Under the pieces are notes generated by a model. The model saw only the letters and a list, made by a program, of their open reading frames with translations. It was not told where the DNA came from and made no database searches. Made by a program: the position numbers and the translations under genes. Shown here piece after piece: positions 1 through 35,613 of a stretch of DNA of 35,613 bases. Source of the DNA: Parabacteroides sp. (GTDB lineage Bacteria; Bacteroidota; Bacteroidia; Bacteroidales; Tannerellaceae); NCBI GenBank assembly GCA_021204335.1, contig JAJPZM010000094.1, forward strand, positions 1 to 35,613, given 5' to 3'. Positions within the stretch are counted from its first letter, which is position 1. The number at the start of each line of letters is the position of its first letter.

Positions 1-84
1 TTTAATATATTATTGATTAATCAGTTATAAAAATAAATATAATATTTTCTGCCATTTCATCAAGCATAGACGCTGCTTTTTTTA

Positions 85-92
85 TAACTTTG
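85..92 (+). promoter_or_regulatory. -7 box of esterase promoter
   Basis: TAACTTTG matches the Bacteroidetes -7 consensus TAnnTTTG and lies about 50 bases before the esterase ATG. No good -33 TTTG is seen at the usual spacing. Confidence 0.5.
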
Positions 93-140
93 GTACCAAT
101 TAATAAAAACAACAATCTATTTACTTAAATCTGTCAACAT

Positions 141-1004
141 ATGAGAAACAAGTTGATTACCTTCCTTGTTCTGTGCCTCTGCTTTAATTGGGCAGGGTAT
201 GCACAAAGTACCGTTCATGAATCGGTAAAGTTTCAAAGTAAGAAATTGGGGAAAGAAGTCTCCTACTCCATTTACCTGCCCGACGGTTATAATTCGTCCG
301 ACCGCTATTATCCGGTGCTCTACCTGCTGCATGGCTATACCGACAACGAAACCATGTGGATACAAACCGGACAAATGCAGGAGATTACCGATTGCGCCAT
401 CAAGAGCGACAAGGCCGTTCCCATGATCGTAGTTATGCCCGATGCCTGGGATACATGGTATATCAATCAGTATGACGGGAAAGTTCCTTACGAAGATATG
501 TTTTTTGAAGAATTGATTCCCTACATTGAAAAGACCTATCACGCACGCAGCAATAAAGAATTTCGTGCTGTTGCCGGTTTGTCGATGGGTGGCTATGGTT
601 CATTTATTTATTCGCTTCATCATCCGGATATGTTTTCGGCATGTTGCCCGCTCAGTGCAGCGGTTTACGACGACGCCACAATGAGCGAACGGATAAAGGG
701 AAATAATAAGTTATTTGGCAGACTATTTGGCTCCGGCATGGAACATTGGCAGAAGAATAGTGTACTGAAAATGCCGTCGGATCTGGATAAAGAGAAACTG
801 CCGCGTATTCGCTACTATATCGATTATGGAGACGAAGATCATCTGCTGGATGGAAATTTCCAGGTACACAAACTTATGCAGGAAAAAGGATTGAAACATG
901 AGTTTCGTGTACGCGATGGCGGACATACATGGTTGTATTGGCGTACCGCCCTGCCTGATGTACTTGAATTTGTCAGTGGTGCTTTCCGCAGGAATCAGTA
1001 TTAA
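141..1004 (+). CDS. Secreted CE1-like esterase (esterase D / feruloyl esterase type)
   Basis: A 287-residue alpha/beta-hydrolase with an N-terminal signal peptide (residues 1 to about 21, ending AGYAQ), so it is exported. The nucleophile elbow GLSMGG places the catalytic Ser at about residue 148. The likely acid is Asp231 in YGDEDH and the base His262 in GGHTW. This order and length fit the putative esterase family (CE1: feruloyl and acetyl-xylan esterases, S-formylglutathione hydrolase-like). Such enzymes in Bacteroidales remove acyl or phenolic groups from plant glycans, but the substrate cannot be read from sequence. It stands alone with its own -7 box upstream and a strong hairpin downstream. 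The reading frame is intact. Confidence 0.88.
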   Translation: MRNKLITFLVLCLCFNWAGYAQSTVHESVKFQSKKLGKEVSYSIYLPDGYNSSDRYYPVLYLLHGYTDNETMWIQTGQMQEITDCAIKSDKAVPMIVVMPDAWDTWYINQYDGKVPYEDMFFEELIPYIEKTYHARSNKEFRAVAGLSMGGYGSFIYSLHHPDMFSACCPLSAAVYDDATMSERIKGNNKLFGRLFGSGMEHWQKNSVLKMPSDLDKEKLPRIRYYIDYGDEDHLLDGNFQVHKLMQEKGLKHEFRVRDGGHTWLYWRTALPDVLEFVSGAFRRNQY

Positions 1005-1041
1005 TGTATATCAAAAACGTGATAAACAATAGCAAACACGT

Positions 1042-1087
1042 AAACGGTGGTATTCCTATCACATATTTGATAGAAATACCACCGTTT
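1042..1087 (+). terminator. Long nested hairpin after the esterase
   Basis: Perfect 13-bp inverted repeat (AAACGGTGGTATT / AATACCACCGTTT) enclosing a second 5-bp stem (CTATC / GATAG). It begins 38 bases after the esterase stop. There is no clear T-tract, so it may terminate transcription or act as an mRNA-stabilising structure. Confidence 0.6.
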
Positions 1088-1206
1088 GCCATAAATTTGT
1101 CGCTACTTTGTGACAAGATGACACAAAGAAACACTCTTAATATTTGTCATTCAAACGTAGATAAAGTTCCTTTGTCCTACTAAAAATAATCAAAATTACA
1201 CCCAAG

Positions 1207-1489
1207 ATGAATAAGAGAGAAATGCTAGAAGCTATTGCCGGTAAAACCGAACTGGATATTAAAATTGTAAAAAAGGTAATAGATGCTTGCGAAGAAATAT
1301 TAGTAGACAGGATAAAACAGGATGACAAAGTAATCATACATAATTTCGGGCATTATGAACCCCATACACGTGCAGAACGAATGGGACGTAACCCGCAAAC
1401 CGGAGAACCGGCAATAATCCCCCCGTATTAAAACAATTAAATTTAAGCCGGGAAAAGAAACTTATCGTAAATTGAATGCCAAGAAATGA
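1207..1489 (+). pseudogene. HU-family DNA-binding protein, frameshifted
   Basis: The first frame (1207-1431, 74 residues) starts like HU/IHF (NKREMLEAIAGKTEL) and contains the beta-arm signature GRNPQTGEP, then stops early after IIPPY. The next frame continues with the missing HU tail (RIKTIKFKPGKETYRKLNAKK) to a TGA at 1487-1489. A run of six C at 1419-1424 sits exactly at the break, and five C would restore a normal HU of about 93 residues. HU proteins bend and compact DNA as dimers; the lost tail forms the final beta-strand and helix, so the short product is probably non-functional. The TPR regulator fragment starts only 13 bases after the restored stop, suggesting co-transcription. A TAAATTTG box at 1092-1099 could be its promoter. 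Confidence 0.85.
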
Positions 1490-1502
1490 TAAAGCATTAG
1501 AG

Positions 1503-2111
1503 ATGAAGCACTTCACTCTAACGCTTATTTTATATCTTATATTACCTGTCTGTATCAAAGCACAGAATACACCAGACAGCCTATTTACCCTTGAGTACAT
1601 CCAAAGCATCAGTTTGACGGATCCGCACAGAGCGTTAGACTTGCTGAATGAAGCGGAAAAAGATAAGCGTATTCCCGAATTTTTGATTAATAACCTTCGA
1701 AGCCTGGTCTACCACAATGGACTAGGCCAATATCGGGTTGCCCTGGACTATGCCCTGAAAGCCTATCAAAGCGATTCAATCCAAAAGAGCCCTGAACGAG
1801 CCTTGAGTTTAATTGATATAATAGCCAGTGATCATATGTCGATCGGTAACTACATCGATTGTATCCGCTATTCCAACATCGGCGTTAAATTGGCACAACA
1901 AATTGAAGACAAAAGTTTAGAGGCTGGCATGTGGCAATACATCGGATTAGCCAAACAGGAAATGGGATTGAAGGCAGAGGCGGAGACCTATTTTATCCAG
2001 GCAATCAAGACTCAAAAAGAGGTTGCAAAAAAACTCACAAGACTGGAAAGAGATAGACGACCTGATCTATTCATACGGGACATTAATCATGTTTTACATG
2101 GAAAATCGTAA
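1503..2111 (+). pseudogene. TPR-AraC membrane regulator, N-terminal fragment
   Basis: The ORF track starts at 1476, but ATG 1503 gives a clean signal peptide (MKHFTLTLILYLILP, ending CIKAQ), so I prefer it. The body is helical and TPR-like (EYIQSISLTDPHRALDLLNEA, AYQSDSIQKSPERA). At an A7 run (2027-2033) the TPR pattern jumps to the +1 frame, and this frame ends with 26 nonsense residues. With six A the protein would continue EVAKNSQDWKEID into the next ORF. The complete gene would be a periplasmic TPR sensor, one transmembrane helix and a cytoplasmic AraC-type DNA-binding domain, a layout common in Bacteroidetes one-component regulators. Confidence 0.8.
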
Positions 2112-2631
2112 ACACAAGGAAGCAATCGCCCTGTTGCCTGATTATGACAAGCTGATGGTTAAACTTGGTACATGCCCGAATTTGCCTGAAGGAGTATGCG
2201 ATATGCGCTACAGTAGCCTCTATGCAGCCTTTGCCAATATTTATGCCTTAGACGGCAAACTTGGGAAAGCTAAACAATATTACGAAAAATATCTTCAAAC
2301 GAATTATTCCTCTACCTCCGAAGGAAGAGGCATGCGCATTGATTATTTACTGAATACCGGACAATATCAGGAAGCTCTCCTTTATATAAAGAAAGACAAA
2401 CAAGATCTGATTGCTGCCGGAGATACGATGAGCAATGACTACACGCATTATACCCTGAGACATGAGGCGGAAGCCTATATCGGACTAAAGAATTATCAGG
2501 CTGCCGCCGAGAACTACAAAAAGATGTTTATTCTTTCCGATAGCCTGAATAGTAACGAAAAACAAAATACGGCACTCGAACTGGCAACTCTTTATGAAAC
2601 AAATGAAAAGGATTTGCAGATTAAAGAATAG
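2023..2631 (+). pseudogene. TPR-AraC membrane regulator, middle fragment
   Basis: Direct continuation of the fragment before it: TPR-type helices (KHKEAIALLPDYDKL, LGKAKQYYEKYLQ, KNYQAAAENYKKM) without a start of its own; the TTG at 2023 is only where the frame opens. It ends at an in-frame TAG (2629-2631). Reading through the TAG continues at once with RIQLHQTRII and a membrane helix, so this is a nonsense codon inside one gene (a CAG to TAG change would explain it), not a natural gene end. Confidence 0.78.
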
Positions 2632-2688
2632 CGTATCCAGCTCCACCAAACGCGCATCATACTGATTGCTGCCACAGGGATATTTATT

Positions 2689-4065
2689 TTGTCGCTTATT
2701 ATCATCTGGCTGATCGTACACAACCTGCGTGTAAGCCGTAGGAAAAACCGTATCATGGCAGGACAGATCGATGAATTGCTGGCTTCCCACGACAGCCTAC
2801 TCAAAGCTAAAGAAGAAATACGAACCCTAAGCACGCCCTCGTTGGAAAAGAATAATATCCCGCAGGAAGAACCTCCTCTGACTGATGCAACAGAAACTGT
2901 TATGCAGGCTTTATTCGAGGAACTCGATACATTGGTTACCAAAGAACAACTATTTCTTAATCTGGATATAAACCGCGATATGTTAACCAAACGTATGCAC
3001 ATCCAGAAAAACGTATTTGCACAGATCATCCAACTTTATGGGCATACCAACTTCAATGGATATATTAATAATAAGCGGCTGGAATACTCTATCCGATTGC
3101 TAAAGGATTATCACAATTATACAATACAGGCTGTTGCCAACGATTCCGGTTTCAATAATGTTCGAACTTACTATCGTACATTCCGGGAAAAGTATGGAAT
3201 GAGTCCGGCCGAATATAGAGACACCCAAATAAATAACAACAAAAAAAGAACCATGCATAAACAATCTGTTATCCTGATAACCGGCGCCTCTTCCGGTTTT
3301 GGAAAAACGACTGCGACCTATTTAATCCGTAAAGGACATATTGTATATGGCACCAGCCGAAAGCCTGTGGATGACGCAGATGGTACACGGATGCTGATAA
3401 TGGATGTTACTCAACCGCAGTCTATCCGACAGGCCGTAGAGCAAATCATCGTCGAACAAGGGCGCATCGATATCCTTATCAATAACGCCGGATTGGGGAT
3501 CAGCGGAGCACTCGAGTTGGCTACCGATAAAGAAATCAAACAGCAAATGGATACCAACTTTATGGGGGTAGTAAATATGTGTAAAGCTGTTTTACCGGAA
3601 ATGCGAAAAGCCCGAAAAGGACTTATCATTAACATTAGTTCGATAGGCGGATTGATTGCGGTACCTTTTCAGGGATATTACTCTGCATCCAAATTTGCAG
3701 TCGAGGGTTTCAGCGAAGCGCTATTACACGAAGTCCGTCCGTTCGGTATCCAGGTTTGCCTGGTAGAACCAGGAGACTTCCGTACTAATTTCACAGCAAA
3801 CCGCAACGTATCGGAAGCAACAATTACAGATCCGGACTATCGGGATAACTTTATCCGGACTATGACAGCCATCGAAATGATGGAAAACGGAGGTGCACAT
3901 CCAGATAAGCTGGCTCGCACAATCGGTAAACTTATTAAAAAGAAGCGCCTCCCTTTCCGTACTAAAACAGGTCCTGTCGAACAGGTTCTCTTTACTCATC
4001 TCCGGCAATGGTTACCAGAGCATCTTGTATTTTGGATAGTACGAAAAGGGTATGCGCTAAAATAG
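2689..4065 (+). CDS. AraC-domain fragment in one frame with a short-chain dehydrogenase
   Basis: This 458-residue frame has two parts. The first carries the rest of the membrane helix (SLIIIWLIVHNL), a charged probable coiled coil (GQIDELLASHDSLLKAKEE) and an AraC/XylS helix-turn-helix ending in the family signature (DSGFNNVRTYYRTFREKYGM, then SPAEYR). The second part, from ATG 3253, is a complete short-chain dehydrogenase. No stop codon separates them: the linker is DTQINNNKKRT. Either a true fusion exists, or an indel erased the regulator's stop (TAA triplets occur in another frame at about 3230). Because the upstream part of the regulator is broken twice, the AraC domain is probably not made, and the dehydrogenase likely initiates on its own at 3253. 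Confidence 0.75.
   Translation: MSLIIIWLIVHNLRVSRRKNRIMAGQIDELLASHDSLLKAKEEIRTLSTPSLEKNNIPQEEPPLTDATETVMQALFEELDTLVTKEQLFLNLDINRDMLTKRMHIQKNVFAQIIQLYGHTNFNGYINNKRLEYSIRLLKDYHNYTIQAVANDSGFNNVRTYYRTFREKYGMSPAEYRDTQINNNKKRTMHKQSVILITGASSGFGKTTATYLIRKGHIVYGTSRKPVDDADGTRMLIMDVTQPQSIRQAVEQIIVEQGRIDILINNAGLGISGALELATDKEIKQQMDTNFMGVVNMCKAVLPEMRKARKGLIINISSIGGLIAVPFQGYYSASKFAVEGFSEALLHEVRPFGIQVCLVEPGDFRTNFTANRNVSEATITDPDYRDNFIRTMTAIEMMENGGAHPDKLARTIGKLIKKKRLPFRTKTGPVEQVLFTHLRQWLPEHLVFWIVRKGYALK
3253..4065 (+). CDS. Short-chain dehydrogenase/reductase (SDR)
   Basis: About 270 residues with the classical SDR landmarks: the Rossmann glycine motif TGASSGFG at residues 10-17, NNAG, an active-site Ser in NISSIGG, and YSASK with Tyr143 and Lys147. 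It should be a cytoplasmic NAD(P)-dependent oxidoreductase; the substrate is unknown. The start is set at the internal ATG because family members begin just before the glycine motif, although the frame is open upstream into the AraC domain. It converges with the fimbrillin-like gene, whose end is 15 bases away. Confidence 0.85.
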   Translation: MHKQSVILITGASSGFGKTTATYLIRKGHIVYGTSRKPVDDADGTRMLIMDVTQPQSIRQAVEQIIVEQGRIDILINNAGLGISGALELATDKEIKQQMDTNFMGVVNMCKAVLPEMRKARKGLIINISSIGGLIAVPFQGYYSASKFAVEGFSEALLHEVRPFGIQVCLVEPGDFRTNFTANRNVSEATITDPDYRDNFIRTMTAIEMMENGGAHPDKLARTIGKLIKKKRLPFRTKTGPVEQVLFTHLRQWLPEHLVFWIVRKGYALK

Positions 4066-4080
4066 CTCTACTATAGTTGA

Positions 4081-4284
4081 TTAGAAAGCTAGAACAGGAC
4101 GTACCTTATAATAATTATATGTTTTACGATTCTCGGCATATAAACGAATCTCCTGACTGGATTCTGTACTAAAAAGGACAGACCAGGGAAAAGACGGATT
4201 ATATTCTGAACTGGATAGATAATAGGTAGATTTAGTGAAACCTGCATTTTCAAAAGAACTCATATACCTATTTAAATTGCCCAA
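4081..4284 (-). pseudogene. Fimbrillin-like protein, C-terminal fragment
   Basis: This 67-residue frame is the missing end of the lipoprotein encoded just upstream on the same strand. It contains YYLSSSEYNPSFPWSVLF and ends KTYNYYKVRPVLAF, an ending typical of Bacteroidales fimbrillin/DUF1566-like proteins. The frames overlap by 13 bases. One more G in the GGG at about 4277-4279 (minus-strand TGGGC) would join them as ITEGAWGNLNRYMSS. Confidence 0.75.
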
Positions 4285-5678
4285 GCACCTTCAGTAATAG
4301 AAAGGAACCTCCCTTGCGTGTCCAGTTTATCTGCCAAATCGGCTCCACCTAGATTTTCAAGAATTGCACACCATTGACCAATACTTGGCACATACCAACC
4401 ACTCGTATTTATTAGATCACCTGAACCACTTCTATAATTCAGAGCTTTATAGAATGCTTCAAATTCAGACTCTGAATTGTTCAGTTGTTTAATAACATAT
4501 GTTTCCGAATATCCATCGAGATTATCATACGCGGACCGGAAATTAGGAATTTGGTTCAGTCCATCAACATGAGCGTTTATATATGAACCTGTTGTCCAAG
4601 AATAATTTCCATCATCTACATTCTTTAAAGCCAAAACATAACCTTTTTTCCAACCCATCTTCTGATCTTTATCCGATGTCTTTGTACTAAACACAATACC
4701 TATACAATTATCTTTTACTTCTTTACCTATGGTACCGTCAGCATATAAATAATCTCCAACCGCTATTTGGGCTTTTTTAGGTGAAATAACTTCTGCTTCA
4801 GCATCTTGATCTTCTTCTGGATTCCAATTAGTAATATCAGAATCTGTGATTTCCATGAATTTATTTTTAAGTGTGATATTGTAGCAGTAACTTCTAGAAG
4901 CTTCAATAGCACCTGGGAAAGTAATATCGGTTTGATACACATTAAAATCGGTAGTAATGGTTAGCACAGCGTTTGAAGGTTGTTCCTGTGGCACAACAAT
5001 AAGAGTAACAATACGATCATTACCCGAGGCGGAATGTGTAAGTTCCAACTCTCCGGCAACGTCCTCCGAAGCTGTAACAATTCCGTTTGAGACATCAAAC
5101 GAACCTTTCAATTTGGCACCTCCCAAAACAGCTTTCATTGATTCAATATCTTCGTTTTCATTTTCATTTTCCTGTTTAATTTTGAAGATCAACTTAGCCA
5201 TTCTATGAGTGAATGTGAAATTCACTTCCGGTTTTAACTGACTACCTTCTCCTTCGGCAAATAGAAAATCTATTTTCTGCTGTTCACCGACTTTGCCTTG
5301 TTGGGTTGCATCTACAGGAATTACTGTTCCACCATTCAAGTCTGAGGAATAAGGATAATAGGCCTTAAACCCTACTTTGTCTACTCCTTTGTAAAAATAA
5401 GGTTCTTTAGGCAACCAATTGACAAGAGTTCCAGCCTCACTCGCTAAAGAGCATTCTACATTCTGATAATCACTAACAGAAGCATCTTGCATATAAGCAG
5501 TGACACCTATTTTGTCATATTTTTCCCATGTATTATCATAGGCTTTTGTGTGAGGATTAATACTTGCCGTAAAGGAAGCGGCTACCGGAGTTCCGTCTTT
5601 ACGTCCATCTTCATCATTACTACACGCCGCGAGCATTGCGCTAACGGCCAACATGGTTACAAATAGTTTTTTACTCAT
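4272..5678 (-). CDS. Fimbrillin-family lipoprotein, frameshifted near its end
   Basis: A 468-residue lipoprotein: signal peptide with lipobox (SAMLAACSND, Cys at residue 19), then a fimbrillin (FimA/Mfa-like) region with PHTKAYDNTWEKYDKIGV near the N-terminus and the FTFTHRMAKLIFKI signature around residues 155-168. Proteins of this family are exported as lipoproteins and form surface fimbriae or tips. The last 150 residues differ: they resemble the DUF1566-type module (GWYVPSIGQWCAILENLGG). A stretch of alternating Asn and Glu (ENENENED) is encoded by a 6-base tandem repeat. The frame stops early at AWAI, and the remaining module lies in the next frame. A near-consensus -7 box (TGCCTTTG, minus strand) lies at 5714-5721. 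Confidence 0.8.
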   Translation of the reverse strand: MSKKLFVTMLAVSAMLAACSNDEDGRKDGTPVAASFTASINPHTKAYDNTWEKYDKIGVTAYMQDASVSDYQNVECSLASEAGTLVNWLPKEPYFYKGVDKVGFKAYYPYSSDLNGGTVIPVDATQQGKVGEQQKIDFLFAEGEGSQLKPEVNFTFTHRMAKLIFKIKQENENENEDIESMKAVLGGAKLKGSFDVSNGIVTASEDVAGELELTHSASGNDRIVTLIVVPQEQPSNAVLTITTDFNVYQTDITFPGAIEASRSYCYNITLKNKFMEITDSDITNWNPEEDQDAEAEVISPKKAQIAVGDYLYADGTIGKEVKDNCIGIVFSTKTSDKDQKMGWKKGYVLALKNVDDGNYSWTTGSYINAHVDGLNQIPNFRSAYDNLDGYSETYVIKQLNNSESEFEAFYKALNYRSGSGDLINTSGWYVPSIGQWCAILENLGGADLADKLDTQGRFLSITEGAWAI

Positions 5679-5815
5679 AATTCTTAGGGTTTTTACTTAA
5701 TAACAACTATTGACAAAGGCAAATTAAAAGAAACTATCTGAGAGAAATCGTGACAAATCGTCTCAATTTATGCCAACTCGTCACCAGTTATGAAACCCAA
5801 AGTGAGTATAAAACA

Positions 5816-5858
5816 GTAAAGGTGGCTACCTTTAAGTGATCCGGATAGCTACCTTTAC
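5816..5858 (-). terminator. Terminator of the GH92 gene
   Basis: Inverted repeat GTAAAGGTGGCTACC / GGATAGCTACCTTTAC with one or two mismatches and a 12-base loop, beginning about 20 bases beyond the GH92 stop on the minus strand. Confidence 0.7.
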
Positions 5859-5877
5859 AAATGAATATAAATACTAC

Positions 5878-8094
5878 TTACTTTTTATACCAAACCGGCC
5901 CAGGCTGGCTTCCCATTTCAAATTCGAGAGTTGCGCCACTCATGATCTGATCGTGGGTGATATAACTCTTGTCATACGGCTGGCCGTTCAGCTTTACCGA
6001 TTGGATATAAATATTCTCGGCACTTACTGCCGGAGCCAAGATCGTAAAAGTTTTACCTCCAGCCACATGCATCTTTACTTCTGGAAACAACGGCGTTCCG
6101 ATCTCATACTGACCGCTGACCGGATCGACCGGATAGAAGCCCATCGCACTGAAAACAAACCAGGCAGACATCTGTCCGCAGTCTTCATTACCGCAAATAC
6201 CGTCAGGCGTATTCAGATAAAGATCGTGCAATACCTGAGCCACATACTTTTGAGTTTTCCAGGGTTGGTCAACCTTATTATATAAGTAGATTACATGATG
6301 GCTCGGTTCGTTGCCATGCGCATACTGGCCAATCATACCCGTACTGAAGATAGGCAGGCCCTCATTTGCATCCGGAGCGTATGTAAACATGCTGTCCAGC
6401 TTCTCTGTAAAGCGTTCTTTGCTGCCGAGCAGGCCGATCAAGCCATCCAGATCCTGAGGCACGTACCAGAAATACTGCCAGGCATTGCTCTCGCAGATAT
6501 CTTCCGTATAATCTTTGGCATCAAACGGGGTGACGAAGTTTCCTTTCTCGTCGCGCGGCTGCATAAAAGTTGTTTCCGGATTATAGACGTTGCGGTAGTT
6601 TTGCGAACGTTTATAGAACTCGTCGGCTATCTCTTTCTTTCCCATCTTCTCTGCCATCCGGGCGATGCAATAATCGTCGTAGGCATATTCCATTGTCTTT
6701 GACAGCGACCAGTTTTCCCATTTTGCCAGATCACTGAAGGCCGGAACGTAACCCAGTTTCTTATACAATCCGATCCCCCGATAATCATCCCGGTTGGCTG
6801 TTGCGACACATGCCTGCAAGGCTTTCTCCGGATCAAAATTACCGATACCTTTCAGATAAGCATCCACAATAACAGGCACAGCATGGTAACCGATCATCAT
6901 ATTGGTTTCATGGCCATACAGGTTCCATAAAGGAAGCGCACCGCTCTGGTCGTAAAAGTTCAGGAAGCATTGCACCATATCATTTACCCGTTCTGGCTCC
7001 GTATAAGTAAACAACGGATGGGCGGCACGATAAGTATCCCACAATGAGAATGTAGAGAAGTTCGTCCAACCGTCTGCCTTATGGATCTGGTTGTCCGGAC
7101 CATAATAAGAACCGTCTACATCACTAAAGATAGTCGGTGCAATCATTGTATGATATAAGGCGGTATAGAACTTCACCAGATCATCCGTATTATTGCCTTT
7201 CACCTCGATGCGCGACAGTTGTTTGTTCCAACTGGCAACTGCTTCTTTATAATAACGGTCGAAATCATTCGTCGGCACTTCTGCCTGCAGGTTCTTGGCT
7301 GCCCCTTCCATGCTGACATCCGAGATACCTGTATTCACCAAAATTTCTTCATCCTTTTCGGTATTGAAATCGAAACGGGCGATATAAGCCGTACCGATCC
7401 GGCCTTTATCCTTTGTTACGATGGCTGTTGTATCCAGATGATAAGCAGCAAACGGTTTGGAGAATCGGGTCTGGAAATAAACATGCTGGTTAGGCGACCA
7501 TCCCTGTGAGAAACGATAACCGCGGATCGTTACGGAATCGACCACCTCGATATAAGAATCCAATGTAAAGTCCCAGTTCATCGCCTTCTTCAAGTTCAGG
7601 AATACGGATGCTTCCGCTTTCGGGAACGTATAACGCTGGATATCGCAACGTTCGGTTGCCGTCAGTTCCACATTTATATTATAGTCTTTCAGCAATACCC
7701 GGTAATAACCGGCTGAAGCCGCTTCGTCATTATGAGAGAAAGTTGAATAAATGCCCAGCGGAGCTTCCGCTTCTTTATAGGGACGAGTCACCGGCATAAA
7801 AGAGATATCATACAAATCGCCGGCACCGGTACCGGAAAGGTGCGTATGGCTAAATCCGGCAATCGTCGTATCCGGATAGAAATAGCCGGAGATACGATCC
7901 CAACCCGGCAATCCGTTATCAGGGCTCAATTGCACCATACCGTAAGGAGCTTGTGCTCCCGGATATGTATTTCCCGTAAAATCGGTACCGATCATCGGAT
8001 TTACATACTGTGAATAGTCCGTCTCCACTTGTTTTTCAGGCGTGCAGGCAACAACTGCCAGCAAGGAGACCGCCAATAAAGATATGTGCCTCAT
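5878..8094 (-). CDS. GH92 alpha-mannosidase lipoprotein
   Basis: A 738-residue protein with a lipoprotein signal (AVVACTPEK). Family GH92 is clear from YVNPMIGTDFTGNTYPGA at the start, GFSHTHLSGTGAGDL, the NAWQYFWYVPQD segment, and GNEDCGQMSAWFVFSAMGFYP near the C-terminus. GH92 enzymes are calcium-dependent exo-acting alpha-mannosidases, mostly alpha-1,2 or alpha-1,3, that trim host or fungal mannans. Length and domain order (beta-sandwich then alpha/alpha barrel) are normal. It is probably anchored in the periplasm or at the outer membrane. It is monocistronic, with its own -7 box and terminator, and is not obviously linked to the PUL further along. Confidence 0.95.
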   Translation of the reverse strand: MRHISLLAVSLLAVVACTPEKQVETDYSQYVNPMIGTDFTGNTYPGAQAPYGMVQLSPDNGLPGWDRISGYFYPDTTIAGFSHTHLSGTGAGDLYDISFMPVTRPYKEAEAPLGIYSTFSHNDEAASAGYYRVLLKDYNINVELTATERCDIQRYTFPKAEASVFLNLKKAMNWDFTLDSYIEVVDSVTIRGYRFSQGWSPNQHVYFQTRFSKPFAAYHLDTTAIVTKDKGRIGTAYIARFDFNTEKDEEILVNTGISDVSMEGAAKNLQAEVPTNDFDRYYKEAVASWNKQLSRIEVKGNNTDDLVKFYTALYHTMIAPTIFSDVDGSYYGPDNQIHKADGWTNFSTFSLWDTYRAAHPLFTYTEPERVNDMVQCFLNFYDQSGALPLWNLYGHETNMMIGYHAVPVIVDAYLKGIGNFDPEKALQACVATANRDDYRGIGLYKKLGYVPAFSDLAKWENWSLSKTMEYAYDDYCIARMAEKMGKKEIADEFYKRSQNYRNVYNPETTFMQPRDEKGNFVTPFDAKDYTEDICESNAWQYFWYVPQDLDGLIGLLGSKERFTEKLDSMFTYAPDANEGLPIFSTGMIGQYAHGNEPSHHVIYLYNKVDQPWKTQKYVAQVLHDLYLNTPDGICGNEDCGQMSAWFVFSAMGFYPVDPVSGQYEIGTPLFPEVKMHVAGGKTFTILAPAVSAENIYIQSVKLNGQPYDKSYITHDQIMSGATLEFEMGSQPGPVWYKK

Positions 8095-8117
8095 GTTTAA
8101 CTTTGTTTTAGTCTTGA

Positions 8118-8125
8118 CAAATATA
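8118..8125 (-). promoter_or_regulatory. -7 box of GH92 promoter
   Basis: On the minus strand this reads TATATTTG, a perfect TAnnTTTG, 24 bases before the GH92 start. Confidence 0.55.
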
Positions 8126-8191
8126 CAAAAAGAGACGTTACATTTGAATAATGAACGCCTCTTTCTATAACTAAATTCTAATGTCTATAGT

Positions 8192-9052
8192 TTATTTCTC
8201 TTCGTTTTCTTCTTCGTCATCCTCATCTGGTTCTTCTACCGGCGCCTTTCTGACAAAGAAAGCACTCAGTTCGTACAATCCGTAAAGCGGGAAGAATACG
8301 ACGCTCAATGTAAACGGATCGCTACTCGGAGTGATAAATGCCGCTGCAACAAGCAAACCGACAATAGCATGCCGCCTGTACTTATGGAAAAATCCTCTGT
8401 GCAACAACCCCAGCTTGGACAGCAACCACGAAACCAATGGCATTTCGAATACAATTCCCATCACAAAGATCAGCATCAGGAAGTTATCCATATACGAATC
8501 GAGAGAGACCTGTTCAGTAATATTAGCACTCAACTGATACGTTGCCAGGAAACGGAGCGTCATCGGGAATACCATAAAATAGCCTACGGCACATCCCAGG
8601 AAAAACATAATCGTTCCGAAAAAGAATACCCACCGGATATTTTTCTTTTCGTTCTCATACAAGGCAGGACTGATAAACTTCCATATTTCATACATTAAAT
8701 AAGGGAAAGTTAATACTAGTGCCAGCCAGAATGAAGTTGTCATGTGAGTAAAGAACTGAGATGCCAGTTTGATATTAACGATATCAACATGAAAAGTATC
8801 GTTACAAAAGTCCGGCAAAACATCGAACCAGCGGCTGATATTAACCAGCCACGTGTTTAAATCACACAACCACCGATAAAGAATAAAATCAGAGTAGCAG
8901 GGAGCCATAATGACGTTATCAAAAAGATCACGCATAAAGGCAAAGCTACCGATAGCAAAAACAAAGAGCGCTAAAATAGAACGGAATAAAGTCCAACGAA
9001 GTTCTTCCAGGTGATCCCAGAACGACATTTCTTCTTGTTCCAATTCTTCCAT
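8192..9052 (-). CDS. tatC: Twin-arginine translocase subunit TatC
   Basis: A 286-residue multispanning inner-membrane protein. The N-terminus MSFWDHLEELRWTLFRSI matches the conserved TatC start. Further hallmarks are FPYLMYEIWKFISPALYENEKK and FMVFPMTLRFL, with about six membrane helices and a final acidic tail (EEPDEDDEEENEEK). TatC recognises twin-arginine signal peptides and, with TatA, exports folded proteins. It follows tatA with a 3-base gap, so the two are co-transcribed. It is slightly longer than the E. coli protein because of a loop insertion around residues 55-95, as is usual in Bacteroidetes. Confidence 0.97.
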   Translation of the reverse strand: MEELEQEEMSFWDHLEELRWTLFRSILALFVFAIGSFAFMRDLFDNVIMAPCYSDFILYRWLCDLNTWLVNISRWFDVLPDFCNDTFHVDIVNIKLASQFFTHMTTSFWLALVLTFPYLMYEIWKFISPALYENEKKNIRWVFFFGTIMFFLGCAVGYFMVFPMTLRFLATYQLSANITEQVSLDSYMDNFLMLIFVMGIVFEMPLVSWLLSKLGLLHRGFFHKYRRHAIVGLLVAAAFITPSSDPFTLSVVFFPLYGLYELSAFFVRKAPVEEPDEDDEEENEEK

Positions 9053-9055
9053 TTT

Positions 9056-9250
9056 CTACTTCTTATCGTTGTCGTCCAACTTAATGTCGTCTTCTAATCC
9101 TTTTACACCGTCTTTAAAGTTCTTCACACCTTTACCGATACCTTTCATCAGTTCAGGTATTTTCTTTCCACCGAAAAGTAACAACACAACAATGGCGATG
9201 ATTACAATTTCGCCTGTACCTAAGTTTCCTAAGAATAGTAATTCATTCAT
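9056..9250 (-). CDS. tatA: Twin-arginine translocase pore subunit TatA
   Basis: A 64-residue protein with one N-terminal membrane helix ([22 protein letters not shown]), then an amphipathic helix ([17 protein letters not shown]) and a short acidic tail. The FGGKKIPEL hinge is the standard TatA/E signature. It forms the oligomeric export pore with TatC, encoded just downstream. No separate TatB is present here, as in many Bacteroidetes. Confidence 0.95.
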
Positions 9251-9294
9251 GATATTGTAATATTAGTCGTTAAATATTCATCTTTTAGATGGGG

Positions 9295-9302
9295 CAAAGA
9301 TA
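9295..9302 (-). promoter_or_regulatory. -7 box of tatA-tatC promoter
   Basis: Minus-strand TATCTTTG matches TAnnTTTG and lies 45 bases before tatA, in the 140-base gap shared with the divergent fabD. Confidence 0.5.
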
Positions 9303-9342
9303 CAATTTGTAACGAATAGTCCCTCTATTATTCTAATTTTAT

Positions 9343-9350
9343 TACCTTTG
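9343..9350 (+). promoter_or_regulatory. -7 box of fabD promoter
   Basis: TACCTTTG matches TAnnTTTG, 41 bases before the fabD ATG. No -33 TTTG at normal spacing. Confidence 0.55.
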
Positions 9351-9390
9351 TGCCACCTTAAAAAACTGAAATTAGAAAAAGATTAGAAAG

Positions 9391-10272
9391 ATGAAAACTT
9401 ATGTATTCCCCGGTCAGGGCGCACAGTTTGTCGGAATGGGAAAGGACCTTTACGATAACAATCCCCTTGCAAAAGAGATGTTTGAGAAAGCAAACGAAAT
9501 TCTCGGTTTCCGCATTACGGATCTGATGTTCGCAGGAACAGACGAAGATCTGAGACAGACTAAAGTTACACAGCCTGCCATATTCTTACACTCAGTTATC
9601 CTCGCTAAAACATTAGGCGACCAGTTCAAACCGGATATGACAGCCGGTCATTCGCTGGGTGAATTCTCTGCACTTGTTGCAGCAGGCGCTCTCTCTTTTG
9701 AAGACGGTCTGGTATTGGTTTCCAAACGTGCTATGGCTATGCAGAAAGCCTGCGAAGCCACTCCTTCAACAATGGCTACTGTTCTGGCTTTGCCGGATGC
9801 AACGGTTGAAGAAATTTGTGCAAGTATTACTGACGAAGTGGTTGTTTGTGCCAACTACAACTGCCCGGGTCAGCTGGTTATCTCCGGTTCGATCCCCGGC
9901 ATCGATGCGGCTTGCGAAAAGCTGTTGGCTGCCGGTGCAAAACGTGTACTGAAACTGAAAGTTGGCGGCGCATTCCACTCTCCGCTGATGGAACCGGCAC
10001 GTGCCGAACTGGCTGCTGCCATCGAAGCGACTCCGATCCATAAACCAGCTTGCCCTGTTTACCAGAATGTAAGCACAAAAGGTGAAACAGATCCCGATAC
10101 AATCAAGACTAACCTGATCGCCCAGCTGACCGCTCCGGTTCGCTGGACGCAGAGCGTACAGAACATGATTGCCGACGGTGCCGACCACTTCATCGAACTG
10201 GGCCCGGGTGCCGTACTGCAGGGATTGATGAAGAAGATCAATAAGGAAATGACTACTGAAGGCATGCAATAA
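9391..10272 (+). CDS. fabD: Malonyl-CoA:ACP transacylase FabD
   Basis: A 293-residue cytoplasmic enzyme that moves malonyl from CoA to acyl carrier protein, feeding fatty-acid elongation. It begins with the FPGQGAQ motif, has the nucleophile motif GHSLGE with Ser88, and GGAFHSPLM with the catalytic His at about residue 197. It is full length and intact. It stands alone: tatA is divergent and the M13 gene is convergent. The start is supported by the -7 box upstream and by the FPGQG motif at residue 6. Confidence 0.97.
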   Translation: MKTYVFPGQGAQFVGMGKDLYDNNPLAKEMFEKANEILGFRITDLMFAGTDEDLRQTKVTQPAIFLHSVILAKTLGDQFKPDMTAGHSLGEFSALVAAGALSFEDGLVLVSKRAMAMQKACEATPSTMATVLALPDATVEEICASITDEVVVCANYNCPGQLVISGSIPGIDAACEKLLAAGAKRVLKLKVGGAFHSPLMEPARAELAAAIEATPIHKPACPVYQNVSTKGETDPDTIKTNLIAQLTAPVRWTQSVQNMIADGADHFIELGPGAVLQGLMKKINKEMTTEGMQ

Positions 10273-10290
10273 GCAGAACATTCCACTCAT

Positions 10291-10344
10291 AAAAAAAGCA
10301 GTCTCAAAATCATTGTTGAATATGATTTTTGAGACTGCTTTTTT
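10291..10344. terminator. Bidirectional terminator between fabD and the M13 gene
   Basis: Strong stem (AGCAGTCTCAAAA / TTTTTGAGACTGCT) flanked by A-run and T-run, so it can act as a rho-independent terminator in both directions for these convergent genes. Confidence 0.92.
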
Positions 10345-10363
10345 ATATACTATAATCTATCGT

Positions 10364-12406
10364 TTACCAGATAACCACTCTGTCTGCAGGCATCATATAC
10401 ATCGGATCGCCTTCTTTGATATCGAAAGCCTGATAGAATGTGTCGATGTTACGAAGTGCCGCATTCACACGCCATTTGCCCAATGAGTGCGGGTCGATCT
10501 TTGTCAGGCGCAGGATTTCTTCCGGACGGATGTTCTGTCCCCAAAGCGTTGCATAACCCAGATAGAAACGCTGTTCGTTGGTGAAACCGTCGATCGGAGC
10601 CGGTGTTTTACCTGCCAGCGAGTTCAGATAAGCCAGGTGAGACACCAGCAAACCGCCCTGATCGGCAATGTTTTCGCCTAAGGTGTAGCGTCCGTTGGCA
10701 TGCACGCTGTCTACTACGATAATATCGTCATACTGTTGAACCAGGCGGTCGGCACGTTCCGTAAAGCGGGCAGCATCTTCGGCAGTCCACCAGTCGACGA
10801 GGTTGCCGTCTTTATCATAGTTGCGTCCCTGGTCGTCGAAGCCGTGCGTCATCTCATGGCCGATTACTATACCGATAGCACCGTAGTTGACTGCATCGTC
10901 GGCTTCCGGATTGAAGAAAGGCGGTTGCAGGATAGCTGCCGGGAAGCAGATTTCGTTGGTTGTCGGGTTATAATAGGCATTGACAGTCTGCGGAGTCATT
11001 CCCCAACGGGCTCTGTCGACCGGTTTGCCGACTTGCTGCAAGTTATAATCCATCTCAAAGATATTCGAGCGGCACACATTTGCCCAATACGAATCGTCCT
11101 TTATTTCCAACGCACTGTAATCGCGCCATTTGTCGGGATAACCGATCTTTACGATAAAGGCCGACAGTTTTTCCTGCGCTTTCTCTTTTGTCGCATCGCT
11201 CATCCATTCCAGGCCGGCAATACGTTCGGACAATGCTTTCTGCAAGTTACCAACCAGCGTCAGCATCTTTTCCTTCGAAGAAGCCGGGAAATATTTAGCT
11301 ACATACATCTGGCCGACTGCCTCTCCCAACGCACCGTTTACGGTTGACAGGGAACGTTTCCAGCGCGGTTGCTGTTCCTGTCTGCCCGACATTGTCTTTC
11401 CGTAGAAATCAAAGGCTGTTGCCACAAAATCGTCACTCAGGTAGGGAGCAGCGCCATCGAGCAGGTTGAATGCCAGATAATACTTTTGTTCGTCGACAGA
11501 CACATTTTTCATAAACTCGCCCAGCGCCTCGTAATAAGGCAACTGCTTGGCATCGAGATATTCCAGTTCCATCAACCCCATACTTTCGAAATAGACATCC
11601 CAGTCGATCGGATTATTTTTTGCCTTGAACTCTTCCAGTTTAATCTTATTATAATTCTTCTGGGAGTCGCGCAGGTCTTCGCGGCTAAAGGAGTTTTTAG
11701 CGATCCCTGTTTCAATCTTCATGACAGCATTCACCGCGGCTTCGGCCTGTTCGGGCGAAGCTCCGGTCAGCGTAAATAACTGATTGATATAGTTTTTATA
11801 GGCCTCACGCATTTTCATCGTTGCATCGTCGTCGAGCAGATAATAATCGCGGTCGCCCATACTGAGGCCACTCTGATACAATTGCACGATATTCATCGAA
11901 CTGTTCTTTTCGTCGGCATCGACAAACAAAGCAAAGAAAGGCGTCATTCCTTCTTTATGCAAAACGGCGACCATCTTGGCCACATCGGCTTTCGTACCCA
12001 GTCCCTGTATGGCTTCCAGTTGTTCTTTTATAGGCGCCATGCCTTCGTTGTTCAGCTTCACGCTGTCCAATCCCATTGCATACAAGGCACCGATCTTTTG
12101 CGCCACGCTTCCGGCTTCCTGGGGAGTGCTTCCCAGTTCCTCGATAAGCGAACGAAGTTGTTCCTGATTGTTTTCACGCAGCTGGTCGAAAGTACCAAAA
12201 CGCGAATACTCCGGTTTCAACGGATTTTTTGCTATCCAGCCACCGCAGACATACTGATAAAAATCAGTCCCGGGCGCAACAGTCGTGTCCAGGTTTGCCA
12301 GATTGATCGCTTCTACTTTTGCAGTTTCCTTCACAGGTGTTTTACTGCAACCCGCCATTGCCATCACACCGACAGCAACCAGGGGAATAACCATTAACTT
12401 TCTCAT
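10364..12406 (-). CDS. M13 (neprilysin-like) zinc metallopeptidase lipoprotein
   Basis: About 680 residues. The ORF opens at 12439, but ATG 12406 gives a clean lipoprotein signal (MRKLMVIPLVAVGVMAMAGC), so that start is chosen. The zinc site is HEMTH at residues 517-521 (in GHEMTHGFDDQG) with the third ligand Glu578 in ENIADQGG. The N-terminal M13 domain has FYQYVCGGW. M13 peptidases cut short peptides; in gut Bacteroidales they are periplasmic or surface lipoproteins (PepO-like). Length is typical and the frame is intact. It is monocistronic, with its own -7 box, and divergent from the GH35 gene. Confidence 0.95.
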   Translation of the reverse strand: MRKLMVIPLVAVGVMAMAGCSKTPVKETAKVEAINLANLDTTVAPGTDFYQYVCGGWIAKNPLKPEYSRFGTFDQLRENNQEQLRSLIEELGSTPQEAGSVAQKIGALYAMGLDSVKLNNEGMAPIKEQLEAIQGLGTKADVAKMVAVLHKEGMTPFFALFVDADEKNSSMNIVQLYQSGLSMGDRDYYLLDDDATMKMREAYKNYINQLFTLTGASPEQAEAAVNAVMKIETGIAKNSFSREDLRDSQKNYNKIKLEEFKAKNNPIDWDVYFESMGLMELEYLDAKQLPYYEALGEFMKNVSVDEQKYYLAFNLLDGAAPYLSDDFVATAFDFYGKTMSGRQEQQPRWKRSLSTVNGALGEAVGQMYVAKYFPASSKEKMLTLVGNLQKALSERIAGLEWMSDATKEKAQEKLSAFIVKIGYPDKWRDYSALEIKDDSYWANVCRSNIFEMDYNLQQVGKPVDRARWGMTPQTVNAYYNPTTNEICFPAAILQPPFFNPEADDAVNYGAIGIVIGHEMTHGFDDQGRNYDKDGNLVDWWTAEDAARFTERADRLVQQYDDIIVVDSVHANGRYTLGENIADQGGLLVSHLAYLNSLAGKTPAPIDGFTNEQRFYLGYATLWGQNIRPEEILRLTKIDPHSLGKWRVNAALRNIDTFYQAFDIKEGDPMYMMPADRVVIW

Positions 12407-12436
12407 TTTTGTCCAACGTTTACTTGAATTATGCCG

Positions 12437-12444
12437 CAAAGGTA
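12437..12444 (-). promoter_or_regulatory. -7 box of M13 peptidase promoter
   Basis: Minus-strand TACCTTTG, a perfect TAnnTTTG, 31 bases before the chosen start at 12406. It supports that start: the longer ORF start at 12439 would lie at or before the transcript start. Confidence 0.6.
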
Positions 12445-12561
12445 CACAAATTCAGCAAAATGGAATCATTATTGCCCTAATATGACCGATTATTACACCT
12501 ATCCCCAATATCTATTTATGTACTTTTACCGTCAGAAAACAATTATAAACTTATTTTTATC

Positions 12562-14751
12562 ATGAATCACAGAATGAAGACCGTAACAATCTTACTGGCT
12601 GCACTGATATGCATGCTGACAGGTTGTAAAAATCAGTCCGGAAAAGAAGGAACTTTTGCGATAGGCGACAAGACGTTCCTGCTCGACGGCAAACCTTTCG
12701 TTATTAAAGCAGCCGAAATCCACTACACCCGCATTCCCGTCGAATATTGGGAACATCGCATCCAAATGTGCAAGGCGCTCGGCATGAACACCATCTGCAT
12801 TTATGCTTTCTGGAACATCCACGAACAGAAACCGGGAGAGTTCGACTTTACCGGGCAAAACGACATCGCCGCTTTCTGCCGGCTGGCACAAAAGCATGGC
12901 ATGTACATCATGCTGCGTCCCGGCCCTTACGTTTGTTCGGAATGGGAAATGGGCGGACTACCCTGGTGGCTACTGAAGAAAAAGGATATCCAACTGCGCA
13001 CCAACGATCCCTATTTTATGGAACGTACCGCTATCTATATGAAAGAGATCGGCAAGCAACTGGCCGACAGGCAGATCACCCGCGGCGGAAATATCATCAT
13101 GGTGCAGGTGGAAAACGAATATGGCTCGTATGCCACGGATAAAGAATATATCGCCAAAAACCGAGATATCCTGCGCGAAGCCGGCTTTACGGATGTGCCT
13201 TTGTTCCAGTGCGACTGGAGCTCGAACTTCCAGAACAACGCCCTCGACGACCTGGTGTGGACGATCAACTTCGGAACGGGCGCCAACATCGACGAACAGT
13301 TCAAGAAGCTGAAAGAAGTGCGCCCCAACACCCCGCTGATGTGCAGCGAGTTCTGGAGCGGCTGGTTCGACCACTGGGGACGGAAACATGAAACCCGCGA
13401 TGCCGAAACAATGATCTCCGGCTTGAAAGACATGCTCGACCGCAACATCTCCTTCTCTTTATATATGACACACGGCGGCACCACCTTCGGCCATTGGGGC
13501 GGAGCAAACAGCCCGGCCTATTCCGCCATGTGCAGTTCCTACGACTATGACGCGCCGATCAGCGAAGCCGGATGGACGACCCCTAAATATCACCTGCTCC
13601 GCGAACTGCTGGCAAACTATATGGAACCAGGAGAAGAACAATCCGAAATACCGGAAGCCTTCCCCATTATCGAAATACCCGAGTTCGAACTGAACGAAAC
13701 GGCCCTCCTGTTCGGCAACCTGCCCGAACCGAAGACCAGCCGCGACATCCAGCTGATGGAACAGTTCGACCAGGGATGGGGCACGATTCTGTACCGCACG
13801 ACTCTGCCCGCCGTAAAAGCCGGCACCACGCTCCTGATTGACGAAGTGCACGACTGGGCGCAGGTTTTCGTCGACGGCAAACTGATCGGCCGCCTCGACC
13901 GTCGCCGCGGAGAAAACACGATCAAACTGCCCGCCTCGGCTGCCGGCTCCCGGTTGGATATCCTGATCGAAGCCATGGGACGCGTGAACTTCGACAAAGC
14001 CATCCACGACCGGAAAGGCATTACCGAAAAAGTAGCTCTGGTCACGGATTCTTCCACGGATGAGCTGAAAGACTGGCAGATATATAACCTCCCCGTTGAT
14101 TATCCGTTTGTTAAAGACAAAAAATATGCCGCAGGCAAGAAAGCCGACGGCCCTGCTTACTACCGCGCCACCTTCCACCTGGACAACCCGGGCGATGTAT
14201 TCCTGGACATGCAGACCTGGGGCAAAGGCATGGTATGGATCAACGGCAGAGCCATGGGACGTTTCTGGGAAATCGGCCCGCAACAAACCCTGTTCATGCC
14301 CGGCTGCTGGCTGAAAAAAGGGGAGAACGAAATCATCGTGCTCGACCTGAAAGGCCCGGCAAAAGCCAGCATCAAAGGGCTTAAAGAACCGATCCTGGAC
14401 ATGCTGCGCGCCGAAGCTCCCCTCACCCACCGCCGGGAGGGACAGAACCTGAACCTGAACAGCGAAAAGCCCGTCGGACAAGGTTCATTAAAAGCCGGCA
14501 ACGGCTGGCAGGAAGTCCGGTTCGACGCCCCCATGCAAGCCCGCCATTTCTGCCTCGAAGCATTGAACGCGCAAGACGGTGGCAACAACGCCGCTATTGC
14601 CGAATTCTATCTGCTCGACGAAAACGGCAACCCGCTCGGACGCCAGCACTGGCAGATCGCCTACGCCGACAGCGAAGAAACCAACGGCGGCAACTTCACA
14701 GCCGACAAGATATACGACCTGCAGGAATCCATCTTCTGGAGCACAGCCTGA
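12562..14751 (+). CDS. GH35 beta-galactosidase lipoprotein, interrupted by an in-frame TGA
   Basis: A 729-residue frame with lipobox LTGC at about residue 21. The GH35 barrel is unmistakable: AEIHYTRIP, GMYIMLRPGPYVCSEWEMGG, acid/base Glu186 in VENEYGS, nucleophile Glu263 in SEFWSGWFDHWG. Jelly-roll domains follow (GKGMVWINGRAMGRFWE). The end is a discoidin/F5-8 type C-like carbohydrate-binding domain that is cut off by TGA at 14749-14751, where Trp would fit (STA-W-GAKYPHE). The catalytic part is complete, so activity may survive. GH35 enzymes release terminal beta-linked galactose. The sequence is GC-richer than the first 5 kb of the window. It starts a same-strand run of four secreted hydrolases. 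Confidence 0.93.
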   Translation: MNHRMKTVTILLAALICMLTGCKNQSGKEGTFAIGDKTFLLDGKPFVIKAAEIHYTRIPVEYWEHRIQMCKALGMNTICIYAFWNIHEQKPGEFDFTGQNDIAAFCRLAQKHGMYIMLRPGPYVCSEWEMGGLPWWLLKKKDIQLRTNDPYFMERTAIYMKEIGKQLADRQITRGGNIIMVQVENEYGSYATDKEYIAKNRDILREAGFTDVPLFQCDWSSNFQNNALDDLVWTINFGTGANIDEQFKKLKEVRPNTPLMCSEFWSGWFDHWGRKHETRDAETMISGLKDMLDRNISFSLYMTHGGTTFGHWGGANSPAYSAMCSSYDYDAPISEAGWTTPKYHLLRELLANYMEPGEEQSEIPEAFPIIEIPEFELNETALLFGNLPEPKTSRDIQLMEQFDQGWGTILYRTTLPAVKAGTTLLIDEVHDWAQVFVDGKLIGRLDRRRGENTIKLPASAAGSRLDILIEAMGRVNFDKAIHDRKGITEKVALVTDSSTDELKDWQIYNLPVDYPFVKDKKYAAGKKADGPAYYRATFHLDNPGDVFLDMQTWGKGMVWINGRAMGRFWEIGPQQTLFMPGCWLKKGENEIIVLDLKGPAKASIKGLKEPILDMLRAEAPLTHRREGQNLNLNSEKPVGQGSLKAGNGWQEVRFDAPMQARHFCLEALNAQDGGNNAAIAEFYLLDENGNPLGRQHWQIAYADSEETNGGNFTADKIYDLQESIFWSTA

Positions 14752-14901
14752 GGTGCCAAATACCCTCATGAGGTGGTTATCGACCTGCGTGAAACGGTAA
14801 CCGTTTCCGGCTTCCGCTACCTGCCCCGCGCCAAAGAAGGCTATCCGGGCATGATAAAGGATTATAAGGCGTATACCAAAATGACGCCGTTCAGTTTCTA
14901 G
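14752..14901 (+). pseudogene. Detached end of the GH35 F5/8 type C domain
   Basis: In the same frame after the TGA come 49 clean codons (GAKYPHEVVIDLRETVTVSGF, ending MTPFSF) and a TAG. YPHEVVIDL and the following strand are a normal F5/8 type C domain end, so the TGA is a nonsense mutation or a base error. The intact protein would be 779 residues. Confidence 0.82.
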
Positions 14902-14909
14902 ACGGCGTC
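14883..14909 (+). terminator. Hairpin at the end of the GH35 gene
   Basis: GACGCCGT / ACGGCGTC perfect 8-bp stem, 11-base loop, overlapping the original GH35 stop codon; a CTTTTTC stretch follows about 10 bases later. Its position supports the view that the gene originally ended at 14901. Confidence 0.55.
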
Positions 14910-14927
14910 CCTTACCAGAGCTTTTTC

Positions 14928-15036
14928 TCATATAATATGATACAGTAGTATCACATATTATGACACAACATTCCCATATATTATGACACAACAATCTCAT
15001 AATATATGGGAATTTATTCTCACAATATATGATACT
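14928..15036. repeat. AT-rich palindrome array upstream of the M1 gene
   Basis: Three related palindromic units. The middle one is a perfect 16-bp inverted repeat (14971-14986 and 14997-15012, TTCCCATATATTATGA and its complement) around a 10-base spacer. The first (14928-14963) is an imperfect palindrome around GATAC-AGTA-GTATC. The last is a half copy (15019-15036). A 16-base direct repeat ATATTATGACACAACA occurs at 14955-14970 and 14978-14993, 23 bases apart. No gene is seen here. It lies 70 to 180 bases before the M1 promoter and could bind a dimeric regulator. Confidence 0.75.
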
Positions 15037-15107
15037 GCCGATAACTCCACTTCCATTTCCAGTGACTTCCTTTCCTGGTATTTTATGAAAAGGAAAAGAC
15101 AGATTTA

Positions 15108-15139
15108 TTTGTTCCACCTCTTACATTTATATATATTTG
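15108..15139 (+). promoter_or_regulatory. Promoter of the M1 peptidase gene
   Basis: TTTG at 15108-15111, 20 bases, then TATATTTG at 15132-15139: an ideal Bacteroidetes -33/-7 pair. The ATG at 15161 follows at 21 bases. Confidence 0.75.
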
Positions 15140-15160
15140 CCCGCTATAAATCTAATCAAG

Positions 15161-17215
15161 ATGAAAATAGTAAAAATACTGGCGCTGGTTTCTGTTTTAA
15201 CCGCGCAAGCCGTTCAAGCTCAAACCGATTTACATCTTTACGACACCATACAGGTAAATCATCACAACCTGTATTTCGATATCCGCGACTTTAAAGACCA
15301 TATCTTATATGGTAAAGCCGAACTGTCCGTCCAGAGCCGGTTGGACGGTTTGAAGTATGTGCCTTTGCTGCTGCAACAAATGCAGATAGACAGTATTCTG
15401 GTGGACGGTCTCCACACCCCCGCTTACCAATATAATGATACTTTATTGCGCATACCTCTCGCTTCTTCCCTCAGCAAAGGGGAAAAAGCTAAGGTGACCG
15501 TTGTCTATCATGGAAAGCCCATTGCATCCTCATTCGGCGGCTTCCTGTTTAACGACAGCCTGCGGATGGCACATAATATGGGGGCATCTATCAATGATAT
15601 CCCCCACAGTTACGGGCGCGGCTGGTTTCCTGCCGTCGACGATTTCCGTTCGCGAAGCACGTTCGACCTCTATTTCAGGGTAGACAACGACCTGAAAGCA
15701 ATCGGTTCAGGAATCCTGAAAGATATGGTACCGGCCGGGGATAATACCATGATATGGCATTGGCAAGTCAACCAACCCATCCCCGAATACCTGGTGAACG
15801 TTGCCGTAGGAGATTACCGGAAAATAGAGATGGAACACCGGCAAACCGGGAAGACGTTGCCGATCGATATCTATGTACTGCCTGAGGAAGTGGAAAAAGC
15901 CAGGGAAGCCTACGCCATCGTCCCCAAGATACTTGAAATCATGGAAAAGCATTTCGGGGAATATGCTTTCGACCGGGTAGGTTATGTATCTGTCAACAGC
16001 CCCGGTGGAGCCATGGAACACGTCGGGAACATATCGATGCCGCTGGACCCCACGCCGACATACAGTTATCAGGGATTAATCATACATGAACTGATCCACG
16101 GATGGTTCGGCAATAAAGTAACCTGCGCAACGGCAGGAGATATGTGGCTGAACGAAGGAATCACGACGTTCTGCCCGGAACTGGTTATTCCGCATGTGTT
16201 TTTCCCCGACCAGACCAAACGCTATACGGATAATAATATGCTGGGAGTGCTCTCTTTTGCCCCCAAATATGACGGCGGCTATTACCCGCTGCAAAATATG
16301 CCGGTGAAAAGCACCTATGGCATTACGACTTACAACAAAGGAGCAATGGTGATGCACACCTTGCGCTATTACCTGGGAGACGACCTGTTGCTGCCGGCAC
16401 TGAAAGCCTATCTCGACGCTTTTGCTTTCCGCTCCGTTACGACAGATGAGTTTAAAGCGTTTATCTCCCATCACACCGGAAAGAACCTGGATGATTTCTT
16501 CGACTTATGGGTCAAACAACCCGGATATCCGGCATTTGAAATAGATTCCATTGTCTCCACCCCGGTGAATGGCGGCTATAAAGAAACAATCTTCCTGGAA
16601 CAGAAGCTTTGCCATGCCCCCGAATACGGGCGCAATGTCCGCGTGCCTATCACTTTATTCGATGAAGAGGGAAAACAAAGTGCAGAAGTTGAAGCAACCG
16701 TTACCGGAGAAAAAGCGACATTCCTGGTGCAGACTTCCTTTAAACCCGCCTATGGGATAGTAAACAGAAACAATGACATAGCCGTTGCTTCATTCACCCA
16801 ACCATTGCAGATAGTCCATGCAGGGAAGTATCCGTTAAGGGGATATAATATGGAAATAGAATGCAAGCAGGCAGCAGATACCGTAAACTTCTATATGCAG
16901 CACTATTGGGTAGCCCCGGATGCCTTGAAATCGACTTTGCCTGTTACTTTATCGGATTCGCATTACTGGCGATTGGCCGGCAATATCCCGTCCGACTGCT
17001 TACTAAACGGCGTATTCATGGCTGATACGGAAAACCTGGACAGCAATCTTTTAAAAGACAATCCGAAGGAAATACTCTTGATGTACCGGCAAACTCCTTC
17101 CGATGATTGGACGGAACTTTCCACCGGTTCATCAGAGCAAAAGTATTCTATCCAGGTCAATCATTTAAAACCCGGAGAGTACTGCCTGGCCGTCCGGACA
17201 AACGGAACAAAGTAA
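15161..17215 (+). CDS. M1-family aminopeptidase, secreted
   Basis: About 684 residues. The ORF opens at 15137, but ATG 15161 gives a proper signal peptide (MKIVKILALVSVLTAQAVQAQ) and fits the promoter just upstream. The zinc site is HELIH at residues 309-313 with Glu332 in WLNEGIT, the exact 18-residue M1 spacing. In place of the usual GAMEN exopeptidase motif it has GGAMEH, a variant. A catalytic Tyr is likely in STYGITTYNKGA. M1 enzymes remove N-terminal residues from peptides; here it would act in the periplasm. It has its own promoter and sits between GH35 and GH27, so a role in the glycan system is uncertain; glycoproteins would be one possible link. Confidence 0.92.
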   Translation: MKIVKILALVSVLTAQAVQAQTDLHLYDTIQVNHHNLYFDIRDFKDHILYGKAELSVQSRLDGLKYVPLLLQQMQIDSILVDGLHTPAYQYNDTLLRIPLASSLSKGEKAKVTVVYHGKPIASSFGGFLFNDSLRMAHNMGASINDIPHSYGRGWFPAVDDFRSRSTFDLYFRVDNDLKAIGSGILKDMVPAGDNTMIWHWQVNQPIPEYLVNVAVGDYRKIEMEHRQTGKTLPIDIYVLPEEVEKAREAYAIVPKILEIMEKHFGEYAFDRVGYVSVNSPGGAMEHVGNISMPLDPTPTYSYQGLIIHELIHGWFGNKVTCATAGDMWLNEGITTFCPELVIPHVFFPDQTKRYTDNNMLGVLSFAPKYDGGYYPLQNMPVKSTYGITTYNKGAMVMHTLRYYLGDDLLLPALKAYLDAFAFRSVTTDEFKAFISHHTGKNLDDFFDLWVKQPGYPAFEIDSIVSTPVNGGYKETIFLEQKLCHAPEYGRNVRVPITLFDEEGKQSAEVEATVTGEKATFLVQTSFKPAYGIVNRNNDIAVASFTQPLQIVHAGKYPLRGYNMEIECKQAADTVNFYMQHYWVAPDALKSTLPVTLSDSHYWRLAGNIPSDCLLNGVFMADTENLDSNLLKDNPKEILLMYRQTPSDDWTELSTGSSEQKYSIQVNHLKPGEYCLAVRTNGTK

Positions 17216-17246
17216 AATTGTGTAGAAACAACATTTATTAACTCGG

Positions 17247-17278
17247 TTTGACCTGTATGTCTCCCTTTTTTGACCTGT
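17247..17278 (+). repeat. Direct repeat TTTGACCTGT, candidate operator
   Basis: TTTGACCTGT occurs at 17247-17256 and again at 17269-17278, 22 bases apart (about two DNA turns), just upstream of the GH27 promoter. AraC-type domains, such as those in HTCS proteins, often bind direct repeats with this spacing. The link to any regulator is inferred. Confidence 0.5.
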
Positions 17279-17279
17279 T

Positions 17280-17345
17280 TATGGTACTGTGATCTGGATA
17301 TTATAACGTATTTTTGACACGTAATAAACAAATCACAGTACCATA
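17280..17345 (+). promoter_or_regulatory. GH27 promoter inside a 14-bp inverted repeat
   Basis: A perfect 14-bp inverted repeat (TATGGTACTGTGAT / ATCACAGTACCATA, 17280-17293 and 17332-17345) brackets a perfect -7 box TATTTTTG at 17309-17316. The right arm ends two bases before the GH27 ATG at 17348, so in RNA it could hide the start region, or both arms may be bound by a dimeric protein. Confidence 0.65.
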
Positions 17346-17347
17346 TC

Positions 17348-18724
17348 ATGAAAAAACAGTTATTACTAGTAGTTGCATCGACAATCCTGTGCGTTTCCTG
17401 CGCACAAAAGAAAGTAACAAACCAGCCTGCCCCATTCGCTCCCGGAGAGTTCAAGGAATGGGCGCAAACGCCACCGATGGGGTGGAACAGTTGGGATTGT
17501 TACGGCCCCACCGTAGAAGAACATGAAGTAAAAGCGAACGCCGATTATATGGCAGACAAGCTGAAAGATTACGGCTGGGAATATGTGGTAGTAGATATCC
17601 GCTGGTTTGTAGAAAACGACAAAGCCGGCGGTTACAACCAGACCGATCCCCGCTACGTCCTGGACGAATACGGACGCTATCAGCCGGCAACCAACCGCTT
17701 CCCTTCCGCCAAAGACGGCAAAGGGTTTAAGGAACTGGCGGATTATGTACATAATAAAGGACTGAAATTCGGTATCCATATTATGCGTGGTATCCCGAAA
17801 GAAGCGGTTGAAAAAAAACTGCCGGTAAAAGGTACCGGGGAGATCACTGCCGACCAGATCTATTCACCCGAACTGCAATGCGAATGGCTGCGGGATAATT
17901 ATACGATCGTTACCGATAAGCCGGGAGCACAGGAATATTACAATTCCATCTTCGAGCTTTATGCTTCATGGGGCGTCGACTTTATCAAAATAGACGACCT
18001 GTCGCGCCCTTACTACCAGGGAGAGATCGAACTGATCCGCCAGGCCATCGACCACTGCGGGCGCCCGATCGTATTGAGCACCTCACCCGGAGAAACACTC
18101 GTACAGAATGCCGAACATGTCAGAAGCCATGCCAATATGTGGCGTATGGTGGACGACGTCTGGGATACATGGCCGCACATCACCCATCTGTTCGACATCG
18201 CCCAGAAATGGTATCCGTATATTGCATCGGGCACCTGGCCCGATTGCGATATGATCCCGCTGGGACGCATCTCCATCCGGGGCGAACGGGGTGAAGACCG
18301 CATGACGCGCCTCAGCCACGACGAACAATATACATTAATGAACCTGTTCTGCATCTTCCGCTCCCCGCTGATGTTCGGCGGAGACCTGCCGAGCAACGAC
18401 GAATTTACTCTATCGCTGCTGACCAATAAAGAGGTACTGAAAATGCATCGGGAAGGAACCGGCGTCCGCCAATTGTTCCAGCAGGACGGCAAGGCGGTCA
18501 TCACGTCAAGAAATGAACAGACAGGAGACGTATATCTGGCGTTGTTCAACCTGAACGATAAAGGCGACAGCCTAATCGAAGTTCCGCTGCAAGAATTGGG
18601 AATAGACGGCGAATGCCAGGTAACGGAAATGTGGAAAGGCCAGCCGGTCGCACAAAAGGGTAAGACCATAAGCACCCGCCTGACACCGCATGCTTCCGCA
18701 TTATATAAGGTATCAATTAAATAA
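17348..18724 (+). CDS. GH27 alpha-galactosidase / beta-L-arabinopyranosidase, lipoprotein
   Basis: A 458-residue lipoprotein (lipobox LCVSC). GH27 marks: TPPMGWNSWDCYGP at the barrel start, a YVVVDIRWF strand, KFGIHIMRGIP, the nucleophile strand DFIKIDD (about residues 210-216), and the acid/base region MWRMVDDVWDTW (about residues 262-273). A short C-terminal beta-sandwich follows (GDVYLALFNLNDKGDS). GH27 enzymes mainly remove terminal alpha-galactose; some members remove beta-L-arabinopyranose from arabinogalactans, which would suit the GH51 and GH43-GH16 genes nearby. Length is normal and the frame intact. Confidence 0.92.
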   Translation: MKKQLLLVVASTILCVSCAQKKVTNQPAPFAPGEFKEWAQTPPMGWNSWDCYGPTVEEHEVKANADYMADKLKDYGWEYVVVDIRWFVENDKAGGYNQTDPRYVLDEYGRYQPATNRFPSAKDGKGFKELADYVHNKGLKFGIHIMRGIPKEAVEKKLPVKGTGEITADQIYSPELQCEWLRDNYTIVTDKPGAQEYYNSIFELYASWGVDFIKIDDLSRPYYQGEIELIRQAIDHCGRPIVLSTSPGETLVQNAEHVRSHANMWRMVDDVWDTWPHITHLFDIAQKWYPYIASGTWPDCDMIPLGRISIRGERGEDRMTRLSHDEQYTLMNLFCIFRSPLMFGGDLPSNDEFTLSLLTNKEVLKMHREGTGVRQLFQQDGKAVITSRNEQTGDVYLALFNLNDKGDSLIEVPLQELGIDGECQVTEMWKGQPVAQKGKTISTRLTPHASALYKVSIK

Positions 18725-18737
18725 TAATCTATTTTTA

Positions 18738-18793
18738 AGACAAAAGAACATATTTAAGATTATTCTTTCTTTTGTTCTTATGTTCTTTTGTCT
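18738..18793 (+). repeat. 14-bp inverted repeat between GH27 and GH51
   Basis: AGACAAAAGAACAT and its exact complement ATGTTCTTTTGTCT, 28 bases apart; an inner copy TTCTTTTGTTCTT adds internal repetition. It lies between the GH27 stop and the GH51 start. It could be a terminator or attenuator of GH27, or a leader structure of GH51. The ORF track's longer GH51 start (18772) falls inside it, another reason to prefer 18820. Confidence 0.6.
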
Positions 18794-18819
18794 CAAATAA
18801 AATCTTTTGTATTTATACA

Positions 18820-21303
18820 ATGAAAAGTATCAAACGAATCGCAGCCGCCGCACTGATTCTATCGGCATGCTTTGTCGTCCCTGCCCGATCGCAGGTAAAG
18901 GGATTGGCTAGCCAGCCGGATTCGGCTTACCTGTTCTCTTATGCAACGCAGAAGGATCATAACCACAACGGTTTACATTTCGCCTGGAGTATCGACCAGG
19001 AAAACTGGCATCGCATCGGGCCGGAACATAGTTTCCTCCGCAGCGATTACGGAAGATGGGGAACCGAGAAAAGAATGCTCTCCCCCTACCTCACCCGCAC
19101 GCCCGACGGCATCTGGCACTGTTACTGGCAACTGAACGAACAACACAAAACGTTCGCCCACTCCGCTTCGACCGACTTGGTCTATTGGGGCAGGCAATCA
19201 TACGACGTGCCGACAATCCCCATCGACCCACAACACGATCGCTGCTCGATCGTCCTCTACGACCAGCCGGAGACAGGTGTCGTTTATAAGGTTGCCTGGA
19301 AAGAGGTCGACAACCTGCTCGCCGCCTGCCAGATGGCCGACTATAAAAACAAACTCTATGACGAAACAACCAAGGAAGACCCCGAACGCTTCGCCAACTT
19401 GAAACCCTTCGAAACGAAAGTCATTGTGAACGGACAGCCGAAGAAGCCGATCTGTGACTTGTTGGTCGGAATCTTTTTCGAAGACATCAACTATGCGGCC
19501 GACGGCGGACTGTATGCTGAGCTGATTCAGAACCGCGACTTCGAATATGCCCTCAGCGACAAGGAAGGCAACGATCCCGACTGGAACAGCCGCAAGGCCT
19601 GGAGCCTGAAAGGCAACACGACCACCTTCGAGATCGACTCGGTGCAGCCCATCCATCTCAACAACCCGCATTATGCCGTACTGAAAACGGACAAGCAGGG
19701 AGCCGCCCTCGTCAACGAAGGCTTCGACGGCATCGCACTCAAATCGGGAGACAAATATAAACTCTCGCTCTTTGCCCGCAGCCTGGAAGGGAAGAACGGC
19801 AAACTGCAAGTGCGCCTGACCAGCAAAGACGGCCGCGTTTACGCCGAAGGCACCACCCGCGGAATATCCGGCGACTGGAAACAACAAACCATCCAGCTAA
19901 CCGCCAAAGGAGACGTAGCCGATGCCCAACTGGAAATCTTCCCTTTGACAGCCGGCACGATTGCCCTGGATATGATCTCCCTTTTCCCCGAAAAGACATT
20001 CAAGAACCGTCCGAACGGCTTGCGTGCCGACCTGGCACAAACGCTTGCCGACATTCATCCTCGTTTCGTCCGCTTCCCCGGCGGTTGCGTGGCGCATGGC
20101 GACGGTTTGAATAATATGTATCGCTGGAAAAACACCATCGGCCCGCTCGAAGCCCGCAAACCGCAACGCAATCTTTGGGGCTATCATCAGACAGCCGGAC
20201 TGGGCTATTTCGAATACTTCCAGTTCTGCGAAGATATCGGAGCCGAGCCTGTTCCGGTCGTTGCCGCCGGCGTGCCTTGCCAGAACTCGGCCTGCAACCA
20301 TCCGAACGGCGGCGGCCAGCAAGGCGGCATCCCGATGTGCGAGATGAACGATTACGTACAGGAAATACTCGACCTGATCGAATATGCCAACGGCGATGTA
20401 AAAACCGAATGGGGACGGAAGCGTGCCGAAGCCGGCCATCCGAAGCCTTTCAACCTGAAATACATCGGCATCGGCAACGAAGACCTAATCACCGACGTTT
20501 TTGAAGAACGCTTCACGATGCTCTTTAACGCCGTCAGGGAAAAGCACCCGGAAATAACCGTTATCGGAACAGTAGGCCCTTATTCCGAAGGCACCGATTA
20601 CGAAGAAGGCTGGGAGCTTGCCAACAAACTAAATGTCCCAATGGTCGACGAACATTACTACCAGAAACCGGGCTGGTTTATCCACAATCAGGATTATTAC
20701 GACAGGTACGACCGCTCGAAATCGAAAGTCTATCTGGGTGAATATGCCGCCCACCTGCCAGGCCGCCCGAACAATATCGAAACAGCCCTGGCGGAAGCCC
20801 TCTACATGACCTCGCTCGAACGCAACGGCGATGTCGTTCACATGAGTTCGTATGCTCCCCTGCTCGCCAAAGAGGGACATACGCAGTGGAGCCCGGATCT
20901 GATCTACTTCAACAACACAGAGGTGAAACCGACCGTTGGCTATTACGTGCAACAACTCTACGGGCAGCATGCCGGCGACGAATATCTGGCCAGCCGAATC
21001 ATCATCCCGGAAAACAACGACGCCGTTCAAAAACGGATTGCCGCATCCGTTGTACGCGACAGCCGCACAAACGACCTGATTGTAAAACTGGTAAACCTGC
21101 TCCCCGTCTCCACCCAAACAAATGTGGTATTGGAAGGCATCCCGAATATCGACCAGCAAGCCACCTCACTTACCCTGAGCGGGAAGCCGGACGACAAGCA
21201 GGCACGCCCCGTAAGCAATACGATCCAAGTATCGAATGATTTTGATGTCAACCTGCCGGCTTATTCGTTTACGGTAATACGGATAAAGATTAGAGATATT
21301 TGA
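18820..21303 (+). CDS. GH51 alpha-L-arabinofuranosidase with an N-terminal propeller-like domain
   Basis: About 827 residues from ATG 18820 (signal peptide MKSIKRIAAAALILSACF, ending ARSQ). The core is GH51: HPRFVRFPGGCVAHGDGLNN, acid/base Glu in KYIGIGNEDL (about residue 552), nucleophile Glu in MVDEHYY (about residue 610), and a C-terminal beta-sandwich (alpha-L-AF_C type). Ahead of it, residues 25-150 (SYATQKDHNHNGLHFAWSID, SPYLTRTPDGIWHCYWQLN) resemble blades of a GH43-like beta-propeller but are too few for a full domain. A beta-sandwich module (residues 240-390) joins the two. It should release alpha-L-arabinofuranose from arabinan, arabinoxylan or arabinogalactan. Confidence 0.92.
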   Translation: MKSIKRIAAAALILSACFVVPARSQVKGLASQPDSAYLFSYATQKDHNHNGLHFAWSIDQENWHRIGPEHSFLRSDYGRWGTEKRMLSPYLTRTPDGIWHCYWQLNEQHKTFAHSASTDLVYWGRQSYDVPTIPIDPQHDRCSIVLYDQPETGVVYKVAWKEVDNLLAACQMADYKNKLYDETTKEDPERFANLKPFETKVIVNGQPKKPICDLLVGIFFEDINYAADGGLYAELIQNRDFEYALSDKEGNDPDWNSRKAWSLKGNTTTFEIDSVQPIHLNNPHYAVLKTDKQGAALVNEGFDGIALKSGDKYKLSLFARSLEGKNGKLQVRLTSKDGRVYAEGTTRGISGDWKQQTIQLTAKGDVADAQLEIFPLTAGTIALDMISLFPEKTFKNRPNGLRADLAQTLADIHPRFVRFPGGCVAHGDGLNNMYRWKNTIGPLEARKPQRNLWGYHQTAGLGYFEYFQFCEDIGAEPVPVVAAGVPCQNSACNHPNGGGQQGGIPMCEMNDYVQEILDLIEYANGDVKTEWGRKRAEAGHPKPFNLKYIGIGNEDLITDVFEERFTMLFNAVREKHPEITVIGTVGPYSEGTDYEEGWELANKLNVPMVDEHYYQKPGWFIHNQDYYDRYDRSKSKVYLGEYAAHLPGRPNNIETALAEALYMTSLERNGDVVHMSSYAPLLAKEGHTQWSPDLIYFNNTEVKPTVGYYVQQLYGQHAGDEYLASRIIIPENNDAVQKRIAASVVRDSRTNDLIVKLVNLLPVSTQTNVVLEGIPNIDQQATSLTLSGKPDDKQARPVSNTIQVSNDFDVNLPAYSFTVIRIKIRDI

Positions 21304-21342
21304 GCTATCCATGCTCCTGTGCTTGACATAGGTATAAAAGAA

Positions 21343-21375
21343 CAGGAGGGTGTGTCTAAGTGACACACCCTCCTG
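21343..21375 (+). terminator. Terminator of the GH51 gene
   Basis: Perfect 14-bp stem CAGGAGGGTGTGTC / GACACACCCTCCTG with a 5-base loop, 40 bases after the GH51 stop; only a weak T-rich stretch follows. It also lies just past the end of the converging toxin remnant, so it may serve both. Confidence 0.85.
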
Positions 21376-21389
21376 CTTCATAATTATTC

Positions 21390-21654
21390 TTATTTTATCC
21401 TATTAATAAGACTATCCGGATCACGACGTGTGTCCCAAATATCCACGATCTCTATTACTTCCTTTTGTTCATTTACATAAATGAATAAGCTTGTAACGTT
21501 CGTGTTCTACAAAACTCCGAAACTTTTGAGGATACTTCTCCAACAAAACTTCGTATTTTCCCATGTAAGGATTTTGGGCAAGGAGCTTATCGGCGACCAA
21601 ATCACTTGCATAACCAAGGGTATTTTTGTTCCATTTTACTGAATACCTCGTTAC
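21390..21654 (-). pseudogene. RelE/ParE-type toxin remnant
   Basis: One frame encodes LAQNPYMGKYEVLLEKYPQK and FRSFVEHERYKL, the middle of RelE/ParE toxins of Bacteroidetes. The next frame carries the end: FIYVNEQKEV, then IVDIWDTRRDPDSL, the typical WDTRRDP finish. One extra base at about 21485-21495 separates them. The N-terminal 25 or so residues and the start codon are absent: the frame merges directly into the end of the antitoxin gene. The toxin is thus broken twice and should be dead. The ORF track lists the first frame as 21469-21699. Confidence 0.72.
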
Positions 21655-21793
21655 TGGGAATACCCTTACCTGCATCGAGTTCGGCAATTGAGTGGTCAAT
21701 CCGGGCGTAAAGTTCTTCCAATGTGTATGGAGAAAACTGTTCCTTTTTTGCCAATTCTCTTTTTTCCGCTTCCAATCTTACATTTGCATCCAT
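21602..21793 (-). CDS. Antitoxin-like protein of the decayed module
   Basis: A 63-residue, strongly charged helical protein (RLEAEKRELAKKEQFSPYTLEEL, later IDHSIAELDAGKGIPSNEVF), ending KMEQKYPWLCK. The DAGKGIP-[ST/H]-[ND]-EV segment followed by a short tail is typical of small antitoxins preceding RelE/ParE genes in Bacteroidetes. It appears intact and has a -7 box upstream. It may remain as an orphan that could neutralise a related toxin elsewhere. Confidence 0.75.
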   Translation of the reverse strand: MDANVRLEAEKRELAKKEQFSPYTLEELYARIDHSIAELDAGKGIPSNEVFSKMEQKYPWLCK

Positions 21794-21820
21794 CTTATTT
21801 CTATTTTAAGGTTTGTGCTA

Positions 21821-21828
21821 CAAACATA
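21821..21828 (-). promoter_or_regulatory. -7 box of antitoxin promoter
   Basis: Minus-strand TATGTTTG, a match to TAnnTTTG, 28 bases before the antitoxin start. Confidence 0.45.
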
Positions 21829-21937
21829 GACAAAATATTCTGCCCCTACAAGTAAAAAAGCATTACAACTGTTTTCATTTCCAACCGGAAAGACTGAAAT
21901 AATAATCATTTGCCTGCCGAATTAATTTTACCAGTCA

Positions 21938-21968
21938 ATTGCGAATTGTCAATAGTTTTCTACCTTTG
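21938..21968 (+). promoter_or_regulatory. Promoter of the nucleotidyltransferase gene
   Basis: ATTG at 21938-21941 (one mismatch to the -33 TTTG), 19 bases, then TACCTTTG at 21961-21968; the ATG follows at 22013. Confidence 0.65.
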
Positions 21969-22012
21969 TGTGCAGAATGAAAAAGACACTATCTAATTAA
22001 AATAAAAGAATT

Positions 22013-22924
22013 ATGAAACCTACATTATTTTTGCTGGCAGCCGGTATGGGCAGCCGTTACGGGGGATTGAAACAGTTGGACGGACTCGGCCCCAATGGTG
22101 AAACAATTATGGATTACTCGATCTATGATGCTATCCAGGCCGGTTTTGGTAAACTCGTATTCGTTATCCGCAAAGACTTCGAACAGGACTTCCGCGATAA
22201 GATCATATCAAAATATGAAGGTCATATTCCCTGCGAACTGGTATTCCAGGCGCTGGATAACCTGCCCGAAGGATTCACCTGCCCGGCAGAACGTACGAAA
22301 CCCTGGGGAACGAACCATGCCGTTATGATGGGTGCCGACGTGATCAAAGAACCGTTTGCCGTTATCAACTGCGACGACTTCTACGGACGCGACTCGTTCC
22401 AGGTAATGGGTAAATTCCTGTCTGCCCTGCCCGACGGTTCTAAAAACACCTACGCCATGGTGGGCTTCCGCGTTGGCAACACATTGAGCGAAAGCGGTAC
22501 GGTTTCACGCGGTATCTGCGGTACGGATGCCAACCAACTGCTGACATCGGTTGTTGAACGCACCAAGATCCAACGCATCGACGGCGAAGTGAAATACATC
22601 GACGACAACGGTGAATGGACGGCAACACCCGACATGACTCCGGTCAGCATGAACTTCTGGGGCTTCACCCCCGATTACTTCGCTTACAGCCAGGAATTCT
22701 TCAAAACATTCCTGAGCGACCCCAAGAACATGGAGAACCTCAAGAGCGAATTCTTCATCCCGTTGATGGTGGATAAACTGATCAGCGACAAGACGGCTAC
22801 CGTAAAAGTGCTGGATACCAACAACAAATGGTTCGGCGTTACTTATCCGGAAGACCGCCAGGAAGTGGTGGACAAAATCCAGGCGTTGGTGGATGCCGGC
22901 GAATATCCTGACAAACTATTTTAA
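22013..22924 (+). CDS. Sugar-phosphate nucleotidyltransferase family protein
   Basis: A 303-residue cytoplasmic protein with the nucleotidyltransferase fold. The N-terminal loop LLAAGMGSRYGGLKQLDGLG (residues 7-26) matches the GxGxR...K motif that binds the nucleoside triphosphate, and VINCDDFYG carries the metal-binding Asp. Such enzymes join a sugar 1-phosphate to UTP, dTTP or GTP to make an activated sugar. The exact sugar cannot be told; members of this subgroup are usually annotated only as nucleotidyltransferase. It is monocistronic, with its own promoter and terminator, and intact. Confidence 0.85.
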   Translation: MKPTLFLLAAGMGSRYGGLKQLDGLGPNGETIMDYSIYDAIQAGFGKLVFVIRKDFEQDFRDKIISKYEGHIPCELVFQALDNLPEGFTCPAERTKPWGTNHAVMMGADVIKEPFAVINCDDFYGRDSFQVMGKFLSALPDGSKNTYAMVGFRVGNTLSESGTVSRGICGTDANQLLTSVVERTKIQRIDGEVKYIDDNGEWTATPDMTPVSMNFWGFTPDYFAYSQEFFKTFLSDPKNMENLKSEFFIPLMVDKLISDKTATVKVLDTNNKWFGVTYPEDRQEVVDKIQALVDAGEYPDKLF

Positions 22925-22937
22925 CAGGTAAACATAT

Positions 22938-22986
22938 AAAAAATCCCGGAAGGAATGCTGTAATCAGTAATTCTTCCGGGATTTTT
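22938..22986. terminator. Bidirectional terminator
   Basis: AAAAATCCCGGAAGGAAT / ATTCTTCCGGGATTTTT stem with flanking A-run and T-run, between the nucleotidyltransferase (+) and the convergent GH43-GH16 gene (-). Confidence 0.93.
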
Positions 22987-23017
22987 TATTCAGTATCCGC
23001 CTAAAGACAATATTCAC

Positions 23018-24415
23018 TTATTGATAAACCCGCACATAATCGATCTCATATTTCATCGGGAAGGCTTCCGGCTCCGGCTCGCCACCGTTTATTCCCCCGA
23101 TTGCCAGATTTAACAAGAAATAATGAGGCTGATGAAACGGATTTGTATGATTGCCTATCTTCCCGTTTATTGTTTTCGACAAAGGGATTTCATTTAACAA
23201 TTCATCATCCTGGTAAAGACGAATATACTCTTTACTCCAGTCCATCCGCCAGATATGGAAAGCATTCGCCCACGCCTTGTCTTTTGCCAGGAAATGACTG
23301 AAAGGGATCTTTTTGCTGTTCCAAATCGCATCATCAGGCGTATCATTGCCCCAGGCTGCGTTAGCCAGGATATGGGGAATCCCACCGATCCGGTAATATT
23401 CCATAATATCGATCTCGCCGTTGGAAGGCCATGGCATCTCCCGGCCTAATGTCCAGATCGCCGGCCAGGCTCCCCCGGCAACGGGAATCCGGGCGCGAAC
23501 TTCAAAACATCCATACAGAAACTCTTTTTTACCGGCTGTATTGATCGATGAAGAGGTATATTCGGCCTGCCTGCGTTCTTCACGCCAATCTTTGCTATCG
23601 GCTTTATATCGGGGATTTACCTTTTGTTCTTTACGTGCCTCGATTACCAAGACTCCGTTCCGGCAATAGGCATTATCGGGTTGATACCATTGATCTTCTT
23701 TATTTCTTACAAATCCATTCTCAAATCCCCACTTGGACGGATCCGGTTTGCCGGTATCATTAAGCTCATCACTCCAAACCAATTTTAAGCTTGCATTTTC
23801 AGTTTCTTTCGCTGACTTATCGAAAACATCCGGCGTCCATGAATCCATCCATTTCAATACAGGCAACCCGTTCTCGAACAGGATAGGAAGCCAGATGTAA
23901 CGGGCATCGGACGGATGCTTCGGCGTCCAGCGATCTGCCATAAAGACAAAGGAGTCTTTTTTTCCGGCGATGGGGAAGATAAATGTACTTTGCGAATGGA
24001 AAGTAAGGGCGGCATCGACTCCGTGGCAAGGGTTCAGATGCTGTTTCCAGGGGCCCCAGATGGAAGGGGCGGAAAAGAGGCGGGCTTCATTCGGATCCCA
24101 ACCGGTACAACCGGAAGTGATCATAAAATAGGTGCCGTCTTTCTTAAAGATGGCAGATGCTTCGTTGTGCCCGCCGGGGAAAAGACGGATATATCGTCCG
24201 GTGTGACTCTGGTAGTCGTCGGTCAACTCGGCTATCTGTAATGTCAGGTTTTCTTCCGACGAATAGATATGATAGGCTTTTCCGTCGTCATCCACATAGA
24301 TGGTCATATCGCACGACATCTGTCCACCCAGGAAGTCCAGGCGGACGAACAGGCCTTCGTTAACGGCTGTCAGCCATTCGGGCGACCACCATTCCTTAAA
24401 ATTGCCGGCCTTCAC
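23018..24415 (-). CDS. GH43-GH16 fusion enzyme: end of GH43 plus GH16 domain
   Basis: A 465-residue frame. Residues 1 to about 190 complete the GH43 propeller started in the upstream frame (MSCDMTIYVDDDGKAYHIYSS, GGHNEASAIFKKDGTYFMI). Then a GH16 domain begins at about residue 215 (LVWSDELNDTGKPDPSKWGF) with the catalytic pattern E334-x-D336-x-x-E339 in GEIDIMEYY, preceded by GGAWPAIWTLG and ending YEIDYVRVYQ. GH16 enzymes are endo-acting on beta-1,3/1,4 galactans or glucans. Start residue VKAGNFKEWW is only the frame opening. It is the last gene of the PUL operon. GH43 and GH16 in one chain would pair exo and endo cleavage. Confidence 0.88.
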   Translation of the reverse strand: MKAGNFKEWWSPEWLTAVNEGLFVRLDFLGGQMSCDMTIYVDDDGKAYHIYSSEENLTLQIAELTDDYQSHTGRYIRLFPGGHNEASAIFKKDGTYFMITSGCTGWDPNEARLFSAPSIWGPWKQHLNPCHGVDAALTFHSQSTFIFPIAGKKDSFVFMADRWTPKHPSDARYIWLPILFENGLPVLKWMDSWTPDVFDKSAKETENASLKLVWSDELNDTGKPDPSKWGFENGFVRNKEDQWYQPDNAYCRNGVLVIEARKEQKVNPRYKADSKDWREERRQAEYTSSSINTAGKKEFLYGCFEVRARIPVAGGAWPAIWTLGREMPWPSNGEIDIMEYYRIGGIPHILANAAWGNDTPDDAIWNSKKIPFSHFLAKDKAWANAFHIWRMDWSKEYIRLYQDDELLNEIPLSKTINGKIGNHTNPFHQPHYFLLNLAIGGINGGEPEPEAFPMKYEIDYVRVYQ

Positions 24416-24942
24416 GCTGAGGGATATTCTTCGGGCATATTTTCCGGCCAGAAACCGGCACAGGGACGGTAGGAATGGACAAAACGGTAAGGGCCTGTCA
24501 CCTTATCGCTCACGGCTACACCCACACGAGCTACGGCATATCCTTTCCCTTTCAGTTCCAGATGGAACCATATGACGTATTTGCCGGTCTTCTTATTATA
24601 GACCACTTTCGGACGCTCCAATATGCAACCGCTTTCAATGTCGCTATAAGAACCATCCGGCATGACAGGCATTGCGATTCCTTCATTCTTCCAATGCACC
24701 AGATCGTTGGAAGAATAGCAGGTGACGCCATCCAGCGCGACACTGGTCGTATCGCTTTTAAACTCGCCAAGCCAATAATAGGTACCGTCGGCATACAGTA
24801 TGCCGCCACCATGGGCATTGACATGGATGCCTTTATCGTCAGGCCATATTTCACCGGGACGTATCTCGCCGACCGGTGTTTGGGAATAACCGCACAAAGC
24901 AGCTAAACCCAGACAACAGGTAAATATAATTTTTCTCATCAT
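24412..24942 (-). CDS. GH43-GH16 fusion enzyme: start of the GH43 domain
   Basis: A 176-residue frame with a signal peptide (MMRKIIFTCCLGLAALCGYSQ). It contains the first half of a GH43 propeller: INAHGG-like HVNAHGGGILYADGTYYWLGE, then LVHWKNEGIAMPV, ERPKVVYNKKTGKYVIWFH. This style is that of GH43 exo-beta-1,3-galactanases (subfamily 24-like), by recall. The frame fails after ENMPEEYPSA; one added base near the CCC at 24423-24425 (minus) would join it to the 465-residue frame, giving about 640 residues. It follows susD after a 116-base gap that holds a nested hairpin. Confidence 0.85.
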   Translation of the reverse strand: MMRKIIFTCCLGLAALCGYSQTPVGEIRPGEIWPDDKGIHVNAHGGGILYADGTYYWLGEFKSDTTSVALDGVTCYSSNDLVHWKNEGIAMPVMPDGSYSDIESGCILERPKVVYNKKTGKYVIWFHLELKGKGYAVARVGVAVSDKVTGPYRFVHSYRPCAGFWPENMPEEYPSA

Positions 24943-24976
24943 GATATAATATAATGATAGTAATTACGCAAAAGGC

Positions 24977-25019
24977 CTTTGCCTGAACGCGCAAAGGGTA
25001 TTTGCGTGAACAGGCAAAG
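24977..25019 (-). terminator. Nested hairpin between susD and GH43-GH16
   Basis: On the minus strand: outer 9-bp stem CTTTGCCTG / CAGGCAAAG, a 4-base internal loop on each side, inner 6-bp stem CGCAAA / TTTGCG and a 5-base loop. It is followed by GGCCTTTTG, so it may partly terminate transcription and lower enzyme expression relative to SusCD, or protect the susCD mRNA end. The remaining spacer has no gene. Confidence 0.65.
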
Positions 25020-25058
25020 AGGGTTAGATAGATGTATAGCGAAGATTCATGCTATTCT

Positions 25059-25517
25059 TTATTTTTCTGCCGGTTGATCGGCTGTGATCGGCCAGTAAGG
25101 ATTCTGGTAGATGGGGGAATCGGTTACGGTAGCACCGTCGGGGGCGGTTACCTGGAACTGTTTCACCATGATCGGTTGCAGATAGTGTGCCATCTTCCAT
25201 CTCAGACCATCGTAGCCGGCCTGTGTGGAGATACGTTCAAACGGACGAAGGTATTCGCTGCGTGACTCGGACGAGACGTTGGATCTATCGGAACCGTCGG
25301 CAACGAGGTCGGTGTACCAGCTCTCCATCGGCGTATTCCAAAGATGCATTCCTTCGGGATGATAGGGTTCCGTCATCATCTGATCCATGGCACGCCAGCG
25401 ACACAGGTCCATGTAACGTAATCCTTCCGCCATCAACTCGCTGCGGCGTTCGCGGCGGATATTGTAAAGTGTAGGGTCTACCAGACGGCCGGCCGAATAA
25501 GCGCCCCAGTCGTTTTT
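25059..25517 (-). CDS. SusD-family protein, C-terminal fragment
   Basis: This frame continues SusD after the break: NDWGAYSAGRLVDPTLYNIR, RERRSELMAEGLRYMDLCRW, then SPIYQNPYWPITADQPAEK. The RRxEL...G.R..DL.RW segment is the best-conserved SusD C-terminal motif. The ORF track shows only the part after ATG 25436. Confidence 0.88.
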   Translation of the reverse strand, partial: KNDWGAYSAGRLVDPTLYNIRRERRSELMAEGLRYMDLCRWRAMDQMMTEPYHPEGMHLWNTPMESWYTDLVADGSDRSNVSSESRSEYLRPFERISTQAGYDGLRWKMAHYLQPIMVKQFQVTAPDGATVTDSPIYQNPYWPITADQPAEK

Positions 25518-27118
25518 GCTTCCTCCGACATGTTGGTAGCAGAAATCGTCTTGTCGATATCATCGCTCACATTTGCACGGCGGCGAAGCGTTTGCCAGTA
25601 AGTGCGAGCCGTCCCGTCGAGCGATCCGTTCTTTTCGTAGCTTGCTTCCATATAGTTGAGCAATGCTTCGGCGGCGCGGAAACAAACGGCTGCGGTGTAA
25701 CCTCCGCCATTGGCATAATGTTTGCGGTTGAACGATCCGCCCTTACGCAGGGCATAGCCGGTGGCATATCCGCGCTCGTCGCCCAAGGTGATCAATGGAT
25801 AGGGTTCTTCAGCGACAACATCCGTACCTTCCGCGTTATCGAGTTCAAAAAGGATGTTCTTCTGTCCCGGCTCTTTAAGGAAAACAGACAGGCGGCTGTC
25901 GCGGTTGGCACGCACGTCGGCGATGCTCTTGTCTCCTTTGTAGTAGCCGTCGCCATCGACATACGATCCGTGTGCATAGACGGGCGTTCCGTCCGCCATC
26001 AGGAAGTTGTTGACCAATCCGCGGGTCAGGCCGATACGGTAGTTACCGCGGCTGGCAGCCGCATTGACGTTGTGTGTCACCAGCCCACGCGCATACTGAC
26101 GCCATAAGAGTACTTCTTTTACATCCGAAAGATCTTCCTGGGCAAACATGTGGAGGAATGGATTGGCAGGATCGGTATCCAACTGTGGCACTACACCGGT
26201 GTTGGTCGTCAGGCTGGCAGCATAAACGTCGCCCACTTGCTTGGCAGCATCCATTGCCTGGGTAAGGAAATAATCGATCTCGCTGTCGATGCTGCCCGAT
26301 TCGTAGGCGAAACCGGCATTATAGTCTTTCGTGGCGCCCGGCCATTCCGGACCACCCGGCACGAAAGCCGTCTCCTTGAAATATTTCAACCAGGTTCCTT
26401 CAAACAAGGCGACGCGCGATTTCAACAGCAGGGCGACATCTTTGTTGATACGCGTAGTCGCCATATCTTCATCACCAAGCAGAGTTATTGCCTCGTCGAA
26501 ATCGGAAAGGATAAATCGGGCTACTTCGTTGCGCGGACTACGCTTGCTAGCCTCGGTCAGGGTTGCCAAGTCATCGGGCAATGTCTTGTCGATGATGGGG
26601 AAATCGCCAAAGAGTTGTAGCTTCTTGAAATATTCCAGACCGCGAAGGAAATACATTTCACCGATATAGTGCTTGATCTCTCCGAGATCGCCACCGATGG
26701 TGTTTTCCGAACCGTCGAGATTGCCGCCGAATTTAGGCAAGACCTGCTCGAAGAAGAAGTTGCAACGGTAGATCATTTCAAAGTTCCACTTCTTATTTTC
26801 TGTCTGGTCTACTTTCCAGCGGTCGGCTGTGTAGCGGTCGTCGGCCGTTACACCGATCTGGTTGTCGGTGCCGGCATCTTCGCCAAAGATACCGTAGCTG
26901 TACTGATTGATATGCGACGGAAGGATGGCTTTCTCCTTATCCGTTTCGCTATAGAGCCTGTTCGCATAATTCTGCAACTGCGAAGCATCGGTGAAATAAT
27001 TGTCGGGCGATACCTGCGATTTGGGTTCCTGGTCGAGGTAATCTTCGCACGAAGTGAAACCTCCCGCCAGCGTTAGTGCCAGCATGGAGCTGACAATGAT
27101 TCTATGATTTGTTTTCAT
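25478..27118 (-). CDS. susD: SusD/RagB glycan-binding lipoprotein, frameshifted near its C-terminus
   Basis: A 546-residue frame with a lipobox (GGFTSCEDYLDQEPKS) and the standard SusD N-terminus (PDNYFTDASQLQNYANRLY). TPR-like helices include EMYFLRGLEYFKKLQLFGDFPIID; later come NRKHYANGG and RAAEALLNYMEASYE. SusD proteins sit on the cell surface over SusC and bind the oligosaccharide. After NMSEEAK the frame stops 10 codons on. A run of five A (25513-25517, minus) would need six to join NMSEEAK with NDWGAYSAGR; the restored protein is about 686 residues. It follows susC with a 21-base gap, the usual arrangement. It lies between susC and the GH43-GH16 gene. Confidence 0.93.
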   Translation of the reverse strand: MKTNHRIIVSSMLALTLAGGFTSCEDYLDQEPKSQVSPDNYFTDASQLQNYANRLYSETDKEKAILPSHINQYSYGIFGEDAGTDNQIGVTADDRYTADRWKVDQTENKKWNFEMIYRCNFFFEQVLPKFGGNLDGSENTIGGDLGEIKHYIGEMYFLRGLEYFKKLQLFGDFPIIDKTLPDDLATLTEASKRSPRNEVARFILSDFDEAITLLGDEDMATTRINKDVALLLKSRVALFEGTWLKYFKETAFVPGGPEWPGATKDYNAGFAYESGSIDSEIDYFLTQAMDAAKQVGDVYAASLTTNTGVVPQLDTDPANPFLHMFAQEDLSDVKEVLLWRQYARGLVTHNVNAAASRGNYRIGLTRGLVNNFLMADGTPVYAHGSYVDGDGYYKGDKSIADVRANRDSRLSVFLKEPGQKNILFELDNAEGTDVVAEEPYPLITLGDERGYATGYALRKGGSFNRKHYANGGGYTAAVCFRAAEALLNYMEASYEKNGSLDGTARTYWQTLRRRANVSDDIDKTISATNMSEEAKTTGALIRPAVW

Positions 27119-27139
27119 GATTCTCTATTCTTTTAAGTA

Positions 27140-30100
27140 TTATAAAGTAAGACTAAGACCGAACGACCAGGTTCTTGCCAACGGATAAGCGTTACCACCG
27201 TCCTTAATCATAGCGTTGGCACTCGCGCTGTTATTACCGCCGTCGATAGTTTCCGGATCGAACAGTTTGGTAAGGCCGGTGCCGGTCCAGAGGTTTTCGC
27301 CGGATACGAATACGCGGCAACGCTGGAATCCGATCTTCTGCATCCAATTGCCGCGCAAAGTATAGCCCAACTGAAGATTCTTCAAACGGATGTAAGAAGC
27401 ATTTAGCAGGTAACGGGTCTGTTGTTGCTGGTTCTTCGCCGGACCATTGCTATCGTATCCGAAGATAGGACGCGGATAATAAGCATCAAGGTTAGCGGAG
27501 ATCTCATGACCCGGTAGCCCGACCGCTTCGGCGCGGAAGTAATCGCCATGCTCCTTCAGGCCGGTCGACCACCACTGGTCTTGGATTGCTCCCCAGAAGA
27601 TGTTACTGCTTTGCCAGAAGTCGCGTTTCATCACACCCTGGAAGAAGCAACGGAAGTCGAAGCCTTTCCAGTCGGCTGAGAGATCGATACCGAAGAGATA
27701 GCGCGGGGTGTTGTTTCCGATTACCTTCAAGTCGCCATGGTCGTCAACGGTTCCGGCGCCTTCGGTGATACCCGGCTTGCCATCGAGGTCGGCATACATG
27801 ACGTCACCTGCGCCCCATTCCGATCCGAAAGGTTGTCCGCCAACGGCTGCCAGGTGAGCATCCATCTCTTCCTGTGTCTTTGCAATACCTACTGTTTCAT
27901 ATCCCCAGATCTCGCCTATCTCGTGTCCGGCACAATATTCATAGATTGAGTTGGTGACGTTGCTCGGATAGCTTTGGATGATTGTCTTGGCATCGGAAAG
28001 CATCAGCTTGACGCCATAACCCAGACCGTTTTTCAGGCGGTCGTTCCACCCAACGGACAGTTCCCAACCTTGCGTCTTCAAGTCGCAGCTGTTTGTCTTC
28101 GGCGGTGTGATACCTAATACGAGGAGCAGCTCGGGAGCCGGGCCTACCATATTGTCGGTATAGCGGTTGTAATAGTCGAACGAACCGGTCAGGCGGTTGT
28201 TGAAGAGGCCGTAATCGAGACCGATGTTCCAGGTACGCACGGTTTCCCAGGTAAGAGACTCGCTGATCAGATCATTAATCGCTGCAGTGTTGCTCTTAAC
28301 GCCGTCTTGCAACCATACACCGCCGGCCATACTAAGCTCCATTGTGCGGTAGGTAGGATACCATCCGGTTGTGTTCTGGTTGCCCAATTCGCCATACGAT
28401 CCGCGCAGTTTGAAGGTGTTGACCACGTCCACGAGAGGTTCCCAGAAGGCCTCCTGCGCCATGTTCCATCCCAAAGAGAAAGAGGGATAAAGCTCCCAGC
28501 GGTTGCCGCGGCGGAAACGTGAAGTACCGTCATAACGCAGGTTGACTTCGGCAAGATATCTTCCTTTATAATCGTAGTTGATACGTCCGAAGAAGCCGGC
28601 CGTACTCCATTCGTTGCGATAACCACTGGATTCGGGGATTTTATCGACACCCATACCGTCTTGCCCGGAGGTCAGGTCGAATTCGGGTAGGTCTTCGATA
28701 AGCAACCCGTATTTCTTCGCACTGAAAAAAGACTGCTTCATGTTCTCTGCCTGGAAACCGACCATTGCTTTGAAGTTATGGTCGTCCTTTACGGTGAACG
28801 AGTATTCCGAATAGGCATTCAGGTTCAGATAGTTCTCTTTCTTATGATCCTGGTAGAGACTGGAGGTACCTTTCGTATCGACTATATTGCCTGCTACATC
28901 ATGGTTGTAGCAAGGCAGACTGACTTCGCGAACATCCCACGCGCTAGAACTATAGTTAAACTCGACATGGGTACGCCAGTTCTTGATCGGTTCGATGATA
29001 AAGGCTCCCTGATGATATATTTTATCCATCTGCTCGCTACGCTGGCCCCCTTCGGCAAGCGACATGGCAAGGTTATCGGCGTTGTTATTGAAGAAATAGC
29101 CGTTCTCATCATAGATGGGGAGATTCGGCCAGGTCTGACGACCCAGTTTCTCATAGAAGTTATCTCCGAAATAGGTTGGACGGTCTAAGTCGCTACGGAT
29201 GTAACGCAGACTGTAGTTGAAGTCGAGCCATGAAGTAAGTTCGGCATTGACCTTAGCGGAGAGGTTGTAACGTTTCATTCCGTCTTCGCCAAAATTGAGC
29301 AGACCATGCTGGTCGAGATAACCCAGAGAAGCATAGTAGGTTACATTTTCGCTACCGCCGTTGATACTCAGGTTGTGCTCTTGCGAGAAAGAGTCGTTTT
29401 TATAGATCTCGCCGAACCAGTCGGTATTGGCGTAGCCTGTCGTATACGGATCACCGGCGGGTTTACCCCACACACTGCCGTCCGAAGGCAATCCGCCGCG
29501 GTTGCTGCCACCAGCTGCCTGAAAGTCGAGCATCTGTTGCATTACATCGTCCGAAAATATGGCTCCGTCGCCTTTGTTCCTGGCTGCTTCGTTGAAGTAG
29601 TTGGCAAATGTATAGGAGTCCATCATCTCCGGAAGATTGACAGGGCTGCTGACACGGAAGCTGTTGTTGTAGTTAATACTGGCTTTGCCTGCTTTACCTT
29701 TTTTCGTAGTCACCAAGATCACACCGAACGGTGCGCGCGAACCGTAAATAGAAGAGGCAGCGGCATCTTTCAGGACGGAGACGTTTTCGATATCCTGCGG
29801 ATTGATCGTATTAAGGTCTCCTTCCATACCGTCGATCAATACCAGTGGCGAACCGCTCGATCCCTCGCCGATCGTACCTGTACCACGCACGTTGATGTCC
29901 ATGTCTTTGCCAATCTGACCACTATTGGTGCTAATCTGCAATCCCGGGACCAACCCCTGCAACGCCTGTGTCGCATTGGCTACCGGACGCGATTCCAACT
30001 CCTTCGCTGAAGCCAGTCCGACCGCACCGGTCAGGTTCACTTTCTTCTGTGTACCGAAACCGACTACAACCACTTCGTCGAGCTTTTGCAAGTCTTCTTT

Positions 30101-30445
30101 TAATGTAACGTTGAAAACTGTTTGACCTTTTACCGGAACATCCTGCGAGACATATCCGATGTAAGAAACTTCGAGCAGGGCGCCATCGGGAACTTCGAGG
30201 GAGAAATTACCGTCTATATCGGTCACTGCCCCGTTAGTAGTACCTTTTACTACTACGTTTGCACCCATAATAGCCAGTCCGGTCTGATCGACAATCTTAC
30301 CTGTTATCTTCTTACTCTGTTGAGGACTTTGTACATTTTTATCCTGTACCGGCACCCTCATATCCTTGGCATACATAATTCCTAGCGGAGATGCGCTGAG
30401 AAGCGCTACGGCTAAGAACAAACCTTGTGTTTTCATGTAATCCAT
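27140..30445 (-). CDS. susC: SusC/RagA TonB-dependent outer-membrane transporter
   Basis: A complete 1101-residue protein. In order: signal peptide (ATG 30445, or ATG 30436 for MKTQGLFLAVALL), a carboxypeptidase-regulatory-like domain (ITGKIVDQTGLAIMGANVVVKG), the plug domain with SusC signature (LVLIDGMEGDLNTINPQDIE, then VSVLKDAAASSIYGSRA), and a large beta-barrel ending in SFGLSLTL with a terminal hydrophobic residue. It lacks an N-terminal STN domain, so it need not signal to an anti-sigma factor. It imports oligosaccharides with SusD. It is the longest intact gene in the window and shows no lesion, in contrast to its partners. Confidence 0.96.
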   Translation of the reverse strand: MDYMKTQGLFLAVALLSASPLGIMYAKDMRVPVQDKNVQSPQQSKKITGKIVDQTGLAIMGANVVVKGTTNGAVTDIDGNFSLEVPDGALLEVSYIGYVSQDVPVKGQTVFNVTLKEDLQKLDEVVVVGFGTQKKVNLTGAVGLASAKELESRPVANATQALQGLVPGLQISTNSGQIGKDMDINVRGTGTIGEGSSGSPLVLIDGMEGDLNTINPQDIENVSVLKDAAASSIYGSRAPFGVILVTTKKGKAGKASINYNNSFRVSSPVNLPEMMDSYTFANYFNEAARNKGDGAIFSDDVMQQMLDFQAAGGSNRGGLPSDGSVWGKPAGDPYTTGYANTDWFGEIYKNDSFSQEHNLSINGGSENVTYYASLGYLDQHGLLNFGEDGMKRYNLSAKVNAELTSWLDFNYSLRYIRSDLDRPTYFGDNFYEKLGRQTWPNLPIYDENGYFFNNNADNLAMSLAEGGQRSEQMDKIYHQGAFIIEPIKNWRTHVEFNYSSSAWDVREVSLPCYNHDVAGNIVDTKGTSSLYQDHKKENYLNLNAYSEYSFTVKDDHNFKAMVGFQAENMKQSFFSAKKYGLLIEDLPEFDLTSGQDGMGVDKIPESSGYRNEWSTAGFFGRINYDYKGRYLAEVNLRYDGTSRFRRGNRWELYPSFSLGWNMAQEAFWEPLVDVVNTFKLRGSYGELGNQNTTGWYPTYRTMELSMAGGVWLQDGVKSNTAAINDLISESLTWETVRTWNIGLDYGLFNNRLTGSFDYYNRYTDNMVGPAPELLLVLGITPPKTNSCDLKTQGWELSVGWNDRLKNGLGYGVKLMLSDAKTIIQSYPSNVTNSIYEYCAGHEIGEIWGYETVGIAKTQEEMDAHLAAVGGQPFGSEWGAGDVMYADLDGKPGITEGAGTVDDHGDLKVIGNNTPRYLFGIDLSADWKGFDFRCFFQGVMKRDFWQSSNIFWGAIQDQWWSTGLKEHGDYFRAEAVGLPGHEISANLDAYYPRPIFGYDSNGPAKNQQQQTRYLLNASYIRLKNLQLGYTLRGNWMQKIGFQRCRVFVSGENLWTGTGLTKLFDPETIDGGNNSASANAMIKDGGNAYPLARTWSFGLSLTL

Positions 30446-30475
30446 TTTTTTAAGGTTGAACTTTTATGTTTGCTG

Positions 30476-30483
30476 CAAATGTA
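30476..30483 (-). promoter_or_regulatory. -7 box of the susCD operon
   Basis: Minus-strand TACATTTG, a perfect TAnnTTTG, 31 bases before susC. A GTTG lies 18 bases upstream as a weak -33, inside the perfect palindrome GTTGTGACAAC (30495-30505), which may be an operator half. Confidence 0.65.
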
Positions 30484-30524
30484 CATGCAACACTGTTGTC
30501 ACAACTCCAAAATGGATTACAAAA

Positions 30525-30559
30525 GGTCTGTAAACGAACCAAAAAACCATTTACAGACT
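30525..30559 (-). terminator. Terminator of the HTCS gene
   Basis: On the minus strand AGTCTGTAAA / TTTACAGACC (9 of 10 paired) and then TTTTG, nine bases after the HTCS stop. It separates the HTCS transcript from susCD. Confidence 0.75.
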
Positions 30560-30567
30560 TGAATAAT

Positions 30568-32559
30568 CTATAATTCTACCGTTCCCTCACCCGGGGCATA
30601 CTGTTCCATATATTCCGACGGCAACATTCCGAATTCTTTCCTGAAACAGGCGCTAAAATATTTCGGGTCATTGAACCCGACGGCGTATGCCAGCTCCGAA
30701 ATACGTACCCGTTTCTTCTCTTCAATGATCCGGCAAGCCGCTTTCAAACGGATATTACGGATAAAGGCGGAAGTGTTTAATCCGGTCAGCGATTTCAGTT
30801 TCTTATATAAGGTAGATTTACTCGTAGCCATCTCTTCTATAAACTGCTGCTGGTCGAATTCCGGATCATCCAGGTGGTTATTGACACAGTCGATCGCCCG
30901 TTTGAGGAAGTCCTCGTCCAGGCTGGTATAATTCAGCTCTTGAGCCTCGAAGACCAGTTGTTTCTTGAAATCATGGGTGGTACGTTCCTTTTTCTTCAGC
31001 AAATTACGGATGCGGGCATGGAGCAGAGAGAGATTGAAAGGCTTGCTGATAAATCCGTCTGCCCCCGATTCGTAAGCTTCGATACGGTCTTCTTCGCTAT
31101 TCTTGGCTGTCAGAAGCAAGACCGGTATATGGCAGATGTCGAAATTATTCTTGATATATTTGCAAAGTTCCACACCATCCATTTCAGGCATCATCACATC
31201 GGTTACCACCAAATCGATCATATAATCCTTCGATTCGATGATGCCGACAGCTTCCTTCCCGTTCTTGGCGCAGTAGACCTTATATTGCGGCTCAGCAGTT
31301 TTTTCCATCAAGGCGAGCAATACCTCATTGTCCTCGACTAAAAGCAGGGAGTTGACTTTTTCGGAACTTTCCGGTATCACTTCATCTTCCGACAGTTCTT
31401 CCAACGGCAAGGAATATTTATTCACAGGAACAGTTACCGGCTCGTCCTCAACACTTTCATCTATCTGCTCTTCCTGATAAGAGGAACGGGAGATAGGAAT
31501 TGTTACGATGAAAGCGGTGCCTTGCCCGGGCTCGCCCTCCACATCGATCATCCCGTTATGCAATTCTACCAGGTCTTTCGTCAGCGACAGGCCGATTCCC
31601 GTCCCGATCGTTTTGAAACGCCGGTAGTCGCCTTCATAGAATCGTTTGAAAAGATTCTTCCGGGCTTCTTTCGAAATACCCGGCCCGTCATCTTTTATCC
31701 GGATTGTCATCTTTTCGCAGGCAGCATCGAAAGAGACAGTCACTTCGATCGTACCGCCCTCCCTGTTATACTTGGAAGCGTTCGACAACAGGTTATAGAT
31801 AATCTTATCTAGTTTGTCAAGGTCGAAATAACCTTTCACCCCCTCTTGCCGGCAAACGAACGAGAAGTTCATTTGCTTCTTCTTCATCAAAGGTCCGAAT
31901 GCTTCCGCCTCTTTCCGGATAAAAGCGACGACATCATCGCACGACACTTTGAGTTTCAGATTACCGGTCTCCGCTTTCCGAAATTCCAGAATTTGCTGCA
32001 ACAGACGGATCAGACGGTTTATATTATCATTCATCACCTCATAACAGCTATGATTCTCCGGCGAACGGAGTTTCAGTTCGTCGAGGGAAGCAGACAGGAT
32101 CGTCAGTGGAGTCAGGAACTCATGCGTGATATTCGTAAAGAATTGCAACTTGGCATGGTTGATCTCTTCCGCCTTCGCCTGCTCTATCGCCATCAGCTGC
32201 ATGGCTTGTTTCTGGCGGATGCGGTTTCGTATAACCCGGAATGCCAGCACACAAACGATAAACAGGCCCAGCAAATACAGGAAATAAGCCCACCCTGTTT
32301 TCCAGGGCGGAGGCAGGATCACCACTTCCAATGTCTGCACGTCATCATTCCACAACCCGTTTTCATTGGCTCCCTTTAAATGGAAGCGGTAAGATCCGGC
32401 ATCCAGATTATTATAGTTAGCCATGCGGTTGGATGCCCCCGTATATTGCCACCCTTTGTCATATCCTTCCAGCCAATAAGCATATTTGTTGCGGAGCGGA
32501 TCGATATAACTCAGCACCGCAAACTCGATACCTAAATTATTCTGATCATAATCCAGCAC
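30568..32559 (-). CDS. HTCS regulator, C-terminal part: kinase, receiver, AraC domain
   Basis: A 663-residue frame. In order: Y_Y_Y beta-sandwich (KYAYWLEGYDKGWQYTG), membrane helix (WAYFLYLLGLFIVCVLAF), HisKA with FFTNITHEFLTPL, HATPase (NLLSNASKYNREGG, IKDDGPGIS, GTGIGLSL), response receiver (VTDVMMPEMDGVELC with the phospho-acceptor Asp), and AraC HTH (ISELAYAVGFNDPKYFSACF). This is the cytoplasmic output of a hybrid two-component system that activates susCD-type operons on binding a specific oligosaccharide. It starts in mid-gene: the upstream frame holds the sensor. Confidence 0.93.
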   Translation of the reverse strand: MLDYDQNNLGIEFAVLSYIDPLRNKYAYWLEGYDKGWQYTGASNRMANYNNLDAGSYRFHLKGANENGLWNDDVQTLEVVILPPPWKTGWAYFLYLLGLFIVCVLAFRVIRNRIRQKQAMQLMAIEQAKAEEINHAKLQFFTNITHEFLTPLTILSASLDELKLRSPENHSCYEVMNDNINRLIRLLQQILEFRKAETGNLKLKVSCDDVVAFIRKEAEAFGPLMKKKQMNFSFVCRQEGVKGYFDLDKLDKIIYNLLSNASKYNREGGTIEVTVSFDAACEKMTIRIKDDGPGISKEARKNLFKRFYEGDYRRFKTIGTGIGLSLTKDLVELHNGMIDVEGEPGQGTAFIVTIPISRSSYQEEQIDESVEDEPVTVPVNKYSLPLEELSEDEVIPESSEKVNSLLLVEDNEVLLALMEKTAEPQYKVYCAKNGKEAVGIIESKDYMIDLVVTDVMMPEMDGVELCKYIKNNFDICHIPVLLLTAKNSEEDRIEAYESGADGFISKPFNLSLLHARIRNLLKKKERTTHDFKKQLVFEAQELNYTSLDEDFLKRAIDCVNNHLDDPEFDQQQFIEEMATSKSTLYKKLKSLTGLNTSAFIRNIRLKAACRIIEEKKRVRISELAYAVGFNDPKYFSACFRKEFGMLPSEYMEQYAPGEGTVEL

Positions 32560-34706
32560 GATATCTTTTTGGCAAAGTCGGGGGGGGCATCGGGCGTTAT
32601 CCGGTTGCGGACAACAGAGTCCAGGTCACCGATCGAAGTATTGAATACGCGGATATCCGTAATGGCAACCGGCGATATAATCTCCCTCTCCTCCAGTTCC
32701 TCCGGATAAAAACTATTGTAACCGTTATGCCCGCCAAAATATAATTGTCCGTCGGGAGCTTTGCCGGAAACTTTATGAATAAAATAGTTATTCAACAAAC
32801 CATCCGACATGGTATAAATACAGGAAGAGAAAGTATCGTCATCAGCTACCGCCAAACATAGCAAACCACTATTAGTCGAGATCCACAGCCTGCCGGAATT
32901 ATCTTCCCCAATGCTGCTTATGACATCTGCCTGAATATTATACAGGTCGTTAACCTGCACGAATTTGTCTTCTTTTTCATCATATCGGATCAATCCTCCG
33001 CCTTCCGCACCAGTCCACAGACGACCTTTCGAATCTTCATACAAACATTGGACATTTTCATACGGAAGGTTATGGTCTTCCAACCTGTACCATTTTTGAT
33101 GCAATTGTTCGGGATTCGCCAAATCTCCCTCCAATGCAACAATACCATGATTAGTAGCGACCCAAATCTTTTCTTTCCCTGATCCGATAATCGTATTGCA
33201 TGTGCAGTGCAGGCCAAAGACATGTGCCGTTCCGTCTGTTTTCATCACAGCCAGATCCGAACGGCATCCCAACCATTTATTATGCACTTCATCCTCATAT
33301 ATACTATTAATATATATGTCCGGTAGCCATGGAGCCGTAGTGAAGTTTATTACCGAATTCTTTTTTGTTACCTTATTATATATGTGGACTCCATACGAAG
33401 CGATGACGAACCATATCTCCTTCTTATCCCTGCTTTCTTTCATGCAACTTACGGTATGAAGCTGTGGCAGATCCTTAAATTGAGGATCCTCTGAATAAAA
33501 GTGGGGAGATTTATCCTCTTTCCGCCGTAAAGCAAACCCATGGCTGCCGATCCCTAACCAAAGCGTCCCATCGCTATCGATCAGCAACGAACGGACAGAG
33601 TTGCTGTATTTCAACTTCTTTATGGCTTCCAAATCATCTTTATAGAAAGAGGTCTGATGCATATTGGTGTAATAAACGCCGCCACCCAAGAAACCAAGCC
33701 ACATATTACCCGCCTTGTCACGTATGATAGCATTCAATTCATTGTAAGGCAATGAATACTTCCCGTTGCCCGGCAAATAATTAACAAAACGCGGTTCGTC
33801 GGCATCCGTATTCAATAAACCCAAACCATTACGAGTCCCGACCCATAAAGTATGGTTCAAATCTTCCTGCAAACTATAAATCAGGTTGTCCGACAAACTT
33901 CGTTCATCACCTGCCTTATTCTCAAAATGCGTCCAGAAAACCGAATCCGGCGAATCTTCATGCGCCAGGCGGTAAAGTCCGGCTGACCAGGGCGACACCC
34001 ATAAAGTATTCCTGCTGTCTTCAAAAATCACATGTGCCGATTTAGACTTTCCCAAATAAGGATAAGGAATAAACTTTCCGGCTTCCCGGTCATATCTGAA
34101 AAGCCCGTTAGCCCATGTCCCAACCCATAGCCTTTTCTTTGAATCTTCATATATTGCCTTCACTCCGATGACTGACCGGTCAGTCATCGGAGTGCTGTGT
34201 ATGACAACACAGTCTTTGCCGGGCGCATACATCCCTAAACCCTCTTCCAGACCGATCCAGACCGTACCGTCATGAGATACACATAACGTATTTATCAGTT
34301 TTTCCTTCAATGTCGGATCGGTCGGTTTCCAGATCTTTCCAGTCTTCATATCGAGCACATTCAATCCATTGCGGGTGCCTATCCACAACTGTCCGTCGTT
34401 ATCTTCCGCCAGGCATGTGATACTGTTATCCGTCAGTAAACCAGGCATAAAAAGATTATCTTTATAGGTCCGTACCCGGTAACCGTCGTAACGGGACAGC
34501 CCGGAGTTTGAAGCAATCCAGATATACCCTTTTTTATCCTGTAATAGAAAAGTAACTTCTTCTGAAGGAAAATCTTCGTAAGCTGATACCCGGCTAAATT
34601 GGATATGGTTAGATTTCCTGTTTACATTGGCAGATATTGCCAAATCCGGTAAAAGAACCAGAGACACAAGTAAGAACAATAATCCTCTTATATTCAGTTT
34701 TATCAT
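32532..34706 (-). CDS. HTCS regulator, N-terminal sensor part
   Basis: A 724-residue frame: signal peptide or anchor (MIKLNIRGLLFLLVSLVLLP), then periplasmic propeller repeats (GYIWIASNSGLSRYDG, GQLWIGTRNGLNVLD, TVWIGLEEGLGMY), the two-component-regulator propeller type, up to the beginning of Y_Y_Y (FYPEELEEREIISPVAITDIR). The correct frame ends at about 32590-32565. The frames overlap from 32532 to 32559. Sites for the -1 base are T5 at 32566-32570 (plus strand), where six would restore KDIVLDYDQNN, or the G8 at 32580-32587. The restored HTCS would have about 1,380 residues, normal for the family. Confidence 0.9.
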   Translation of the reverse strand: MIKLNIRGLLFLLVSLVLLPDLAISANVNRKSNHIQFSRVSAYEDFPSEEVTFLLQDKKGYIWIASNSGLSRYDGYRVRTYKDNLFMPGLLTDNSITCLAEDNDGQLWIGTRNGLNVLDMKTGKIWKPTDPTLKEKLINTLCVSHDGTVWIGLEEGLGMYAPGKDCVVIHSTPMTDRSVIGVKAIYEDSKKRLWVGTWANGLFRYDREAGKFIPYPYLGKSKSAHVIFEDSRNTLWVSPWSAGLYRLAHEDSPDSVFWTHFENKAGDERSLSDNLIYSLQEDLNHTLWVGTRNGLGLLNTDADEPRFVNYLPGNGKYSLPYNELNAIIRDKAGNMWLGFLGGGVYYTNMHQTSFYKDDLEAIKKLKYSNSVRSLLIDSDGTLWLGIGSHGFALRRKEDKSPHFYSEDPQFKDLPQLHTVSCMKESRDKKEIWFVIASYGVHIYNKVTKKNSVINFTTAPWLPDIYINSIYEDEVHNKWLGCRSDLAVMKTDGTAHVFGLHCTCNTIIGSGKEKIWVATNHGIVALEGDLANPEQLHQKWYRLEDHNLPYENVQCLYEDSKGRLWTGAEGGGLIRYDEKEDKFVQVNDLYNIQADVISSIGEDNSGRLWISTNSGLLCLAVADDDTFSSCIYTMSDGLLNNYFIHKVSGKAPDGQLYFGGHNGYNSFYPEELEEREIISPVAITDIRVFNTSIGDLDSVVRNRITPDAPPDFAKKISCWIMIRII

Positions 34707-34735
34707 AAATAGATTCTATATGATACATAAGGCTA

Positions 34736-34743
34736 CAAATATA
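34736..34743 (-). promoter_or_regulatory. -7 box of HTCS promoter
   Basis: Minus-strand TATATTTG, a perfect TAnnTTTG, 30 bases before the HTCS start. The rest of the 34744-34965 gap shows no gene; a GCGCTCAGCGC palindrome lies at about 34883-34893. Confidence 0.55.
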
Positions 34744-34965
34744 AAGCTTTATTACCTACATTGAAACAAACAACCGAAAAATACAGCGATTATGACTGGC
34801 CGTATATATCTAAAACAAATACTTTCGTAGAAAAATAATTGTTTTGACAAGGCTAGTTGAATATGATAAGTTCCCGAGAGTAGCGCTCAGCGCAACACTA
34901 CCAGGAATTTTATTTATTACGAAAAAACCGTATTATTGTAGTATAGAAAGGGAGAGTATATCACA

Positions 34966-35553
34966 ATAAGACTTAGGGATAAAACGGACAGAGATTTAAT
35001 CACATTAATTATACGCGATGACGAGGCCGCTTTCAGCGAACTCTATGTCCGGTATAAGGATAAACTCCATTATTTCTGCCTGAGCCTGCTCAAATCGGAA
35101 GAAGAAGCGGGCGACATCGTCCAGGAAATCTTTATCCGTATCTGGGAGTCGCGCGCCTTTATCAATCCGGGACTTTCCTTTTCGTCTTTCCTTTATACAA
35201 TGGCGCGCAACCGGATATTGAATTACTTCCACGACATCGATATCGACGCCAAAGCCAAACAGATCGTGGCACAAAACAAACCGGTCGTTGAAGATGCCAT
35301 CGAATCGGAACTGATCTATACGGAATATCAAAACATACTGAAAGAGGCGATCGACTCGCTGCCCCCGCAAGGGAGCAGGATATTCAACATGAGCCGGGTA
35401 GAGAACTTGTCGCACAAAGAGATCGCGGCACAACTGGGTATTTCCGTCAACACCGTACAGGAGCATATTTCCGAATCGCTCCGTTTCATCAAAAGCTATT
35501 TCGACAAGCATACGGATATATCGTTGAGCCTGCTCCTGTTTATGGTCATATAA
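34966..35553 (+). CDS. ECF-type RNA polymerase sigma factor without an ATG start
   Basis: The ORF track lists only 35200-35553, but the same frame is open and clearly coding from 34942. It gives DRDLITLIIRDDEAAFSELY, YRYKDKLHYF-type helices, DIVQEIFIRIWESRAF (sigma region 2) and later LSHKEIAAQLGISVNTVQEHI (region 4 HTH). No ATG, GTG or TTG occurs in frame before 35200. The best start by family length is ATA at 34966 (ATA-AGA-CTT-AGG-GAT), giving 195 residues. Either an ATG became ATA, or an atypical start is used. In Bacteroidales such sigma factors usually precede a FecR anti-sigma gene and a SusCD pair; the window ends before that could be seen. Confidence 0.85.
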   Translation: MRLRDKTDRDLITLIIRDDEAAFSELYVRYKDKLHYFCLSLLKSEEEAGDIVQEIFIRIWESRAFINPGLSFSSFLYTMARNRILNYFHDIDIDAKAKQIVAQNKPVVEDAIESELIYTEYQNILKEAIDSLPPQGSRIFNMSRVENLSHKEIAAQLGISVNTVQEHISESLRFIKSYFDKHTDISLSLLLFMVI

Positions 35554-35556
35554 AAA

Positions 35557-35587
35557 AAGGGCTGTCCAAAAAGTGGATAGCCCCTTT
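35557..35587 (+). terminator. Terminator after the sigma factor
   Basis: AAAGGGCTGTCCA / TGGATAGCCCCTTT stem with a 5-base loop and a weak T-tract, directly after the stop codon. If it ends the transcript, the sigma factor is not in one message with any following anti-sigma gene. Confidence 0.8.
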
Positions 35588-35613
35588 AGCTATTGTTTAT
35601 TTCGGTAAAAAGT

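Follow-up and report, generated by a model that had tools for sequence, protein, structure and literature searches.

A split GH43_24-GH16 fusion gene in a probable arabinogalactan utilization locus of Parabacteroides

Introduction

In the enzyme Pc1,3Gal43A, the key residues are E102, D158, E208, and Q263, i.e., a Glu that recognizes C4/O4, an Asp, the acid Glu, and the base Gln (PMC7939473). For BT3683, a GH43 subfamily 24 (GH43_24) exo-beta-1,3-galactanase of Bacteroides thetaiotaomicron (PDB 6EUG/6EUH/6EUI), the published residue numbers are E367, W541, and Q577 (PMC7939473). In a 631-residue GH16-GH43 protein of B. faecis, we found the same three amino acids at positions 367, 541, and 577. 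Judged from the residue numbers alone, BT3683 is very probably itself a fusion of GH16 and GH43_24, and the crystallized part would be its GH43 domain.

GH16 enzymes of the laminarinase-like ExDxxE group act on laminarin, galactan, or mucin glycans (PMC6827312, PMC7419316). Subfamily GH16_3 is large, diverse, and polyspecific (PMC6827312), with no conserved means of selecting galactose over glucose (PMC7419316, PMC6827312), and Viborg et al. place the characterized endo-beta-1,3-galactanases in GH16_10 (PMC6827312). The families involved in arabinogalactan use include GH43, GH51, and GH27 (PMC11036162).

Here, we describe a frameshifted GH43-GH16 gene in a 35,613-nucleotide stretch of Parabacteroides sp. 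(assembly GCA_021204335.1, contig JAJPZM010000094.1), the whole of which is referred to as the window. We estimate at roughly 0.75 the probability that the gene specifies an enzyme of a small polysaccharide utilization locus of Parabacteroides, with a two-domain, exo- plus endo-acting product and type II arabinogalactan as the most likely substrate.

Results

A fusion gene in two reading frames

The gene occupies two minus-strand open reading frames (ORFs) in different frames, 24942-24412 (176 aa) and 24415-23018 (465 aa), which overlap by 4 nt (GTGA); the extent of 23018-24942 given in an earlier note on this DNA is correct. Its features are as follows.

24412-24942, minus strand: 5' fragment; signal peptide without lipobox, then the GH43_24 propeller, N-terminal half, with the Glu of the ERPK motif (C4 hydroxyl recognition)
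23018-24415, minus strand: 3' fragment; C-terminal half of GH43_24 (Asp, acid Glu, and base Gln), then the GH16 domain
23021-23812, minus strand: GH16 domain with catalytic motif EIDIME, the sole GH16 above the Pfam cutoff in this genome
24424-24425, minus strand: break point, at which P. acidifaciens and two other congeners have 4 nt that the window lacks (GAAGAATA----TCCCTCAGC)

Pfam matched GH43 on both fragments and GH16 on the second. With the break read through as XX, one unbroken GH43 aligned across both fragments to the whole length of BT3683 (6eug, E = 3e-141), and the intact P. acidifaciens protein matched in two frames, residues 1 to 174 at 90% identity and residues 174 to 372 at 88%. 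A coding-frame hidden Markov model (HMM) trained on this genome and one congener placed the frame switch at 24416-24423. These data confirm that we are dealing with a GH43-GH16 fusion split by a frameshift, as first proposed, whose rejoined product would be about 641 aa long. The signal peptide without lipobox also fits the "lipid-free secreted chain" of the earlier note; in these bacteria, such a signal may well mean a periplasmic location. Both domains would share one exported chain only if the frame is read through, and the frame as assembled does not give such a chain. With the four-base gap, an ORF for the complete propeller is absent from the assembled copy, which we therefore class as a broken GH43_24 member.

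The GTG start of the second ORF overlaps the stop of the first, a stop-start arrangement known from coupled genes. Conceivably, then, the two ORFs could yield separate proteins by translational coupling, or a single protein by programmed frameshifting. However, the split falls inside one catalytic propeller, with the active-site residues divided between the ORFs, no slippery heptamer is visible at the split, and intact relatives read straight through. All this makes coupling or frameshifting highly improbable. Since the second ORF starts in the middle of the catalytic propeller and lacks a signal peptide, we do not take it as a gene.

The GH43 half belongs with the exo-beta-1,3-galactanases

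The top solved matches of the GH43 part were BT3683, 6euf, Ct1,3Gal43A, and Pc1,3Gal43A. All of its strong named solved relatives are exo-beta-1,3-galactanases or GH43_24 enzymes, and the first GH43 with another stated activity matched only at E = 2.5e-6, so that similarity to characterized subfamily 24 members stands above that to other GH43s. The equivalents of all four key residues of Pc1,3Gal43A are present, the first fragment holding one and the second the remaining three; the E208 column could be identified with confidence from the E208Q mutant chain 7byv, where it contains Q. The protein thus combines the acid Glu, a Gln replacing the usual base Asp, the O4 Glu, and the conserved Asp that mark GH43_24. 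The sequence comparisons support an assignment of the GH43 half as a subfamily 24 exo-beta-1,3-galactanase. This bears out the "exo-beta-1,3-galactanase style" originally attributed to it, the relatives being those of subfamily 24 and not of an unrelated specificity such as xylan. Two invariant GH43 columns are altered in the window, QMSRDM to QMSCDM (R to C) and NEAPA to NEASA (P to S).

A Sus-type locus surrounds the gene

The genes around the fusion are the following.

25059-27118, minus strand: SusD-like gene in two frames (27118-25478 and 25436-25059), the shift lying, in our reading, at an A run
27140-30445, minus strand: SusC/RagA TonB-dependent transporter, intact, 1,101 aa
30568-34706, minus strand: HTCS hybrid two-component regulator in two frames (34706-32532 and 32559-30568), with C8 and A5 runs in the shift region
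17348-18724, plus strand: GH27-like (Melibiase_2) enzyme, adjoining the locus
18772-21303, plus strand: BT_3657-like N-terminal domain plus GH51-type alpha-L-arabinofuranosidase, adjoining the locus

The SusD, SusC, and HTCS genes lie upstream of the fusion gene on the same strand, with the GH27 and BT_3657-like/GH51 genes close by on the opposite one. In the congener G018, an HTCS-SusC-SusD-GH43 series is found together with the same GH51-GH27 pair about 10 kb away. An arabinogalactan locus fits these surroundings and is our best reading of them.

The GH16 half is laminarinase-like

The GH16 domain matches Pfam PF00722 with 47 bits against a cutoff of 22, and its ExDxxE catalytic motif is intact, as EIDIME, in agreement with the intact site reported previously. 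The closest solved structures are 6t2n and laminarinases. Together with a WPA...WPS pattern, they fit GH16_3, and by sequence the domain looks like a member of the laminarinase-like ExDxxE group. Because GH16_3 is diverse and polyspecific, specificity cannot be read from the sequence, and no assay of any GH16 from this clade was found in the accessible literature.

We regard an endo-galactanase role for this half as plausible and likely. Accordingly worded, the exo/endo galactan-degrading enzyme of the earlier note stands for its exo part, with the endo part a plausible assignment within a polyspecific group. The domain might instead cut laminarin or a mucin-type glycan, in which case there would be no exo/endo pair acting on one polymer. 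The closest solved GH16s, 6t2n (of a mucin O-glycanase series) and laminarinases, are in line with this, as is the missing galactose-versus-glucose choice in GH16_3 (PMC7419316, PMC6827312). Against it, GH16 is repeatedly fused to or associated with GH43_24, and we consider a substrate other than beta-1,3-galactan unlikely. As two invariant GH16 columns are altered in the window protein in addition to the two in GH43, activity of the read-through protein is not assured.

The fusion is widespread

Using the second fragment as the query, we fetched 80 genome loci, 44 of which carried the fusion (32 GH43-GH16 and 12 GH16-GH43), a sample that favors fusions because the query held parts of both domains. 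The fusion-bearing loci came from Bacteroidales, Chitinophagaceae, and one planctomycete MAG, and, like the window protein, most of the fusions carry a signal peptide that lacks a lipobox. A fairer figure was obtained from a GH16-only search of 393 Bacteroidales genomes. Strong GH43_24 matches were found in 6 of 19 stretches around close relatives of the GH16 (5 fused and 1 adjacent) and in none of 20 around GH16 genes more distantly related (Fisher P = 0.008); GH16 alone is also common, the other 13 of the 19 stretches being without a strong GH43_24. With the fusion carried in either order by 44 fetched loci, and very probably by BT3683 too, the combination can no longer be called uncommon, as it had been at first.

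In two loci (L061:140-2109 and L046:3-1946), GH43_24 and GH16 occupy two neighboring or overlapping ORFs, perhaps because the genes are split or because the frame is broken there too.

The four-base gap: assembly error or recent deletion

DNA alignment with P. acidifaciens (L042), G018, and a third congener, G021, showed four bases missing between 24424 and 24425, at a site that is not in a homopolymer. The single added base suggested earlier would restore the frame and some 640 residues; however, the three congeners are all 4 nt longer, and a one-base repair would leave the protein one residue short. No same-species copy that could settle the gap was found among 60 relatives.

The gap may be an assembly or sequencing error, with the organism making an intact 640-residue enzyme, and we give this explanation slightly better than even odds. 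The frame-break rate of this genome was determined from 219 kb of its sequence: same-strand frame changes amount to 2.61 per 10 kb of coding sequence in its own contigs compared to 0.83 in G018 (P = 6e-6), an upper estimate of the excess because at least one HMM change is an ordinary operon join (lysS-gpsA). Assembly error is made plausible by this rate of about three times that of the control congener. Splits also affect about 4 of some 20 GH43 genes of the same genome, as well as an M49 peptidase gene and a SusC gene, and the three other frame changes of the window lie at or beside homopolymer runs. The dN/dS ratio, about 0.04 to 0.10 on both sides of the break, i.e., near 0.1 or below in both halves, also favors an error. 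On the other hand, the gap here is of four bases and outside a homopolymer, rpoB and most SusC genes are intact, and at least one checked HMM frame change is the ordinary operon join mentioned above.

The non-homopolymeric four-base gap speaks for a real and recent deletion, which would make the gene a young pseudogene, perhaps with SusD and HTCS also decaying. Further points for this reading are the R-to-C and P-to-S changes at two invariant GH43 positions and a somewhat higher dN on the window branch beyond the break. In the same locus, SusD and HTCS are split as well, whereas the GH27, GH51, and nucleotidyltransferase genes on its flanks are intact. Yet dN/dS is still far below 1, frame breaks are found across the assembly, and in several other sequences of the set the number of altered invariant columns is equal or higher. 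Such a young pseudogene is a serious possibility that falls somewhat short of even odds. A long-standing pseudogene is ruled out by the low dN/dS. On balance, we lean slightly toward an assembly error over a real deletion.

Some other disruptions were observed in passing. Elsewhere in the genome, the M49 peptidase gene (L132:5101-7193) is split across frames, which suggests general frame breaks in the assembly. In the window, a gene for a TPR-containing regulator (1476-4065) has a frame change at about 2033, near an A7 run. In the ORF at 2689-4065, a short-chain dehydrogenase domain shares one frame with an AraC-type HTH; a stop between two genes may have been lost here.

Gain or loss of the GH16 domain

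In the GH43 tree, the window was sister to P. acidifaciens (SH-aLRT 98), and these two with G018 and G021 fell inside a clade made up mostly of GH43-GH16 fusions (97). As the three nearest relatives are GH43 only, the GH16 was either lost in them or gained or regained in the window lineage. In a free, quick GH16 tree, the window did not join the clade formed by the nearest fusions. The topology holding them together has the better likelihood (AU P = 0.705), and since it fits as well or better, an independent GH16 gain is not claimed. That GH16 domains have been swapped on and off GH43_24 in Parabacteroides, the one in the window having been gained independently and the GH43 function then lost by a real deletion, is an unlikely scenario; if it were true, the same exo/endo pair would have been put together and lost repeatedly.

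On the P. acidifaciens contig, the GH43 gene is followed to the contig end by an apparently repeat-rich, noncoding stretch (L042:8588-9776), and the downstream neighborhood is legible no further.

Discussion

In the proposed model, HTCS, SusC, SusD, and the enzyme would form a locus directed most likely at type II arabinogalactan, and the intended product would be an exported two-domain protein. The GH16 half would cut within the same or a closely related beta-1,3-linked chain, supplying new ends, as suggested by the fusion and the genomic association. From the copy as assembled, with four bases missing in GH43, no GH43 domain would be made, and the GH16 fragment would be left without a signal peptide.

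In architecture and probable function, the enzyme belongs to a known, widespread type and does not represent a new system, and the gene is best described as an ordinary one for plant sugar degradation. With it, the widespread exo/endo galactanase architecture gains an example from a gut-type Parabacteroides. Because the two domains recur together in both orders, intact relatives offer an easy test of the idea that GH16s of this clade are endo-beta-1,3-galactanases. The split gene is also a warning that frame breaks of this assembly should not be taken as biology without the reads.

Among described systems, BT3683 has the same catalytic residues as the window protein, whereas its domain order is very probably reversed, with GH16 first, and its gene is intact. 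The order in the window, GH43_24-GH16, is shared by the fusions of B. cellulosilyticus, B. stercorirosoris, Dysgonomonas capnocytophagoides, and others (loci L002 to L031 and L064), which are exported and mostly without lipobox; they differ in being intact, and their Bacteroidales members are about 61 to 69% identical to the 465-residue fragment. As for the GH16 half, the GH16_3 laminarinases and gut O-glycanases (3ILN and 6T2N) have the ExDxxE motif and WPA...WPx pattern seen in the window, but their specificity is for glucan or mucin glycan, and they have no GH43 partner. GH16_10 holds the characterized endo-beta-1,3-galactanases (PMC6827312), whereas the GH16 of the window looks like GH16_3. 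The closest GH43 domains are the GH43_24 domains of P. acidifaciens, G018, and G021 (89, 85, and 80% identity over the matched stretch, respectively). In these, unlike in the window, the GH43 frame is intact and there is no GH16 domain, while G018 and G021 have HTCS-SusC-SusD-GH43 in the same order as the window.
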